Assembly: GCA_029932915.1 (NCBI GenBank) | Contig: JAOZPE010000002.1 | Location: 71,546-119,023, forward strand | Length of the DNA stretch: 47,478 nucleotides | Reading direction: 5' to 3' | Source of the DNA: Candidatus Krumholzibacteriia bacterium | Lineage (GTDB): Bacteria; Krumholzibacteriota; Krumholzibacteriia; JAJRXK01 | Shown: positions 1-47,478 of the stretch, piece by piece | Position numbering within the stretch: the first letter of the stretch is position 1 | Layout of the letters: each line of letters opens with the position of its first letter | The notes under the pieces: generated by a model | What the model was told of the DNA's origin: nothing | What the model saw: only the letters and a program-made list of their open reading frames with translations | Database searches by the model: none | Program-made: the position numbers and the translations under genes

Positions 1-2022
1 CTTCAGGTTCGTCTCGTGGATGCGGGCGAAGGAGCGCACCAGTACCGCCTTGGCTCCGAGGTGGCGGGGCTCCATGGCGGCATGCTCGCGTGAGCTGCCC
101 TCTCCGTAGTTCTCGTCGCCGACGGCGATCCAGCCCTTGCCGGCCGCCTTGTAGGCGCGGGCCACCTTGGAGAAGGCGTCGATGCTGCCGTCGAGCTGGT
201 TCTTGCCCCTTCCCACCTCGTCGCGGAAGGCATTGACCGCGCCGATGAAGAGGTTGTCGCTGATGTTGTCGAGATGACCGCGGAAACGCAGCCACGGCCC
301 GGCCGGCGAGATGTGGTCGGTGGTGCACTTGCCCTTGGCCTTGAGCAGGACGAAGAGATCCTCGAAGTCCTTGCCGTCCCAGGGCTCGAAGGGAGTGAGC
401 AGTTGCAGGCGTTCGCTGTCGGGGGCGACCTTCACCTCGACCTCGCCGCTGTCTTCGACGGGGGGGAGGAAATAGGAGGTGTCCCCGGGGTCGAAGCCGC
501 GGCGGGGCAGCTCATCGCCGAAGGGCGGCTCGAGTTTGAAGGTGCTTCCATCTTCGGCGGTGAGGGTGTCGGTCAGCGGGTTGAAGTCGAGGCGCCCGGC
601 CAGGGCCAGGGCGGTGACGATCTCCGGGCTGCCGATGAAGGCGTGGGTCTCGGGATTGCCGTCGTTGCGCTTGCGGAAGTTGCGGTTGTAGGAGGTGACG
701 ATGCTGTTGGGCTGGCCCTGGGGCACGTCGTCACGCTGCCACTGCCCGATGCAGGGTCCGCAGGCATTGGCCAGCACCACGCCGCCGATCCCGGTGAGGG
801 TCTCCAACTGGCCGTCGCGTTCGATGGTGGCCCGCACCTGCTCGCTGCCCGGGGTGATGAGGAACTGCGTGTGGGCCTTCAGCCCCTTCTCCAGGGCCTG
901 CCGGGCCAGGTTCGCCGAGCGGTCGATGTCCTCGTAGCTCGAGTTCGTGCACGAGCCGATCAAAGCGGCCGACAGCTCCATGGGGTAGCCACTCTCGCGG
1001 GCGTCGGCGGCCATCTTCGAGATGGGATGGGCCAGGTCGGGGGTGTGGGGTCCCACCAGGTGCGGTTCGAGGGTGGACAGGTCGATCTCGACGATCTCGT
1101 CGTAGTAGTCCTCCGGATGGGCCAGCACCTCCGGATCGGCGGTGAGCTCGGCCGCGTGCTCGCGGGCCAGCCTGGCGACCTCGCCGCGCTCGGTGGCCTC
1201 CAGATAGGCCGCCATGCGCTCGTCGAAGGGGAAGAGGCTGGTGGTCGCCCCCAGCTCGGCTCCCATGTTGCAGATCGTGGCCTTGCCGGTGCACGAGATG
1301 CTGCGGGTGCCCTCGCCGAAGTACTCGACGATCTTGCCCGTGCCGCCCTTGACCGTGAGCAATCCGGCCAGCTTGAGGATGACGTCCTTGGGTGCGGTCC
1401 AACCGTTCAGTGAACCGGTGAGCTTGACCCCGATGAGCCGGGGCCACAGCACCTGCCAGGGCATGCCCACCATGGCGTCGACCGCATCGGCCCCGCCCAC
1501 GCCGACCGCGATCATGCCCAGACCGCCCGCGTTGGGGGTGTGGCTGTCCGTCCCGATCATCATCATGCCCGGGGCGGCGTAGTTCTCCAGCACCACCTGG
1601 TGGATGATGCCGGCACCCGGCTTCCAGAAGCCGATGCCGTACTTCCTGGACGCGGTGCGCAGGAACTCGTAGACCTCGCCGTTCTCCTCCTCGGCGGTCC
1701 GCAGATCCTCGGCCGCGCCGGTGTGGGCCCGGATGAGGTGGTCACAGTGGACCGTGCTGGGGGTGGCCACCTTCTTCTTGCCCGCGGAGATGAACTGCAG
1801 CAGGGCCATCTGGGCGGTGGCGTCCTGCATGGCGACGCGGTCGGGACGCAGATCGACCACGCTGGAACCGCGGGTGGGGGCCTGGCTGCGGTCCACCAGA
1901 TGGCTGAAGAGGATCTTCTCGGCCAAGGTCAGCGGGTGTCCGAGGACCTTGCGGCCCTCCTCGTGGCGGTCGGCGAATCCCCGATAGGCCGTCTCGATGG
2001 CCTGCAACCAGTTCTTGTCCAT
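1..2022 (-). CDS. acn: Aconitate hydratase, mitochondrial-type (3' end outside window)
   Basis: Isomerises citrate to isocitrate in the TCA cycle through a [4Fe-4S] cluster. It reads leftward from ATG at 2022 and is open to base 1, giving 674 residues. Mitochondrial-type aconitases are about 750-780 residues, so roughly 80-100 C-terminal residues lie outside. Cluster ligands are visible as SCTNSS (C358) and ACGPCIGQW (C421, C424); these numbers coincide with those of mature pig heart aconitase. [13 protein letters not shown] and [18 protein letters not shown] are further family signatures. It faces a divergent DUF481 gene across a 175-base gap. A possible leftward promoter, TTACTG-N17-TTCTAT, lies near 2125-2155 but is weak. 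Family assignment is very secure. Confidence 0.97.
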
Positions 2023-2197
2023 GACGCGATCCCTTCTCAGAGGTGGCGGAGGGCCTCGGCCGGGCGTTCCTTCCGGCGCGCGAGCATCCGGGGCTGGAGG
2101 CCGAGGCGGGTTCCGGCGGCAAATATAGAAGCTGCTGCGCTTTCGACCAGTAAGGTATGGTACCGCAGGAGTCCCCGAAGGAGGAGACGATACGACG

Positions 2198-2974
2198 ATG
2201 ACGCATCGCGCACGCTGGTTCGCGTTGATCCCGGCGCTCACCGCGCTGGTTCTCACTGGTCCCGTTCGCCCCTGTCCGGCCCAGATCGTCAACACCCTCC
2301 GGGGCTTCTCCGACGAGGAACCGGGCTTCGACGGCGAGCTGAGCCTGTACATGGACCTGGCCCAGGGGAACACCGAATACCAGGAGTTCAGTGGCTCGTT
2401 GACCTTCCAGTGGAAGGGCCGGCGGCAGCGGGTGCGAGTGCTGAGCTCGGGACGCTGGAAGACCGCCCGCGGGGAGGACGTGGCCAACGCCAGCAGCGGT
2501 CACCTGCGCCACAACTGGTGGTTCGCCCACCGGTGGGGGACCATCGTCTTCGTGCAGAACCAGCACGACCGCTTCCAGCGCCTGAAGAGCCGTTTCCTGT
2601 TGGGTGGCGGCCTGCGCTGGGATCTGCATCGCTCGCGCGCCTTCGACGCCTTCGTCGGCATGACCACCATGCTGGAGAACGAGCGGCTCGAGGGCGACGG
2701 CCGCTCGGAGCCCCGGCGCCAGCGCATGTCCTCGTTCCTGTCCCTCCTCTTCGATCTCAACGATCACGCCACCTTCGACATGGTGGCCTTCTACCAACCC
2801 CGGTGGGCCGATTTCTCCGACTTCCGCTCGTCCCTGCAGGCCCGGTTGAAGACCGATGTGGTGGCCCAGCTCTACTTCGAGCTGAACTTCTCGCACCGCT
2901 ACGATTCCCGACCACCGGAGGGGGTCAAACGGGACGATTGGACCCTGCGGACGGGTCTGGGGATGAAGTTCTGA
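2198..2974 (+). CDS. DUF481-family outer-membrane beta-barrel protein
   Basis: Protein of 258 residues with an N-terminal signal peptide (roughly 1-29, ending PCPAQ). The rest is alternating aromatic/polar strands typical of a small barrel, ending in an aromatic residue (GLGMKF) as outer-membrane proteins do. The [19 protein letters not shown] segment and the length resemble the DUF481 (YdiY-like) family, whose function is unknown. The ATG follows GGAGGAG by 11 bases. The last 50 bases overlap, tail to tail, the end of the MATE gene on the other strand. The DUF481 call is by pattern; the outer-membrane location is inference. Confidence 0.75.
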
Positions 2975-4325
2975 GGGTCGAGCCGACGCGAAGGCCAAGG
3001 GTGAGCACCCGCGCGGCCATGAAGACGCTCAGCGACAACCACAACAGGTGGACGTCCTGGCGGCGCCAGGCCAGCGCGGCGAAGGGGAGGAATCCCACGG
3101 TCGCGGCCACCAGCATCGCCCGGCTCAGGACGCGGCCCCGGACCAGACCGATGAAGTAGCCGTCGAGCGCGTAGGCCAGCGATCCCATTCCCAGCACGGG
3201 GAAGAGCCAGCCCGACAGCCGGGTCGTCCACTCCAGGACCTCGGCGTGGTTGGTGAGCAGCCCGAAGAGGACGCCGCCGAAGAGATGGAAGGCCAGGGCG
3301 ACCGTGAGACCGATGAGCAGGCTCCAACCCAGGGACATCCGCAGCAGACGCCGCAGGCTGTGGCGGTCGCCGGCGCCGTCGAAGATCCCGGCCAGGCTCT
3401 CGGTGGCGAAGGCGATGCCGTCGATGAAGAAGGCGGCCAGGGTCACCACCTGCTTCACCACCGCGGTGGCCGCCAGCAGCACCGCCCCGAGCATCGAGGC
3501 GAGATTCATGAAGACGGCGAAGACCGAGATCAAGGCCAGGGTACGCACGAGGATGTCTCGGTTGAAGGTGATCGCCGCCCTCAGCAGCCGGCCCCGCACC
3601 GCTCGTCCGGCGAGATCGGCCAGGGGCAGGTTCCGAAGCTGGGGGAGGGCCAGGCCCGCCGCGACGGCCAGCATGAGGTACTGGCTGAGGGCGGTGGCCG
3701 CACCGGCCCCGGCGGCGGCCAGCTTCCAGTGGACGATGAAGAGGTAGTCCAGCAGTACGTTGGCTCCGTTGCCCACCAGCGACATCGCCAGCACCCGGCT
3801 TCCCTGCTCGCGTCCGAGGAACCAGCCCAGCAGCACGAAGTTCACCAGGCTCGCCGGAGCGCCCCAGATCCGCGCGCGGAAGTAGGCGCTGCCCGCCGCC
3901 TCCACGTCCGGGCTGCCCTGCAGGGCCCAGAATCCGAACTTCATCAGGGGCCGGCTCAGGATCAACAGGGCCGCGCCGATGGCCACGGCGACCAGGACCC
4001 CGTGCAGCATCACCACCACCGCGTCGTCGCTGCGGTCCCGGCCGACGGCCTGGGCCGTCAGTCCGGTGGTGCCCATGCGCAGGAATCCGAAGGTCCAGTA
4101 GAGGTAGTCGAAGAGGACGGCTCCCAGGGCCACCCCGGCCAGGTAGCGGATCTCGCTGAGGTGGCCCAGCAGGGCGGTGTCGACGAGCCCGGCCAGGGGA
4201 ACCATGAGGTTGGCCAGGATGTTGAAGGCGGCCAGACGCCAGAGGCGGCGCCCCAGCGGGTCCGGAGGCGTTGCGGCGGCCGGAGGGGAGGAAGCCGCGT
4301 CTCCTTCTTGCTCGCGCCGGGTCAT
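2925..4325 (-). CDS. MATE-family efflux protein (DinF/NorM-like)
   Basis: Integral membrane protein of 466 residues with about twelve hydrophobic segments in two similar halves, matching the multidrug and toxic compound extrusion (MATE) fold. The family exports drugs or metabolites in exchange for Na+ or H+. The first helix region (NILANLMVPLAGLVDTALLG) has the MATE pattern of a conserved P followed by D-x-x-x-L-G, and GTTGLTAQAVGRD lies in the next loop, as in DinF-type members. The ATG lies 7 bases after the stop of the upstream gene and has no strong ribosome site, so translational coupling is likely. Its 3' end overlaps the convergent DUF481 gene by 50 bases. Substrate unknown. Confidence 0.88.
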   Translation of the reverse strand: MTRREQEGDAASSPPAAATPPDPLGRRLWRLAAFNILANLMVPLAGLVDTALLGHLSEIRYLAGVALGAVLFDYLYWTFGFLRMGTTGLTAQAVGRDRSDDAVVVMLHGVLVAVAIGAALLILSRPLMKFGFWALQGSPDVEAAGSAYFRARIWGAPASLVNFVLLGWFLGREQGSRVLAMSLVGNGANVLLDYLFIVHWKLAAAGAGAATALSQYLMLAVAAGLALPQLRNLPLADLAGRAVRGRLLRAAITFNRDILVRTLALISVFAVFMNLASMLGAVLLAATAVVKQVVTLAAFFIDGIAFATESLAGIFDGAGDRHSLRRLLRMSLGWSLLIGLTVALAFHLFGGVLFGLLTNHAEVLEWTTRLSGWLFPVLGMGSLAYALDGYFIGLVRGRVLSRAMLVAATVGFLPFAALAWRRQDVHLLWLSLSVFMAARVLTLGLRVGSTLRTSSPDPSAGSNRPV

Positions 4326-4332
4326 CGCCGGG

Positions 4333-5223
4333 TCACTGCACCTCGATCACGGGTTGGGTCTTCTTGCGGCCTCCGTACTGGAACTGGAAACCGTGTTCGT
4401 TCCGGTCGGTGAGCACCATCAACTCGAGGAACCACGCCTCCTGGCAGGTGGGCAGGGTGGCCTCGATCCGCGCCCGCCAGGGTTCGATGCTCGCTCTCAT
4501 GGCCTGGGGCAGACCGTCCTCGAAGGGAATGCGGTCGTCTCCGATCGGGCCGTGGTCGAGTGCGTCGTCCAGGGCGGCGAGCCATTCCTGCTGGGCGACG
4601 TCGAGCTCGTCGAGGGCCCGCAGCGCCCGGCGTGCGTTCTCCAGTTGGTGGATGAAGCCCTTGCGCAGTTCACTGCGGGCTTCGGACAGCTTCACCATCT
4701 CGAGCGAATCGGGCTGCGCCTGGCGGCACCGCGGGGGATTCCATTGGAGATCGCAGATCGCCGTGACCGTGGTGAGGAAGAGGTATTCGCCGGGACCCAT
4801 TTCCTCCACCAGCAGGAGGGAGTCGCGCGCCGCGAGGAAGGAGGCGGCCACCCGGGCCACGCCCATTCCTCCCTTGGCCATCTTCAGGCCGATCTTCAGC
4901 TTCTCCAGTCCCTTGGCCTCGTCGAGGCGGCGTTCCTGGTCAGCGAGGTGCTCGAGTGCATGGAGGAAGGCGGTCCCGTCGTCGGGAAGGTTCTCGCGTA
5001 CCCTGAGGTAGCTCTCCAGGCGTTCGGCCCTCAGGCGTCCGTCCAGGGGCGGGACGTAGTCGTCGATCCCACCGTAGAGCTGCACCAGCTCCTTGCGCTG
5101 TTTCTCCAGCGAATCCACCGGCAACTGGTGCTTCAGCGAACGCACGAGCAGCCAGGACGACACCAGTCCGATCAACAGGACCAGGGCGACGAGAACTCCA
5201 CATCCGATCATGAACTTGCGCAC
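4333..5223 (-). CDS. Membrane-anchored protein of unknown function
   Basis: Not recognised. 296 residues starting at GTG, with a good GGAGG site 7 bases upstream. Residues about 5-27 form one hydrophobic helix (signal anchor). The remainder is mostly charged and helical: a heptad-like stretch around DQERRLDEAKGLEKLKIGLK, a glycine/alanine-rich segment GGMGVARVAASFLAARDS, and a central EYLFLTTVTAICDLQW stretch. The only cysteines apart from the anchor are a C-D and a C-R pair in the middle and one near the end. It sits between a secreted PLD-like enzyme (66 bases upstream) and a MATE exporter (7 bases downstream), so the three are probably co-transcribed. A role at the cell envelope is the only reasonable inference. 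Confidence 0.7.
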   Translation of the reverse strand: MRKFMIGCGVLVALVLLIGLVSSWLLVRSLKHQLPVDSLEKQRKELVQLYGGIDDYVPPLDGRLRAERLESYLRVRENLPDDGTAFLHALEHLADQERRLDEAKGLEKLKIGLKMAKGGMGVARVAASFLAARDSLLLVEEMGPGEYLFLTTVTAICDLQWNPPRCRQAQPDSLEMVKLSEARSELRKGFIHQLENARRALRALDELDVAQQEWLAALDDALDHGPIGDDRIPFEDGLPQAMRASIEPWRARIEATLPTCQEAWFLELMVLTDRNEHGFQFQYGGRKKTQPVIEVQ

Positions 5224-5289
5224 GGGACCACCTCCGGTTGGCTGGGCTCGTCGAGGGTGACATGCTCCGGCGCTTTCGCCAAGAGCAGG

Positions 5290-6582
5290 CTACCGGGCGA
5301 CCCGCGGTTTCTCATACCGCGCCCCCGGTTGCACCGTCTCCACGTAGCCGCTGTCCCACAGGCTCTGGAAGAATGCCTCCAGCCGGGCGGCCAGGGCCTT
5401 GTCCTCCATGACCAGGCCGACGTTGCGGGAGGTGTGGAAATAGCTCTTCTCCCAGTTGGACGTGCCCACCCAGGCCCTCGCTCCGTCCACGACCAGGTAC
5501 TTGGCGTGGATCACCCGGGCGAAGGGGACGAATCCGCCCGACCAGGGAGGAATCGTGGCCAGCTTCACCGTGATGTGCTCGAGGCACTGCAGGCTCTGCA
5601 GCCCACGGATGGTGGCACCTCCCTTGGACCAGTCGGCCACGATCATCTCCACCTCGACCCCGCGGGCCGCGGCCGCGCGCAAGGCATCCTCCAGCACGTT
5701 CCAGTAGCGGTGGTCGCGGCCGATGGCCTTGTACGACAGCAATTGAACGCGGATGCTTCGTTGGGCACCGTCCAGCAGGGAGACGATCCGGGGCAGATCC
5801 CAGTCGCCGGGATCGGGCAGGAAGCCGGTGGGGCTGAAGGCGCAGTGGTAGCCCTCGGGCAGGGGCGTATCGAGCGGAGGGAAGTGGGGGATGGCTTCGC
5901 CATGGGCCAGGGCCCAGTCGTAGTCGAAGACACGGGCGAGCTTCCCGGTGAGGGTGGGGTCGTGGATCCGCAGCCCGAGTTCCTGGATGTGGGCCAGCGA
6001 GCGCCAGTCGAAGTTCTGGCTGCCCAGGTAGGCTTCACGCCGGTCGATCACGAAGTACTTGGCGTGCAGGACGCCTCCCATGACCGATGCGACATCGAAG
6101 AGGGTCACCTCGATTCCCTCATGGGCGTCGAGGCGGTCGAGGGTCTCCGGGTAGGTGCGGTAGAACTTCTTCTCGGCCAGGAATCGCACCCGTACCCCGC
6201 GTTCGGCGGCGGCCTCGATGGCCTCGATCACCGCCTCGAGCCTTCCGGCCACCTCGGGGTGGGCCGTCCGCAGGCTGTCCGGCGCATTGGAGACGTAGAA
6301 TTCGGCGAAGTCGAGGGTCCTGGTGGCCCCGGCGATCATCTCCAGCCACACCGCCGGTGCGTCGGCGATGTCCGGATGGTCGAGGGTGGTCTCCACCGGC
6401 CAGCTCTCGACGAGTTCGACCGGGGAAGGATCGCCGGCCATGACGGCCTGCCCCGCGGCGCCGCCGGCCTGTGCCGCAACCGCCGGCCAGGCGATGGCGG
6501 CGAGGCTGCCGATGAGGCCCAGGAGGAAGGGTCGTGCCGCAGCGCCGCCGAGACGGGGGATCCAATCACAGCCGCACACCAT
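5290..6582 (-). CDS. Secreted phospholipase D-superfamily protein, PLD3/PLD4/K4-like
   Basis: 430 residues with two HKD motifs: HAKYFVID (H173, K175, D180) followed by LGSQNFDWRSL, and HAKYLVVD (H359, K361, D366) followed by VGTSNWEKSYF. The surrounding text resembles animal PLD3/PLD4 and vaccinia K4 more than cardiolipin synthases: DWRSL-x(5)-ELG after the first motif and Y-F-H-T after the second. PLD3/4 are 5' exonucleases and lysophospholipid enzymes; the substrate here is unknown. An in-frame ATG lies further upstream at 6744, but ATG 6582 is preferred because GGAGG sits 6 bases before it and it leads straight into a signal peptide (FLLGLIGSLAAIAWPAVAAQA). A leftward promoter is proposed at 6633-6661. 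Exported to the periplasm or beyond. Confidence 0.88.
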   Translation of the reverse strand: MVCGCDWIPRLGGAAARPFLLGLIGSLAAIAWPAVAAQAGGAAGQAVMAGDPSPVELVESWPVETTLDHPDIADAPAVWLEMIAGATRTLDFAEFYVSNAPDSLRTAHPEVAGRLEAVIEAIEAAAERGVRVRFLAEKKFYRTYPETLDRLDAHEGIEVTLFDVASVMGGVLHAKYFVIDRREAYLGSQNFDWRSLAHIQELGLRIHDPTLTGKLARVFDYDWALAHGEAIPHFPPLDTPLPEGYHCAFSPTGFLPDPGDWDLPRIVSLLDGAQRSIRVQLLSYKAIGRDHRYWNVLEDALRAAAARGVEVEMIVADWSKGGATIRGLQSLQCLEHITVKLATIPPWSGGFVPFARVIHAKYLVVDGARAWVGTSNWEKSYFHTSRNVGLVMEDKALAARLEAFFQSLWDSGYVETVQPGARYEKPRVAR

Positions 6583-6632
6583 TGGGCACCTCCAGCAGGG
6601 GGAAGGGTTCGGGGGGGACGCCGATGCAAGCC

Positions 6633-6661
6633 ACACTAGCAGGTGCCCGCAGACGCGGGAA
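6633..6661 (-). promoter_or_regulatory. Candidate promoter of the PLD-like gene
   Basis: Read leftward: TTCCCG, 17 bases, TAGTGT. The -35 is a partial match to the TTGCCC form seen elsewhere in the window; the spacing is exact. It lies about 50 bases ahead of the PLD start codon. Confidence 0.4.
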
Positions 6662-6766
6662 GGAGAAGGCGCCGTCCCCTCCGGTGCGGGTACGGGTCCG
6701 CCGGACGGAGGCCACGTTCGAGACCGCGGCCGGGTGGAAGGCACCGTCGCCGGCCCGCATCGGCGG

Positions 6767-6795
6767 TTGCCCTGGGACGGGGCCTTCTCTACACT
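6767..6795 (+). promoter_or_regulatory. Promoter of rpiB-tal
   Basis: TTGCCC, exactly 17 bases, TACACT. Both hexamers are identical to those ahead of carbamate kinase at 17101-17129. Expected start of transcription is near 6802, leaving a leader of about 90 bases. Confidence 0.65.
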
Positions 6796-6892
6796 TCTTC
6801 TCCGCCGCTACGGTGGCGTCCGGCCCCTTGGGCCGCTGCCTCGCCCGATGCGCCCGAGTGGCTGCCCTTCAACCCCGGAAAGGTCGATCGCC

Positions 6893-7357
6893 ATGTCCCT
6901 GCGAAGCGTCGCCATCGGATGCGATCACGGTGGCTTTCCCCTGAAGCACACGGTCATGGAAACGGTGGAGGCCCTGGGCCTGAAGCCCATCGACTGCGGC
7001 ACCGACAGCGAGGCGTCGGTCGACTACCCCGACTACGCCTCGGCGGTGGCCCGCAAGATCATCGAAGGCGAAGCCCAACGCGGCATCGTCATCTGCGGCA
7101 GCGGGGTGGGCGCCTGCGTGGCGGTCAACAAGGTGGCCGGGATCCGCGCCGGTCTGTGCCACGATTGCTACTCGGCGCACCAGGGGGTCGAGCATGACGA
7201 CATGAACGTCCTGTGCCTGGGCGCCCGCATCGTGGGGGCCAACCTGGCCGACGAGCTGGTGCGCGCGTTCCTCGAGGCCGAGTTCACCGGCGAGGAGCGC
7301 CACGAGCGGCGCAAGGCCAAGGTCCTGGAGATGGAGAGGACGCAGAAACCCCTGTGA
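6893..7357 (+). CDS. rpiB: Ribose-5-phosphate isomerase B
   Basis: 154-residue RpiB/LacAB-family sugar-phosphate isomerase; interconverts ribulose-5- and ribose-5-phosphate in the cytoplasm. Diagnostic pieces are the N-terminal IGCDHGGFPLK (substrate-binding Asp-His), the catalytic cysteine C68 in VICGSGVGACVAVNKV, and HDDMNVLCLGARIVG, where RpiB binds the phosphate. Length is normal for RpiB. The upstream promoter matches the window consensus. Transaldolase starts 54 bases after its stop, so the two form a non-oxidative pentose-phosphate operon. Confidence 0.96.
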   Translation: MSLRSVAIGCDHGGFPLKHTVMETVEALGLKPIDCGTDSEASVDYPDYASAVARKIIEGEAQRGIVICGSGVGACVAVNKVAGIRAGLCHDCYSAHQGVEHDDMNVLCLGARIVGANLADELVRAFLEAEFTGEERHERRKAKVLEMERTQKPL

Positions 7358-7411
7358 GCCGGGCTGCATCCGGCTTCGGCCGCCCCAATATCTTCTTCGA
7401 GGAGTCATCGC

Positions 7412-8518
7412 ATGAGTGAGAATCCGCTACGCCGTCTCCATGAATTCGGTCAGTCCTTCTGGTGGGATTCGCTGGGCCGCGCGTTTCTGCGCGACGGAAC
7501 CATCGCCCGCCTGCGCGACGAGGACGACATGCGGGGCATCACCAGCAATCCCAGCATCTTCCAGGCGGCGCTGTCCGGTGACGACTACGATGACGAGATC
7601 GCCCGTCTGGCGAAGAAGGGCTTCGACCACGAAGAGATCTTCTGGGAACTGGCGGTGCAGGACATCCGCGAGGCCTGCGATCTGCTCGCGGGGGTCTACG
7701 AGCGCAGCGGCGGGGCGGACGGCTTCGTCAGCCTCGAGGTCGATCCGCGTCTGGCCTACGACATGGAGACGACGGTGAAGGAGGTCGACCGGCTCTGGGA
7801 ATGGGTGGACCGGCCCAACCTCATGGTGAAGGTACCGGCGACGGCCGAGGGGATGGAGGCCATCCGCCGCTCGCTCGAGAAGGGCCGCAACATCAACGTC
7901 ACCCTGTTGTTCGGCCGCGGCGCCTACCGCCAGGTGATGGAGGCCTACCTGCAGGCTCTCGAGGCGCGGCTCGAGCAGGGGCTTCCGTTGGAGAGGGTGG
8001 CCTCGGTGGCCTCTTTCTTCGTGAGCCGTCTGGACACCCTCGTCGACAGCCGGCTGGAGGAAGTGGGAAGTGAGCGGGCACTCGCTCTGCGGGGCAAGGC
8101 CGCCGTGGCCAACGCCAAGCTGGCCTACCAGGATTTCCTGGAGGTCTTCGACGGGCCCCGGTGGGAGGCCCTGAAGGCGGCCGGGGCGAGGGTCCAGCGT
8201 CCCCTGTGGGCATCGACCAGCACGAAGAATCCGGCCTATCCCGACACCCTGTACGTCGATCCCCTGATCGGCCGCGACACGGTGAACACCCTCCCCACGG
8301 TCACTGTCGAGGCCTACCGCGATCACGGCGATCCGGCTCCGGACCGGGTTCTCCAGGACGTCGAGGCATCTTCACGCGATCTTCACGGGATCGAGGAGCT
8401 GGGAGTGTCCATACTGGACGCGACCGATCAACTGCTTCGCGAGGGCGTCGAGAAGTTCGAGAAGAGCTTCGACGAACTGCTCGCCGCCCTGAAGAAGAAA
8501 GTGGAGGCCGTGCGTTGA
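7412..8518 (+). CDS. tal: Transaldolase
   Basis: Transfers a dihydroxyacetone unit between sedoheptulose-7-phosphate and glyceraldehyde-3-phosphate. 368 residues, the longer Tal form known from actinobacteria and cyanobacteria. The Schiff-base lysine is K140 in LMVKVPATAEG. Other signatures are MRGITSNPSIFQAA near the N-terminus, NINVTLLFG and ASTSTKNPAYPDTLYVDPLIG. The ATG is preceded by GGAG. It pairs with rpiB just upstream. Sedoheptulose-7-phosphate made here is also the substrate of the GmhA-like isomerase at 45888-46484. A 7-bp hairpin (8537-8560) lies beyond the stop but lacks a T-run. Confidence 0.96.
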   Translation: MSENPLRRLHEFGQSFWWDSLGRAFLRDGTIARLRDEDDMRGITSNPSIFQAALSGDDYDDEIARLAKKGFDHEEIFWELAVQDIREACDLLAGVYERSGGADGFVSLEVDPRLAYDMETTVKEVDRLWEWVDRPNLMVKVPATAEGMEAIRRSLEKGRNINVTLLFGRGAYRQVMEAYLQALEARLEQGLPLERVASVASFFVSRLDTLVDSRLEEVGSERALALRGKAAVANAKLAYQDFLEVFDGPRWEALKAAGARVQRPLWASTSTKNPAYPDTLYVDPLIGRDTVNTLPTVTVEAYRDHGDPAPDRVLQDVEASSRDLHGIEELGVSILDATDQLLREGVEKFEKSFDELLAALKKKVEAVR

Positions 8519-8621
8519 CGATTCCCTTCTTCGTCCCGGCAGGCGGTACCGCTCCTGCCGCTTCGATGGGTGACGCCGTCGCTGCCGTGACCGTGCCCGG
8601 TCCGGCGGTGGCCGGGATGGA

Positions 8622-9776
8622 ATGAACGCCGCCGAAGGGGCGATCCAGGAGGGTTCGCCGCTGGAGCCGGCGGGAGGAAGCCGTTGGGTCGGTGTGGGCC
8701 GGCTCGCCGCTCTCGCTCTGGTCCTCTACGCCTTCCTCTTCTCCATCGAGCTGCTGGGCGGAACCTTCAAGCTGCTGGGGAAGGACTTCGCCGTCCGGCT
8801 GATCGAGACCACCGGCAATCCCTTCACCGGCCTGCTCATCGGGATCCTCGCAACCAGCCTGGTGCAGAGCAGCAGTACGGTCACCTCCATCGTGGTGGGC
8901 CTGGTGGCCGGAGGAGGGCTGACCGTTCCCGGCGCCATCCCCATCGTCATGGGCGCCAACATCGGCACCAGCGTCACCAACACCATCGTCTCGTTGGGCC
9001 ACATGGCGCGTCCCCAGGAGTTCCAGCGGGCCTTCGCCGGGGCCACTGTCCACGACTTCTTCAACCTGCTCGCAGTGATCATCTTCCTTCCTTTGGAGAT
9101 GAGCTTCCACATCATCGAGCGCTCGGCGCGTCTGGCCGAGGGGATTCTCATCGGGCAGGGCGGTGTGAACTTCCACTCGCCGCTCAAGCTCATCGTCAAA
9201 CCGGCGGTCGAGGCGGTGCGCGACCTCACCCTGCGTCTGGCCGGCAGTGACGGAGTGGCCGCCGCCGTGCTCATCGTGGTGTCCCTGGGCCTGCTCTTCC
9301 TGAGTCTGCACTTCCTGGTGAAACTGATGCGCAGCCTCATCCTCGGCCGCGTCGAACTCTTGATGCACCGCTACGTGTTCCGCCACGCCTGGGCCGGGTT
9401 GCTGGCGGGCATGATCATCACCGTGCTCGTGCAGAGCAGCAGCGTCACCACCAGCCTCGCCGTGCCATTGTTGGCCGCCGGTTTCGTGACCGTCGAGCAG
9501 ATCTTCCCCGTCGTACTCGGGGCCAATGTCGGAACGACGGTGACCGCGATCCTGGCCAGCCTGGTTACCGGGGTGGGGGCCGCCCTGGTGGTGGCATTGG
9601 CGCATTTGTTCTTCAATGTGTATGGAATAGCGGTGCTCTATCCCCTGCGGGGTCTTCCCATCGGCGCCGCCAAACTGCTCGGCCGGCTGACCCTGCGCTC
9701 GCGGCTCTACGCGGTGGGCTACGTATTGCTGGTCTTCTTCCTCATTCCCCTGGCCTTGATCTTCCTGACGCGCTAG
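8622..9776 (+). CDS. Na+/phosphate cotransporter family protein (NptA-like)
   Basis: 384-residue integral membrane protein of the Na/Pi cotransporter II (SLC34/NptA-type) family, importing phosphate with sodium. The family's inverted-repeat signature is present twice: LVQSSSTVTSIVVGLVAGG in the first half and LVQSSSVTTSLAVPLLAAG in the second, each followed by a G-A-N-x-G-T segment (MGANIGTSVTN, LGANVGTTVTA). About eight to nine hydrophobic helices are visible. Only 9 bases separate it from the PhoU-domain gene downstream; many bacterial relatives carry PhoU fused at the C-terminus, so this is the split version. The start is the first ATG upstream of the first helix; the ribosome site is weak. 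Confidence 0.92.
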   Translation: MNAAEGAIQEGSPLEPAGGSRWVGVGRLAALALVLYAFLFSIELLGGTFKLLGKDFAVRLIETTGNPFTGLLIGILATSLVQSSSTVTSIVVGLVAGGGLTVPGAIPIVMGANIGTSVTNTIVSLGHMARPQEFQRAFAGATVHDFFNLLAVIIFLPLEMSFHIIERSARLAEGILIGQGGVNFHSPLKLIVKPAVEAVRDLTLRLAGSDGVAAAVLIVVSLGLLFLSLHFLVKLMRSLILGRVELLMHRYVFRHAWAGLLAGMIITVLVQSSSVTTSLAVPLLAAGFVTVEQIFPVVLGANVGTTVTAILASLVTGVGAALVVALAHLFFNVYGIAVLYPLRGLPIGAAKLLGRLTLRSRLYAVGYVLLVFFLIPLALIFLTR

Positions 9777-9785
9777 GAGACGGAC

Positions 9786-10466
9786 ATGTTCAAAGCCCTG
9801 CTCAATGCACTCAAAGCCAAGAACCACCTGGGCCAGGCATTGGACCTGACGTATGAGTGCCTGGAGAAAGCGGAGACCCTGACCCGCGCCGCGCTGGACG
9901 ACCTGCTGGACGGCCGCAAACCCGAGCTCGACATCTACGCGCTCGACCGGGAGATCAACCGCGGAGAGATGCAGGTGCGCCGCCTGGTCTTCGAGTACCA
10001 ACTGCTCAACGGCAACGCCGACATCACCCCGGGTCTGATCATCACATCCACCATCATCGACGTCGAACGCATCGGCGACTACGCGAAGAACATCTACGAA
10101 CTCTCTGAGCGCTATCCGCATCCCTTCGTGGGGAACGAGTACTTCGACACCGTGCGAGAGATCGCCCTGGAGGTGATGGGGATGTTTCCCCGCACCGCCG
10201 AAGCCTTCCGCGAGGGGGACATCGAGATCGCCGAGTCGGTGATGCGTCAGCACACCTCGTTCAGCCGGCGTCTCGATTCGGTCATCGACGGCCTGGTGGA
10301 GGATCCGCAGGTCAGCGCCAAGGACGCGGTGATGGCCGCCCTGGGCTCGCGCTATACGAAGAGGATCAGCGCCCACCTGTCCAACCTCGCCAGCAGCGTG
10401 GTCAATCCCTTCGACCGTATCGGTTTCCGGCCGGGGACGAAGGACCCCGAGGACGCCGACCGCTGA
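9786..10466 (+). CDS. PhoU-domain protein
   Basis: 226 residues, all helical, with PhoU-type signatures: acidic metal-ligand clusters around LDREINRGEMQVRR and TSTIIDVERIGDYAKNIYELS (E-x-x-x-D/R-I-x-D pattern) and a second, weaker three-helix unit after residue 120. PhoU proteins restrain phosphate uptake. Being 9 bases downstream of the Na/Pi cotransporter, it probably modulates that carrier, as the fused PhoU domain of NptA-type proteins does, rather than a Pst transporter, which is not in this window. Slightly shorter than the two-repeat PhoU of Pst systems but of similar layout. Confidence 0.9.
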   Translation: MFKALLNALKAKNHLGQALDLTYECLEKAETLTRAALDDLLDGRKPELDIYALDREINRGEMQVRRLVFEYQLLNGNADITPGLIITSTIIDVERIGDYAKNIYELSERYPHPFVGNEYFDTVREIALEVMGMFPRTAEAFREGDIEIAESVMRQHTSFSRRLDSVIDGLVEDPQVSAKDAVMAALGSRYTKRISAHLSNLASSVVNPFDRIGFRPGTKDPEDADR

Positions 10467-10491
10467 TCCCCTCGTGGGCTGCCGCCGTGGA

Positions 10492-10511
10492 CCGCGCGGC
10501 CGTCCGCGCGG
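10492..10511 (+). terminator. GC-rich hairpin after the phosphate operon
   Basis: CCGCGCGG, CCGT loop, CCGCGCGG: an 8-bp perfect stem 26 bases after the PhoU stop. There is no T-run, so it may only be a processing or pause structure. Confidence 0.3.
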
Positions 10512-10645
10512 CAAGCCACGCAGCCATCCGCCATGGATCCCGCGGTGCAGCCTACATGCAGTCCACGGTTGACCTCTCCGGCGGGTCTGGACGATTGTTC
10601 TGCGATCGATCACCTCCGGATCTCCAGTTGCCAAGAGGGGTTGCC

Positions 10646-12289
10646 ATGCGCATCACGATCGCACTCGTGTCGATCTTCGTCCTCGCTGTCTCGTTCACCG
10701 TAGCGGCGCAGGCCTGTACCAACTTCGTCGCCTCCAGTGGCGCGACTGTCGACGGGTCGGTGATCGTCACCTACACCTGCGACGGGGAATTCCATCCCCA
10801 TCTGAAGATCATCCCGGCCGCCGACCACCAGGAGGGCGAGTTCTTCGAGATCAAGAACTGGTCGGGCAAGGTGCTGGGGAAGGTGGCGCAGCCGGCGCAC
10901 ACCTACGGGGTGGTGAACCTGATGAACGACCATCAGGTGGTGATCGCCGAGACCACCACCGGCGGACGCGAGGAGTTGATCAACCCCGATGGCCTGTTGC
11001 ACTACTGGAACCTCATGCGGCTGGTCCTGCAACGGGCGGCGACGTCCCGTGAGGCGGTCGAAGTGATGGGACGCCTGGTCGACGCGTACGGCTATCGCAG
11101 CAGCGGCGAATCCTTCTACATCGGCGATCCCCACGAGGCGTGGGTGGTGGAGATGGTGGGTCCGGGGAAGAACCCGCCGGAGGACGGTCCGGGGGCCTAT
11201 TGGGTTGCCCTGCGCCTGCCCGACGGCTACGTGTGCGCCCATGCCAACCTCGGGCGCATCGACACCTTTCCCACCGACGATCCGGACAATTGCCTGTACT
11301 CACCGGGGATGGAGGCGTTCGCGGCGAAGATGGGCTGGTACGACCCCCAGGCCGGCGAGCCCTTCAGCTGGCGCAAGGCCTTCCATCCGACCACCCCGGA
11401 GCAACTGCGCTACACCGCCACCCGGGTGTGGAGCCTCTTCCGGCGCTGCGCGCCCTCGCGCTCGTGGCCCAGTGACTACCATCGGGGTGTCGACGGAGCC
11501 GAGCCTCTTCCGCTGTGGATCAAGCCCGATCACAAGCTCGGTGTGCACGATGTCTTCCAGTTGATGCGCGACCACTACGAGGGCACGCCCTACGACATGA
11601 CCCAGGGGGTGGACGCCGGACCCTACGGCAGTCCCGACCGCTGGCGGCCCATGGGTTTCACCGTCGACGGCGTGCACTACACCTGGGAGCGTCCCATCTC
11701 CACCCAGCAAACCGGCTTCTCCATGGTCACCCAGTCGCGCGCGTGGTTGCCCGATGCCGTGGGCGGCCTCACCTGGTACGGCGTCGACGACACCTTCTTC
11801 ACCTGCTACATCCCGCTGTATTGCGGCATCGAGGAGGTGCCCGAATCCTTCGCGCAGGGAAGTCTCGACCGCTTCTCGTGGGATTCGGCCTGGTGGGTGT
11901 TCAACTTCGTCTCCAACTGGGCGCAACTGAAGTACTCGCAGATGATCGGCGACATCCAGGCGGTGCAATCCCATCTGGAGGGCGATTTTCTCGCCCTGCA
12001 GCCGGCGGTGGAGCAGACCGCCGTCGCCCTGGCGAAGGACGACCCGGCCCTGATGAGGCGTTACCTCACCGACTACTCGGTGAGCCACGGTGAGGAAGTG
12101 GTGCGCAAGTGGCGCCAGTTGGGGGAGCATCTCCTGACGAAGTACAACGACGGCTACGTCAAGGACGAGGATGGGCACATCCGGGAGAAGGGCTATCCCG
12201 AGAGCTGGCTGCGCGAGGTGCTGAAGCTGCGGCCCGACGCCTTCCGCCTGCCGCAGCAGAGCGCACCGGAGGAGCCCAAGGACTACTGA
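10646..12289 (+). CDS. Secreted C69-family dipeptidase (Ntn hydrolase)
   Basis: 547 residues. A classic signal peptide (MRITIALVSIFVLAVSFTVA) ends in AAQA immediately before C24, in the order A-C-T-N-F. In peptidase C69 the mature N-terminal cysteine is the nucleophile, so signal-peptide cleavage would itself expose the active site. Downstream blocks NLMNDHQVVIAETTTGGRE and the S-G-E-S-F-Y-I-G-D-P-H-E-A-W segment are typical of the family. C69 enzymes cleave dipeptides or act on N-terminal amides; the substrate here is unknown. ATG 10646 is chosen over an upstream in-frame start because AGAGGGG precedes it and the signal peptide begins there. TTGACC-N18-GATTGT at 10569-10598 could be the promoter. 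Confidence 0.9.
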   Translation: MRITIALVSIFVLAVSFTVAAQACTNFVASSGATVDGSVIVTYTCDGEFHPHLKIIPAADHQEGEFFEIKNWSGKVLGKVAQPAHTYGVVNLMNDHQVVIAETTTGGREELINPDGLLHYWNLMRLVLQRAATSREAVEVMGRLVDAYGYRSSGESFYIGDPHEAWVVEMVGPGKNPPEDGPGAYWVALRLPDGYVCAHANLGRIDTFPTDDPDNCLYSPGMEAFAAKMGWYDPQAGEPFSWRKAFHPTTPEQLRYTATRVWSLFRRCAPSRSWPSDYHRGVDGAEPLPLWIKPDHKLGVHDVFQLMRDHYEGTPYDMTQGVDAGPYGSPDRWRPMGFTVDGVHYTWERPISTQQTGFSMVTQSRAWLPDAVGGLTWYGVDDTFFTCYIPLYCGIEEVPESFAQGSLDRFSWDSAWWVFNFVSNWAQLKYSQMIGDIQAVQSHLEGDFLALQPAVEQTAVALAKDDPALMRRYLTDYSVSHGEEVVRKWRQLGEHLLTKYNDGYVKDEDGHIREKGYPESWLREVLKLRPDAFRLPQQSAPEEPKDY

Positions 12290-12298
12290 GCCCTCGCC

Positions 12299-13438
12299 TC
12301 AGGCCACGTTCTCCCGGTGGCGGGAGTCCTTGGTTCCCACCGAGCCGTCTCCCTTCAGGGCGAGCATGCGGTCGAGTGCCGTCCGCGCTCCTTCGGCGAT
12401 CTCGACGGGCACGTGGATGGGGTTGACCTGGCGGCCCTCCACCAGCTCCTCGAGGGTGTACAGCAGGTGCGGGGGATCGATGCGGGTCATGGTGGGGCAG
12501 ATGCTTCGGGTCTTGGAGAGCCCCTGGATGTCCTGTTCGGGGTGCTCGTGGGCCAGACGGTCGACCAGGTGGTATTCGGTGCCGATGGCCCACTTCGTTC
12601 CCGCCGGTGCGGCCTCGACCTGCCGGATGATGTATTCGGTGCTGCCCACGAGGTCGGCGGCCTGGACCACCTCGAAATTGCACTCGGGGTGGACGATGAC
12701 GCGGCGCTCGGGATCGTCCCGGCGCAGGCGCTCGACGTCGTCGATCCGGAAGATCTGGTGGACGCTGCACAGGCCCTTCCACAGGATCACCCGGGCGTTG
12801 CGGTAGGCTTCATCGGGCGCACCGCCCTTCACCTGTGGATCCCACAGGGGCATCTGCTCGAGGGGAATGCCCATGGCATGTCCGGTGTTGCGGCCCAGGT
12901 GCTGGTCGGGGAAGAAGAAGACCCGTTTGCTCCGCTCGAATGCCCACTCGAGCACTTCACGTGCGTTCGACGAGGTGCACACCACGCCGCCGTGGCGGCC
13001 GCAGAAGTCCTTGATGGCCGCGGTCGAGTTCATGTAGGTGATGGGAACCATCTCGTCGATCCCCATCTCGGTGAGTCGCTTCCACGCTTCCTCGACGTCA
13101 TCGAGCTCGGCCATGTCGGCCATCGAGCATCCCGCGCCCATGTCCGGCAGCAGCACGGTCTGCTCGTCGCTGGTGAGGATGTCCGCGCTCTCGGCCATGA
13201 AGTGCACGCCGCAGAACACCACGGTGTGGGCCTGTTCCTGCCGGGCCGCGATCTGGGCGAGCTTGAACGAGTCACCGGTGAAGTCGGCATGGCGGATGAC
13301 CTCGTCGGCCTGGTAGTGATGGCCCAGCAACACCACCTCACGGCCCAATTTGCGGCGAGCCTCGGCGATGCGCCTCTGGATCTCGTCCGGCGGCAGGGAT
13401 GTGATGGTCTCGGGGAGTGGAGTGAAGGTCGGGTTCAT
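12299..13438 (-). CDS. nadA: Quinolinate synthase A
   Basis: Condenses iminoaspartate with dihydroxyacetone phosphate to quinolinate, the first aromatic intermediate of NAD biosynthesis. 379 residues. The three [4Fe-4S] ligands fall in the expected blocks: AGCSMADM, VVCTSSNAREV and RSICPTMTRI. LGHHYQADEVIRHADFTGDS and the MNSTAAIKDFCG block are further NadA hallmarks. The ATG at 13438 has AGGAGA 9 bases upstream; a GTG two codons earlier is too close to that site. It is 32 bases downstream of the NrtR-like regulator, so the pair is one operon. nadB and nadC are not in the window. Confidence 0.97.
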   Translation of the reverse strand: MNPTFTPLPETITSLPPDEIQRRIAEARRKLGREVVLLGHHYQADEVIRHADFTGDSFKLAQIAARQEQAHTVVFCGVHFMAESADILTSDEQTVLLPDMGAGCSMADMAELDDVEEAWKRLTEMGIDEMVPITYMNSTAAIKDFCGRHGGVVCTSSNAREVLEWAFERSKRVFFFPDQHLGRNTGHAMGIPLEQMPLWDPQVKGGAPDEAYRNARVILWKGLCSVHQIFRIDDVERLRRDDPERRVIVHPECNFEVVQAADLVGSTEYIIRQVEAAPAGTKWAIGTEYHLVDRLAHEHPEQDIQGLSKTRSICPTMTRIDPPHLLYTLEELVEGRQVNPIHVPVEIAEGARTALDRMLALKGDGSVGTKDSRHRENVA

Positions 13439-13470
13439 GGCCACAGCTCTCCTGGACGCGCGCGTCCGGC

Positions 13471-14193
13471 TCAGAAGGGAAGGAAGAATCCCTTTTCCCT
13501 CAGGTGGAAGAAATCGACGTCCTTGAAGCGGTAGAGTTCGGCGGGACGCCCGGGCCCCTCGGCCCGCTTGGCTCCCACCGCTTCCACCAGATCGAGGAGC
13601 TTGAGCCGCCGGCGGAAGTTCCGCTTGTCCAGCTCACGATCGAGGATGATCTCGTAGGTCTTCTGCAGCTCCTGCAGGGTGAAGGTCTCCGGCATGAGCT
13701 GGAAACCCAGGGTGGTGTATTCCAACTTGGTGCGGACACGCTGCAGCGCAACCTGCAGCATGTCCAGATGGTCGAAGGCCATCGTGGGCAGCTGCTTCAC
13801 CCAGAACCAATGGGCCTCGGCCTCGAGACGATGCGGGGTCAGGGGGCAGCGGTCGGCCGCCACCAGGGCGAAGTAGGCCACGCTCACCACCCGGCCGCGG
13901 GTGTCGCGATCGGGCGCGCCGAAGGTGTAGAGCTGCTCGAGGTAGACGTCGCCTGCCCCGGTGGCCTCCTCCAGCTCACGCCGGGCCGCCGATTCCAGGC
14001 TCTCGGTCGGGTGGACGAAGCCGCCGGGCAGGGCCCACTGTCCGGCGAAGGGCTCGTCCAGGCGCTTCACCAGCACCACCTGGAGCCTTCCCTCCAGCAC
14101 GGTGAGGATCACCGTGTCCACCGTCACCGGAAGGGGGGGCAGGCGGTCGGCCCCGGGCGCCGGTGTGGGCATGTCCGGATGGGTCTGGTTCAT
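13471..14193 (-). CDS. nrtR: NrtR-type Nudix-related transcriptional regulator of NAD metabolism
   Basis: 240 residues: an N-terminal Nudix domain (about 20-150) and a C-terminal winged helix (about 160-240; FTLQELQKTYEIILDRELD then KRNFRRRLKLLDLV), the NrtR layout. NrtR proteins are known to repress NAD genes and to sense ADP-ribose-type ligands. The Nudix box runs G58-x5-E64-x7-R72-E73-L74-x-E76, but the next glutamate is A77, so hydrolysis may be lost, as in several known NrtRs. ATG 14193 follows AGGAGG by 4 bases; a GTG at 14223 is rejected because it lies inside the operator and promoter. Position directly upstream of nadA supports the call. Confidence 0.92.
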   Translation of the reverse strand: MNQTHPDMPTPAPGADRLPPLPVTVDTVILTVLEGRLQVVLVKRLDEPFAGQWALPGGFVHPTESLESAARRELEEATGAGDVYLEQLYTFGAPDRDTRGRVVSVAYFALVAADRCPLTPHRLEAEAHWFWVKQLPTMAFDHLDMLQVALQRVRTKLEYTTLGFQLMPETFTLQELQKTYEIILDRELDKRNFRRRLKLLDLVEAVGAKRAEGPGRPAELYRFKDVDFFHLREKGFFLPF

Positions 14194-14202
14194 GGCTCCT
14201 CC

Positions 14203-14231
14203 TAGATAGTGTCTCAGTGACACTTATGCAA
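14203..14231 (-). promoter_or_regulatory. nrtR-nadA promoter
   Basis: Read leftward: TTGCAT, exactly 17 bases, TATCTA. The spacer is filled by the inverted repeat described separately. The -10 ends 9 bases before the start codon, so the transcript would begin almost at the ATG, unless the true -10 is shifted a few bases upstream. Confidence 0.55.
14208..14224. promoter_or_regulatory. Candidate NrtR operator (inverted repeat)
   Basis: Perfect 6-5-6 inverted repeat AGTGTC-TCAGT-GACACT lying between the -35 and -10 elements of the nrtR-nadA promoter. A repressor bound here would block RNA polymerase, predicting autoregulation of the operon by NrtR. The site assignment is inferred from position. 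Confidence 0.6.
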
Positions 14232-14354
14232 GGAGACAGAGCAGACAGAGAAGAAGAAAGGAGCAGGGGGTGGGGCCGGGCACGGTTGGGGGCTCGGGCC
14301 GGTGCGCCGGGCTCTCGGCCCGCGCCGGTGCGCCGGGCTCTGGGCTCTGCCCGT

Positions 14355-15203
14355 TCAGTGGCGGAGGAAATAGGGGACGTTGCCGATGAGGGAGAGCACG
14401 ACCGCCGCCACCGAGACGAAGGCCAGGGCGAAGGCGAGGATCGTCAATCCGAGGCCTTCCCTGCGCTCCGCCCGCAAGACGAAGAGACGGGCGACGAGAT
14501 AGCCCACCGCCAGTCCGCCCAGATGGGCGAGGTTGTTGGTCCGGGATCCCATGAAGCCCAGCAGCAGCAGGAGCCCGGCCCACATGAGGGCCTGGCGGGT
14601 GACGGCCTCGCCGAAATGGCCTCCCCGGCTGCGCCCGTACACGATGCTGGCGGCCAGCAGCCCGAAGATGCCCCCGGAGGCGCCGACGGTGGGCGCTCCG
14701 CCCAGGAGGTTGGAGGCCAGGAAACCTCCGACCGCGGCGGCCATGAAGATGACGAAGGTGCGTGCCCGTCCGAAGCCGTCCTCGACCATGGGACCGATGC
14801 TGCGGATCCACAGCAGGTTGAAGCCGATGTGCAGCAGCCCGCCGTGCAGGAAGGTCGCCGAGAACATGGTGTACCAGTGGCCGTCCGAGAGGCTTCCCCC
14901 GTAGGTCATGCCCAGCATGAAGAGGGCGCGCCCGGAGGGGGCGAGCAGTCCGAAGAGCCCGTGCCCTGCCGACAGCGCGCTGCGCGGATCCAGGGCGAGG
15001 GCGATCAGATAGAGAAGGATGGAGTACCAGGTGATGAACCAGGTGGGATCGAAGAGGGCGGCGGCCCGCTGGAAGAGGCCGGCGTAGCCGAACATCCCCG
15101 GGCGCCACTGTCCACAGTAGGGGCAGCGGGGCTCATCGACGTCGATGAGCTTGCCGCAGGAGGGGCAGATGATCGAACCCTGGGTCTGCCGCACGGCGTT
15201 CAA
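14355..15203 (-). CDS. Rhomboid-family intramembrane serine protease with N-terminal zinc ribbon
   Basis: 282 residues if it starts at TTG 15203. Residues about 10-30 form a zinc ribbon (C-P-S-C-G then C-P-Y-C-G), followed by six or more hydrophobic helices. The rhomboid serine is S176 in GASGGIFG, the catalytic histidine H227 in NLAHLGGL, and a conserved H-x3-H-x3-N (HGGLLHIGFN) precedes them. Rhomboids cleave transmembrane substrates. The TTG overlaps the stop of the upstream Nfu gene by four bases (15200-15203), implying translational coupling; a start further upstream would run deep into Nfu in another frame. Start codon moderately sure, family very sure. Confidence 0.9.
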   Translation of the reverse strand: MNAVRQTQGSIICPSCGKLIDVDEPRCPYCGQWRPGMFGYAGLFQRAAALFDPTWFITWYSILLYLIALALDPRSALSAGHGLFGLLAPSGRALFMLGMTYGGSLSDGHWYTMFSATFLHGGLLHIGFNLLWIRSIGPMVEDGFGRARTFVIFMAAAVGGFLASNLLGGAPTVGASGGIFGLLAASIVYGRSRGGHFGEAVTRQALMWAGLLLLLGFMGSRTNNLAHLGGLAVGYLVARLFVLRAERREGLGLTILAFALAFVSVAAVVLSLIGNVPYFLRH

Positions 15204-15760
15204 ACCACGGCCTCGACCGCGGTGACCTCGGGGATGAAGTGCCGCAGCCGGGCCTCGATTCCCTGCTTGAGGGTCAGGGTGGCGCTGGGGCAACCATCGC
15301 ATGCGCCCTGCATGCGGAGGTAGACGACGCCGTCGCGGTAGTCGATGAAGGCCACGTCGCCGCCGTCCAGGGCCACCGCGGGACGGATCTGGTCGTCCAG
15401 GATCTCCTTGATCCGGTCGACGATCTCACCCTTGCCCTCCAGGCGGGCCTGCTCCTGCGGCGGGACGGCGGCTTCGCCCGAGCGCATGAATTCCCGCAGG
15501 GCCTCCGAGACGAGCGGAATGATCCCTTCCCATCGTTCATGGGTATCGGCGGTGACCGTCACCAGGTTCTGGCTGATGAACACCCCGTCGACGTGGTCGA
15601 TGTCGAAGATCCGTCGGGCCAGGGGCGAGACGAGCGCGTCCTGGGGATCGCGGTAGTCGACGCTTCCGGTGGCCAGCAGGGTGCGTTCGGTCACGAACTT
15701 CATGCTGCGCGGATTGGGTGTCGCCTGCACGTGGATGGGAATCTGCACTTCGTCGTTCAT
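15200..15760 (-). CDS. Nfu-type Fe-S cluster carrier protein
   Basis: 186 residues with two domains: an N-terminal Nfu_N domain (about 5-95; TPNPRSMKFVTERTLL, then SPLARRIFDIDHVDGVFI) and a C-terminal NifU-like domain (about 105-186) with the cluster-binding C-D-G-C in RMQGACDGCPSATLTL. This is the mitochondrial Nfu1-type arrangement, which hands [4Fe-4S] clusters to target proteins; aconitase, NadA and the radical SAM enzyme in this window are plausible clients. ATG 15760 is the first start consistent with the Nfu_N domain. Its stop overlaps the rhomboid start. Confidence 0.93.
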   Translation of the reverse strand: MNDEVQIPIHVQATPNPRSMKFVTERTLLATGSVDYRDPQDALVSPLARRIFDIDHVDGVFISQNLVTVTADTHERWEGIIPLVSEALREFMRSGEAAVPPQEQARLEGKGEIVDRIKEILDDQIRPAVALDGGDVAFIDYRDGVVYLRMQGACDGCPSATLTLKQGIEARLRHFIPEVTAVEAVV

Positions 15761-15946
15761 CCTGGTCCTCTGAAGCGGTGTCGCATGGCCCCGTGGGAGC
15801 ATCCCTCGAGGCCGGGGCCGTTCTCGTTTGCGGCCGGCGCGTGTCCGGCCGCGCCGGGGGCTCTCGTTCGAGGGCCGGGTGTGTCCGCCGACGCCGGTTC
15901 GTTCCCGCACACCGGCGTCCACCCGCCCCGGCTCCCCATGGTAAAC

Positions 15947-17041
15947 TCAGCCGCTCGATCCTGCCTCCTCCGATCGGGGCCAGTCCCACACCCCGGGGAT
16001 CGGCCGGCCGCAGTCGGGGCACCGGCCCCCCTCGATCCGGTTCCGCCGGACGTGGAAACCGGCTCTCTCCACCAGCAGGGCGCCGCAATCGGGACACCAC
16101 GTGGACTCGCGCTCGTCGGCCCCTCCGTGCAGGTTGCCCAGGTAGACGAAACGGAGGCCCGCCTCCTTGGCGATCTCCCAGCCCCGTAGGAGGGTGGAGG
16201 TGGGGGTGCCCCCGCGATCGTTCATCCGGTACTGCGGATAGAAGGCGGTCAGGTGCCAGGGCATGTCCCGGTCGAGGGTGGCCAGGAAGGTGGCCATCTC
16301 CTTCAGCTCCTCTTCGTCGTCGTTGAAGCCGGGCACGACGAGGGTGACCACCTCCACCCAGAAGCCGCGCTTCTTCAGCTCGTGCAGCGCGTCGAGAACG
16401 GCCTGCAGCGTGCCTCCGAGCTCACGGTAGTGGCGATCGCGGAAGCTCTTCAGGTCGACCTTGAACAGATCGAGGCGGGGACGGAGGAAATCGAGGACTT
16501 CCGGGGTGGCGTTGCCGTTGCTGACGAAACCGGTGGCCATGCCCCGGCGATGCGCCTCGTCGAAGATGGCCGCGGCCCATTCGGCGGTGATCAAGGGCTC
16601 GTTGTAGGTGCTGACGACCAGACGGCTGCCCTGCCGAGTGGCCAGATCGACGATGTCCTCGGCGGTGCAGGTCTCGATGGGCGCCACCGCCCGGGGATCG
16701 CGCAGCGCCTGCGAGGTGATCCAATTCTGGCAGTACGAGCAGTGCAGATCACAGCCGAGCATGCCGAAGCTCAGGGCCTCTTCTCCGGGCAGGACGTGGT
16801 AGAAGGGCTTCTTCTCGACGGGATCGAGCGCCACCCCGTTGACGTAGCCGAAGGGCACCCTCAGCTCTCCGTCCTGGACGAAACGCACCTGGCAGACACC
16901 CCGCCGACCCTCGGCGATCCGGCAGCGGTGCGCGCAGGCCAGACACTGCAGGCGCCCGTCGTCGAGCGTGTGGACCAGGGCCTCGGCGGCGGGTCGGGTG
17001 TGCTCGGCGAGAACGGTGGCCAGGGTGGTCGTCTTCGGCAT
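15947..17041 (-). CDS. amrS: AmmeMemoRadiSam-system radical SAM enzyme
   Basis: 364 residues. An N-terminal cysteine block (CLACAHRCRIAEGRRGVC) precedes the radical SAM motif C97-x3-C101-x2-C104 in GCDLHCSYCQNW, which holds the SAM-binding [4Fe-4S] cluster. The next blocks, STYNEPLITAEWA and GFVSNGNATPEVLD, are typical of AmmeMemoRadiSam/PflA-like enzymes. A C-terminal zinc ribbon (C-P-D-C-G twice) closes the protein. The name reflects frequent linkage to AMMECR1 and Memo proteins; neither is in this window. Its reaction is unknown. Transcribed divergently from carbamate kinase, with back-to-back promoters. Confidence 0.92.
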   Translation of the reverse strand: MPKTTTLATVLAEHTRPAAEALVHTLDDGRLQCLACAHRCRIAEGRRGVCQVRFVQDGELRVPFGYVNGVALDPVEKKPFYHVLPGEEALSFGMLGCDLHCSYCQNWITSQALRDPRAVAPIETCTAEDIVDLATRQGSRLVVSTYNEPLITAEWAAAIFDEAHRRGMATGFVSNGNATPEVLDFLRPRLDLFKVDLKSFRDRHYRELGGTLQAVLDALHELKKRGFWVEVVTLVVPGFNDDEEELKEMATFLATLDRDMPWHLTAFYPQYRMNDRGGTPTSTLLRGWEIAKEAGLRFVYLGNLHGGADERESTWCPDCGALLVERAGFHVRRNRIEGGRCPDCGRPIPGVWDWPRSEEAGSSG

Positions 17042-17060
17042 GGCCCATCACCTCGTTCCT

Positions 17061-17089
17061 ATTCAAGCGCCGGCGGGCGAAGGGTGCAA
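17061..17089 (-). promoter_or_regulatory. Candidate promoter of the radical SAM gene
   Basis: Read leftward: TTGCAC, 17 bases, TTGAAT, 20 bases before the start codon. Its -35 is only 11 bases from the -35 of the opposite promoter. Confidence 0.45.
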
Positions 17090-17100
17090 GCGTGCAGGCT

Positions 17101-17129
17101 TTGCCCGCGGCCGCGATCGAGAGTACACT
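17101..17129 (+). promoter_or_regulatory. Promoter of carbamate kinase-thiD
   Basis: TTGCCC, exactly 17 bases, TACACT; the same two hexamers as the rpiB promoter. Transcription is expected to begin near 17136. Confidence 0.65.
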
Positions 17130-17201
17130 GGCACTTCTTCCCGCCGGTGACCAGGCGGATGCCGTTCTCGTTGGAGATGTCCCCCGCAGTGGAGGATGAG
17201 G

Positions 17202-18221
17202 ATGAGTGAGAGGAACCCCGCTTCCGCGTACGAGGAGCGTCGCTCGCGACAGACGGACTCGGCCGAGAGAGGCCGCCCGATCGCGCTGGTGGCCGTAGGA
17301 GGACATGCCTTCATGGAGCCCGGAGGAAAGGGTACCATCGAAGAGCACGAACGCAGCGCGAACCGCCTCTGCGACAAGCTGATGACCTTGATCGAGCGCG
17401 GCTACGAGCTGGTCATCACCCACGGCAACGGTCCCCAGGTGGGCAGCCTGCTCCTGCAACAGGAAGCCGCCCAGCCCGAGGTGCCGGCGATGCCGCTCGA
17501 TGTCCTGGTGGCCCAGACCGAGGGCAGCCTGGGCTACATCCTCCAGCAGGCACTGCTCAACCATCTGCGCCGGCGGGACATCAGCCGTTACGTGGTGACG
17601 GTGGTCACCCAGGTCCTGGTGAACGAGCACGACGAGGCCTTCAGCAAACCCACCAAGCCCATCGGCCCCTTCCTGAGCAAGGAGGAGGCCCAGCGCCGGG
17701 CCCGCGAGCTGGGCTGGACGGTGGTCGACGACGCCGGGCGCGGATGGCGGCGCGTGGTTCCCTCCCCGCATCCGATCAAGGTCATCCAACGGCACATGAT
17801 CCGTGACGCCGCCCGGCAGGGGCACATCGTGCTGGCCTGTGGTGGTGGCGGCGTTCCCATCATCGAGGACAGCGAGACCGGAGCCTACCGGGGCCTGGAA
17901 GCGGTCATCGACAAGGATCTCACCTCGAGCGTGCTGGCCAGCCAGATCGACGCCGACCTGTTCATCATCCTCACGGCCGTTCCCCAGGTGTACATGGGCT
18001 TCGGGACGCCCGAGCAGAGGGCCTTGGGCGCGGTCACCCTGCAGGAGATCGAGCGGCTGCGCGAAGAGGGACACTTCCCGGCGGGCAGCATGGGTCCGAA
18101 GATCGACGCCATCATCGATTTCCTCAAGCAGGGTGGGGTGCGGGGGCTCATCACCGATCCGGCCAGTCTGTCCGATGCCCTGGAGGGCCGCGCCGGAACC
18201 CATTTCGTCGGCCGAATCTGA
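17202..18221 (+). CDS. arcC: Carbamate kinase
   Basis: 339 residues, slightly longer than typical because of an N-terminal extension of about 25 charged residues before IALVAVGGHAFMEPG. Amino-acid-kinase fold. Family blocks: VITHGNGPQVGSLLLQQEAA, CGGGGVPIIED, DKDLTSSVLASQIDADLFIILT and GSMGPKIDAIIDF. It interconverts ATP plus carbamate with ADP plus carbamoyl phosphate. ATG 17202 lies 6 bases after GGAGG; the ATG two codons upstream abuts that site. There is no arginine deiminase or ornithine carbamoyltransferase nearby, so the usual arginine-catabolic context is missing. thiD follows after 26 bases. Confidence 0.95.
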   Translation: MSERNPASAYEERRSRQTDSAERGRPIALVAVGGHAFMEPGGKGTIEEHERSANRLCDKLMTLIERGYELVITHGNGPQVGSLLLQQEAAQPEVPAMPLDVLVAQTEGSLGYILQQALLNHLRRRDISRYVVTVVTQVLVNEHDEAFSKPTKPIGPFLSKEEAQRRARELGWTVVDDAGRGWRRVVPSPHPIKVIQRHMIRDAARQGHIVLACGGGGVPIIEDSETGAYRGLEAVIDKDLTSSVLASQIDADLFIILTAVPQVYMGFGTPEQRALGAVTLQEIERLREEGHFPAGSMGPKIDAIIDFLKQGGVRGLITDPASLSDALEGRAGTHFVGRI

Positions 18222-18247
18222 AGTTCGCGGCCGGAAGGAGCTGGTCC

Positions 18248-19090
18248 ATGTCCGCGCCCCCCGTCGCGATGACCATCGCCGGAAGTGACGGCAGCGGCGG
18301 CGCCGGCATCGCGGCCGACCTGAAGACCTTCGCCGCGCTGGGAGTCTACGGGGTCTACGCCCTGACCGCGGTGACCGCACAGAACACCCGGCGGGTGCTC
18401 CAGGTCGAAGCGGTGTCGGTGGAGATGGTGCGCGCACAGATCGAAGCCGTGCGGGAGGACTTCGAGGTGGCCGCGGTGAAGACGGGCATGCTCATGGGTT
18501 CCGCCGTCGCGGCCGAGGTGGCTTCCCTGTTGAACACCCTTTCCCCCCGTTGGCTGGTTGTGGATCCGGTCGCCATCGCTGGAAGTGACGGCAGCGCACT
18601 CTTCGTGGGCGACGCGCGCCGGACGCTGATCGAACACTTCTTTCCCCTGAGACCCGTGCTCACGCCCAACCTGCCCGAGGCCGAGGTCCTGCTGGGAGAA
18701 TCGATCGGAGCGGCCACGGAGGAACGGATCGATGCGGCCCGGCGGATCGCGGGAATGGGGCCGCAGGCGGTACTGCTCAAGGGTGGCCACATGGAGGGGA
18801 AGTGGGCCGAGGACGTGCTGGTCACCGAACGGCAGAGCTGGATCTTCACCGCCGAACGGCTCGCCGGCGGTGGAGGACACGGAACCGGGTGCACGCTGGC
18901 GGCGGCCCTGACCGCCCTGCTCGCCCGAGGCCGTTCCCTCCCCGCGGCTGCCGTCCAGGCCAAGGAATACCTGAGCGCGGCGCTGCGGGAAGCGCCCGAG
19001 CTGGGCGCCGGACCCTCTCCCCTGAACCACTTCCACGCCTTCCATCCCCGCGAGGAGGAGAAGGGGTTCGAAGGGGAGGGGATGGAGTAG
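18248..19090 (+). CDS. thiD: Hydroxymethylpyrimidine/phosphomethylpyrimidine kinase
   Basis: 280 residues, ribokinase-like fold. Phosphorylates HMP and HMP-phosphate in thiamine biosynthesis or salvage. Markers: TIAGSDGSGGAGIAADLKTF at the start, ALTAVTAQNT, KTGML, LTPNLPEAEVLLG and the anion-hole/catalytic block GGGHGTGCTLAAALTALLA. The usual V-M-V-A-K-S-G segment reads VAIAGSDGSALF, a variation. It sits 26 bases after carbamate kinase and is probably co-transcribed with it; no other thiamine gene and no TPP riboswitch were seen. Confidence 0.94.
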   Translation: MSAPPVAMTIAGSDGSGGAGIAADLKTFAALGVYGVYALTAVTAQNTRRVLQVEAVSVEMVRAQIEAVREDFEVAAVKTGMLMGSAVAAEVASLLNTLSPRWLVVDPVAIAGSDGSALFVGDARRTLIEHFFPLRPVLTPNLPEAEVLLGESIGAATEERIDAARRIAGMGPQAVLLKGGHMEGKWAEDVLVTERQSWIFTAERLAGGGGHGTGCTLAAALTALLARGRSLPAAAVQAKEYLSAALREAPELGAGPSPLNHFHAFHPREEEKGFEGEGME

Positions 19091-19309
19091 CGGCGAGGCG
19101 GCCGGCGAAGGACGGGCCAGCTACCCGGGCGGAGGATCGAAGCAGGACGGCGCCCGTCCGGTGGGGTGTGGGGCGAAGAGGCGGCGAAGTCCCGGACCGT
19201 CCCTGTTCGCATCGTCGATCTGCTATGCTTATTGTTCCAATGACGGACCGGCCGACTCGGTGAGACGGCCCGGTAGGCTCCCCCTTCTCCAGGGAAAGGA
19301 AGACTTCGC

Positions 19310-21289
19310 ATGCCTCCCCGTACCCGGCTTGTGGGGCGGATGACTCCGCCCACGTTGATCTCGTCCATCTGTCTGCTCCTCATCCTGCTCGTGGCCGTCT
19401 CCCCCGCTGATGCGCTCCGCGTGAACAGTTGGAACGTCCTGAACGTCTCGGCCAGCAACGCCTCCTCCAGGGTGGACGACATGCGCGTGGTCCTGCAGCA
19501 GATCCAGCCCGATCTGCTGGTGGCGCAGGAGCTGATCGGGGAAGCCGGCGCCCAGTACTTCTTCGACAACGTGCTGGAGGTCATCGAGCCGGGGCAGTGG
19601 GCCATGGCTCCCTTCGTGGACAGCTATGACACCGACAACGCCTGCTATTACCGGACCAGCGTGCTGGACTACCTGAGCATGATCACCCTGGACACCGCAC
19701 TGCGGGACATCAACGGGTGGGTGTTCCGACTGGACGGCTACAGCAGTTCGGGAGCGGAGTTCCGGGTGTACTCGCTGCATCTGAAGGCGAGCAGCGGCTC
19801 GAGCAACGAGCAGAAGCGGCTCGCCGAAGCCGCCATTCTACGGGATCACCTCAATTCGCTTCCGGCGGGGACGCATTTCCTCGTGGGCGGCGACTACAAC
19901 CTCTACGGGGCCAGCGAGCCGGCCTGGGCCGAGCTGACCGGCAGCCAGAGTGACAACGACGGCCGTTGTTTCGACCCGATCAACCGGGTGGGCGAGTGGC
20001 ACAACAACTCGAGCTACGCCGACGTCCATTCCCAGTCGCCGCGCCTGGACGACCTCGGTGACGGGGGCAGCACGGGCGGTCTCGACGACCGCTTCGACTT
20101 CATCCTGGCCAACGATGACATGCTCGACGGCAGTGCCATCGCCTACATCAGCGGCAGCTACACCACCTACGGACAGGATGGCAACCACTTCAACGAGAAC
20201 ATCACCGACAGTCCGACCATCCCCGAGGGAGCCACCATCGCCAACGCGCTGTTGCACGCCTCCGATCATCTGCCGCTGTATCTCGATCTGCAGGTGCCGG
20301 CCCGCTTGCAGATCGCCGGTAACCTCGAGTTCGGGCGCGTGCTCGAGGGAAGCACGGCCCAGAGGAGCCTGGTGGCGGAGAATCCCGCCGTGGCCCCGGC
20401 CGACGATCTCGACTACACGGTGAGCGCCAGTGCGGGCTTCACCGCCCCCAGCTCCACCTCGCCGGTGGCGCCGGGCGGCTACGCGGTGGTGACCATCACC
20501 GCCGACACCTCCACTCCGGCCGAACTCGACGGCCAGGTGACCTTCACCACCAACGCCGTCGACGATTTGACGAAGCAGGTCGCGGCGGCGGCGACGGTGC
20601 TGAGGGCCGCCGCTCCGTCGGTGCGCTCCGACGCGGTGGTCCTGAGCGAGGCGGCCGACTTCGGCAGCCATCTCGAAGGTGCGTTCGACGACATCTTCGT
20701 CGACGCCTGCAACTACGGCTTCGACAGTCTGCAGGCCCTGTTGAACGTCTACGACTGGTCGATCACCGGAGGCGACGCCGGCCGCTTCAGCGTGGTCGAT
20801 TTCTCCGCGGTGGACGTCGGTGCCACCCCGGCCTCCTTCCAGCTCCACTTCGACGACACGGGCGCAGCGGGAGGGGCCACCTACGTGGCGACCCTGTACC
20901 TGAAGACCCGGGACGAACAGGGGGTTCTGGGAGCGTCCACGCGCAGCGATCTCGTCTTCGACCTCACAGCCACGGTCGAGGACACCGGGACCGCGGTGCC
21001 CGACCTTCCCGGCGTGACCCGCCTTGTGGGCAATCATCCGAATCCCTTCAATCCCCGCACCACCGTGGCCTTCGACCTGGCCCGCGCCGGGCACGTGCGC
21101 CTGGAGATCTACGATGTCCGGGGACGCCGGGTGGCGGTCCTGGTCGACGAGGCACGTCCTGCCGGTTCCTATTCGGTCGACTGGAACGGCGTGGACGGGA
21201 CGGGACGGCCGGTGGCCAGCGGTGTCTACTTCCAGCATCTGGTGGCCGACGGGACCGATCAGACCCGTTCGATGACCCTGGTGCGTTGA
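19310..21289 (+). CDS. Secreted endonuclease/exonuclease/phosphatase-fold protein with FlgD-Ig C-terminus
   Basis: 659 residues. Signal peptide about 1-36 (hydrophobic core LISSICLLLILLVAVSP). Residues about 37-330 form an EEP (DNase I-like) domain: LRVNSWNVLN, LLVAQELIGE, YSLHLKASSG, LVGGDYNLYG and HASDHLPLYLDL supply the metal and catalytic Asn/Glu/His/Asp. Next come Ig-like or choice-of-anchor repeats (about 335-565), and a C-terminal FlgD-Ig/por-like domain (about 575-659) with NHPNPFNPRTTVAFDL and GVYFQHL, used in FCB-type bacteria for sorting or anchoring secreted proteins. Substrate could be nucleic acid or phosphoester. GGGAAAGGA precedes the ATG. A 13-bp hairpin follows the gene. Confidence 0.88.
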   Translation: MPPRTRLVGRMTPPTLISSICLLLILLVAVSPADALRVNSWNVLNVSASNASSRVDDMRVVLQQIQPDLLVAQELIGEAGAQYFFDNVLEVIEPGQWAMAPFVDSYDTDNACYYRTSVLDYLSMITLDTALRDINGWVFRLDGYSSSGAEFRVYSLHLKASSGSSNEQKRLAEAAILRDHLNSLPAGTHFLVGGDYNLYGASEPAWAELTGSQSDNDGRCFDPINRVGEWHNNSSYADVHSQSPRLDDLGDGGSTGGLDDRFDFILANDDMLDGSAIAYISGSYTTYGQDGNHFNENITDSPTIPEGATIANALLHASDHLPLYLDLQVPARLQIAGNLEFGRVLEGSTAQRSLVAENPAVAPADDLDYTVSASAGFTAPSSTSPVAPGGYAVVTITADTSTPAELDGQVTFTTNAVDDLTKQVAAAATVLRAAAPSVRSDAVVLSEAADFGSHLEGAFDDIFVDACNYGFDSLQALLNVYDWSITGGDAGRFSVVDFSAVDVGATPASFQLHFDDTGAAGGATYVATLYLKTRDEQGVLGASTRSDLVFDLTATVEDTGTAVPDLPGVTRLVGNHPNPFNPRTTVAFDLARAGHVRLEIYDVRGRRVAVLVDEARPAGSYSVDWNGVDGTGRPVASGVYFQHLVADGTDQTRSMTLVR

Positions 21290-21305
21290 CCCACCGCGCA
21301 AGGCA

Positions 21306-21336
21306 GATCCGCCGGACCGAAGCGGTCCGGCGGATC
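21306..21336 (+). terminator. Perfect 13-bp hairpin after the secreted EEP gene
   Basis: GATCCGCCGGACC, loop GAAGC, GGTCCGGCGGATC, 16 bases beyond the stop. No T-run follows, so termination may need Rho or the hairpin may protect the mRNA end. Confidence 0.5.
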
Positions 21337-21346
21337 GAGCTGTCCC

Positions 21347-21375
21347 TGGCCCCGGGGCCCCACATCTGCTAGCTT
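21347..21375 (+). promoter_or_regulatory. Candidate promoter of the S9-like gene
   Basis: TGGCCC, 17 bases, TAGCTT. If used, transcription starts near 21382, which rules out the longest in-frame start at 21374. Confidence 0.4.
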
Positions 21376-21481
21376 GCCCCTTGCTCACGGGCCCGCGGTG
21401 CGCGGGACGGTGGCCACCGGTCCGGGGGAAGACCTCATCCTCGAATCGAGGGATCGAGTACCGCGTCGCCGCCGGCGATGC

Positions 21482-23395
21482 ATGACCCTCACCCATATGC
21501 CTGCCCCGATGGGGGGAGGGAAGAGGCAAAGCAAGGTGAACTGGCGCACTGCACGGCTCTGGGGCTTCTCGACCGGGCCATCGCTGGTGGCGGCTCTGGT
21601 GGGGATGGCCATGATGACGGGCTCGGCTTCCATCGCCCGCCCCGTTTCCCCGCTTCCAACTTCCTCTTCGTCCCTGGAAGAGGGTTTCAAGCCCTTCGCA
21701 TGGTCTCGCGACGCCCGGCTGGTGGGTTGGTTGTCCGCCGAGGAGGGCCTGCTCATCCTCACCCGTCTGGACGCATACCGCCAATTCCACCGGGTGGAGA
21801 TGGCTGGAGGCATGCGCCGTCAACTCAGTTTCTACGAGGGCTCGGTCGCCGAGGCCGACGTGGTCGCCTCGGCGGGCCGGGCGGCGGCGGCATTCACGAT
21901 GGAGAGCGATCCCTCTCGGCTGCTGCTCTTCGACCTGCGCACCGGCGCGACGCGTTCCCTTCTTCAGGAGGATGGGCGCCTGGACAGCCCCCGTTTCAGC
22001 CACAATGGCAAGAGGCTGGCGGTCGGGTGGGTGTCGCCGGACGCTTCGCAGGCCCGTCTCGTGTTGCTCGAACCCTTCGCCGAGGCCGAGGCGAAGACGG
22101 TCCTGGAGGGCCCGGGGCGCTGGGTTCCGCTGGACTGGTCCGCCGATGACCGGCGCTTGCTGGCCTTGCACCATGTCGCACCCGGGGAGGATGAGCTGTG
22201 GCTGATCGACGTGTCCTCGGGCACTGGCCGGCGTCTGCTGGAGGAAACGGGCCCGGCCGAACTGGGGCCCGCGTGCTTCGGTGGCAAGGGCAAGGGAATC
22301 GTCTTCGTCAGTGACCAGTGGAGGGGCATCTGCGAACTCGCCACCCTCGATCTCGACAGCGGGGAAGTGCTCCGCCGCAGCAATTCGATCCGCTGGGACG
22401 TCGAGGAGCTGGCACTGTCGCCGGACGGGAAGCTCCTGGCCTTCTCGGTCAACGAGAACGGGGCGAGCCGGCTGTATCTTCTGCGGATGGATCGCACCTC
22501 CACTCCCCACTCCGTCGATCTCCCCACCGGTGTGGTGGGACGCCTGGCCTTCCAACCCCTGCGAGGGGGCGCCTATCGCCTGGCCCTGGAGCTGACCACT
22601 CCCATCTCCCCCTGGGACATCTACGTGCTAGAGGGTGTCCAGGGACGGCCCCGGCTGGTTCGCTGGACCGAGAGCGAGGTGGGTGGACTCGACCCGGAGC
22701 GTTTCGTCCGGCCAAGCCTGATCCATTATCGGACCTTCGACCGGGGTCCGAGCGGGGGAACGCGGGAGATCGCCGTTCTCTACTACCGGCCCCTCGGGGC
22801 GGGTGCCCATCCGGTCGTCATCGATCTCGGCCGGGCCTCCTCCAGCCAGAACCGCCTGGGCTTCGACCCTCGCCTGCAGTTCTGGGTGACCCGGCTGGGG
22901 CTGGCCGTGCTCACCCCCAACCTGCGGGGTTCGACCGGCTACGGGCGGGAATTCGCCCATCTGGCCGACGGCGAACACGAGGGGGACGTGATCCGGGATC
23001 TTCTCGCCCTGGTGGATTGGGTCGAGGAGAGGCCTGAGCTGGACGCCTCCCGGATCGGGATCTTCGGAGAGGGTCGGGCCGTGAAGGTGGTCCTGTCCGC
23101 TCTGGCCACCTCCGGGGGCCGCCTGGGAGCCGGCGCGGTGATCGCCGGTGCCGGTGGACTGGGCAATGGGTGGGAAGGCATCGAGACCCCTCTGCTCATC
23201 GTCCAGGACCCGAAGTCCGCATCTCCCTCGGGGGAGGCCGCCGGTGGGGTGATGGAAGGGACGGCCGGGGGCCGGATCTCCTGGTTCACGCCCGACGGGC
23301 AAGGGGACCAGGGAAGGAGGAGCCAGGTTGCGCGGCTGGAGGCCCGGCTGGCCGAGTTCTGGCTGACACAGCTCATACGCAGGAGCACCCCCTGA
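21482..23395 (+). CDS. S9-peptidase-like protein with degenerate catalytic triad
   Basis: 637 residues from ATG 21482; ATG 21497, ATG 21509 and GTG 21536 are alternatives. An export signal lies around LVAALVGMAMMTGSASIA. Residues about 70-390 form a TolB/DPP-type beta-propeller (repeats such as LSPDGKLLAFSVNENGASRL). Residues about 400-637 look like the alpha/beta-hydrolase of prolyl oligopeptidases: TPNLRGSTGYGREF is conserved. The nucleophile motif G-x-S-x-G-G reads G529-E-G531-R-A, with Gly in place of Ser, the oxyanion HGGP reads LGRA, and the histidine region reads PDGQGDQG without His. It is therefore probably not a peptidase but a binding or scaffold protein. Exported by inference. Confidence 0.8.
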   Translation: MTLTHMPAPMGGGKRQSKVNWRTARLWGFSTGPSLVAALVGMAMMTGSASIARPVSPLPTSSSSLEEGFKPFAWSRDARLVGWLSAEEGLLILTRLDAYRQFHRVEMAGGMRRQLSFYEGSVAEADVVASAGRAAAAFTMESDPSRLLLFDLRTGATRSLLQEDGRLDSPRFSHNGKRLAVGWVSPDASQARLVLLEPFAEAEAKTVLEGPGRWVPLDWSADDRRLLALHHVAPGEDELWLIDVSSGTGRRLLEETGPAELGPACFGGKGKGIVFVSDQWRGICELATLDLDSGEVLRRSNSIRWDVEELALSPDGKLLAFSVNENGASRLYLLRMDRTSTPHSVDLPTGVVGRLAFQPLRGGAYRLALELTTPISPWDIYVLEGVQGRPRLVRWTESEVGGLDPERFVRPSLIHYRTFDRGPSGGTREIAVLYYRPLGAGAHPVVIDLGRASSSQNRLGFDPRLQFWVTRLGLAVLTPNLRGSTGYGREFAHLADGEHEGDVIRDLLALVDWVEERPELDASRIGIFGEGRAVKVVLSALATSGGRLGAGAVIAGAGGLGNGWEGIETPLLIVQDPKSASPSGEAAGGVMEGTAGGRISWFTPDGQGDQGRRSQVARLEARLAEFWLTQLIRRSTP

Positions 23396-23407
23396 GACTT
23401 CTCCCAT

Positions 23408-23436
23408 TTGCCTGAATACGGTTCGTTGCCTAGACT
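23408..23436 (+). promoter_or_regulatory. Promoter of the CBS-korAB operon
   Basis: TTGCCT, exactly 17 bases, TAGACT. Transcription would start near 23443, about 30 bases before the first start codon. Confidence 0.65.
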
Positions 23437-23473
23437 AGCGCTTTGATCCCGCACACACGTGGGAGGTTTGCTC

Positions 23474-23968
23474 GTGGATGTTGAAGGATCCCAATCGTCG
23501 GAATCGCAGCTGAAGCAGATTCTCAATTCGGAGAAGCTGCGCTATGTGATGCAGAGTTCGCCGTTCACCGTGGCGGCGGGCAGCCCCGTGCGCGAGGCCA
23601 TCGAGGGCATTCGCACGCACCCCAACAACTATGCCCTGGTGCTTTCGGGCAAGACCCTCGCCGGCATCTTCACCGAGCGCGATTATCTCGTGAAGCTCGC
23701 CGGGATGGATGTCTCCCTGGATCGCCCCGTCGACGAGTTCATGTCGAAGGAGCCCAAGAGTCTTTCTCCGGATCACACCGTCGCCGATGCCTTGAGGTTG
23801 ATCGTGGAAGGCGGGTACCGGCACGTTCCCGTGGTGGACAACGGTGAGGTCACGGGCGTCATCTCCGCCTTGGACATCGTCAAGTACATCGCGGAACTGT
23901 ACCCCACCGAAGTCTACAATCTTCCTCCGAGACTCCACCAGATCATGAACCGGGCCGAGGGCGGTTGA
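23474..23968 (+). CDS. CBS-domain-pair protein
   Basis: 164 residues made almost entirely of two CBS motifs. The first spans about 25-85 (MQSSPFTVAAGSPVREAIEG, then GIFTERDYLVKLAG) and the second about 95-155 (FMSKEPKSLSPDHTVADALR, then RHVPVVDNGEVTGVIS). Such Bateman modules bind adenosine nucleotides or SAM. GTG 23474 is chosen because GGGAGG lies 7 bases upstream; a GTG at 23459 sits before that site. First gene of an operon with korA, korB and a second CBS protein. No enzymatic domain is attached, so it may act in trans on the oxidoreductase according to energy state. Confidence 0.88.
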   Translation: MDVEGSQSSESQLKQILNSEKLRYVMQSSPFTVAAGSPVREAIEGIRTHPNNYALVLSGKTLAGIFTERDYLVKLAGMDVSLDRPVDEFMSKEPKSLSPDHTVADALRLIVEGGYRHVPVVDNGEVTGVISALDIVKYIAELYPTEVYNLPPRLHQIMNRAEGG

Positions 23969-24019
23969 TTTCTCGACCGCTCACCTTACACCAACCTGAA
24001 CATCGAGGACCCAAGAGTC

Positions 24020-25879
24020 ATGTCAGAGCACAAGGTTGCAGAGCTGGACAGCGTAACCATTCGCTTCGCCGGAGACTCCGGCGACGGCATGCAGCTCACC
24101 GGATCGCGTTTCACCGATACGGCTGCGCTCGTCGGCAACGACATCGCAACCTTTCCCGATTATCCTGCGGAGATCCGCGCCCCAGCGGGTTCGTTGGCCG
24201 GTGTGTCCGGATTCCAGATCCAATTCAGTTCGCACGACATCCACACCCCTGGTGACCGTCCGGACGTCCTGGTGGCGATGAATCCGGCGGCGCTGAAGGT
24301 GAACCTCAAGGATCTGCCCGAGGGCGGCATCCTGGTGGTGAACGAGAACTCCTTCACCAAGGGCAATCTCCGCCTCGCCCACTACGAGAGCAATCCTCTC
24401 GAAGACGGGTCGCTCTCGGGTTACCGGCTCATCCGCGTTCCGATGACCGATCTCACGGTGAAGGCGGTGGAGGAGACCGGCGTGCAGCGGAAGCTGGCCG
24501 AGCGCTGCAAGAACTTCTTCGCGCTGGGCGTGGTGTTCTTCCTCTTCGAGCGTCCCCTGGACACGACGATCAAGTGGATCGAGGACAAGTTCGGAGGCAA
24601 GCCCGAGATCGCCCAGGCCAACATCCTGGCCCTGAAGGCGGGTTTCAACTTCGCCGACACCATCGAGGTCTTCCAGACCATCTACGAGGTGAAGAAGGCG
24701 AAGCTGCCCGCGGGTACCTACCGCAGCCTGAACGGCAACGAGGCCATGGCCCTCGGCGTGATCGCCGCCGGCGTGAAGGCCGGACGGCCGATCTTCTACG
24801 GTTCGTATCCGATCACCCCGGCCAGTGACATCCTGCACGAGCTGGCCCGTCACAAGGACTTCGGAGTGAAGACCTTCCAGGCCGAGGACGAGATCGCAGC
24901 CGTCGGCGCATCGATCGGCGCGTCCTATGGTGGCGCATTGGCCGTCACCGGGACCAGCGGTCCGGGTGTCGCGCTCAAGACCGAGGCGCTCGGCCTGGCG
25001 GTGATGACCGAGCTGCCCCTGCTGATCATCAACGTCCAGCGCGGCGGCCCTTCGACCGGCCTGCCGACCAAGACCGAACAGGCCGATCTCTTCCAGGCGG
25101 TGCTGGGTCGCAACGGCGAGAGCCCCATCCCGGTCCTGGCCGCGGCCACTCCCGGCGACTGCTTCTATGTGGCGATCGAGGGCATGCGCCTGGCGGTGAA
25201 GTACATGACCCCGGTCCTGGTGCTGTCCGACGGCTATCTGGCCAACGGAGCGGAGCCCTGGCGCGTCCCCGATCTCTCCGAGTTGCCCGAGATCGAGGTG
25301 AAGTACGCCGAGCCGAGGGACGACGGCGAGGAGTTCAAGCCCTACGACCGTGATCCGGAGACCCTCATCCGTCCCTGGGCCATTCCGGGAACGCGGGGTC
25401 TGGAGCATCACATCGGGGGTCTGGAGAAGGACAAGCTCACCGGCAACGTGAGCTACGATCCGGACAACCACGAGTACATGGTGAAGTTGCGCGCGCGCAA
25501 GGTCGCGGGCATGGTGCGGGACATTCCCGACCTGGAGGTGAGCGGTCCCCAGGAGGGCGAGCTTCTCATCCTCGGCTGGGGCTCGACCGCCGGCGCCATC
25601 ATCAGCGCCAGCGAGCGTCTGCGGGCCCAGAAGATTCCCGTTGCCAATGCCCATCTGCGCTACCTGAACCCCTTCCCGGCGAATCTCGGGGAGGTCCTGG
25701 GGCGCTATGAGAAGGTGCTGGTGCCGGAGATGAATCTGGGACAGCTGCGCAAACTTCTGCAGGCCGAATTCCTCAGGCCGATCCTGGGCCTGAACAAGGT
25801 GAAGGGACAGCCCTTCAAGGTCGAAGAGATCATGGACCAGGCCAGGGCCATTCTCGAGCAGCGCACGGTCGCGGGATGA
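24020..25879 (+). CDS. korA: 2-oxoglutarate:ferredoxin oxidoreductase, alpha subunit (gamma-alpha fusion)
   Basis: 619 residues. The first ~200 residues are the gamma domain (VTIRFAGDSGDGMQLTGSRF; VLVAMNPAALKVNL); the rest is the alpha domain with YPITPASDILHELA, FQAEDEIAAVGASIGASYGG and STGLPTKTEQADLFQAVLGR. This fused layout is that of KorA-type 2-oxoacid:acceptor oxidoreductases. With KorB it interconverts 2-oxoglutarate and succinyl-CoA using ferredoxin, in oxidative or reductive TCA flux. Substrate is inferred from overall likeness to KorA; a related 2-oxoacid is possible. korB starts 19 bases after its stop. Confidence 0.93.
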   Translation: MSEHKVAELDSVTIRFAGDSGDGMQLTGSRFTDTAALVGNDIATFPDYPAEIRAPAGSLAGVSGFQIQFSSHDIHTPGDRPDVLVAMNPAALKVNLKDLPEGGILVVNENSFTKGNLRLAHYESNPLEDGSLSGYRLIRVPMTDLTVKAVEETGVQRKLAERCKNFFALGVVFFLFERPLDTTIKWIEDKFGGKPEIAQANILALKAGFNFADTIEVFQTIYEVKKAKLPAGTYRSLNGNEAMALGVIAAGVKAGRPIFYGSYPITPASDILHELARHKDFGVKTFQAEDEIAAVGASIGASYGGALAVTGTSGPGVALKTEALGLAVMTELPLLIINVQRGGPSTGLPTKTEQADLFQAVLGRNGESPIPVLAAATPGDCFYVAIEGMRLAVKYMTPVLVLSDGYLANGAEPWRVPDLSELPEIEVKYAEPRDDGEEFKPYDRDPETLIRPWAIPGTRGLEHHIGGLEKDKLTGNVSYDPDNHEYMVKLRARKVAGMVRDIPDLEVSGPQEGELLILGWGSTAGAIISASERLRAQKIPVANAHLRYLNPFPANLGEVLGRYEKVLVPEMNLGQLRKLLQAEFLRPILGLNKVKGQPFKVEEIMDQARAILEQRTVAG

Positions 25880-25898
25880 CCCTGAAAGGAAGACAACG

Positions 25899-26921
25899 AT
25901 GAATACCGCTACGGCAACTCCCACGAAGCTCACCCGGAAGGACTTCGCCAGCGATCAGGAAGTGCGCTGGTGTCCGGGGTGCGGGAACTATTCCATTCTG
26001 AGCCAGGTCCAGAAGGTCATGCCCGAACTGGGGTATCCCAAGGAGGACATCGTCTTCATCAGCGGGATCGGCTGCTCGAGCCGCTTCCCCTATTACATGG
26101 CCACCTATGGATTCCATGGGATCCATGGGCGCGCCATCACCCTGGCCACTGGCCTGAAGATCGCCAATCCGAACCTGAGCGTGTGGGTGATCACCGGTGA
26201 CGGGGACGGGCTCTCCATCGGAGGCAACCATTTCCTCCATGGATTGCGCCGCAACCTCGACATCAACATCATCCTCTTCAACAACCGTATCTACGGTTTG
26301 ACGAAGGGGCAGTACTCTCCCACCTCGGAGTTCGGCAAGCGCACCAAGTCGAGTCCGCAGGGCACGATCGAACACCCCATCCGCCCGGTGCGGGCCGCCA
26401 TCGCGGCCGAGGCCACCTGGGTGGGCCGTTCGGTCGACGCCGATGCGAAGCACCTGGCCAAGATGCTGAAGCTGATGGCCCGGCACGACGGGGTGTCCTT
26501 CCTCGAGGTCTTCCAGAATTGCATCATCTTCAACGACAAGGCCTTCGAGGCCTTCGCGGCGAAGAAAGTGCGCGACGAGCGGATGATCTATCTCGAGGAC
26601 GGCGAGCCCCTGCGCTTCGGAAAGGACCGCGAGTGGGGACTCACCCTCGACGGTCTGACCCCGCACAAGGTCAGGATCGGAGAGAACGGGGTGACCGAGG
26701 ACGACATCCTCGTGTACGACGCGAAGAATCCGTCCATGGCCTACCTGCTCGCGAACCTCGAGTATCCCGAGTTCCCCGTGCCCGTGGGCGTCTTCCTCGA
26801 CGTTCAGCGCGATATCTACGAACAGAGCCTCCAGGCGCAGATCGACGAGGCGAAATCCAAGCCCGGCGCCGGAGACATCAACGCCTTGCTGGCCGGACCG
26901 AACACCTGGACGGTCGATTGA
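25899..26921 (+). CDS. korB: 2-oxoglutarate:ferredoxin oxidoreductase, beta subunit
   Basis: 340 residues. Binds thiamine diphosphate and an Fe-S cluster. WCPGCGNYSILSQVQK near the N-terminus and GIGCSSRFPYYMATYGFH supply cluster cysteines; the TPP motif is VITGDGDGLSIGGNHF ending at ILFNNRIYGLTKGQYSPTS. Length and layout match KorB, including the C-terminal extension beyond the core (about 280-340). The start codon follows AAAGGAAGA. Genes for a separate delta (ferredoxin-like) subunit are absent, as is usual for the two-subunit form. Confidence 0.94.
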   Translation: MNTATATPTKLTRKDFASDQEVRWCPGCGNYSILSQVQKVMPELGYPKEDIVFISGIGCSSRFPYYMATYGFHGIHGRAITLATGLKIANPNLSVWVITGDGDGLSIGGNHFLHGLRRNLDINIILFNNRIYGLTKGQYSPTSEFGKRTKSSPQGTIEHPIRPVRAAIAAEATWVGRSVDADAKHLAKMLKLMARHDGVSFLEVFQNCIIFNDKAFEAFAAKKVRDERMIYLEDGEPLRFGKDREWGLTLDGLTPHKVRIGENGVTEDDILVYDAKNPSMAYLLANLEYPEFPVPVGVFLDVQRDIYEQSLQAQIDEAKSKPGAGDINALLAGPNTWTVD

Positions 26922-26930
26922 GGAGACAAC

Positions 26931-27449
26931 ATGGAATGCCCCTTATGTGGACACGAGAATCTGGCGGGAGCCGACACCTGTGAGGTCTGCGGAAGCGACC
27001 TTGCATCGGCCGACGTCGAAAAGTTCCGCGAACGCCTGAGAAGGGGCGTTCTCGGCGATACGCTCGAGTCGCTGGACACGGTGAAGCCGCAGACCGTCGA
27101 CTCGAATCAGACGGTGGCCGATGCGCTGCCGCTGATGCGCGAAGATCTGCGGGGCAGTGTGATGGTGATCGACGAAGGCAAGATCGTCGGCATCTTCACC
27201 GAACGCGACCTCATCCGCCGCGTACCCCATGACAAGGATCCCTCCGAGGTGAAGATCTCCGAGGTGATGACGCCTCAGCCCTTCACCTATTCGCCCAAGG
27301 ACAGCATCGCCTACGCGCTGAACGGCATGACCGCGTGGGGAAACCGCCATCTGCCCATCGCGGACGAGGACAACCAGCTCATCGGCTTCGTCTCGGTGCG
27401 CAAGGTCCTCGGTCACATCCAGGGCCGGTGTGCGAAGGGCGAGTGCTGA
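26931..27449 (+). CDS. Zinc-ribbon CBS-domain-pair protein
   Basis: 172 residues. An N-terminal zinc ribbon (CPLCGHENLAGADTCEVCG, residues 3-21) is followed by two CBS motifs: about 50-105 (TVKPQTVDSNQTVADALPLM, GIFTERDLIRRV) and about 110-168 (VMTPQPFTYSPKDSIAYALN, HLPIADEDNQLIGFVSVRKV). It begins 9 bases after korB, so it is in the same operon. Like the first gene, it may sense adenine nucleotides; the ribbon suggests a protein or nucleic-acid partner. A short cysteine-containing tail (RCAKGEC) ends the protein. Confidence 0.88.
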   Translation: MECPLCGHENLAGADTCEVCGSDLASADVEKFRERLRRGVLGDTLESLDTVKPQTVDSNQTVADALPLMREDLRGSVMVIDEGKIVGIFTERDLIRRVPHDKDPSEVKISEVMTPQPFTYSPKDSIAYALNGMTAWGNRHLPIADEDNQLIGFVSVRKVLGHIQGRCAKGEC

Positions 27450-27490
27450 TCGCTCGCCTGTACCGGGTGAGCCCGATTCGCGATCGAGCC

Positions 27491-27524
27491 GGCTCCGCCC
27501 CCCATGGGGCGGGGCCGTTTTCTT
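27491..27524 (+). terminator. Rho-independent terminator of the kor operon
   Basis: GGCTCCGCCCC, loop CCAT, GGGGCGGGGCC (one G-T pair), then GTTTTCTT. It begins 41 bases after the zinc-ribbon CBS gene. Confidence 0.8.
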
Positions 27525-27532
27525 GACGACAA

Positions 27533-27558
27533 AGCCCCGCCCGATACCGGGCGGGGCT
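27533..27558 (-). terminator. Terminator of pruA
   Basis: Perfect 11-bp stem AGCCCCGCCCG / CGGGCGGGGCT with a 4-base loop. Read leftward it follows the pruA stop by about 46 bases and is trailed by only a short T-run. It lies back to back with the kor terminator. Confidence 0.65.
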
Positions 27559-27604
27559 GATGGTCTCCCCTTCGTTCCACTCGGCGTGAGCCGTTCCGCT
27601 CGGC

Positions 27605-29236
<1,632 letters not shown>

Positions 29237-29355
29237 GATCGTCTCCTCTTCAGTTGGCGGTCGGATGACCCGTGCCGCCCGGCAAGGACTCTGGTTCGAC
29301 GCTTCCACCCCGCACCGGTCCCGATCGGACGGTACCGGGCGGAACCGCCCGCAAG

Positions 29356-30222
29356 CTAGTCAATTCCGATGAGGAATCCCAAGAGCAGGGTCAGGTCCGG
29401 CGCCCGGTCGTCGAAGCCGAAGCCCAGGGCGGCCCGCAGGTGGTTCTCGCTGGTCAACCCGTAATCGAGACCGAGGCTGAACATGCCCCAGTCGCTCGCG
29501 CTGCGCCAGTCGAGCTCGGCCAGTACGTTGAAGTCTTTGGCGAAGGGGTAGATGCCTCCGCCGCCCAGGTGCAGACCGGTATCGCGGTCCTCGCCGTGCT
29601 CGACGCTCTCCAGACCCAGATTGGCCAGCAGCACCAGCCCGAAGCGAAGGCGGTAGCGCAGGGCTCCGAACAGATCGACGTTGAAGTTCCCGGCGCCCAC
29701 CTCATCGGCGCCCAACGGCAGGTCGACCCATGCGCCGGCGCCGATCTGGGGATTGGTGGGACGGAACTGGTAACGGGCGTAGCCGCGCAGGTCGGACAGG
29801 CCGGTCTGCGAATCGTGTCCGGGGGCGTCCCAGTCCAGGTGATCGACGGTCCACCGCGCCCCGGCCTCGAAGTGCGGAGCGGCCTCGAAGGCCGCCTGGG
29901 CGCCGAGCTTCCAGCCGTCGACGCTTCCGTAGTCACTGAGGGTGAAGACGGGTTCGAGACCGATGCCCTCGATGACGGCCGAGTCCTCCATCCAGGTCTG
30001 GAAGGGGCGGACACCGTCCTCGTTGCCGGTGGCCGTGGCCGGGTGCATGGTGGCCTGCGAATTCGTGGTGCCCCCGCCCTGGGTGGCCGGGGACGGCTCG
30101 GCGCTGGATTCGCTCTGGGGAGGCTCGGTGGCGGAAGGGCCGGCGAGAGCGGCCACCGGGGCGAGCAGCAGGGCGGCAGTGAAGAACACCGTGGTGATCC
30201 ATCGGAATGGGAGTGAGGACAT
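29356..30222 (-). CDS. Outer-membrane porin-like / MetA-pathway-of-phenol-type beta-barrel
   Basis: 288 residues. Signal peptide about 1-27 (WITTVFFTAALLLAPVAALA), then a Ser/Thr/Pro/Gln-rich linker (about 28-65), then a barrel of alternating strands (WKLGAQAAFEAAPHFEAGARW, YRLRFGLVLLANLGLES, WGMFSLGLDYGL). The glycine-rich strand pattern and final hydrophobic strand (TLLLGFLIGID) resemble transporter-type outer-membrane barrels. Exact family and substrate unknown. ATG 30222 follows AAGGAG by 7 bases. Divergent from arfB; pruA lies 119 bases downstream on the same strand. Confidence 0.72.
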   Translation of the reverse strand: MSSLPFRWITTVFFTAALLLAPVAALAGPSATEPPQSESSAEPSPATQGGGTTNSQATMHPATATGNEDGVRPFQTWMEDSAVIEGIGLEPVFTLSDYGSVDGWKLGAQAAFEAAPHFEAGARWTVDHLDWDAPGHDSQTGLSDLRGYARYQFRPTNPQIGAGAWVDLPLGADEVGAGNFNVDLFGALRYRLRFGLVLLANLGLESVEHGEDRDTGLHLGGGGIYPFAKDFNVLAELDWRSASDWGMFSLGLDYGLTSENHLRAALGFGFDDRAPDLTLLLGFLIGID

Positions 30223-30287
30223 GGCTGAACTCCTTTGCGTCGATCGGTGGTCGACTCTTCCCGAGGGGCGTCGGGTGAGCCGGCAGG

Positions 30288-30316
30288 AGGCTACGCCAAG
30301 GAAGGTCCCCCTGCAA
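30288..30316 (-). promoter_or_regulatory. Promoter of the porin-like gene
   Basis: Read leftward: TTGCAG, exactly 17 bases, TAGCCT; about 65 bases ahead of the start codon. Confidence 0.55.
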
Positions 30317-30348
30317 GACGGGAAGGGTGGCCTCTTCGCTCGCCGCAC

Positions 30349-30377
30349 TTGCCCTGCCAGCACAAAGGGGACACAGT
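30349..30377 (+). promoter_or_regulatory. Candidate promoter of arfB
   Basis: TTGCCC, 17 bases, CACAGT. The -35 is identical to other promoters in the window; the -10 is weaker. Confidence 0.4.
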
Positions 30378-30410
30378 GGAAATCGACCTCCAGCCGCCAG
30401 TTGGTGTCCG

Positions 30411-30845
30411 ATGGCTGCCTTCGTGAAGATCCATTCATCCTTGAGGATCCCCCGCCGCGAACTGAAGCTGCGCGCCTCGCACAGCGGGGGCCCCGGCGGC
30501 CAGCACGTCAACACCAGCGACACGCGGGTCGAACTGGTCTTCGACGTGGCGCACAGTCCCAGCCTGGGTCCGAATCAACGGCAACGCCTGCTGGAGGTGT
30601 TGGCCCGGCGTCTGGACCGCCACGGGCGGCTCCATCTGTTCTCTTCGCGTTTCCGCAGCCAGTCGGCGAACCGCGAGGACGTGATCGAGCGTTTCGCCGC
30701 CTTGCTGCGCGAAGCGCTGCGGCGCACTCGGCCGCGCAAGCCCACCCGGCCGACGGCCGCTTCCCGCCGCCGTCGCCGTGAGGAGAAGGAGCGGCGTTCC
30801 CGCAGGAAGCGGGACCGCCGTCCCGTCGATCCCCGGGAGGAGTGA
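30411..30845 (+). CDS. arfB: ArfB/YaeJ-like peptidyl-tRNA hydrolase (ribosome rescue)
   Basis: 144 residues. The GGQ loop of release factors is present in SGGPGGQHVNTSDTRVEL, with no codon-recognition domain, which defines ArfB/ICT1-type rescue factors that free ribosomes stalled on truncated mRNA. The C-terminal tail (about 105-144) is rich in Arg and Lys, as needed to enter the empty mRNA channel. ATG 30411 (MAAFVKIHSS) starts just ahead of the domain; an earlier in-frame ATG adds only low-complexity sequence. Divergent from the porin-like gene. Confidence 0.92.
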   Translation: MAAFVKIHSSLRIPRRELKLRASHSGGPGGQHVNTSDTRVELVFDVAHSPSLGPNQRQRLLEVLARRLDRHGRLHLFSSRFRSQSANREDVIERFAALLREALRRTRPRKPTRPTAASRRRRREEKERRSRRKRDRRPVDPREE

Positions 30846-31038
30846 GGGCGAGCGGTCCCGCCGGGCCGGCGGTTCGGCGGGAGGCACGGCCCTACCGCCG
30901 ATGCGGCCTCGCCCGGGCGGCGGTGATCGGCGCCGAAGGGCGGAGAAGGGCGTCGGAAAGGGCGGAAACGGCCAGCAGACAATCTTTGCTGCCGCCTCCG
31001 GCGCTGCGGTGTTAGATTGGGGAGGAGGACCCAACCGG

Positions 31039-31091
31039 CCCGTTCCTCCCTCGGGGGAACTTCCCGCGTCGGGGTCCGTAGAAGGAACGGG
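31039..31091 (+). promoter_or_regulatory. Hairpin in the leader of the RelA/SpoT-like gene
   Basis: CCCGTTCC and GGAACGGG form an 8-bp perfect stem closing a 37-base loop, 43 bases before the start codon. A smaller CTCC-TCCA-GGAG hairpin then overlaps the ribosome site (about 31115-31124). A role in expression control is inference. Confidence 0.35.
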
Positions 31092-31133
31092 TCTTCTGCC
31101 GGTGATCCCCATCTCCTCCAGGAGTGCGAACGG

Positions 31134-32432
31134 ATGGCCCGAACCATCTCGATCGTTCCCAAAGCGGGCTCGAGTTCCACCGACGGGCAGGCCGTCGACT
31201 ATTCCGCCCATCCTCTTCTCGATCCCACCTTCTTCGAGCGCGAGCCCGACGCCCTGCGTCACTATGTTCGCCTGATGCGGGAGAACCTGCGCAACCCCTG
31301 GCGTTACCAGGATCTGCTCAACCGCCTCCTGCATCCGATGTACGAGAAACATCCCCTGGAGGTGAACGAGCGGATCATCGCCTCGTATCTGAGTGATGCC
31401 AGTGCGTACGTGGCCCAGCTCGTCCTGCTGCTCCCGCCGGAGGAGCGCGATGCCTACCGCTGCGACGAGGAGATCGAGGCCACCAACGACATCCGCCGTC
31501 TGACCGAGCTGCTGTTCCGCGAACGCGACCCGCGACGGACCTTCGAGGCCCGCCGCAAGCTGTACCTGACCAAACTGCTCATCCAGATCGACCACACCCG
31601 GCGCATCCAGGAGGGTCCCCGGCACAAGCGCTTCCTGCTGTCACTGCTCGACCGTGGGCTGTGGGCCTACGTGCGGGAGACCCGTGAGGTGGAGGTGAGC
31701 TACGTCATCGACGAGGACGGCGTACACCTGGAGGAGGCGCGAGGGCGGCAGGAGGGTTACCACTGGTTCCGCTTCAAGACCCGGCGGGTGGTGCGCGATC
31801 TTCCCGGCGGACCCTACGACCTGCCCATCTACCACGTCTCGGCCCGCTTCAAGCTCGACGGCGCGCCGGTGGCGGGAATGCGGCAGGCGGATCGCCGTTC
31901 CCCCGACCTTCCCCGTCTCGAACGCATCCGTTCGGCCTCGGTGTTGTCGAAGATGCTGCGCAAGCGCATCAACGATCCGGTGGCCATCACCGACATCCTC
32001 GGCCTGCGCTTCATCGTCGAGACCGAACGCGAGGTGCTGCGCCTGGTCGATCTGCTGCACCACGTGCTCGGCGGACCGCTGGCCTTCCGCAATCAGGTCG
32101 ATCTCTTCCGTTTCCCCGAACAGCATACCCGGATGAACCGCTTCAGCAGCCGCGCGTTCCGGGTGTTCAAGGAGGACGTGGACATTCTCTATGCTCCCAC
32201 CCAGGGAGAGGCGGTGCGCCCGTACATCTTCCCCGTCGAGTTGCAGATCTTCACCGTGGAGAGCTACCTGCGCACGATCCACCGTCCCGACGCGGCCAGC
32301 CACCGCAGCTACAAGAGGCGTCAGTTCATCGAGGGGGTCTTCCCCTATCTCTTCCCCCAGGAGATCTATGGCCGCCCCGGGGCGGGGCGCTCCAGCGACG
32401 ACACCGAACGGAAGGACCGGCAACCGGCCTAG
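31134..32432 (+). CDS. Divergent RelA/SpoT-like nucleotidyltransferase protein with novel N-terminal region
   Basis: 432 residues. Residues about 1-215 are not recognised and mostly helical. Residues about 260-400 carry the landmarks of the (p)ppGpp synthetase fold: R264-I-R266-S with a following S and K (RIRSASVLSKMLRK), D287 in TDILGLRFIV (aligned with the Mg-binding D of D-I-A-G-x-R), E369 in PVELQIFT (aligned with the catalytic E of E-I-Q-I-R-T), and H390 in ASHRSYKRR (aligned with A-x-H-x-x-Y-K). The usual N-G-Y-x-S-x-H loop reads NRFSSRAF. No HD hydrolase, TGS or ACT domain is visible. ATG 31134 follows AGGAG by 9 bases. Active synthetase or altered substrate cannot be told by eye. Confidence 0.75.
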   Translation: MARTISIVPKAGSSSTDGQAVDYSAHPLLDPTFFEREPDALRHYVRLMRENLRNPWRYQDLLNRLLHPMYEKHPLEVNERIIASYLSDASAYVAQLVLLLPPEERDAYRCDEEIEATNDIRRLTELLFRERDPRRTFEARRKLYLTKLLIQIDHTRRIQEGPRHKRFLLSLLDRGLWAYVRETREVEVSYVIDEDGVHLEEARGRQEGYHWFRFKTRRVVRDLPGGPYDLPIYHVSARFKLDGAPVAGMRQADRRSPDLPRLERIRSASVLSKMLRKRINDPVAITDILGLRFIVETEREVLRLVDLLHHVLGGPLAFRNQVDLFRFPEQHTRMNRFSSRAFRVFKEDVDILYAPTQGEAVRPYIFPVELQIFTVESYLRTIHRPDAASHRSYKRRQFIEGVFPYLFPQEIYGRPGAGRSSDDTERKDRQPA

Positions 32433-32542
32433 TCCGCTGCGGCCCGTCTCCGGCACGGTCGAGTCCCCCGGCTGCGCCATTCCCGCCGGCCGGCGCCGGG
32501 CTCGTCGCACCTCTTTGTTGAAGTCGAGCGGGTGGGGTGGGC

Positions 32543-33463
32543 TCAGCGCGCCCGCAGTTTGCGCGGTACGCGGGTCTTGGCCGCGATGAAGTGGACGTTG
32601 GAGAGCTTCAGCCCCATCGCGATGAGCCGGATCTCCTCCATCTCCTCCACGCTGACGATGCCGTCACCCGCGGCCACCGCGAAGAGCACGTCGAGGAACG
32701 AGGCGCGTTCGCTCTCGCTGGTGAGGGCGAAGAATTCCCGCAGGGTGTGATGCAGGTCGAAGACCCCGGCCGAGCGGATGATCATCACGTCGGTGACCGC
32801 CCGGGCCGTTGCCTCGTCCAGGCGCCAGCCGTCCCGCAAGGCCGCCACCATCGTCTCCCGTTCCCCCTCGTCCACCTTGCGGTCGAGTTCGGCGATGTGG
32901 GCCATCAGCGCTCCGGCCAGGCACAGCCGATGGAGTTCGACCTCATCGAAGGTCGGAGGGGTGTCGGACGCATGCAGACGCTCGTCCACCTCGTCGACGA
33001 TCGCCTGCTGCAGCTCGCGGGCGCGGCGGGTCGGATCCTCCTCGCTGTGGTCGCGCCGGGCCCGGCGTCTCAGGGGATCGAGGAAGAACGCCCTCAGACC
33101 TTCCCACATTCCGGACGGGTGGTGGTCGATGCCCTCGCGGATCTGTTCGAGCGCCGCCTGCTCCTTCCGCCCCAGCGCTCCGTCCTCCCCGGACAGGCGG
33201 TCGAGGGCCTCCAGGACGAGCTGGCGGTCCTCTTCGTCGCCGATGCTCCGCTGCAGCGATTCGATGAGGCGTTCGCGTTCGTCCGCGCCGACGGGGATGT
33301 CCGCCCTGCGTTCGAGCTCCTCCCAGTCCTCCGGCCGCAGACCGGGCAGGCCGAAGAGGAGGTCCTTGAGGGCCTCCAGTTCCCGTTGCTCGAGGCGTCC
33401 GTCGGCCCACGCCGCGGCGATCAGGCAGTGTCCCAGGTTTACCACCACGCGTCTTTGCGTCAT
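32543..33463 (-). CDS. Tandem TerB-like domain protein
   Basis: 306 residues, acidic and helical, with two TerB/DjlA-like modules. The first is about 1-110 (LGHCLIAAAWADGRLEQREL, then IGDEEDRQLVLEALDRLSGE) and the second about 180-300 (AELDRKVDEGERETMVAALR, then FAVAAGDGIVSVEEMEEIRL). Each shows the D-G-x-(L/V)-x-x-x-E motif that binds metal in TerB. A charged, Arg-rich linker (RRRARRDHSEEDPTRRARE) joins them. TerB domains occur in tellurite resistance and envelope-stress contexts; the role here is unknown. Divergent from the BtuF-like gene across 191 bases. Confidence 0.8.
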   Translation of the reverse strand: MTQRRVVVNLGHCLIAAAWADGRLEQRELEALKDLLFGLPGLRPEDWEELERRADIPVGADERERLIESLQRSIGDEEDRQLVLEALDRLSGEDGALGRKEQAALEQIREGIDHHPSGMWEGLRAFFLDPLRRRARRDHSEEDPTRRARELQQAIVDEVDERLHASDTPPTFDEVELHRLCLAGALMAHIAELDRKVDEGERETMVAALRDGWRLDEATARAVTDVMIIRSAGVFDLHHTLREFFALTSESERASFLDVLFAVAAGDGIVSVEEMEEIRLIAMGLKLSNVHFIAAKTRVPRKLRAR

Positions 33464-33654
33464 GCTCTCTCCCGCTTTCCCCGGCGAGCCTCCTCGCCGG
33501 CAGGGGGCAGCAGCATAGCGCGACCCCGCCGCCGGGAAAAGGGCACAGGGAAGGGAAGGCGGCCCGGTGATGCCACCGGTGACGCAGGAGATGGGGTGCG
33601 CACTCCGGCGAGCGCCGGAGAGGAGCAGCGGTGGCGAATGGAGGGGAGCTTTCG
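33464..33654. promoter_or_regulatory. Structured leader ahead of the corrinoid-import operon
   Basis: 191 bases between divergent genes with three perfect hairpins: CCGGCGAG-CCTC-CTCGCCGG (33481-33500), CCGGTG-ATGC-CACCGG (33564-33579) and CTCCGGCG-AG-CGCCGGAG (33603-33620). A cobalamin riboswitch would be expected here. GCAGGAGATGGGG at 33584 is reminiscent of the B12 box, but the upstream core (GGTG...AA...CC) is not convincing, so I do not call one. Confidence 0.35.
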
Positions 33655-34629
33655 ATGAAGAGGCGGGCGCAGACGATCGTGCTGGTGGTGGCACTGGTGG
33701 TGGGCGTCGCCGTCTCGATGGTCGCCCACCGCCTGGTGCGGCCTGCGGAGGATGGGTGGCCGGGGGGAGGCGCGGGCGCCGAGCGGGTGATCCTCTTCGC
33801 TCCGAACCTGATCGAGGCGGCCTGGGCCCTGGGTCATGGCCGTCAGGTGGTGGCGGTCACCGACTACTGTGTGTGGCCGCCCGAGGCGGCGGCCCTGCCC
33901 CGCGTGGGAGGGGCGGTCGATCCCAACCTGGAACGCATCGTCGGCCTGCGGCCCTCCCTGCTGGTGGTCCAGGGGGAGAACCGCGTCCTTCCGCGCCTGG
34001 GAAGGCAGATGGGGATTCCGGTGGTCCGGGTGGACATGGACCGCGATCTCTCCTCGATCTTCCGGGGGTTGGCACGTCTCGATTCGCTGCTCGGTGACCG
34101 GGTACGACCCGGGGCAGCGGTCCTGATCACCCGCATCCGGTCGCGACTCGACGCGCTTCGCGAGAGGACTGCCGAAGGTCCACATCCTCGGGTACTCTTG
34201 TCCCTGGGGCACGACCCCTCCGGTCTGGGTGGCTTGTGGACGGTGGGTGCGGGGAGTTTCCTCAGCGAGTTGCTCGAGATCGCCGGGGGACGGCCCTACG
34301 AGGACAGCGCCCAGGCCGGCTACCGGCCGCTCGGTGTCGAACGGGTGCTGGCCGATCCTCCCGATGTGGTGCTGGAGTTGCGTCCCTCCGAGCAACTCGA
34401 TGCGCAGGAGGAGGCGTCCATCCGTGCGGTCTGGCGCCGGGCTGGGGTGACGGCACCGGTGGAGTTCGTCTGTTTCGACGGCCTGCTCATCCCCGGTCCG
34501 CGGATCGACCGCAGCGCCCGGGCTCTGCACGAGGCGCTGACGCGCGCGCGGGAAGGCCGGGCCCAGGAGGAAGCGGCGTCCGCACGGCGCGGCTCCGCTC
34601 GTTCGACCGATGAGGAAGGAGAGAGGTGA
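33655..34629 (+). CDS. BtuF-like ABC transporter substrate-binding protein
   Basis: 324 residues with an N-terminal membrane anchor or signal (TIVLVVALVVGVAVSMVAH), and no lipobox. It has the two-lobed layout of vitamin B12/haem/siderophore binding proteins: VILFAPNLIEAAWALGHGRQVVAV, DPNLERIVGLRPSLLVVQGE, and a second lobe with GGLWTVGAGSFLSELLEIAGG and PPDVVLELRPSE. Periplasmic. Its neighbours BtuD-like, BtuC-like and a PduO-type adenosyltransferase support a corrinoid ligand; haem or Fe-siderophore remain possible. GGAGGGG precedes ATG 33655. ATPase gene begins 4 bases beyond its stop. Confidence 0.85.
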   Translation: MKRRAQTIVLVVALVVGVAVSMVAHRLVRPAEDGWPGGGAGAERVILFAPNLIEAAWALGHGRQVVAVTDYCVWPPEAAALPRVGGAVDPNLERIVGLRPSLLVVQGENRVLPRLGRQMGIPVVRVDMDRDLSSIFRGLARLDSLLGDRVRPGAAVLITRIRSRLDALRERTAEGPHPRVLLSLGHDPSGLGGLWTVGAGSFLSELLEIAGGRPYEDSAQAGYRPLGVERVLADPPDVVLELRPSEQLDAQEEASIRAVWRRAGVTAPVEFVCFDGLLIPGPRIDRSARALHEALTRAREGRAQEEAASARRGSARSTDEEGER

Positions 34630-34633
34630 AGAG

Positions 34634-35443
34634 GTGGGTCTGAACGTACACGAACTGGGCTTCGCCTATCCGACGGGCCCGCCGGTCCTGAAGGATCTCT
34701 CGTTGGAGGTGGACCGCGGCGAGTTCGTGGCCCTGCTGGGCCCCAACGGCAGCGGGAAGAGCACCCTTCTGCGCCTGGCCGCCGGACTCCTGCGTCCCCG
34801 GCAGGGCCGTGTCGAATGGGACGGGATCTCCCTGGACCGCATGCCCCGTCTCCAGCGCGCCCGCCGCATCTCCTTCCTGCCGCAGCAGGTCGGCAGCATC
34901 TACGAACACAGTGTGCGCGAGACGGTCGAGCTCGGACGCCACCCTCATCTGGGGGTCTTCGGAAGCCTGGGGGAGGAGGATCGACGGGCGGTCGAGGAGG
35001 CCATGCGGCGGACCGAGGTGGAGGATCTCTCCGGGCGCAATCTCGGACGCCTCAGCGGGGGCGAACGCCGTCGGGTCTTCCTCGCCGCGGCCCTGGCCCA
35101 GGGCGGCGAACTCCTGCTCCTGGATGAGCCCACCGCGGCCCTCGACCTGCACCATCAGGTGCAGTTCATGTCCACGCTGCGCGAACTCGCCGGCGAGGGC
35201 CGCGCGGTGTTGTGCGCCACCCACGATCTCAACCTGGCCGCCGCCTTCGCCTCGCGGATCTTCCTGCTGCACGCGGGCCGCAGGGCGGCCGAAGGCAGCC
35301 CTGCCGATGTGTTGCGGGCCGACCGTCTGCGCGAGGTCTACGGAGAGGGCATCTGGGTGGGGCCGCATCCGATGGGGGGAACGATCGCGGTGCTGCCGCG
35401 TCCCTTGCCCACGGACGGCAGCGGTGGGGGGGAAGACGCATGA
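34634..35443 (+). CDS. BtuD/FecE-like ABC transporter ATPase
   Basis: 269 residues from GTG 34634, with GAGAGG 7 bases upstream; ATG 34610 lacks a ribosome site. Walker A is GPNGSGKST, the Q-loop is in FLPQQVGSI, the signature is LSGGERRRVFLAAALAQ, Walker B is LLLLDEPTAALD and the switch histidine is in CATHDLN. The pattern is that of ATPases driving FecCD-type permeases. Start overlaps the upstream reading frame region and its stop overlaps the permease start (ATGA), so expression is coupled. Confidence 0.93.
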   Translation: MGLNVHELGFAYPTGPPVLKDLSLEVDRGEFVALLGPNGSGKSTLLRLAAGLLRPRQGRVEWDGISLDRMPRLQRARRISFLPQQVGSIYEHSVRETVELGRHPHLGVFGSLGEEDRRAVEEAMRRTEVEDLSGRNLGRLSGGERRRVFLAAALAQGGELLLLDEPTAALDLHHQVQFMSTLRELAGEGRAVLCATHDLNLAAAFASRIFLLHAGRRAAEGSPADVLRADRLREVYGEGIWVGPHPMGGTIAVLPRPLPTDGSGGGEDA

Positions 35444-36441
35444 GACGCCGGTGGATGCTCGCCCTGCTCGTCCTGTTCTGCGCCGTGGTGCTGGTGGGGG
35501 CGCCCTTCGTGGGGAGTGAACCCATCTCGGTGAAGGGTGCGGTGAGGGATCTTCTGGCGGGGGCGGCCACCCCCCGGGCGCGTATCCTCGCCCTGCGGCT
35601 GCCGCGCATCGTCCTGGGTCTGGTGGCCGGAGGAAGCCTGGCGGTGGCGGGTGCGGCCTTCCAGACCCTGCTGCGCAATGCCCTGGCCACTCCCTACACC
35701 CTCGGCGTCTCCTTCGCCGGGGCGCTGGGAGCCTTCCTCGCGCTCAGCGTGCCCGCTCTGTCCTTCACCGCGGCCGGGATCTCCTCGGTCACCCTCCTGG
35801 CCTTCCTCTTCGCCGCCCTCGACGTGAGCGCACTGTATCTGATGGCGCGGCGTGGCCGGGGTCTGCGGACGAACGAACTGCTCCTGGCCGGGGTGACCCT
35901 CAACTACTTCGCCGGCGCGGCCATCCTGCTGCTGCGCTTCTTCAGCGATCCCTTCCGGCTGAGGGCGATGGATCACTGGATGATGGGTGGCCTGGCGGTG
36001 GCGGGGTGGAGTGCCCTGGTGCCCTTGCCCGCCATCCTCCTTCCCGCGCTGGCTCTGCTCTTCCTGCAGGCCCCAACCCTCGACCAGCTCTCCTTCGGCG
36101 AGGAGATGGCCGGCAGCCGGGGGGTCGATGTCGATCTGGCCCAGAAGCTGATCCTGCTGGGCGCCTCGGCCGCCACCGCCGCAGTGGTGGCCGTCACCGG
36201 ACCCATCGGCTTCGTCGGTCTGCTCGCTCCCCACGCTGCGCGGCGGATGCTCGGGGTGGCCCATCGCACGCTCCTGCCCGCCTCCTTCCTCCTGGGAGGG
36301 GGATTCCTGGTGCTGGCCGACGCCCTCACCCGCGTCATCGGCGGATGGACGCAGGGAGCGGAACTGCCGGTGGGGGTCTTCACTGCGCTGGTCGGCGCGC
36401 CTCTGTTCCTGATCCTTCTCCTGCGTTCGCGCCGCCCCTGA
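35440..36441 (+). CDS. BtuC/FecCD-like ABC transporter permease
   Basis: 333 residues with about nine to ten transmembrane helices. FecCD/BtuC hallmarks: RLPRIVLGLVAGGSLAVAGA followed by FQTLLRNALATPYTLGVSFA, and the coupling-helix region near the end (TGPIGFVGLLAPHAARRMLG, then ADALTRVI). Moves vitamin B12, haem or siderophores with the neighbouring ATPase and binding protein. Starts at ATG 35440, whose TGA overlap with the ATPase stop is a typical coupled junction. Confidence 0.93.
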   Translation: MRRRWMLALLVLFCAVVLVGAPFVGSEPISVKGAVRDLLAGAATPRARILALRLPRIVLGLVAGGSLAVAGAAFQTLLRNALATPYTLGVSFAGALGAFLALSVPALSFTAAGISSVTLLAFLFAALDVSALYLMARRGRGLRTNELLLAGVTLNYFAGAAILLLRFFSDPFRLRAMDHWMMGGLAVAGWSALVPLPAILLPALALLFLQAPTLDQLSFGEEMAGSRGVDVDLAQKLILLGASAATAAVVAVTGPIGFVGLLAPHAARRMLGVAHRTLLPASFLLGGGFLVLADALTRVIGGWTQGAELPVGVFTALVGAPLFLILLLRSRRP

Positions 36442-36528
36442 CCCTCTTGCCACAGGCGCCGGGCTCGAGGGCCTTCCCCTTTTCGAGCCGCCGTGAGCTG
36501 CACGCTTTCGCAGTGGGCCGACAAGGGC

Positions 36529-36534
36529 TAGACT
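36529..36534 (+). promoter_or_regulatory. Candidate -10 element of the cob(I)alamin adenosyltransferase gene
   Basis: TAGACT, the same -10 as the kor promoter, ends 6 bases before ATG 36541, so the message would be leaderless or nearly so. The -35 (TTTCGC at 17-base spacing) is poor. Confidence 0.35.
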
Positions 36535-36540
36535 GGCCCC

Positions 36541-37146
36541 ATGGTCAAACTCAACCGTATCTACACCCGCACCGGCGACGACGGGACCACCGGTCTGGTC
36601 GGGGGCAGCCGCCGCTCCAAGAGCGATCCCCGGGTGGTGGCCTATGGCACCGTCGACGAACTCAACGCCTTCATCGGCATGTGCGTGGGGGTGTGCGGGG
36701 ACGACGAGGCGATGGCTTCCCTGCTGAGGGAGATCCAGCACGATCTCTTCGACCTCGGCGCCGACCTGGCGACCCCTTTCGCATCTTCCCCTTCCCCGGA
36801 ATCGGCCACGCCGGAACCAGCCGAGGCGGATTCGGCGCTGCGCATCGTCCCCTCCCAGGTGCAGCATCTGGAGGCCGCCATCGACGAGCGCAACCGCCAC
36901 CTGCAGCCCCTGAACAGCTTCGTCCTGCCCGGCGGTTCGGAGGCCGCCCGTTGGCTGCACCTGGCGCGGGCGGTGTGCCGGCGGGCCGAGCGCGATTGCG
37001 TGGCCCTGGCCGAGCGCGAAGCGATCAATCCGGTGGCCATCGAGTATCTCAATCGTCTCAGTGATCTTCTCTTCGTATGCGCGCGGGAAGCCAACGACCA
37101 CGGCCATGACGACGTGCTGTGGGAACCCGGTCACGGCCGCCGCTGA
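36541..37146 (+). CDS. PduO-type ATP:cob(I)alamin adenosyltransferase
   Basis: 201 residues. Transfers adenosyl from ATP to cob(I)alamin to make coenzyme B12. The ATP-binding N-terminus IYTRTGDDGTTGLVGG is diagnostic, as are YGTVDELNAFIG, NSFVLPGG and the C-terminal helix AVCRRAERDCVALAEREAINP. Five-helix bundle. An insert of low-complexity Ser/Pro/Glu/Ala (about residues 79-100) replaces a short loop found in most relatives. It follows the BtuFDC-like genes by 99 bases, so import and activation of corrinoids are linked. Confidence 0.94.
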   Translation: MVKLNRIYTRTGDDGTTGLVGGSRRSKSDPRVVAYGTVDELNAFIGMCVGVCGDDEAMASLLREIQHDLFDLGADLATPFASSPSPESATPEPAEADSALRIVPSQVQHLEAAIDERNRHLQPLNSFVLPGGSEAARWLHLARAVCRRAERDCVALAEREAINPVAIEYLNRLSDLLFVCAREANDHGHDDVLWEPGHGRR

Positions 37147-37156
37147 GGTGTCTTCC

Positions 37157-38275
37157 ATGGAACATCCGGTTCCGTTCGTGGACTTGCAGTCTCTCTTGCG
37201 GCGGCAGATGGGGGAACTGCGCGAGGCGCTCGACGAGGTCCTCCAGTCGGGACGCTTCATCGGCGGCCCCAAGGTGGATGAACTGGAGCAGGCGCTCGCC
37301 GATCTGGTGGGCGTGCCCCACGCGGTGGCCTGCGCATCGGGGACGGTGGCCGAACATCTGCTGCTGATGGCGGCGGGCATCGGACCCGGCGACGAGGTAC
37401 TCGTCCCCGATTTCACCTTCGCCGCCACCGTCGAGGCGGTGCTCCTGGTGGGAGCGACACCGGTCTTCGTGGACATCGAGGCGGAGACCTTCTCCATGGA
37501 TCTCGCCGCCGCCCAGCGGGCCATGAGCGACAAGGTGAAGGCCGTCGTCCCGGTGAGCCTCTTCGGACATCCCGCCCATCTGGCCGCGTTCGAGGCGTGG
37601 TGCGAAAACGAGGGCATCCTCATGCTGGAGGACGCCTGTCAGAGCATGGGAGCCAGCGAGGGAGGACGGCGCAGCGGAAGTTTCGGGAATGCAGCCTTCA
37701 CCTCCTTCTACCCGGCCAAGCCCCTGGGCGGGCTCGGTGACGGAGGCATGGTGTTCACCCGTGACGGCGAGTTGGCCGAGCGGGTGCGGCGCCTGCGGCA
37801 CCACGGGGAGACGGGTCATCATCTGCATGGGGAGATGGGCACGAACGCGCGCTTGAACGCATTGCAGTGCGCTGCCCTTCTGGTTCGCCTGCGATCGTTC
37901 CCGCAGGAATTGCAGTGGCGGCAGGAGGCGGCAGAGCGCTACGAGGCGGCGCTGGGTGGGCACTTCGTCACCCCCAAGGTGAGGGAGGGCGCTGCGTCGA
38001 GCTGGGCCCAGTACACCCTGCGTCTTCCCGACGCGCAGCAGCGCGACGCCTTCCGCGATTCCCTCCAGCAGCGCGGCGTGCCCACCGTGGTGCACTACCC
38101 GCGGCCGCTCCACACCCAGCCCGGTCTGCAGGGCCGCTCGTACCGTCTGACGCCGACTCCGGTGAGCGAGCGCGTGTGTGGGGAAGTGGTGTCCCTGCCC
38201 ATCTCCGCCGACATCCAGGGGAGCGACCAACGGCGGGTGATCGAGGCCGCGCTGGAATGGGCGGGCTCGGCGTAG
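37157..38275 (+). CDS. DegT/DnrJ/EryC1/StrS-family sugar aminotransferase
   Basis: 372 residues, PLP-dependent fold type I. The Schiff-base lysine is K188 in TSFYPAKPLGGLGDGGMV. FVDLQSLLRRQMGELREAL and QSGRFIGGPKVDELEQALAD open the protein as in WbpE/ArnB-type enzymes, and LEDACQSMGASEGG holds the PLP-contacting Asp. These enzymes aminate keto-sugar nucleotides for surface polysaccharides. It starts 10 bases after the adenosyltransferase, an unexpected partner. The LbH acyltransferase at 41904-42383 could acylate its amino-sugar product. Confidence 0.92.
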   Translation: MEHPVPFVDLQSLLRRQMGELREALDEVLQSGRFIGGPKVDELEQALADLVGVPHAVACASGTVAEHLLLMAAGIGPGDEVLVPDFTFAATVEAVLLVGATPVFVDIEAETFSMDLAAAQRAMSDKVKAVVPVSLFGHPAHLAAFEAWCENEGILMLEDACQSMGASEGGRRSGSFGNAAFTSFYPAKPLGGLGDGGMVFTRDGELAERVRRLRHHGETGHHLHGEMGTNARLNALQCAALLVRLRSFPQELQWRQEAAERYEAALGGHFVTPKVREGAASSWAQYTLRLPDAQQRDAFRDSLQQRGVPTVVHYPRPLHTQPGLQGRSYRLTPTPVSERVCGEVVSLPISADIQGSDQRRVIEAALEWAGSA

Positions 38276-38343
38276 GGCCCGGTGCAGGAGACGATCCGGC
38301 GAGGGCGCCGCGCCACCGGATCGGGAAAGGAAGAGCGACCGCC

Positions 38344-41151
38344 ATGGACCGCCTTCGACATCGCTTCGGGTACGGGCGGTGGTACGACACCGCAAGCCCA
38401 CCGGCCGTCTGGCCGTGTTCCCGCCGGCCGGGGCCACGGTGGAGGGGATGGCTCGTGCTCGTGGTGGCGGCGATGGTGGCGGGCCTTGCTGGGCCAGTCG
38501 GACCGGCTTCGGCGTGGGCCGGTGCGGGCGGATCCTCCAGCGGAGAGGAAACCCTTCCCGAACGCCCGACTCCGGTGGAGAGGCTGGTGGACGAGGCACG
38601 GCATCTGGCCGCCGACAGCCCGCGGGTCGAGTTGGAGGAGATGGGACGCACCGCCGAGGGCGACCCGCTCCTGCTGTTGAGCATCACCGCCGAGGCGAAC
38701 CGTCCACGCCTGGCCTCCCGCCCCGCTCGCATGGAGACGATCATCGACCCGCGTCGCCCGCGCGGCGAGCGCGACGCGGCCATCGAGGCATCGCTGGCCG
38801 CGGTGTGGGTGGTGGGCAGTGTGCACGGGGACGAGGCGAGTGGTTCGGACGCTGCGCTTCTGCTGGCGCGTCATCTGGCCAGCGATGGGAGCGAGCGGAC
38901 GAGGGAGATCCTCTCGCGTTCGGTGGTGCTCATCGAACTGTGCGCCAATCCCTCCGGACGCCGCCGTTTCCTGCAGCACCTGCGTTCGTTCACCTTCTCC
39001 GCCCCGGACGCCGATCCCGAGGCGGTCGAGCACCGGCAGATGTGGCCGGGCGGCCGCACGAACCACTGGTTCTTCGATCTGAACCGTGACTGGGCGCTGT
39101 TGACCCAGCAGGAGACGCGGGCGCGGGTGGCGGCCTGGTTGCGGTGGCGTCCGCAGGTGGTGATCGACCTGCACGAGATGGGGTCGCGTTCGAGCTACTT
39201 CTTTCCTCCTTCGGCTGAGCCGATGAATCCCCTTCTGCCCTCCTCGCTGGGCACGTGGCTGGAGGACTTCGGACGGGCCAATGCCCGGGCCTTCGATCGC
39301 GAGGGCCTGGACTACTACGTCGGCGAGGACTTCGATCTGTTCTATCCGGGCTACGGCGATTCCTGGCCCAGCCTGAACGGCGCGGTGGGCATGACCTACG
39401 AACAGGGAACCAGCCGCGGGATCGAGATGCGCACGCCCACCGGGGTGAGACGGTACGAGGACGCGGTGCGCGGGCACTTCACCGCCGCGCTGGCCACCTG
39501 CCGCCATGCCGCCGCCCGCGGTCCCGAACTGCTTCGCTACCAGGCCGCCTTCTTCGACCAGGCGATGGAGGAGGCAGGCCGCCGCGACGAGCGCGAGTAC
39601 CTCATCGACGGAGCGGTCCACCCGGCGGAGGCCCGACGGCTGGCCACTCTGCTGGCGGCGCAAGGCATCGAGGTGTGGCGGATCGAGAAGCCGCTTCGGG
39701 TGAAGGTCAGCGAGGAGGATGGCGGCGGGGCACGGGAGCACCGCTTCTCTCCCGGCAGCTTCCGCATTCCCCTGCGGCAACCCGCCTATCCCCTCCTGGA
39801 GAGTCTGCTCCGGCGCGAACTGCCGATCGACGAGGACTTCCTCGAGGAAGAACGGACGCGGCGCGACGAGGGCCTGCCGCTGCGCTTCTACGACGTGACC
39901 TCCTGGAGTCTGGCCCTCTCCCACGGTCTGACGCTGTACCGCTCGCGGCGGGAGCTGTCGGGTCTCGGCCGGCGCCTGGAAGAGGCGGGCAGCTTCGCCG
40001 TGTCTGCCGCGGAGCCGCTCGTGTCCGGCTCCGGCACGGCGCCGGGCCTCGAAGTCGGTGCGGCGGCCGCCGTGGACACCGCCGCGGCACACGCGGCCTA
40101 CGGCTACCTCATTCCCTACCGGGACAGTGCCTGCCCAGCCGCACTGGCCTTCCTGTGGAAGAAGGGGGTCCGGGTGCACACCGCCCGGGAGACCTTCCAC
40201 CAGGGAGGGATCGACTATCCCGCCGGGAGCCTGGTGGTGAAGCGCCGGGCCCAGGACGAGGATCTTCCCCTCGATGCGGTGATGGCCGAGGCCGCCGCGC
40301 GCACCGGCGCCCGGGTGCATCCCACCGGCGGAGCGTGGACCGACGAGGGACCTTCGCTGGGGAGCAACCGGGTCGTCCTGTTGAAGCCGCCCCGGGTGGC
40401 GGTTGCGGTCGGACCGCCGCTGAACCCCAGCAGTGTGGGCGCCGTGTTGTGGCTGCTGCGCGAGGAGACCGGGCTGGAGGCGACGGCGGTTCCCTTCGAA
40501 CGGCTCGGACGGATGCACCTGAGGGAGTGGGACGTCATCGTCCTCGCGGACATGCGGGCGGGCGATCGCCGCTTGCCCGAGCATCTGCGCCAGTGGGTCG
40601 AGTTGGGGGGGACGCTGGTGGCCGAGGCCGGGGCGGTCAAGATGCTCACCGGCGTGGAGGACTGGTTGCATGCCTCGCTGGTGGAGGATCTCGGCGGCGG
40701 CGAGGAGGATGCCCAGGGAGACAGCCTGTCCGCGAAGGGATCTTCTCCTTCGGCCTCCGAGCCACAGAATCGCCGCTCCATGCGGGAACCGGGGATGCGC
40801 CCCGAGCGTACGCCGGGAGCCATCTTGCGACTGGAGCTTGCAAAGCACCATTTCCTGAACTTCTCGGCGGGACCCGACGCCCATGCCCTGGTGCTGAGCG
40901 ATCGTCTGCTCCAGGCCGGCGACGGTGACGTGGTGGCCGCCTCCTACGACGCCTTTTCGCCGCGGGTGGCTGGTTTCGTCTGGCCGGAGATGGAGGAGGC
41001 CCTGGCGGGAAGGGCCTGGTCGCTGAGCGAGTCCCATGGGCAGGGGAAAGTGGTGCTTTTCGCCGAGGAGACGGCATTTCGGGGGTCGTGGCCCGTCACC
41101 GAGCGGATGCTCCTGAACGCGGTCCTGTGGGGGCCGAGTCTGGGGCGGTGA
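38344..41151 (+). CDS. Large secreted M14-family metallocarboxypeptidase
   Basis: 935 residues. A basic N-terminus leads into a signal segment (WLVLVVAAMVAGLAGPVGPAS). Zinc ligands are H161 and E164 in SVHGDEASGSDAALL and H277 in VVIDLHEMGSRSSYF; DLNRDWALL precedes the last, and E353 in MTYEQGTSRG fits the catalytic glutamate. After the peptidase domain (about 70-410) comes a long helical/mixed region and a C-terminal GATase-like segment (about 680-800; RVAVAVGPPLNPSSVGAVLW, LGGTLVAEAGAVKML). M14 enzymes release C-terminal residues or trim peptidoglycan peptides. An in-frame start far upstream runs through the DegT gene and is rejected. Confidence 0.88.
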   Translation: MDRLRHRFGYGRWYDTASPPAVWPCSRRPGPRWRGWLVLVVAAMVAGLAGPVGPASAWAGAGGSSSGEETLPERPTPVERLVDEARHLAADSPRVELEEMGRTAEGDPLLLLSITAEANRPRLASRPARMETIIDPRRPRGERDAAIEASLAAVWVVGSVHGDEASGSDAALLLARHLASDGSERTREILSRSVVLIELCANPSGRRRFLQHLRSFTFSAPDADPEAVEHRQMWPGGRTNHWFFDLNRDWALLTQQETRARVAAWLRWRPQVVIDLHEMGSRSSYFFPPSAEPMNPLLPSSLGTWLEDFGRANARAFDREGLDYYVGEDFDLFYPGYGDSWPSLNGAVGMTYEQGTSRGIEMRTPTGVRRYEDAVRGHFTAALATCRHAAARGPELLRYQAAFFDQAMEEAGRRDEREYLIDGAVHPAEARRLATLLAAQGIEVWRIEKPLRVKVSEEDGGGAREHRFSPGSFRIPLRQPAYPLLESLLRRELPIDEDFLEEERTRRDEGLPLRFYDVTSWSLALSHGLTLYRSRRELSGLGRRLEEAGSFAVSAAEPLVSGSGTAPGLEVGAAAAVDTAAAHAAYGYLIPYRDSACPAALAFLWKKGVRVHTARETFHQGGIDYPAGSLVVKRRAQDEDLPLDAVMAEAAARTGARVHPTGGAWTDEGPSLGSNRVVLLKPPRVAVAVGPPLNPSSVGAVLWLLREETGLEATAVPFERLGRMHLREWDVIVLADMRAGDRRLPEHLRQWVELGGTLVAEAGAVKMLTGVEDWLHASLVEDLGGGEEDAQGDSLSAKGSSPSASEPQNRRSMREPGMRPERTPGAILRLELAKHHFLNFSAGPDAHALVLSDRLLQAGDGDVVAASYDAFSPRVAGFVWPEMEEALAGRAWSLSESHGQGKVVLFAEETAFRGSWPVTERMLLNAVLWGPSLGR

Positions 41152-41410
41152 GCCTCGTCCAAGGGCCGGATACCCCCTCGTTTCGACCCTCCTGACCCCT
41201 TTAGGTAGAACTACCCCATTCTCGCCAAGGCGTTGCGCTGGGCGCGGGAATGGTTTCAATTGACGGCGGAGCGGGAGCGCTCCTCGGGGAAACCGCCCCC
41301 GGCCGCAGCGCGGAAACGGCGGGACCAGTTTCAACGACCACGTGCGGGTCGGACCGGTCACAGCGTTTGGGGATGGATGCCGACACACGGGCGCCGTCGG
41401 ATCATCCCGT

Positions 41411-41665
41411 AGGAATCCCTCGCAGGGCGTGGCGAGGATTCTATTTCGCGCTGGGACGGCTGTGAGCGCCTCATGGGGTACTGGGACCAATCCCCATGGC
41501 CAAAGGTCTCAAAGCTTGGGTTCGACCCGCACCCCCTTGCCTCTCTGCTCGACTCATCCGGAATCGGCTCCCGCCGGTAGCACAGCAGCAGCATGGACGG
41601 GTGGAGAGGCAACATCTCCTGTGTGGAGATCGACGAGGCGGGCCAGGGCCCGCCTCGTTTTTTTT
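41411..41665 (+). ncRNA. Candidate structured RNA ending in a terminator
   Basis: Hairpins in order: a bulged stem at 41411-41442 (AGGAATCCCTCGC against GCGAGGATTCT), CATGGGG/CCCCATG at 41472-41498, then two mutually exclusive stems sharing TCTCC (41603-41619 and 41614-41630), then the terminator. Nothing matches tmRNA, RNase P, SRP or 6S RNA landmarks that I know. It could be an independent small RNA or a long structured 3' end of the M14 message. Confidence 0.35.
41633..41665 (+). terminator. Strong Rho-independent terminator
   Basis: ACGAGGCGGGC, loop CAGG, GCCCGCCTCGT, with a run of eight Ts at 41658-41665. It works for rightward transcription only. The nearest upstream gene on this strand ends 480 bases earlier. 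Confidence 0.9.
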
Positions 41666-41768
41666 GTTCGGTGCCTCCACGAAGGGGTTCCTCCGCCTCG
41701 GTCTCGGCCTCGATGCGGCGCTGGAACTCCGGGCACCTTCGGCCGAAGCTTCCTGTCCACTCCGGGCT

Positions 41769-41797
41769 TTGCCCTCCTCCAGGGCGCGGTCTATGCT
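41769..41797 (+). promoter_or_regulatory. Promoter of the LbH acyltransferase gene
   Basis: TTGCCC, exactly 17 bases, TATGCT. Start of transcription would be near 41804, giving a leader of about 100 bases. Confidence 0.6.
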
Positions 41798-41903
41798 GCT
41801 GTCTCTCCGGATGGGTCTGCGCCCATGGTGGGATCCCCCAGGGGCAGGCGGTCTTTCCCGTGCCCCTTCCCTGTCGCATGTCTTCTTCGAGGAGCTGTTC
41901 GCC

Positions 41904-42383
41904 GTGGAATTCGTGAGCATCGCCGACGATGTCGTCCTGGGCCGTGACGTGAAGATCTACCGCTTCGTGAATCTCTATGGTTGCCGCATCGGCGACGAGA
42001 CCCGCATCGGCACCTTCGTGGAGGTCCAGAAGGGAGTGGTGATCGGCAAACGTTGCAAGATCAGCAGCCACACCTTCATCTGCGAGGGGGTCAGCATCGG
42101 CGACGGCTGTTTCATCGGACACGGCGTGATCTTCATCAACGACATGCATCCGCGCGCGGTCACCGAGGACGGGCAGCCGGAGAGTGAAGACGACTGGGCC
42201 GACCGTTTCGTGAGCACCGAGATCGCCGCAAGGGTTTCCATCGGCTCGGGCGCCATCATCATGGGCGGCGTGCAGGTGGGCGAGGGCGCGGTGATCGGAG
42301 CCGGTGCGGTGGTGACCAAGGATGTTCCAGCCGGCGCGGTGGTCACCGGGGTTCCGGCCCGCGTGGTTCGGCACCAATCTTGA
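41904..42383 (+). CDS. Left-handed beta-helix (hexapeptide-repeat) acyltransferase
   Basis: 159 residues from GTG 41904, with GAGGAG 9 bases upstream. Repeats of the (L/I/V)-G-x4 type run through the protein: VVLGRDVKIYRFVNLYGCRI, IGTFVEVQKGVVIGKRCKIS, VSIGDGCFIGHGVIFINDMH, GAIIMGGVQVGEGAVIGAGA. The I-N-D-M-H segment holds the histidine expected of sugar N- or O-acetyltransferases of the WbpD/FdtC kind. Likely acylates an amino-sugar nucleotide for surface polysaccharide, fitting the DegT aminotransferase upstream. Substrate unproven. Confidence 0.88.
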   Translation: MEFVSIADDVVLGRDVKIYRFVNLYGCRIGDETRIGTFVEVQKGVVIGKRCKISSHTFICEGVSIGDGCFIGHGVIFINDMHPRAVTEDGQPESEDDWADRFVSTEIAARVSIGSGAIIMGGVQVGEGAVIGAGAVVTKDVPAGAVVTGVPARVVRHQS

Positions 42384-42390
42384 AGGTCTT

Positions 42391-42433
42391 TCTCTCCAGG
42401 TGGTCCCGTCGCGGTGACGGGCGCCTGGAGAGA
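42391..42433 (+). promoter_or_regulatory. Hairpin sequestering the ribosome site of the glycosyltransferase-like gene
   Basis: TCTCTCCAGG (42391-42400) pairs perfectly with CCTGGAGAGA (42424-42433). An inner stem CCCGTC/GACGGG (42405-42421) sits in the loop. The right arm contains the GGAGAGA Shine-Dalgarno and ends 2 bases before ATG 42436, so folding would mask it. It starts 7 bases after the acyltransferase stop. Confidence 0.6.
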
Positions 42434-42435
42434 GC

Positions 42436-43467
42436 ATGCGCGTCGGATTCATCGTCACCCTCTGTGAACAGCTCGAACGCTTCGAGCCCATCCTCCGGCG
42501 GACGCCCGGGGCGCGCTTCCTCGTGCCGGCGGGCCGCTGGCCCTCCCCCCATCACGACTCGCGGCAGAGGATCCTCCAGTGCCTGTACCGGCGCGGACTG
42601 CCACCGGTGACCGAGGCCGGCGGGGACTTCGATCTCGTCGTCACCGCGGGGGAGTCGCCGGCGTCCTCGATCGAAGCGTGGTTGCGGCCGGGGGGGACGC
42701 TGGTCCAGTGGCGCGATCCCTGTCATCCTTCGTTCTCTCCGACGGCGTCGTCGTTGGTGCTGGCCTCCGGGCCCGCGCTGCTTCCCCCGGACGGGGACCT
42801 CCCATCGGCCGTGGTGGGCGACCCCCTGCTGGACACCGCCCTGGAGGCGGGGGCCGCAGTGCGCGCCCGGCGTGCCCTGGGGCTGAGCGTCCCCGCCGAA
42901 CGTCCCCTGGTGCTGGTGCATGCGGAGGCGGGAAGCAGGGCGGTACACGCGCTCGCCGACGCCCTTGCCTCGCTTCGCCTGGACTTCGATGTGGTGGTGA
43001 CAGCCTCCACCGAGGCCCGTCTCGCCCGTTCCGATCCCCTTCCCCGCGCCCTCAGCGGCCCGGGTGTGTCGCGGCCCGGCGAGGACATCCCCCGCGCCGA
43101 ACTGTTGGCCGCGGCCGATCTGGTGCTGGCCGAGGGGGGAGGCCTGTTGGTGGAGGCGGCTGCCCTGGGCAAGCCCGCCTGGGGTCTGGGGGCGTGGAAC
43201 CTTCCCGCGCGGCGCAGCGGTGGGGTGGTGGATCCCGTGCAGGAGGCGCTGCGGCGGTGGCAGTGGGTGGACGACGCCGGTGAGCTGCGCGCACTCGTCT
43301 CCCGCTGCGACGAGGCGAGGAGGGAGTGGGCGGAATGGATCCGTCCGGTGGCCCAGTCGCTGGTCGGAGTGGCCGACGGAGGATCGACGCGCCGCTTCGT
43401 TTCTTCCCTGAGAGTATTGGGACCGCCCGACTTTCCTCTGCCGTCCTCGCGTGTCCGATCGCGATGA
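42436..43467 (+). CDS. GT-B glycosyltransferase-like protein, unknown specificity
   Basis: 343 residues with a two-lobe layout like CDP-glycerol glycerophosphotransferases or UDP-GlcNAc epimerase-like enzymes. The C-terminal lobe has AADLVLAEGGGLLVEAAALG followed by K-P-A-W-G-L, matching the A-D-x-x-(I/L)-(S/T/A)-(D/E)-x-S-x-x-x-E-A pattern, with G in place of the usual S. The N-terminal lobe (about 1-130; FLVPAGRWPSPHHDSRQRIL) is not recognised. Starts at ATG 42436 just inside a hairpin. The end of the gene contains the first copy of a 24-bp tandem repeat. Function as a transferase is inference. Confidence 0.6.
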   Translation: MRVGFIVTLCEQLERFEPILRRTPGARFLVPAGRWPSPHHDSRQRILQCLYRRGLPPVTEAGGDFDLVVTAGESPASSIEAWLRPGGTLVQWRDPCHPSFSPTASSLVLASGPALLPPDGDLPSAVVGDPLLDTALEAGAAVRARRALGLSVPAERPLVLVHAEAGSRAVHALADALASLRLDFDVVVTASTEARLARSDPLPRALSGPGVSRPGEDIPRAELLAAADLVLAEGGGLLVEAAALGKPAWGLGAWNLPARRSGGVVDPVQEALRRWQWVDDAGELRALVSRCDEARREWAEWIRPVAQSLVGVADGGSTRRFVSSLRVLGPPDFPLPSSRVRSR

Positions 43468-43564
43468 GCTTCGTGGATCCGGTTCGGGTGGACTTCGCGT
43501 GTCCGGTCGTGGTGGGTTTCGTGTGTCCGGTCCGGGTGGGCTTCGCGTCCTCAGTCGTGGTGGA
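43445..43564. repeat. Five tandem 24-bp imperfect repeats
   Basis: Copies at 43445, 43469, 43493, 43517 and 43541, each 24 bases, with approximate consensus CTTCGCGTGTCCGGTC plus GTGGTGGG. The array starts inside the last codons of the glycosyltransferase-like gene, fills the convergent gap and ends inside the pyruvate-kinase-like gene on the other strand. Confidence 0.85.
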
Positions 43565-44384
43565 GGGTGATCGCCTGGGGCGCGAGCATCGGTGCGCCGG
43601 CCAGGCGGGCTGAACCCCGCTGCCGCGGCACCGGCGGATCCCACGGGGCCAGGATCATTCCCAGGGTATCGACACAGAGCTGGGCGTGGGGGGAGCGTGT
43701 GGTCTCCTCGACCAGGATGAAACCGGCGCAACCGTCGGCGGCGAAGTCGGCCAGCTCCTCGAGTTGCGAGAGTTCGGGCATCACCGATTCGACCATCGTC
43801 TCGAGCAGCCCGCCCCGAAGCAGAAGGGGACGGTGGTGGTTCGCGGCGATCGTCAGGGCGCGCTCGACGTGGTGGCGGGCCATTTCGTGTCCGACGCTTC
43901 CAACGAGTTCTCCGTAGGGCACGATCAGCGCGTCCGACGCGGTGACCAGCTTTGCCAGCGAGGTGTCGTCCAGTCCTTCCAGCCCGTGCGGGGCACAGGC
44001 GATGCGGGTGGCGGGCTCGAGCAGCTCGCGCACCCGGGACACTTCCTCGACCCGGCCGACTCCACGCAGACCGACCCACTCGAACTGTTCGGCGGCGGCG
44101 AAGATGGCCAGCTCGCTGGTGGTCAGCAGCGTGGTGCGGTCCGAATCGTCGGGACCGGGCAGGTCGAGCAGGGTGGGACGGCCGTGACGGGCGCGCAAGC
44201 GGCAGATCTGTTGAAGACTCGCCCGGGAGGCATCGATGCGGACCAGGTCGACGCCCTTCAGCGGAGGCGTGCCGTCGGCGACGGTGGCCAGGATCTTCGG
44301 TTTGGCCGAGGGCGAAGGGACCGAGGGCCGGCCGAAGGCCATGTGATGGGGTCCATCGGTTGCTGCGGCGGGCCGCTTTGCCAT
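43551..44384 (-). CDS. Pyruvate-kinase-fold protein lacking catalytic residues
   Basis: 277 residues, against about 470 for pyruvate kinase. The order of blocks follows the TIM barrel: KPKILATV (K-I-x-A-T-x), DLVRIDASRAS (R-x-N-x-S-H), TLLDLPGPDDSDR (D-x-x-G-P-K), FEWVGLRGVGRVEEV, then ALIVPYGELVGSVG (M-V-A-R-G-D-L-G), RPLLLRGGLLETMV (K-P-V-x-x-A-T-Q-M-L-E-S-M) and DGCAGFILVEETTRSPHAQL (D-G-x-D-x-x-M-L-S-x-E-T-A). The B domain and C-terminal regulatory domain are absent, and S-K-I-E and R-G-D-L are not preserved, so catalysis is unlikely. AGGAGG lies 11 bases before ATG 44384. Confidence 0.7.
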   Translation of the reverse strand: MAKRPAAATDGPHHMAFGRPSVPSPSAKPKILATVADGTPPLKGVDLVRIDASRASLQQICRLRARHGRPTLLDLPGPDDSDRTTLLTTSELAIFAAAEQFEWVGLRGVGRVEEVSRVRELLEPATRIACAPHGLEGLDDTSLAKLVTASDALIVPYGELVGSVGHEMARHHVERALTIAANHHRPLLLRGGLLETMVESVMPELSQLEELADFAADGCAGFILVEETTRSPHAQLCVDTLGMILAPWDPPVPRQRGSARLAGAPMLAPQAITLHHD

Positions 44385-44629
44385 GGTTCTGCTCGCCTCC
44401 TGAGCCGGATGGGAAGGAACCGGCCCGGGATCGCAGCCTTCCGCGAGGCGGGAAGGTGTGGGGAGGACCCCGGGCGTCCCTGCACGGAGCAAGGGCGGTG
44501 CCGCCGCCATGGCCGGTGTCGGTGGAGGGGATTCAGCGGTGGGCCGGGCCCGGGAACGGGCGCAAACGCGCCGGGGGCGTCATCGGCGCCGCGGCGTGGG
44601 AAGAGGGCACGAGGATATGAGGTCTGGAA

Positions 44630-44648
44630 GTGGACGAAGCGCGTCCAC
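44630..44648 (-). terminator. Hairpin after the O-antigen-ligase-like gene
   Basis: GTGGAC, loop GAAGCGC, GTCCAC; read leftward it is 24 bases beyond the stop at 44672 and is followed by only two Ts. The rest of 44385-44671 shows no gene. Confidence 0.4.
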
Positions 44649-44671
44649 CGCCTGGCCGGGATGGGGCCAGC

Positions 44672-45880
44672 TCAGGTGGACTTCCTTCTGGGGCCCATGC
44701 AGATCGCCAGCGCGGCGCCCAGCAGGAAGTACAGGACGAACTCGACCTCGTCGTCGGTCTGGTACACCTGGAACAGCCCGGCCACGGTGATCGCACCCTG
44801 GACGACCACCGCGGTCACCGCGATCCAGGTCAGCGGTCCCATGCTGCGACGGACGCGCCAGAAGTACGTCACCGTCACCACGAGAAGGGCCAGGGCCGCG
44901 GCGATGCCCACCAGGCCCGCGTTCACCCCGTGCATGAGCAGGTCGTTGTGCGCGTGGGCCATGGTGTCGTAGAAGCCCGGCACCCCGTGGTGCTCCATCA
45001 TCCTCTGGAAGTTGCCGGGGCCGAAGCCCAGCCAGGGACGGGCGGCGATCCCGTGCAGCGAGGACAGCCAGAGCCGATGGCGCGTCGCCTCCGCCCCGGT
45101 CTCCAGCGCGGCCCGGAAGCGGAGGATGAAGGAGGGAGTGGCCAGGGCGATGGCCAGAGCAGCGGCCAGGGAGGCCAGGGCCGCCCAGCGCCGGCGGCCG
45201 GGCAGGGCCTGGCTGAGGATGACGATGCCCACGAAGGCTCCGATCTGGGCGCTGCGCGCGTACGACCACAGCAGGGCGGCGGCCAGGGGCAGGGCCGCCA
45301 GCCACGGGATCCAGGATCTCCGTCCGGAGGACTCGCGGGTGGTCCCCAGCATGGCCCAGGTGAGCGCCACCAGGAGAAGCAGCATCACCTGCCCGCCATA
45401 GGTCAGGTGATGACCGAAGAATCCCACCGCCATGGGATGGCCGTCGGCCAGGGGAGCGGGACGGTGCCGGAAGGGATCCAGTCCGCTGAAGTGCTGCCAG
45501 ATGGCGTAGATCGCCACCACGGCGCCCACGCCCACGAGGATCTTCATCGCGCGCTCGAGATGCCGCTGGACTCCATGGGCAGCCACAGGGACGGCGAGCA
45601 GCAGCAGCTTCAGCCAGTTCTCCCCGAGGAACTTCCTCCAGTTCGAGGGATAGGGGGAGGCCAGGGTGGTGGCCAGCAGGTAGGCCAGCAGGTAGGCGGC
45701 CACCGCGAGCACGATGCTGCGGGGCAGGAGCCGACGCAGGGCGGGCTCGGCGGCGAAGCGCACGGCCGCGATGAGGAGGATCAGACCGGCCGCGATGGCT
45801 CCCAGTGCCTCGGAGAAGGGGGCGGTGGCCGCGAAGAGGTAGAGGGGGGCGGTCAGGAGGATGTCTCGGCGTGGGGACAT
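44672..45880 (-). CDS. O-antigen ligase / Wzy_C-family polysaccharide ligase-like protein
   Basis: 402 residues with about twelve hydrophobic helices. The family's periplasmic-loop block is present: RPWLGFGPGNFQRMM followed by AHNDLLMHGVNAGLVG, the H-N-x-x-L-x8-G signature of WaaL/Wzy_C proteins, which ligate or polymerise O-antigen. No ribosome site is obvious at ATG 45880, but it lies 7 bases after the gmhA stop, so coupling is likely; an earlier GTG at 45910 inside gmhA is less attractive. Whether it is ligase or polymerase cannot be told. Confidence 0.85.
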   Translation of the reverse strand: MSPRRDILLTAPLYLFAATAPFSEALGAIAAGLILLIAAVRFAAEPALRRLLPRSIVLAVAAYLLAYLLATTLASPYPSNWRKFLGENWLKLLLLAVPVAAHGVQRHLERAMKILVGVGAVVAIYAIWQHFSGLDPFRHRPAPLADGHPMAVGFFGHHLTYGGQVMLLLLVALTWAMLGTTRESSGRRSWIPWLAALPLAAALLWSYARSAQIGAFVGIVILSQALPGRRRWAALASLAAALAIALATPSFILRFRAALETGAEATRHRLWLSSLHGIAARPWLGFGPGNFQRMMEHHGVPGFYDTMAHAHNDLLMHGVNAGLVGIAAALALLVVTVTYFWRVRRSMGPLTWIAVTAVVVQGAITVAGLFQVYQTDDEVEFVLYFLLGAALAICMGPRRKST

Positions 45881-45887
45881 GGCAGCG

Positions 45888-46484
45888 CTAGGAGCGGTCC
45901 TCGAGTTCACCCTCGAGCCAGGCGCAGAGGATATGGCCGGCGAGGATGTGGGCTTCCTGGATACGGGCGGTGTCGTCGCTGGGAACCTTCAGGAGGTGAT
46001 CGCACAGCTTCTCCTCTTCCATGCGTCCTCCGCTCGCCCCGGTCATGCCCAGGGTGATCAAGCCCATGCGGCGGGCGACCCGCAGCGCTTCGACGACGTT
46101 GGCGCTGTTGCCGCTGGTGGAGATGCCCAGGGCGATGTCGCGGGGACGCGCCCGGCCCTCGAGTTGACGGGCGAAGATCCGCTCGAAGCCGTAGTCGTTG
46201 CCGATGGCAGTCAGCGCACTGGAGTTGACGGTGAGGGCTTCCGCCGACAGGGGGGGACGTTCCTTCTCGAAGCGCCCGCTCAACTCGGCCGCGATGTGCT
46301 GGGCGTCGGCCGCGCTGCCTCCATTGCCGAAGGCGAGCAAGGCACCCCCGTGACGGAGGGCCTCGGCCACTGCCCGGGCCATGGCCGCGATCACCTCCGC
46401 CTGCTCGAGCAGCGCTTCCTTGACGTCGATGCTCGACTGGATGTTGCGGCGGACGAAGGAGACATCAAGCGGGGGACGGGGCAC
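45888..46484 (-). CDS. gmhA: Sedoheptulose-7-phosphate isomerase (GmhA-like)
   Basis: 198 residues, SIS-domain fold. Converts sedoheptulose-7-phosphate to D-glycero-D-manno-heptose-7-phosphate, the first step to LPS inner-core heptose. FGNGGSAADAQHIAAELSGR is the phosphate-binding and catalytic block; LGISTSGNSANVVEALR and GMTGASGGRMEE are the second and third. GTG 46484 has GAGGT 6 bases upstream. Its substrate is a pentose-phosphate intermediate handled by the transaldolase in this window. Operon with the ligase-like gene downstream. Confidence 0.95.
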   Translation of the reverse strand: MPRPPLDVSFVRRNIQSSIDVKEALLEQAEVIAAMARAVAEALRHGGALLAFGNGGSAADAQHIAAELSGRFEKERPPLSAEALTVNSSALTAIGNDYGFERIFARQLEGRARPRDIALGISTSGNSANVVEALRVARRMGLITLGMTGASGGRMEEEKLCDHLLKVPSDDTARIQEAHILAGHILCAWLEGELEDRS

Positions 46485-46514
46485 GGCACGACCTCGGTGG
46501 CTGGAGGAGCCTCG

Positions 46515-46543
46515 ATGGTAGGGGCAGCCGGGGCGGGGGGCAA
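46515..46543 (-). promoter_or_regulatory. Promoter of gmhA
   Basis: Read leftward: TTGCCC, exactly 17 bases, TACCAT, about 30 bases before the GTG start. Confidence 0.6.
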
Positions 46544-46656
46544 GGCCCGCCGGAGGCTCGAATCGGGAGGCAGGTTCGGCATCGGCTCGAGGGATGGATC
46601 GCCTGCTGCGGGCGCCCGCGCTTGCCGGATGCGCAGATGTGGGGGAAGATCGACCG

Positions 46657-47478
46657 ATGGCGCAACGATTGAGAGCGAAGGACTTCGCCGACTGGTCTTC
46701 CTACTACCGCGAATACCAGCGGCGGCTCACCGTCGAGTACCTGCTTCCCCGCCTGCGGAAGTGGGGAAGCTGGCCACCGCGGCCGCGGATCCTCGATGTG
46801 GGTTGTGGAGATGGTGGGGCCGCGCTGGCCCTGGCCCAGGCCGGCGCCGAGGTGGACGGGATCGACATCCGTCCGCATCTGGTGGCCGCCGCGACCGAGC
46901 GGGCACGTGAACTCGGCCTGTCGCTGCGTCTGGATACCGCCGACATCACCGACGGGTCCACCCTCGAGGATTTCCCCGGGCCCTACGATCTCGTCCTCTT
47001 CCGCGACGTGCTCGAACACATCCCCGCCCGTGAGGCGGCCCTGCGCAACGCCGCTGAACGCCTGGCTCCGGACGGGGCGATCGTGGTGGTCTTCCCCCCC
47101 TACCTTTCCGCCTATGGCGGACACCAGCAGATCCTCCACCCGCGGCGGATCCTCGGAATGGCCCCGGCCCGCTTGCCCTGGGCGCACTGCCTTCCCCGTG
47201 GTCTCTTCCACCGCCTGGCCCGCCGTGGCGACGGCCGGGACGACCCGCAGTGGGAGGAGATCGAGACCATCGCTTCGGCGCGGCTCACCCTGTCGGCCCT
47301 GGAGGCGTCCCTGCGCCGGGTGGGCCTGCGGGTGAAGCGGCGCGAGGACTTCCTCCTGCGCCCGAGTTTTCGTCTGCGTTGGGGTCTGCCGGTCGTCGGG
47401 GCGGGTTGGGTGGCGGCGATCCCGGGCCTGCGGGAGATCGCGGTCACCGCGAGCTATCAGCTCCTGGAGGATACTGGA
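46657..47478 (+). CDS. Class I SAM-dependent methyltransferase (3' end outside window)
   Basis: 274 residues to the window edge with no stop. The SAM-binding blocks are ILDVGCGDGGAALALA (motif I), EVDGIDIRPHLVAAA (motif II, acidic residue binding ribose), DLVLFRDVLEHIPAREAALR (motif III region of UbiE/COQ5-type enzymes) and RLAPDGAIVVVFPPY. An extra C-terminal segment (about 150-274) with HPRRILGMAPARLPWAHCLP resembles polysaccharide or lipid methyltransferases, but the substrate is unknown. GGGGGAAG lies 8 bases before ATG 46657. Divergent from gmhA across 172 bases. Confidence 0.88.
   Translation, partial: MAQRLRAKDFADWSSYYREYQRRLTVEYLLPRLRKWGSWPPRPRILDVGCGDGGAALALAQAGAEVDGIDIRPHLVAAATERARELGLSLRLDTADITDGSTLEDFPGPYDLVLFRDVLEHIPAREAALRNAAERLAPDGAIVVVFPPYLSAYGGHQQILHPRRILGMAPARLPWAHCLPRGLFHRLARRGDGRDDPQWEEIETIASARLTLSALEASLRRVGLRVKRREDFLLRPSFRLRWGLPVVGAGWVAAIPGLREIAVTASYQLLEDTG

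Follow-up and report, generated by a model that had tools for sequence, protein, structure and literature searches.

A RelA/SpoT-fold protein family of two uncultured bacterial phyla with a conserved N-terminal domain and a possible tie to sulfur metabolism

The window analysed here, a stretch of 47,478 nucleotides from a Candidatus Krumholzibacteriia bacterium (genome G000; 98 contigs, 2.9 Mb), carries on its forward strand a gene at 31134..32432 for a 432-residue RelA/SpoT-fold protein, which we call P0001. The open reading frame starts with an ATG at 31134, preceded at a distance of nine nucleotides by a good Shine-Dalgarno sequence, AGGAG (31120..31124, + strand), and its stop codon ends at 32432, which agrees with the coordinates of the initial annotation. 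Open reading frame, profile, ortholog and fold data concur that the gene is real and belongs to an orthologous family. Searches of Pfam and NCBIfam detected no HD, TGS or ACT domain in the protein, as had been noted from the translation. Directly upstream on the same strand, and separated by 288 nt, is a gene (30387..30845) for an RF-1-domain protein that is ArfB-like by its GGPGGQHVN motif. On the 3' side a TerB-domain gene on the opposite strand is followed by genes for a cobalamin-type ABC transporter and a cobalamin adenosyltransferase. No operon is apparent at this locus, and no sulfur gene was found among the neighbours of the P0001 gene in the window.

Relatives of P0001 were not found by scanning genome contigs with its single sequence, unlike an alignment-based scan, which did recover them. 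The family is present in 32 of 80 Krumholzibacteriota genomes, where it is confined to two families, f6 and the window's own family f1, and in 11 of 47 genomes of Candidatus Eiseniibacteriota. This gives more than 40 orthologs over two phyla, and the named relatives returned by the alignment search are mostly metagenome-assembled genomes of Candidatus Krumholzibacteriota and Candidatus Eisenbacteria. All but one of the 32 Krumholzibacteriota carriers have a single copy. The exception, G009, has a second, fast-evolving f1 copy (locus L108, contig C38, positions 5955-7244; tree branch length 2.25) in which the core catalytic residues are retained. The tree resolves f1, f6 and Eiseniibacteriota as one clade each and groups genera together, which fits vertical inheritance; judged from these sequence relationships, the family's inheritance looks vertical. 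It is under purifying selection, with K273, D287, E369, Q371, H390 and K394 invariant in the aligned orthologs of both phyla at 30-55% identity. Searches of plasmids, phages and viral contigs returned no relative.

A canonical Rel is encoded separately in G000 (L001, a 903-aa frame in which HD, TGS and ACT regions were named by eye). In four other carriers that were inspected, a PF04607 match over the cut-off also exists besides the P0001 ortholog; it is a full-length Rel in three of them and a partial match in G080. The Eiseniibacteriota genome G082 additionally encodes a PF04607 protein of about 500 aa (66 bits; L095, contig C12, positions 985-2487, minus strand) that resembles neither Rel nor the P0001 family.

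PF04607 (RelA_SpoT) matches P0001 with 21.3 bits and an E value of 3.5e-4, short of its gathering cut-off of 27 bits, and it matches 14 of 27 orthologs at E ≤ 1, with a best E value of 5.5e-6. PDB sequence searches yielded no RSH match, so that the link to the RSH superfamily comes from Pfam, hhalign and the fold. An AlphaFold2 model built from 27 orthologs reached a pTM of 0.75, and the top 50 Foldseek matches of this model in the PDB were all RelP, RelQ, Rel, RelA or CapRel, with RelP and RelQ first and probabilities of up to 1.00. The predicted fold thus places P0001 with the solved RSH synthetases, and the C-terminal half of the modelled protein is a RelA/SpoT synthetase domain. The initial annotation had proposed a separate family of RelA/SpoT fold whose N-terminal half was unrecognised, to be given up if neither a profile match nor a related fold was seen. 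The PF04607 match, although below cut-off, together with the RSH fold matches and the ortholog data, supports that proposal.

The active site was compared with that of SaRelP, in which R78 stacks on the adenine, K80 contacts phosphate, S84, K88 and R91 contact the ATP phosphates, D107 binds Mg, R112 is the second adenine-stacking Arg, Y151 is the guanine Tyr, E174 is the catalytic Glu and H190 contacts the ribose (PMC5794853). These positions correspond in P0001 to R238, K240, S269, K273, R276, D287, residue 292, F342, E369 and H390, respectively, and nine of the ten are kept across the family, column 342 as Phe or Tyr and S269 with exceptions in two rows. P0001 has the residues with which RelP binds ATP and carries out catalysis, with the proviso that the mapping of R-x-K calls for an insertion of 25 residues and depends on omitting the insert at residues 243-265. 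This insert (31860..31928, + strand) is modelled with low confidence (pLDDT <50) and appears as a disordered link from the R-x-K strand to the S-x3-K helix; only after its omission does hhalign pair R238-x-K240 with R247-x-K249 of canonical Rel.

The invariant R238-F-K240 (31845..31853, + strand), the proposed equivalent of SaRelP R78/K80 (PMC5794853), is the more likely candidate for the true R-x-K motif, judged from its invariance, its position at a strand end and the insert-free hhalign alignment. In the model, residues 180-240 (31671..31853, + strand) form four beta strands; the last, terminating in R238-x-K240, is interpreted as the first synthetase strand. The assignment moves the start of the synthetase domain from residue 255, as first proposed, to about 205-225. 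The R-x-R-S at residues 264-267, initially read as a synthetase motif, was rejected as the catalytic R-x-K: it is not conserved, R264 and R266 being Ser, Thr, Gln, Asp or Glu in most relatives.

The other motifs, all on the plus strand and assigned by alignment to SaRelP (PMC5794853), follow in order. S269-x3-K273-x2-R276 (31938..31961) is the equivalent of S84, K88 and R91; D287-ILGL-R292 (31992..32009) holds the putative Mg-binding Asp and the second adenine-stacking position; E369-LQIF-T374 (32238..32255) contains the predicted catalytic Glu within VExQIxT; and H390-x3-K394-x-RQF (32301..32327) combines the probable ribose-contact His with an RQF extension. D287 in DILGLR, E369 in VELQIFT and H390 in HRSYK read as the initial annotation had them. 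The Arg at position 292, the counterpart of SaRelP R112, is peculiar to P0001: the remaining three f1 orthologs have Lys, and Met occupies this column in 11 of 11 Eiseniibacteriota and 12 of 13 f6 rows. As the second adenine-stacking Arg is replaced by Met in most relatives, ATP may bind differently there.

In (p)ppGpp synthetases the G-loop reads N-G-Y-x-S-x-H and its Tyr stacks on the guanine. The corresponding residues 335-346 of P0001, NRFSSRAFRVFK (32136..32171, + strand), form a remodelled G-loop with an invariant K346, for which two alignments gave different placements. One profile-profile alignment with Rel put F342 on the guanine-stacking Tyr and K346 on the His of YxSxH. A second hhalign alignment, with the insert left out, placed the loop as NRFSSRAF, the reading given earlier. 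We prefer F342 as the probable Tyr equivalent because column 342 is Phe or Tyr in 28 of 28 rows, whereas column 337 is variable. Compared with N-G-Y-x-S-x-H, P0001 keeps an aromatic residue at 342 and has the remaining motif changed. The earlier description of an altered substrate loop holds insofar as NRFSSRAF is present and the loop is remodelled; the alteration is partly a matter of alignment, given that all orthologs keep an aromatic residue beside K346.

The N-terminal half, of which about 215 residues had been called unfamiliar, indeed has no match. Residues 20-178 (31191..31667, + strand) are predicted to form a conserved all-helical domain with invariant H26, D119, E138, R141 and H164, for which no Pfam family was found, and the PDB contained no fold match to the N-terminal half at E <0.24. 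Modelled alone, residues 20-243 gave a mean pLDDT of 88. The N-terminal half, then, shows conservation and a confidently predicted fold, with no counterpart in the PDB. A degenerate HD domain at this end was considered, and the fold search, with all E values at or above 0.24, did not support it.

The neighbours of the family's genes differ by clade. A STAS-domain gene lies directly 3' of the P0001 ortholog in the remaining three f1 genomes (L033:7313-7660, L043:1595-2038 and L107:8403-9434), and DUF302 and convergent FIST genes come next in L043 and L107. In f6 a methionine-gamma-lyase-like gene is located directly upstream on the same strand, at 25-117 bp, in 23 of 23 loci; its closest models are those of methionine gamma-lyase, with scores below their cut-offs. 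The lyase (at least 68% identical) and the P0001 ortholog co-occur in 26 f6 genomes, and both are missing from others, including G035 and G036 (93% and 96% complete). Only G053 and G062 showed one gene without the other, and in both the gene is a fragment at a contig end. We count this synteny in f6 as one evolutionary event. G000 also has a methionine-gamma-lyase-like gene, 61% identical to the f6 enzyme, on another contig (L119, contig C32, positions 4541-5728), with no RSH gene adjoining. An obligatory partnership of the lyase with the P0001 family was rejected, since f1 genomes carry the family's gene without a lyase next door.

Among Eiseniibacteriota loci, ahcY precedes the P0001 ortholog of L117 on the same strand at a distance of 187 bp, and cysK/cysE are convergent to the family's gene in L051, L116 and L118, which fall in one clade. 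Several other loci of this phylum have upstream a divergent gene for a rhodanese-methyltransferase-B3/4 protein. The domains of this protein, rhodanese, SAM-dependent methyltransferase and B3/4 in one chain, were read in L113 (5235-6974, minus strand), and similar genes occur in L111, L112, L114 and L116. Sulfur neighbours thus recur, but each clade counts once, so that the association is suggestive only. Literature searches returned nothing that connects alarmones with methionine gamma-lyase or with operons of sulfur genes.

The closest named proteins are of several kinds. The best NCBIfam matches of P0001 are TIGR04562 (33.6 bits, cut-off 140) and TIGR04552 (30.5 bits, cut-off 125), both below cut-off. 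Two separate stretches of P0001 match TIGR04562: residues 267-309 align with profile positions 168-210 and residues 329-398, approximately, with 270-347; the latter stretch spans the remodelled G-loop through the RQF end. P0001 has about 100 more residues than these models ahead of the first matching block. No protein reached these cut-offs in any of the 78 Krumholzibacteriota and 46 Eiseniibacteriota genomes scanned. Loci outside the family, in these two phyla, match the first stretch alone; in a TIGR04552 scan of Eiseniibacteriota most of them were long Rel-like open frames, whereas the P0001-family loci matched the second stretch. Scores far below cut-off and the differing stretches place the P0001 family beside TIGR04552/TIGR04562, not inside. 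A TIGR04552 protein is annotated in Bdellovibrio sp. NC01, where an evolved population carried an indel in it, and the paper names no function (PMC9888234).

With RelP and RelQ the family shares the synthetase fold, R-x-K, S-x3-K-x2-R, the Asp, E-x-Q, the His and the aromatic G-loop residue; it differs from them by its extra N-terminal domain, the insert after R-x-K and the remodelled G-loop and, in most members, by Met at the second adenine-stacking position. The likeness to long Rel (HD-SYNTH-TGS-ACT, exemplified by L001) is restricted to the synthetase core, in which 43 to 45 columns align profile-profile, whereas HD, TGS and ACT are missing from P0001 and its N-terminal domain had no HD match in the fold search. 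A 2011 survey of RSH proteins defined twelve small synthetase groups and termed the leftovers divRel (PMC3153485). The P0001 family is without a name in the profile libraries.

The fold is also that of toxins: FaRel2 is an RSH toxin of this kind (PMC11559606), and exported and Tas1-type enzymes are RSH-fold toxins as well (PMC12691689). The initial annotation had accordingly called P0001 possibly toxic, and CapRel is indeed among its fold matches, with lower scores. A toxin of the toxSAS, CapRel or Tas1 kind would pyrophosphorylate tRNA or adenosine nucleotides and stop growth, and because RSH toxins act on these substrates with the same fold, the fold alone cannot decide the matter. The genomic setting argues against such a role. 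The gene is chromosomal, nearly always single-copy and apparently vertically inherited, and unlike the genes of these toxins it has neither an antitoxin partner nor a mobile context. No conserved adjacent antitoxin gene was found at the loci of the family; the neighbours are metabolic or regulatory and vary by clade, with no small antitoxin-like gene common to all. A toxin on a mobile element was rejected, since the searches of plasmids, phages and viral contigs came back empty, and so was assignment to a PADLOC defence family, for which the one match was marginal (E 0.036). With its near-complete ATP site, and with sulfur neighbours in many relatives, P0001 looks like a housekeeping signalling enzyme, and we consider a toxin highly improbable.

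P0001 might instead be an ordinary (p)ppGpp synthetase that transfers pyrophosphate to GDP or GTP, with the N-terminal domain as a regulatory add-on. Nine of the ten RelP active-site positions are kept, residue 342 is always Phe or Tyr, as base stacking needs, five of five inspected carriers have another PF04607 match over the cut-off, and the full-length Rels among these have an HD region with which the product could be broken down. However, N-G-Y-x-S-x-H is lost with Lys in place of His, the Arg of ExQIRT is Phe, Tyr, Leu or His in the family, and P0001 does not reach the PF04607 cut-off; we regard this reading as possible, though rather unlikely. We consider it quite improbable that P0001 lacks catalytic activity and serves as a nucleotide-binding sensor or scaffold whose effect, for instance on the neighbouring lyase, is exerted through the N-terminal domain. 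Most orthologs lack the second adenine-stacking Arg, which would suit such a role, as would the large conserved N-terminal domain without a fold match, but D287, E369, Q371, K273, H390 and K394 are invariant even in the fast-evolving L108.

The kept active-site residues argue for a predicted active ATP-dependent pyrophosphokinase. We therefore favour, with a probability of roughly 0.6, the reading of P0001 as a cytoplasmic, chromosomally encoded enzyme of this type in the RSH superfamily, perhaps tied to sulfur metabolism. Membership, fold, residue conservation and synteny were computed for the family; catalysis, acceptor and input we infer. ATP would be bound between R238 and residue 292, with its phosphates held by K240, S269, K273 and R276, and Mg2+ would sit on D287 and E369. 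A nucleotide-like acceptor, its base possibly packed on F342, would then receive pyrophosphate at its 3'-OH. The guanine-recognising loop is rebuilt, with the aromatic residue kept, N-G-Y-x-S-x-H changed and Lys in place of His, and the acceptor may or may not be a guanine nucleotide. The helical domain at residues 20-178 probably senses an input or binds a partner.

The outcome would be a dedicated signal or modification with a housekeeping role, linked to the metabolism of sulfur amino acids and SAM, and this is the weakest step of the proposal. Such a role is suggested by the single copy, the presence of a canonical Rel in inspected genomes and the relatives' neighbours (lyase-like, AhcY and CysK/CysE). 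A stronger version, in which the family is dedicated to sulfur amino-acid and SAM metabolism and uses its RSH site and rebuilt acceptor loop to make a non-(p)ppGpp signal or a modified RNA according to methionine, homocysteine or cysteine status, read by a new N-terminal sensor, seems to us unlikely.

If active, the P0001 family adds to the RSH superfamily a group unnamed in profile libraries, encoded by a single-copy chromosomal gene of two uncultured phyla and equipped with an N-terminal domain that has no fold match. Its fixed pairing with a methionine-gamma-lyase-like gene, along with the other sulfur neighbours, makes the coupling of an alarmone-type enzyme to sulfur metabolism a testable proposition.

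Follow-up and report, generated by a model that had tools for sequence, protein, structure and literature searches.

A predicted structured RNA of one Krumholzibacteriota family, next to CYTH genes in three relatives and next to a terminator in a fourth genome

The interval 41152-41665 of the window (the whole stretch of 47,478 nucleotides that was analysed) encodes a predicted structured RNA specific to one family of Krumholzibacteriota, a phylum that is known for the most part through metagenome-assembled genomes. Its conserved core of about 190 nt is multi-branched: helix P1 closes it, and inside lie the inner helix P2, which encloses hairpins A and B, and an arm C. The RNA would be transcribed rightward, would end at about 41665 and may be a stand-alone non-coding RNA, its conserved loops A and C serving as contact sites for a protein or for a second RNA; we place the probability of this reading at about 0.5, and it is slightly preferred over an orphaned cis-regulatory leader. 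The studied DNA belongs to contig C47 of a 2.9-Mb genome (98%-complete assembly) of an uncultured Krumholzibacteriota bacterium, and the nearest available relatives are Candidatus Krumholzibacteriota. All the comparative evidence comes from four sequences in draft genomes.

An M14 zinc carboxypeptidase gene lies to the left of the RNA, with its stop at 41151, and a hexapeptide acyltransferase gene lies to the right, starting at about 41904. No plausible protein gene was found between the carboxypeptidase stop and the terminator, as the original prediction of a gene-free interval had it, and a search of the whole window for tRNA and tmRNA returned none. The features are the following:

41183..41211, + strand: weak promoter-like pair TCGACC-17-TAGAAC (consensus scan only, 8/12 matches)
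41313..41332, + strand: second C-type hairpin GAAAC-GGCGGGACCA-GUUUC (83-86% match to hairpin C of two relatives; tentative)
41342..41532, + strand: conserved structured RNA core (covariance model R1 matches in 4/4 family genomes; covariation)
41342-41355/41519-41532, + strand: closing helix P1, 14 bp (pairing probability 1.0)
41357..41457, + strand: inner helix P2 around hairpins A and B (single-sequence folds of 3/4 RNAs, sequences differing)
41370..41408, + strand: hairpin A (upper stem with 100% of cells paired and 3/5 pairs changed on both sides)
41412..41442, + strand: hairpin B (stem kept, loop variable; 8/12 pairs with changes on both sides)
41458..41516, + strand: arm C (6/8 apical pairs with changes on both sides)
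41533..41545, + strand: pyrimidine-rich segment CCCCTTGCCTCTC (directly 3' of P1; CC-rich and at the same place in 4/4)
41537..41612, + strand: 15-bp stem 41537-41551/41598-41612 (window only; fold z -4.4 for 41533-41665)
41614..41630, + strand: small hairpin ATCTCC/GGAGAT (fold of 41533-41665)
41632..41665, + strand: intrinsic terminator (12-bp stem 41632-41643/41648-41659, 4-nt loop, T-run of eight T at 41658-41665)

Most letters of the RNA are not kept among the four genomes, but its shape is. The strands of P1, which defines the ends of the element, differ among the genomes and yet pair in each of them: they read GUGCGGGUCG in the window, GGAGCGCGGACG in G003, GGGGUGCGAG in G002 and GGAGCGCGAG in G001, with the lowest pairs lost in the window RNA. 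P2 joins 41357-41359 and 41361-41366 with 41448-41453 and 41455-41457, and takes a different register in the RNA of G001. Of the four minimum-energy folds, three contain hairpin A, and the fourth RNA is able to pair there; the hairpin's loop of 11 nt, ACACGGGCGCC (41385-41395), holds CGGGCGCC, which is invariant in 4/4. Likewise, the apical loop of arm C holds an invariant GGGACCA, the aligned loops reading (C/U)GGGACCA, and the window loop differs from those of the relatives by one base. Arm C carries a one-sided bulge of 5 nt on its 3' side (41499-41503), and a 3' bulge of 4-6 nt is found in 4/4 folds. All four single-sequence folds have P1, hairpin B and the long, one-sidedly bulged arm C in common. 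Loops A and C thus stay constant while the stems that bear them change, which points to contacts of these loops with some partner, within the RNA or external to it.

The pairing is supported by covariation. In the four-sequence alignment RNAalifold found 44 pairs, 27 of them with changes on both sides, at -50.6 kcal/mol; column shuffles, with the structure re-predicted each time, gave -13.0 kcal/mol (sd 3.2, z -11.8). When 42 consensus pairs were tested, 26 had changed on both sides as against 10.5 in shuffles. The share of cells that paired was 88.6%; it was 74.1% for shuffles and 38-48% for slid controls, the latter being a lenient comparison because the structure was derived from the same sequences. 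Among the RNAs, the distance from loop A to loop C differs by lengths not divisible by three, which argues against a coding explanation.

Each of the four family genomes available has this RNA in the same position, 3' of the M14 carboxypeptidase gene, the carboxypeptidases of the relatives being 47-52% identical to that of the window. The first sign of homology was the pair GGGCGCC...GGGACCA, common to the four gaps; it extends over about 90-100 bases, and the stems around it differ. The gene order in G003 and G001 is carboxypeptidase, gap, CYTH (+), DUS (-) and acyltransferase (+), and the short contig of G002 (JAJRXK010000066.1) has carboxypeptidase, gap and CYTH; the CYTH assignment is by Pfam. 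The RNA of each of the three relatives is 26-54 nt 5' of the CYTH start, with no room for a terminator, whereas in the window 371 nt, which include the terminator, come between the RNA and the next start. One protein search of the window's 98%-complete genome did not find CYTH, and the only DUS found there lies elsewhere (37% identity); the window gap (41152-41903), compared with L065 and L066, held no remnants of CYTH or DUS above noise.

Model R1 matched one copy per family genome (E 5e-38 to 9e-34), scores that are not independent since these four RNAs built the model. When it was searched against 74 genomes of the class outside the family, nothing rose above noise, and 309 further genomes gave nothing, with a prefilter that scored only 6-30 candidates per genome and could miss distant relatives. 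Weak matches elsewhere in the class were rejected, as they lay in coding-like sequence or covered a single hairpin only. Similarly, direct DNA comparison with 98 genomes gave, besides the window itself, only short chance-level matches, and the loci of carboxypeptidase and some acyltransferase genes in other families of the class gave none. A scan of the genome and viral contigs for the loop pattern yielded one locus that passed the covariance model, L095, a known relative; the rest had the letters without the structure.

No family reached the gathering threshold when the window was searched with the Rfam 15 covariance models, and a permissive search of the region and the relatives' loci returned only sub-threshold, chance-level matches, in line with the original prediction, which saw no landmark of a known RNA family. 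RNase P RNA class A (RF00010) and tmRNA (RF00023) were located at other loci in 4/4 genomes. 6S RNA (RF00013) resembles the element in its length of about 200 nt and its long closing helix, but the RNA described here is multi-branched with conserved apical loops and has no match to the 6S model, and a regular 6S RNA lies elsewhere in the genome (G000:C1:64011-64190), as it does in G002 and G003; none was found in G001. CsrB/Rsm-type sRNAs carry a repeated A-N-GGA loop motif. The several hairpins and G-rich loops are similar to those of protein-sequestering RNAs of the CsrB/RsmZ type, but the loops CGGGCGCC and GGGACCA lack A-N-GGA and there are only two or three of them; this identity was therefore rejected. 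Riboswitch-type leaders share with three of the relatives a P1-closed core just 5' of a start codon, but no known aptamer matched, and where CYTH is missing the RNA persists and is followed by a terminator of its own. No paper on RNA elements of Krumholzibacteriota or on a CYTH riboswitch was found in the literature. The closest likeness in kind is to candidate structured RNA motifs from comparative genomics, which are also intergenic, covariation-supported, multi-branched bacterial RNAs with no function assigned (PMC2864571, PMC8040213); the RNA described here differs in having no Rfam 15 match and in being confined, as far as searched, to one candidate-phylum family.

The original prediction was right that something is present in the interval but imprecise on its location, as the core was revealed only by comparison with the relatives. 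Its description of the interval as hairpin-rich holds for the whole, which has more structure than shuffles (z -2.4; 41455-41665, z -3.0), but not for the first 140 bases (z -0.02), and the bulged long stem proposed near 41217-41254 falls in that part. The segment 41290-41340 likewise folds no better than shuffles. These two stretches would suit an explanation by chance GC-rich hairpins without conserved structure, an explanation hardly credible for the interval and already contradicted for the core by the covariation and column-shuffle tests, and by the family-wide model matches, even though the same RNAs built the model. The terminator, as predicted, is real and strong and starts about 480 bases past the carboxypeptidase gene; its fold of -25 kcal/mol (z -4.8) was equalled in stability by 0/200 shuffles. 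Two stems sharing TCTCC had been proposed as competitors that could act as a switch. This is not supported: their competition is unequal, the GGAGA of the first being held in the 15-bp stem with a probability of 0.97-1.0, one arrangement dominates the ensemble, and the stems concerned lie outside the conserved core. The 15-bp stem has no counterpart in the relatives because CYTH occupies that position there.

The original prediction had left two choices, an as yet undescribed small or regulatory RNA or a carboxypeptidase mRNA with a structured 3' region. The former is well supported by the covariation that the homologues do show and by the absence of an Rfam match. The latter, in which a structured 3' UTR ending at the terminator would protect or process the carboxypeptidase mRNA, fits the position of the RNA 3' of that gene in 4/4 genomes; it is less likely since the RNA adjoins CYTH in the relatives, and we regard it as quite unlikely overall, given the 118-210 nt of unconserved sequence from the stop codon to P1 and, in the relatives, the lack of a terminator before the gene that follows the RNA.

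A tentative but credible alternative makes the RNA a cis-regulatory leader for the triphosphatase-like gene CYTH, orphaned in the window by deletion of CYTH and the syntenic DUS; such a leader would putatively sense a metabolite or protein and control the translation of CYTH or readthrough into it. The constant adjacency to CYTH in the relatives favours it, and with P1 as close as 26-54 nt to the CYTH start, the RNA and the gene would very likely share a transcript there. The closed multi-branched core with its invariant loops also resembles aptamers. However, the carboxypeptidase is upstream as consistently as CYTH is downstream, the RNA was never found before any gene other than CYTH (4 family, 74 class and 309 further genomes), and no expression platform is recognisable. 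In the genome where CYTH was not found, the core is kept with its stems paired and is followed by the 15-bp stem and the terminator, and this retention favours an independent RNA. An intrinsic terminator of its own, as expected of a stand-alone ncRNA, is present in the window, whereas in the relatives CYTH follows directly 3'. Against the stand-alone reading stand the weak promoter and the leader-like, terminator-less position in the relatives; moreover, the lost lowest pairs of P1 and the one-base change in loop C make a slow decay of the window RNA after gene loss possible.

Transcript starts can be proposed on weak grounds. The promoter-like pair at 41183..41211 is a weak candidate in the window, and the relatives have a -10-like TAGACT, TAGTAT or TAACTA about 54-75 nt 5' of P1, found by scan or by eye. 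The second GGGACCA-loop hairpin (41313-41332), directly 5' of the core and present in the window alone among the four genomes, is possibly a duplicated loop motif; its pairing probability in longer folds is 0.01-0.28.

The RNA adds to the RNA inventory of Krumholzibacteriota a covariation-supported family that is absent from Rfam. That it forms a new regulatory or ligand-binding class, tied to CYTH in most of the family and turned into a terminator-bearing independent RNA in one lineage, is doubtful; if true, a transition from cis-element to ncRNA would have been caught within one family. The genome with the RNA but without CYTH offers a natural test of action in cis on CYTH against independent action.

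Two minor observations concern the neighbouring DNA. No Pfam match was found for a predicted protein of 343 aa (42436-43467) encoded after the acyltransferase gene and before those that come next. On the minus strand at 41697-41730, a short stretch encoding FQRRIEAETEAE is similar to DNA from two further genomes of the class (L002 and L003); the probable explanation is a fragment of a decayed gene or coding-like sequence of low complexity.
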